Below the pieces are notes generated by a model. It was not told the origin of the DNA and did no database searches. It was given only the letters and a program-made list of their open reading frames with translations. DNA of 7,247 nucleotides, taken from NCBI GenBank assembly GCA_016209155.1, contig JACQWU010000062.1, positions 1 through 7,247 of the forward strand, read 5' to 3'. Of this stretch, positions 1 through 7,247 are shown one piece after another. Every line of letters begins with the position of its first letter. Position 1 is the stretch's first letter. Source of the stretch: Candidatus Desantisiibacteriota bacterium (GTDB lineage: Bacteria > JACRDZ01). Made by a program: the position numbers and the translations under genes.

Positions 1-1
1 C

Positions 2-523
2 CAATATGATATTGTTCATTGGAACAGTTCATTATATCGTATGTTAAATGTTGAAGAAGCTGTTAAATGGAGTAGAGATGTACTCAGGTATGGCGGCCTT
101 TTTTATATGGATGATTTTATCGGAGCTTCAAGATTTCAGTGGAATGATGAACAATTGAGAATTGCTACAAACGTAAGAAGTGTTTTTAGTAAAACAAAGT
201 ATCTGTCTGATCCGAATGCTAATGATAAATTTTTACCAATTGAAATAAAGAAACCTGATCTTGAAAAATTCATTAACAGTAATCCGTCTGAAGCTGCTGA
301 CTCTGATAAAATTCTTGATACAATAATAAAATATTTTCCTAATGCAGAAATCCAAAAAACAGGAGGTATTATTTACCACCTGGTTTTATCGAATATGCTT
401 CACAATTTTGATGAAAATAATGATAAGATTTTATTGGACCTGCTTTTATTAATTGATGAACTTTGTATTGATTTAGGGCAATCTCATTATGGTGTTGCGC
501 TGGCTATAAAAGAAAAGATGTAA
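2..523 (+). CDS. SAM-dependent methyltransferase, C-terminal part (5' end off window)
   Basis: The reading frame is open from base 2, before the first ATG at 41, and begins QYDIVHWNSSLYRM. The ATG at 41 is therefore an internal methionine and the true start lies left of the window. The segment YDIVHWN is the usual strand-4 region of a class I methyltransferase, and VLRYGGLFYMDDF is the strand-5 motif (commonly LKPGG or LRPGG, here LRYGG). The SAM-binding glycine loop must lie off the left edge. Later stretches such as SRFQWNDEQLRIA, PSEAADSDKIL and IIYHLVLSNMLHNF match, from memory, a methyltransferase family found in O-antigen clusters. Likely role: cytoplasmic methylation of a sugar or of the glycan end. 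The gene ends 4 bases before the exporter permease, so co-transcription is likely. The substrate cannot be read from the sequence. Confidence 0.85.
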   Translation, partial: QYDIVHWNSSLYRMLNVEEAVKWSRDVLRYGGLFYMDDFIGASRFQWNDEQLRIATNVRSVFSKTKYLSDPNANDKFLPIEIKKPDLEKFINSNPSEAADSDKILDTIIKYFPNAEIQKTGGIIYHLVLSNMLHNFDENNDKILLDLLLLIDELCIDLGQSHYGVALAIKEKM

Positions 524-527
524 AAAA

Positions 528-1322
528 ATGGCTCAAATATTAAAAAAAACATATAATTTATTTTTTAATAATAACAGATTGCAAAGAATCTGGATATTAG
601 CAAAAACAGATTTTAAACAAAGATACTATGGCTCTTCGTTGGGTTTATTGTGGGCATTAATTAATCCATTATGTCAGTTGGTAATTTATTATTCAGTTTT
701 CACACTTATTTTTCAAGGGTCGGTTCCTAATTTTGCTTTATATATATTCTCAGGCTTAATTTTATGGATGTTTTTTACTGAAGCAACAAAAAAAGGTATA
801 CATGTTTTAAATTCAAAAAGATATCTTCTTGAGAACATTCCTATAAATAAGTTCGATATATACCTGTCTTCAGGAATTAGTGCATTCTTAGGTGTTTTAT
901 TTAACATATTGATTTTTTTCATTGTTAGTATTTTTTTTGATATAAAATATTCTTATAACCTGTTATTTTTACCTCTTATTTTAATTAATCTGTTCATTTT
1001 TGTTTTATCAGTTACATTCTTTTTATCAACAATTTATATCTATATCCGTGATTTGGATCATATCTGGGATATATTATTATTGGCGGGCCTTTGGACTATT
1101 CCTATTATCTGGGATCAAGCGTTCGTAATTAATAAACTCCAATTTCTCCTGTATTTACATCCATTGACAGGGATACTTATTAATATCAGAGAAATATTAT
1201 TGTATGATACATTTCCTGATCTATTTATTTTATTTTATGATTTTGTTTATAGTTTATTATTGTTTTTTACAGGATTGTTTTTTGTAAATAAGTTCTCTCA
1301 TAAAGCATTAGAAATGGTATAA
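528..1322 (+). CDS. wzm: O-antigen/capsule ABC exporter permease (Wzm type, ABC-2 family)
   Basis: This 264-residue integral membrane protein should form the inner-membrane channel that exports an undecaprenyl-linked polysaccharide. The N-terminus has a short amphipathic stretch and then RIWILAKTDFKQRYYGSSLG (residues 20-39), the hallmark of ABC-2 polysaccharide permeases. About six hydrophobic segments follow, near residues 38-62, 68-84, 113-137, 143-172, 178-195 and 229-253. The motif YIYIRDLDHIWDI (170-182) is the conserved cytoplasmic loop, and LHPLTGILINIRE (210-222) is also typical of the family. The length is normal. The ATG at 528 lies 4 bases after the methyltransferase stop with no clear Shine-Dalgarno. 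The stop is 1 base before the ATPase start, so the two are translationally linked. The gene appears intact. The symbol is assigned by family, not by a specific orthologue. Confidence 0.92.
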   Translation: MAQILKKTYNLFFNNNRLQRIWILAKTDFKQRYYGSSLGLLWALINPLCQLVIYYSVFTLIFQGSVPNFALYIFSGLILWMFFTEATKKGIHVLNSKRYLLENIPINKFDIYLSSGISAFLGVLFNILIFFIVSIFFDIKYSYNLLFLPLILINLFIFVLSVTFFLSTIYIYIRDLDHIWDILLLAGLWTIPIIWDQAFVINKLQFLLYLHPLTGILINIREILLYDTFPDLFILFYDFVYSLLLFFTGLFFVNKFSHKALEMV

Positions 1323-1323
1323 T

Positions 1324-2082
1324 ATGTTAAATGCTGATACCAAAATAGTAATTAAACTTGAAAATGTTAATAAAACATTTCATATCAGGGAAAAGAGATA
1401 TTTGACTGTCAGGGACCGGGTATATAATATCTTTAAACCCAATCCGAAAAGAAAGATATATGCTTTAAAAAATATAAACCTGGAAATTAAAAAAGGAGAG
1501 TTTTTTGGAATCATCGGAAAGAATGGGAGTGGAAAGTCAGTCTTGATACATATTATGACCGGCGCTTATCCTCCTGATAAAAAAGGAAAAGCTGAAATTA
1601 ACGAAAAGTTTATGAGGTTAAGCTTGGGGCTGGGATTTAATCCGGAAATTTCAGCCCGGCAGAATATATACATCAATGCTTCGATATTAGGACTGCCTTT
1701 AAAAGTTATAGCTGGAAAATTCGATGAAATCATTCAGTTTGCCGAACTCGAAGATTTTGTTGATACACCAATTAAATATTTTTCTACAGGAATGAAAATC
1801 CGTCTGTCTTTTTCCATTGCTGTTCATGCAGAAGCAGATATTTTTTTAATGGATGAATTTTTTGGAGCTGTGGGTGATGAAAAATTCAAAGAAAAAACTA
1901 ATAAAGTATTTAAAAGTACTTTTATTGAGGGTAAGACAGTGGTACTTGTAAGCCATGATTTGAATACCATCAAAAAATATTGTAACCGGGTCTTATTATT
2001 GCATTATGGTGTGCCTGTTATGATTGACAAACCTGAACCGGTCATTCAAAAATATCATGAATTGTTGGAGGTAAACACATAA
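1324..2082 (+). CDS. wzt: O-antigen/capsule ABC exporter ATPase (Wzt/KpsT type, no carbohydrate-binding domain)
   Basis: This 252-residue ATPase powers the adjacent permease. The Walker A motif GKNGSGKS is at residues 65-72, the signature FSTGM at 153-157, Walker B IFLMDE at 173-178 (catalytic E178), and the switch histidine is H211 in VLVSHDL. The signature replaces the usual SSGM with STGM. The segment after Walker B reads DEFFGAVGDEKF, one residue longer than the DEVLAVGD that I recall as typical. The protein stops at about residue 252, so it lacks the C-terminal glycan-binding domain of long Wzt proteins (E. coli O9a Wzt is about 430 residues). It more resembles KpsT or short Wzt, in which the exported chain need not carry a recognised terminal cap. 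The start at 1324 is 1 base after the permease stop, with no Shine-Dalgarno. The stop at 2080-2082 overlaps the presumed lost start of the next gene. Confidence 0.92.
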   Translation: MLNADTKIVIKLENVNKTFHIREKRYLTVRDRVYNIFKPNPKRKIYALKNINLEIKKGEFFGIIGKNGSGKSVLIHIMTGAYPPDKKGKAEINEKFMRLSLGLGFNPEISARQNIYINASILGLPLKVIAGKFDEIIQFAELEDFVDTPIKYFSTGMKIRLSFSIAVHAEADIFLMDEFFGAVGDEKFKEKTNKVFKSTFIEGKTVVLVSHDLNTIKKYCNRVLLLHYGVPVMIDKPEPVIQKYHELLEVNT

Positions 2083-4431
2083 GTTTTTCACTTGATTTTG
2101 CACAGGATTGTAAGTACATTTCACCGGATGAAAATTTAGGGCTACGTAACAAATCAGAGGAAGGTGGTGAAAAAGATAATCCGAACAGTAACCAACTTCT
2201 CTTGATTCTATCTGTAATTGTAATATAAATAAAAATTCAGAAATCAACATCTATGGCTATCAAAAAGAAATCATAATAAAAGGGTGGGCGATTGATAAAT
2301 TATCAAATGATTTAGCCGGTGGTGTTTATATCGAAATTGACAATATTCTTTATAAAGCAAAATATGGTATTATAAGGCGGGATATTGCCGATTATTTTAA
2401 GGATAAAAAATATATAAAATGCGGATTTGAGCTAATACTTCCAAAAAAAACTATTAAAGACGGTACGTACTCATTCTCCTTAAAAATTTTAACAATACAC
2501 AAAAAGCAATATTATTCCGAAAATGAAACCACATTGATTCTATCAGGTTATCCATATTGGGATGAGGATAATAAAAATGCCGATAATTTAATTGAAATTA
2601 TTCGAAAAAAAGAATCAGATATAGACAATTTATATTATTTAATCCAGGAAAGAGATTCTTTTATCAATGCCCTGCATAATTCCTTATCATGGCGAATTAC
2701 ATTTCCTTTAAGAAAAGTGCTGGATTTTATTTTACTGATGAAAAAGGCTTTATACTATAGTTTTTTTACTATAAAAAATCAAGGTTTTAGCATATTTATT
2801 AAAAAGGCATATCTGTTTATTACAAAAGGCGCTGAAATTTTTTCAGGTGATGATATATATAAAAATTACTATCAGTTTTTACAGTTGCACAAATTAACCC
2901 GCACAGATGTTAATAAAATAATAGAAGAATGTGAAGATTTTGAATATAAACCAAAGATTTCCATAATAACACCCGTTTATAACGTAGAGCCAAAATGTCT
3001 GAACAAATGTATAAACTCTGTAATTGCACAATATTATCAAAACTGGGAACTTTGTTTATATGATGACGCTTCTACTAACTGCAGCACCATTAAATGCCTG
3101 GAGAAATGGCAAAATAAAGACGAAAGAATAAAAATAAAATTTGGTGAAAAAAATCTGAATATTTCCGGCGCATCCAATGAAGCAATAAAAATTGCCACAG
3201 GTGAATTTTTCGGTTTGCTTGATAATGACGACGAACTAACCCCTGATGCACTATATGAAATTGTTAATGCCTTAAATAAAGACAATTCTATAGATTTTAT
3301 ATACAGTGATGAAGACAAGCTGGAAATGAACGGAACTTTGTCTGGTCCTTACTTTAAATCAAACTTTAATTTGGATTTATTTCTATCGAATAATTATATC
3401 TGCCATTTTTCTGTGATCAGAAAAACTATTGGTAACAAAGCGGGATGGTTCAGAACAGGTTATGAAGGTTCACAGGATTATGACCTGTTTTTACGGATTA
3501 TTGACCATACGCGTAATATATATCATATTCCTAAAGTTTTATATCACTGGCGAAGGATACCGGGCAGTACGGCAAGCATGTATTATAATAAAAGCAATGC
3601 AAATATTGCCTCAATAAAAGCATTAACTGATTATATAAAAAGAAATAACATAAAGGGAGAAGTTGTCAATGGAATATGGCCCGGAACATTTAGAATAAAA
3701 AGAACTATTATCAGCGAATCATTGGTTAGTATTATTATCCCTTTTAATGACAAAGTAGAATTATTAAGAAGATGCGTTAATAGTATATTAAAGAAAACAG
3801 ATTACAGAAATTTTGAAATTATTCTGATAAGTAATAATAGCGAAAAAAAGGAAACTTTTAGTTTTGTAGAGAAATTAATACAGCAAAACAATAATATAAA
3901 ATATTTTGAGTATAATATACCTTTTAATTTTTCAAAAATTAACAATTGGGCGGTAGAACAGGCAAAAGGAGAATATATTTTATTGCTTAATAATGATATA
4001 GAAGTAATTTCCCGCGAGTGGTTAAATTCAATGGTCGAACATATTCAAAGAGAAGAAGTAGGCGCTGTTGGCGCATGCCTCTTATTCCCTGATAATACAA
4101 TACAACATGCAGGGATAATCTTAGGTGCAGGAGGGATTGCTAATAATGCTTTCTTAAGAAAGCATAAAAGTGATAAGTTGCATTTAACGATGTTGATTTA
4201 TCGCTTAAAATCAGGAAACAAGGTTATTTAATAGTTTACACACCATCTGCATTGCTGTATCATCATGAATCGGCGACAAGAGGGTATGAAACCACATACG
4301 AAAAAAAATTACGGCTTGAAAAGGAATCTCAATATATGATTTCCAAATGGGGAGAATTTATTAAAAATGACCCATATTATAATCCAAATTTAACAAGAGA
4401 AAAGCTTGATTTTAGTTTAAAGATATTTTAA
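2079..4431 (+). pseudogene. Two-domain family 2 glycosyltransferase, broken by start loss, frameshift and deletion
   Basis: The gene is read in three frames. The 5' part (2079-2228) starts at ATA and encodes SFSLDFAQDCKYISPDENLG. The main part (open from 2192, stop at 4229-4231) contains: a GWAID-type accessory domain (about 2240-2500); a charged, probably coiled-coil stretch; the linker motif NSLSWRITFPLR (2678-2713); a first GT-A domain from ISIITPVYN (2957), with LLDNDDEL (acidic motif at 3221-3235) and QDYDLFLR (3473 on); and a second GT-A domain from LVSIIIPFND (3722), with LLLNNDIEV (about 3980) and TIQHAGIILG (about 4097). The 3' part (4177-4431) reads VAFNDVDLSLKIRKQGY, then YHHESATRGYE, and ends PYYNPNLTREKLDFSLKIF, the normal end of this family. 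Intact homologues have roughly 45-50 residues between the GGxAxxAF region and VAFNDVD, including a CxxVRxxxFxxxGGFDE stretch. Only about nine remain here. The first domain is complete; the second is disrupted. The ancestral role was probably adding consecutive sugars to the lipid-linked glycan in the cytoplasm. No good in-frame ATG lies upstream of the main segment. Confidence 0.85.
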
Positions 4432-4680
4432 ATTAATTAATTTTAGGAATTAAAAGATTTATCTTAACCATAATAAAAATCAACCGTTGAGCAAAAGGGT
4501 GCTTATGCAATTCCTCAATACCGCATTGTTAATAACTTTTTACTTTTACCCATAAGTATGAAGAAGTTACCAAAATAATGAATGAACATTGTAATGTTAA
4601 AAAATAAAAAGAATTTATATTGGAAAATCAAATATTTGACTAAATTTGCCACATATAAACCCATCTAAATTTTAATAAAT
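4432..4680. other. Intergenic stretch between the broken glycosyltransferase and the small-protein/HD unit
   Basis: No coding frame of note is seen. The stretch is very AT-rich. It holds a 14-bp AT palindrome just after the glycosyltransferase stop (4430-4443) and a short hairpin (AACATT-GT-AATGTT, 4585-4598) with no following T-run. A promoter-like element lies at 4620-4648. I see no convincing terminator, so transcription may read through from the exporter operon. Confidence 0.5.
4620..4648 (+). promoter_or_regulatory. Possible Bacteroidota-type promoter before the small-protein/HD unit
   Basis: TAAATTTG at 4641-4648 matches the TAnnTTTG -7 element described for Bacteroidetes primary sigma factors. 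A TTGG at 4620-4623 sits about 18 bases upstream, close to the place expected for the -33 TTTG element. An A/T-rich stretch precedes it. The predicted transcript start would be about 25 bases before the ATG at 4681. A standard sigma-70 arrangement fits poorly: the TTGACT at 4637-4642 has no well-spaced -10 box. In AT-rich DNA such a match can occur by chance. Confidence 0.35.
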
Positions 4681-5054
4681 ATGTGTGATATTATTCATAT
4701 TGAAAACGTAATATCAAATTATTTTACGTTGAATCTTAATAAGAATGAGATTGATTATAAAACACTGTACAAGTTTAAAAATCGTATTGAAAAAAATTCA
4801 GTGAACAGAATAAATGTGTGTTTATTGATTTTTCAAATGCCTCATTGATAAATACAGCCATACATAATTCTGAATTTTTTACAATTAAAAATGATAAAAT
4901 AATCTATAACCCCAATGATAATAAAAAAAAATTATTAGAAGGTATTGGGGTTTATTTTAATGCAAAGATACCATATCGTGTTAAAAATGACTTTCCTGAA
5001 ATAATGAAAGAGGTTAACACTGAATTAAATCCTGAATATGAATCTGTCTGCTAA
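4681..5054 (+). pseudogene. Small unrecognised protein, split by an indel in a TG repeat, paired with the HD gene
   Basis: From the ATG at 4681 the frame encodes MCDIIHIENVISNYFTLNLN through KNRIEKNSVNRINV, then goes off into a short tail ending at PMPH-like residues and a stop near 4845. From about 4818 another frame continues sensibly with FIDFSNASLINTAIHN and runs to a stop at 5052-5054. The switch falls on ATGTGTGTTT (4814-4823). Removing one TG unit joins the halves as RINVFIDFSNASL, giving about 123 residues; adding one base would also work. The acidic, hydrophobic-strand pattern xVFIDFSNAS faintly recalls STAS-like or DUF4325 proteins, but the rest does not clearly match, so I do not assign a function. 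The 3' end overlaps the HD gene start by 17 bases, which implies translational coupling and a functional link. It could be a true pseudogene or a sequencing error. Confidence 0.6.
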
Positions 5055-5934
5055 TTGTAAAATTTTTAATGATGCAGTTCATGGATTTATTTATTTGAGT
5101 AATGAGTATTGCGAAAAAATAATTGACACCCCTCATTTTCAGCGTTTAAAAAGATTAGAACAGACAAATGTCAGACCATTATATCCATGTGCACATCATG
5201 ATAGGTTTGTGCATTCTCTTGGCACTTATCATTTAGGATCAATTGTTTCAGAAGCGGTTTACGAGAATTCTCATAAGCATTTTCCAGATTTAGATTGGAC
5301 TATATGTAGAAGAAGTTTCGAAATAGCTTGTTTATTGCACGATATTGGACATGCTCCCTTTTCTCATACCTTTGAAATGTACTATGAAGAAGGAGATAAT
5401 TTAAATAAATTACTTACAGACGGCAGTTTTATAAATAGCCCAGGACATAATCCTGAAAGAAATGAGTTTTTTTCAGACTATAATAATACTACACCGAATC
5501 AAAAACAGCATGAAAAAGTAAGCGCGATATTAGTTCTTACAACTTATTACCCGATTCTAACAGACTTAAGTGCCGATCCTTTCTTAGTTGCAAGAATGAT
5601 TCTTGGATTATGTTATATTGATTACAAAAGAAATAATCATAAGAAACTTTACAACTGTTTCATTGGTCTATTAAATGGAAAAACTATTGATGTAGATAAA
5701 CTTGATTATATTGCAAGAGATCAATGGGCTACTGGTCATATTTTGAAAAGCATCAGCATTGAGCGTTTGTTAAGTTCGGTTTATATTAAAAAAATTAATG
5801 ATAATTATGTTAGTTGTTTTCATAAACGTGCAGTAAATGAGATATTTACTTTGATTGAGGCAAGAAAATCAATGGATGTTAGATTTTATGGTCATCTTAT
5901 TTCAAAATCAAGTCAAGATAAAGTTAGCATATAA
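5038..5934 (+). CDS. HD-domain phosphohydrolase, SAMHD1/COG1078-like, short C-terminus
   Basis: This 298-residue protein resembles SAMHD1 and the bacterial COG1078 (YdhJ-type) family. It starts KIFNDAVHGFIYL (residues 8-20), the usual family opening. Aligned by eye to SAMHD1, the metal ligands are H59 (in RFVHSLGT), H101 and D102 (LLHDIGHAPFSH) and D220 (in VDKLDY). Active-site positions H105, H110 and H158 (KQHEKVS) are present, as are Y224, D228, R276 and Y284. E113 replaces the SAMHD1 aspartate D218. A dNTP triphosphohydrolase or related nucleotide phosphohydrolase activity is therefore plausible but not proven. Bacterial relatives are usually about 400 residues or more. This one ends 14 residues after Y284 with SKSSQDKVSI, and no continuation is seen in the other frames, so the C-terminal part is missing, probably by deletion. 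The ATG at 5038 lies inside the end of the small upstream gene. No Shine-Dalgarno is seen. The protein has no obvious role in glycan synthesis. Confidence 0.85.
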   Translation: MNLSANCKIFNDAVHGFIYLSNEYCEKIIDTPHFQRLKRLEQTNVRPLYPCAHHDRFVHSLGTYHLGSIVSEAVYENSHKHFPDLDWTICRRSFEIACLLHDIGHAPFSHTFEMYYEEGDNLNKLLTDGSFINSPGHNPERNEFFSDYNNTTPNQKQHEKVSAILVLTTYYPILTDLSADPFLVARMILGLCYIDYKRNNHKKLYNCFIGLLNGKTIDVDKLDYIARDQWATGHILKSISIERLLSSVYIKKINDNYVSCFHKRAVNEIFTLIEARKSMDVRFYGHLISKSSQDKVSI

Positions 5935-6019
5935 TCTGAGTCCTTGACTAAAACTGAACCTCTTTTCTAAATAAATTAATCTTTAAAAATAGAAAGCCCC
6001 TTATGTTGATTATTTTGAT

Positions 6020-6961
6020 ATGAATTCTCTGATAAATAATGGAATAATTATTCTAAACAAAAACAACATTTCGGAAGGAAAACCGACTGTTATTGTGTTA
6101 GGCTTTGCAAGAAGCGGTACAACTATGACAGCAAGCGTACTACAGGCGATGGGAGTTTTTATGGGAGGAAAAAACGCGGGTGTTGTGATAGAAGACCCCG
6201 ATGTGTTCAATATCCTCGAAAACAAAGATCGTATAAAAGAGTTTAGAATGTTAGTCGAAAAAAGAAATCAAGAGCATGACATTTGGGGGTGGAAAAGACC
6301 CCGTACAATAGATTATACAGACCTATTTATTGACAAAGTGCGAAACCCTCATCTAATCTTTATGTTTAGGGATGCCCTTGCTATTGCCGTTAGAAATCAA
6401 ATTGCTATTGAAGCCGATGTGCTGGCAACCTTAAAAGATGCGCAAAGAGGATACACCAAACTTATTGACTTTGTAACTAAAACCAAGCTGCCATGCATGT
6501 TAGCATCATACGAAAAAGCCATCCTGAAGAAATCATTCTTTGTTCAATCATTAGCAGATTTCGTCGGTATCCACCTATCGAAAGAACAACTAACAATTGC
6601 AGAAAATGCAATTATTTTAGATAAAAAAGAATATATAGAATCTGCCAGATTAATATTTTATACAGGAGTATTAGATAACGTAAAAAACGGCATTATCAGT
6701 GGATGGGCAAAAAGAAAAGATGAAAGCAATCCGGTTTCTATCAACATCATTGTCAACAATAAAGTGGTAATTACAGTTATCGCTGATAAATACAGGAATG
6801 ATCTTGAAAAAAATGGAATTGGTAACGGGAAACATGCTTTTTCTTTTAACCTGACTCCTTATCTGCCAGAAAAAAAGAAATACACGATACAAGCAAAGGT
6901 AAGTGAGTCTGATTATGAACTTAGAAAAAGCCCATGGGAGATTAATCTAACAAAAACATAA
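6020..6961 (+). CDS. Sulfotransferase with C-terminal GWA-type accessory domain
   Basis: This 313-residue protein has two parts. Residues 22-200 form a sulfotransferase domain. The 5'-phosphosulfate-binding loop is GFARSGTTMT (28-37), and the 3'-phosphate-binding segment is FRDALAIAVRN (116-126), where the usual serine position is N126. WGWKRP (89-94) and SYEKAI (163-168) match, from memory, sulfotransferase-like proteins in O-antigen loci. Residues 216-305 form a beta-rich domain, GVLDNVKNGIISGWAKR, then INIIVNNKVV, IADKYRNDLEKNGIG and HAFSFNLTPYLP. This resembles the domain at the N-terminus of the broken glycosyltransferase. The likely role is PAPS-dependent sulfation of a sugar in the exported polysaccharide, in the cytoplasm. 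PAPS synthesis genes are not in the window. No Shine-Dalgarno is seen; the ATG at 6020 leaves a 21-residue lead before the first strand. The gene appears intact. Some members of this family could act on a different donor, so the substrate is uncertain. Confidence 0.82.
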   Translation: MNSLINNGIIILNKNNISEGKPTVIVLGFARSGTTMTASVLQAMGVFMGGKNAGVVIEDPDVFNILENKDRIKEFRMLVEKRNQEHDIWGWKRPRTIDYTDLFIDKVRNPHLIFMFRDALAIAVRNQIAIEADVLATLKDAQRGYTKLIDFVTKTKLPCMLASYEKAILKKSFFVQSLADFVGIHLSKEQLTIAENAIILDKKEYIESARLIFYTGVLDNVKNGIISGWAKRKDESNPVSINIIVNNKVVITVIADKYRNDLEKNGIGNGKHAFSFNLTPYLPEKKKYTIQAKVSESDYELRKSPWEINLTKT

Positions 6962-6975
6962 AAAAAGGCGAAATT

Positions 6976-7015
6976 TGGAATGTAGAGACGTTGCATGCAA
7001 CGTCTCTACATTCCA
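6976..7015. repeat. Perfect 40-bp palindrome (REP/MITE-like intergenic repeat)
   Basis: The left arm TGGAATGTAGAGACGTTGCA (6976-6995) is followed directly by its exact reverse complement (6996-7015), with GCATGC at the centre and no spacer. It starts 14 bases after the sulfotransferase stop and ends 25 bases before the next ATG. Its GC content is above that of its surroundings. The core GTAGAGACG...CGTCTCTAC resembles short dispersed palindromes that I recall from intergenic regions of several bacterial phyla, including Bacteroidota. That recollection is not verified. It could fold into a hairpin in RNA and shield the upstream 3' end. No T-run follows, so it is not a classical terminator. Confidence 0.85.
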
Positions 7016-7040
7016 GGAAATCTTTAATTCTGGCAAAATA

Positions 7041-7247
7041 ATGAAGAAAGTAGTAAATAAAATTTTTTCGGCTTTACAAAAAAAATCTCATAAATCGGTT
7101 GATGGAGGCGATCCATATCATAATATATTGGAACAATTTGTTGCAAATATTAATTCAATGAATAATCCAACGATATTAGAAATAGGTTCAAGAAATGTTT
7201 AAGGAAATGTTAGAAAAGACCTTTTTTTTTTCACCACGTAAATATAT
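7041..7247 (+). pseudogene. SAM-dependent methyltransferase, N-terminal part, frameshifted and cut by right edge
   Basis: From the ATG at 7041 the frame encodes MKKVVNKIFSALQ, then SVDGGDPYHNILEQFVANI, then NNPTILEIGSRNV, and stops at 7200-7202. ILEIGSRNV is the first strand and SAM-binding motif I of a class I methyltransferase, so 53 residues cannot be the whole protein. If one T is removed from the TTT at 7198-7200, the frame continues without another stop as KEMLEKTFFFSPRKYI to the window end. A SPxxYIGFD stretch is what one expects before the second strand of this family. An alternative reading is a nonsense codon plus a slip in the T10 tract (7222-7231), which needs two changes. The longer frame start at 6975 falls inside the palindrome and is not credible. 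Likely role: glycan or sugar methylation, matching the rest of the locus. Confidence 0.65.

Follow-up and report, generated by a model that had tools for sequence, protein, structure and literature searches.

The C-terminal carbohydrate-binding domain of some Wzt proteins is an Ig-like sandwich of the ABC-exported polysaccharide pathway, and in E. coli O9a it recognises the finished polymer. The module described here would likewise be an Ig-like sandwich in an ABC-export pathway, but it sits on a glycosyltransferase (copy A) and a sulfotransferase (copy B) rather than on Wzt, and Pfam Wzt_C matches neither copy. The FnIII-like modules that accompany certain polysaccharide hydrolases (N-terminal module of chitinase A, chitinase A1, GH84C and SleM) lie near the structural model of copy B (Z about 6) and, like this module, are accessory domains found beside glycan-cleaving enzymes. 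Their identity to copy B of about 7-16% and Z below 8 indicate a shared arrangement only, and profile searches of the PDB detected no sequence relationship between B and these modules.

Pfam Big_7 (PF17957), a bacterial Ig domain, resembles the module in that two A-type relatives exceed its curated cutoff of 24.1 bits over the stretch matched by the A profile: L033 reaches 60.4 bits and L004 reaches 25.7. Searched with Big_7, the two proteins of the locus give no match even at E 10. Unlike Big_7, the present family sits on biosynthetic glycan enzymes and has the signature GWA / YG..R.DV / SGF or A..YR.DL..G.G.HGF. Neither copy matches Pfam, NCBIfam or PHROGs, and a limited search of open-access literature found no paper describing the module on glycosyltransferases or sulfotransferases. 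Novelty was judged against these three databases and open-access papers. On that basis, the module is a probable Ig-like domain, carried by many enzymes, without a Pfam or NCBIfam entry of its own.

The locus and its two module-bearing enzymes

The window, which is the whole 7,247-base stretch that was analysed, holds a polysaccharide locus. Alongside a partial ORF, the locus encodes a Wzm/Wzt-type ABC exporter and a tandem-GT2 glycosyltransferase, together with an HD-domain protein and a sulfotransferase-like protein (Table 1). The window comes from a draft genome of 3.08 Mb that is 79% complete and belongs to a sparsely sampled phylum. In NCBIfam, the permease matches the galactan export permease model NF050109 (E 1.6e-12, under the model cutoff) and the ATPase also matches teichoic-acid/galactan export ATPase models. 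Like the ATPases of galactan-type exporters, this Wzt-like protein is without a C-terminal carbohydrate-binding domain.

Table 1. Features of the window and carriers of the module in related sequences (L numbers denote loci).
Feature	Position or locus	Strand	Basis
ABC-2 type permease (Wzm-like)	528..1322	+	PF01061 E 6.6e-8
ABC transporter ATPase (Wzt-like), 252 aa	1324..2082	+	PF00005 E 1.9e-17
Glycosyltransferase open frame: module A, linker, GT2, second GT2	2195..4231	+	PF00535 E 1.2e-50, PF13641 E 5.4e-13
Copy A, predicted N-terminal Ig-like domain of tandem-GT2 glycosyltransferase (GWAID...YG..RRDIADYF...CGF)	2240..2542	+	domA profile match
Copy A peptides	GGVYIEIDNILYKAKYG 2318-2368; IIRRDIADYF 2369-2398; CGFELILP 2420-2443	+	located in window
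Sulfotransferase-like protein, 313 aa, C-terminal module B	6020..6961	+	Sulfotransfer_3 E 1.4e-4
Copy B, predicted C-terminal Ig-like domain of sulfotransferase (GWAKRK...ADKYRNDLEKNGIGNGKHAF)	6659..6937	+	domB profile match; AlphaFold2 pLDDT 87.5
Copy B peptides	VSINIIVNNKVV 6734-6769; ADKYRNDLEKNG 6782-6817; HAFSFNLTP 6833-6859	+	located in window
GT2 tandem, N-terminal module	window, L106, L107, L112, L049		
Methyltransferase-A-GT2-GT2	L104		
GT2, N-terminal B	L019		
GT2 behind TPRs, as many as four copies in tandem (two of them clear, the others weak or judged by eye)	L057		
GT4, N-terminal B	L008, L010		
GT92/GT2_4, C-terminal B	L017		
Methyltransferase with two A	L034		
Polytopic membrane proteins, about 590-630 aa, C-terminal A	L003, L028, L030, L105		
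Proteins of about 190-230 aa ending in A	L036, L074-L079, others		
GH25 with B	L021		
VanY with B	L018		
Amidase_2-B-LysM, viral-contig lysin	L051:3464-4726	+	
CHAP-B, viral-contig lysin	L055:3260-4633	+	
Amidase_2-B, viral-contig lysin	L064:258-1880	+	
Megaprotein, 2,156 aa: Sulfotransfer_3, coiled coil, two A, GT2-GT2, GT4 and methyltransferase	L110:1571-8038	+	
Megaprotein, 1,984 aa: Sulfotransfer_3, coiled coil, two A, GT2-GT2, GT4	L111:2009-7960	+	

Copy A and the GT2 domains share one open, stop-free frame of 679 codons, in which the domA match covers residues 17-117 of the ORF starting at 2192 and the first GT2 domain lies at about 2960-3420. Ahead of the module, no in-frame ATG or GTG is present between 2084 and 2240, and coding-like sequence runs on upstream in a different frame. 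Near 4160-4231 a break disrupts the second GT2 domain, which lacks a stretch there and has its remainder in another frame, at 4252-4431. The gene therefore looks damaged, although the damage may be an assembly error. The catalytic part is 36-49% identical to cyanobacterial tandem-GT2 proteins, among which L106 (47%) and others have an A-type module upstream. Because relatives such as L106 show the same order in intact frames, the A-GT2-GT2 architecture can be regarded as genuine.

The sulfotransferase-like protein scores 22.6 bits against Sulfotransfer_3, under the curated Pfam cutoff of 27 that was taken as the mark of a PAPS-dependent sulfotransferase, and contains the 5' nucleotide-binding loop GFARSGTT. 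Two megaproteins, L111 and L110, match its catalytic part (E 1e-10 and 1e-9, respectively) through their own sulfotransferase region, where Sulfotransfer_3 itself scores 30-32 bits, above the cutoff. These matches support its assignment as a Sulfotransfer_3 relative.

The interval between the two enzymes contains a pair of small ORFs with a broken frame (4681-5054), as well as the HD-domain protein (5038-5934), which has a weak likeness to dGTP triphosphohydrolases. The ORFs at 4681-5934 are out of place in a polysaccharide locus and may form an inserted cassette. A perfect 40-bp palindrome, TGGAATGTAGAGACGTTGCATGCAACGTCTCTACATTCCA, stands at 6976-7015, directly 3' of the sulfotransferase; allowing up to three mismatches, its 30-bp core occurs once in the genome.

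Homology and predicted fold of the two copies

The original prediction read the same accessory domain into both enzymes from a handful of peptides, all of which are present, including GWA at nucleotides 2282 and 6701. The exact spacing that it gave, A-x-[YD]-x-x-R-x-D, fits neither copy: the glycosyltransferase has A-x-Y-x-x-x-R-x-D and the sulfotransferase A-x-x-x-R-x-D. With flexible gaps (GWA, V-x-I-x-[ID], A, R-x-D, [GA]F), the pattern occurs at exactly two sites when the window is read in all six frames, both of them the expected ones. Shuffling the two proteins 10,000 times never produced this loose form; written post hoc, it is weak on its own.

Direct comparison of the segments says little, with a pairwise identity of about 19% and a BLASTP alignment that is shifted and insignificant (E 0.12). 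Relatives of A and B were therefore gathered separately before their profiles were compared, the A-type by whole-genome searches and the B-type by plasmid tblastn followed by whole-genome profile searches and viral contigs. A profile scan of genome contigs that started from an alignment of just two rows proved overly restrictive and returned one locus, and the MAFFT alignments A9 and A10 misaligned the C-terminal half, so that A11 was used instead.

In hhalign, 13 A-type sequences (profile A4) matched 10 B-type sequences (A5) over 78 columns with a probability of 93.1, a score of 42.3 and an E-value of 3.3e-7; 200 column shuffles scored a mean of 10.7 and at most 18.0, and reversed profiles 9-10. 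The shuffled controls are used because hhalign E-values for single pairs are not calibrated against a database. With the window sequences left out, 38 cyanobacterial A sequences, themselves gathered using the A4 profile, matched 20 B sequences with a probability of 95.6 and a score of 49.6 (shuffles at most 21.6), and A4 against all B gave a probability of 96.8. Across tests, scores were 42-57 and the maxima of the controls, 200 column shuffles each, were 18 and 22. Weak domB cross-matches on A proteins all fall over the A domain. Intermediates also bridge the two branches: L019, found via the B profile, reads RPDIARYFNSQGFHGLELKIP, near the A signature, and L057 is another. An eight-sequence bridging alignment keeps G-W and R-x-D invariant, and G-W, R-x-D and mostly a following F are common to A and B; residues conserved in both branches may serve the structure instead of forming a binding site.

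The two window copies could in principle be unrelated beta-sandwiches, alike by chance or convergence, as the pairwise BLASTP value and the lack of a common database family might suggest. Profile matches of 93-97% probability between separately gathered relatives, far above the shuffled controls, together with L019 and L057, make this very improbable, and convergence was set aside on the profile evidence. Judged by sequence, A and B are almost certainly homologous domains that belong to different branches of the module family, which upholds the claim of a shared domain on both enzymes.

The structure of copy B was predicted with AlphaFold2 from five aligned sequences, the window copy plus four proteins from viral contigs, of which three are recognisable as lysins. 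The model (mean pLDDT 87.5, pTM 0.77) has seven strands, at residues 2-7, 10-14, 24-30, 33-40, 56-62, 75-79 and 85-91, with a single short helix where the R-x-D-L motif lies, in agreement with the beta-sandwich that had been expected; this agreement concerns copy B. SleM is the best Foldseek match in the PDB, and the GH84C FnIII, chitinase A1 FnIII and chitinase A N-terminal modules are also among the first matches, with weak E-values (best 0.012). VIA-align returned mostly Ig/FnIII-like structures, with Z of 6 to 7.7 over 67-86 residues; the rows spanning model residues 1-93 were also mostly FnIII/Ig-like, every Z being below 8. The nearest solved structures thus belong to the FnIII/Ig-like class, and chitinases, cellulosomal enzymes and the muramidase SleM supply many of them. 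These matches to the model support a fold class for B, and nothing finer such as a named FnIII, Ig or CBM family. For copy A, an Ig-like fold is suggested by its homology to B and by the relatives that reach Big_7, and an Ig/FnIII-like fold for both copies is very probable.

A fold of the full-length sulfotransferase without an alignment was unusable (pLDDT 33). Sequence-profile searches of the PDB gave chance-level matches only, among them the 8c4d amidase (E 0.77); a fluorinase match consisting of a 20-residue RTDLEKAGIGQGKH stretch was rejected as a short coincidence.

Carriers of the module

The suggestion that the module is mobile is borne out by the survey of carriers, in which it is N-terminal, C-terminal, internal or tandem on many enzymes (Table 1). 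Those catalytic partners that can be identified act on glycan polymers, both within the cell and beyond it. Some carriers are without an identified enzyme, such as proteins of about 190 aa, L009, L016 and L020, and no Pfam family was found for the polytopic membrane carriers, which we think are GT-C-like. In the source genome, at 79% completeness, a two-branch profile finds just the two window copies above noise.

A-type copies are present in 47 of 195 sampled relatives of genome G050, a group whose gene content suggests that it is cyanobacterial, often as two or three different carriers per cluster. The megaproteins L110 and L111 are probably cyanobacterial as well, and over the GT2 part they share 43-44% identity with the window glycosyltransferase. 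They join both window enzyme types in one chain with the module between, which supports the view that the two enzymes act on one product.

Searches of phages and plasmids by tblastn with A gave no match, and neither did phages searched with B; IMG/VR viral contigs did yield lysins with B. On these lysins, B may represent an endolysin cell-wall module that has so far gone uncatalogued.

Candidate roles of the module

A single small module of about 80-100 residues, very probably an Ig/FnIII-like beta-sandwich, has spread among enzymes of bacterial glycan-polymer metabolism, where it would serve as an accessory domain that holds or positions the polymer, or a lipid-linked intermediate, beside the catalytic domain. 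The tandem-GT2 enzyme and the sulfotransferase of the Wzm/Wzt locus would then act on the same chain prior to export. Taken as a whole, a homologous, mobile Ig/FnIII-like module that holds glycan polymer at the catalytic domain is the best explanation, to which we assign a probability of roughly 0.5. Both roles in the original prediction, glycan binding and docking to a common complex, are compatible with the range of carriers.

Docking would mean that the homologous Ig-like domain acts by protein-protein contact, bringing enzymes together or forming dimers. Separate enzymes of this locus carry the module, A on the glycosyltransferase and B on the sulfotransferase, and L110 and L111 join sulfotransferase and GT2-GT2 covalently through two A copies, which a module that keeps the enzymes together would predict. 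In several cyanobacterial gene clusters, two or three distinct proteins with an A copy are neighbours (L104, L105 and L106), and the best Foldseek match, SleM, is an enzyme whose dimerisation is reported to be important for activity (PMC6403190). However, the viral-contig lysins and the secreted GH25 and VanY proteins have B without an evident B-carrying partner, and window A and B come from different branches; docking seems rather unlikely. An inert spacer or folding aid without a specific ligand, like many FnIII/Ig linkers, would agree with the tandem copies (L057, L033 and L110), the variable position, the general Ig/FnIII modules matched in VIA-align and invariant residues that are perhaps structural. 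Yet terminal copies, on the proteins of about 190 aa, the sulfotransferase and the membrane carriers, have nothing to space, and the GW / R-x-D / F signature is retained across phyla; this role is unlikely.

Glycan-chain holding is preferred because glycan polymers are what the carriers work on wherever their enzyme can be identified, and polymer holding near the active site explains the carrier range best. We infer that the module contacts glycan and that one polymer is seen by the two window copies alike, with a tentative leaning towards holding over docking or spacing. A more far-reaching and improbable version is that a widespread, uncatalogued family marks enzymes of one polymer, with a copy on the glycosyltransferase, sulfotransferase, methyltransferase and membrane-bound carriers alike that grips the growing chain, and that phage lysins and murein hydrolases took up the module to grip peptidoglycan.

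According to PMC8205485, cyanobacteria were the only bacteria from which sulfated polysaccharides had been reported, and the module is an added handle on bacterial polysaccharide sulfation outside that group, a scarcely studied subject. Being common to glycosyltransferases, sulfotransferases, methyltransferases, membrane carriers and lysins, it aids in finding the enzymes of one polymer. The terminal regions of multi-domain capsule and exopolysaccharide glycosyltransferases are often unannotated, and for these the module offers a common name and a testable role.
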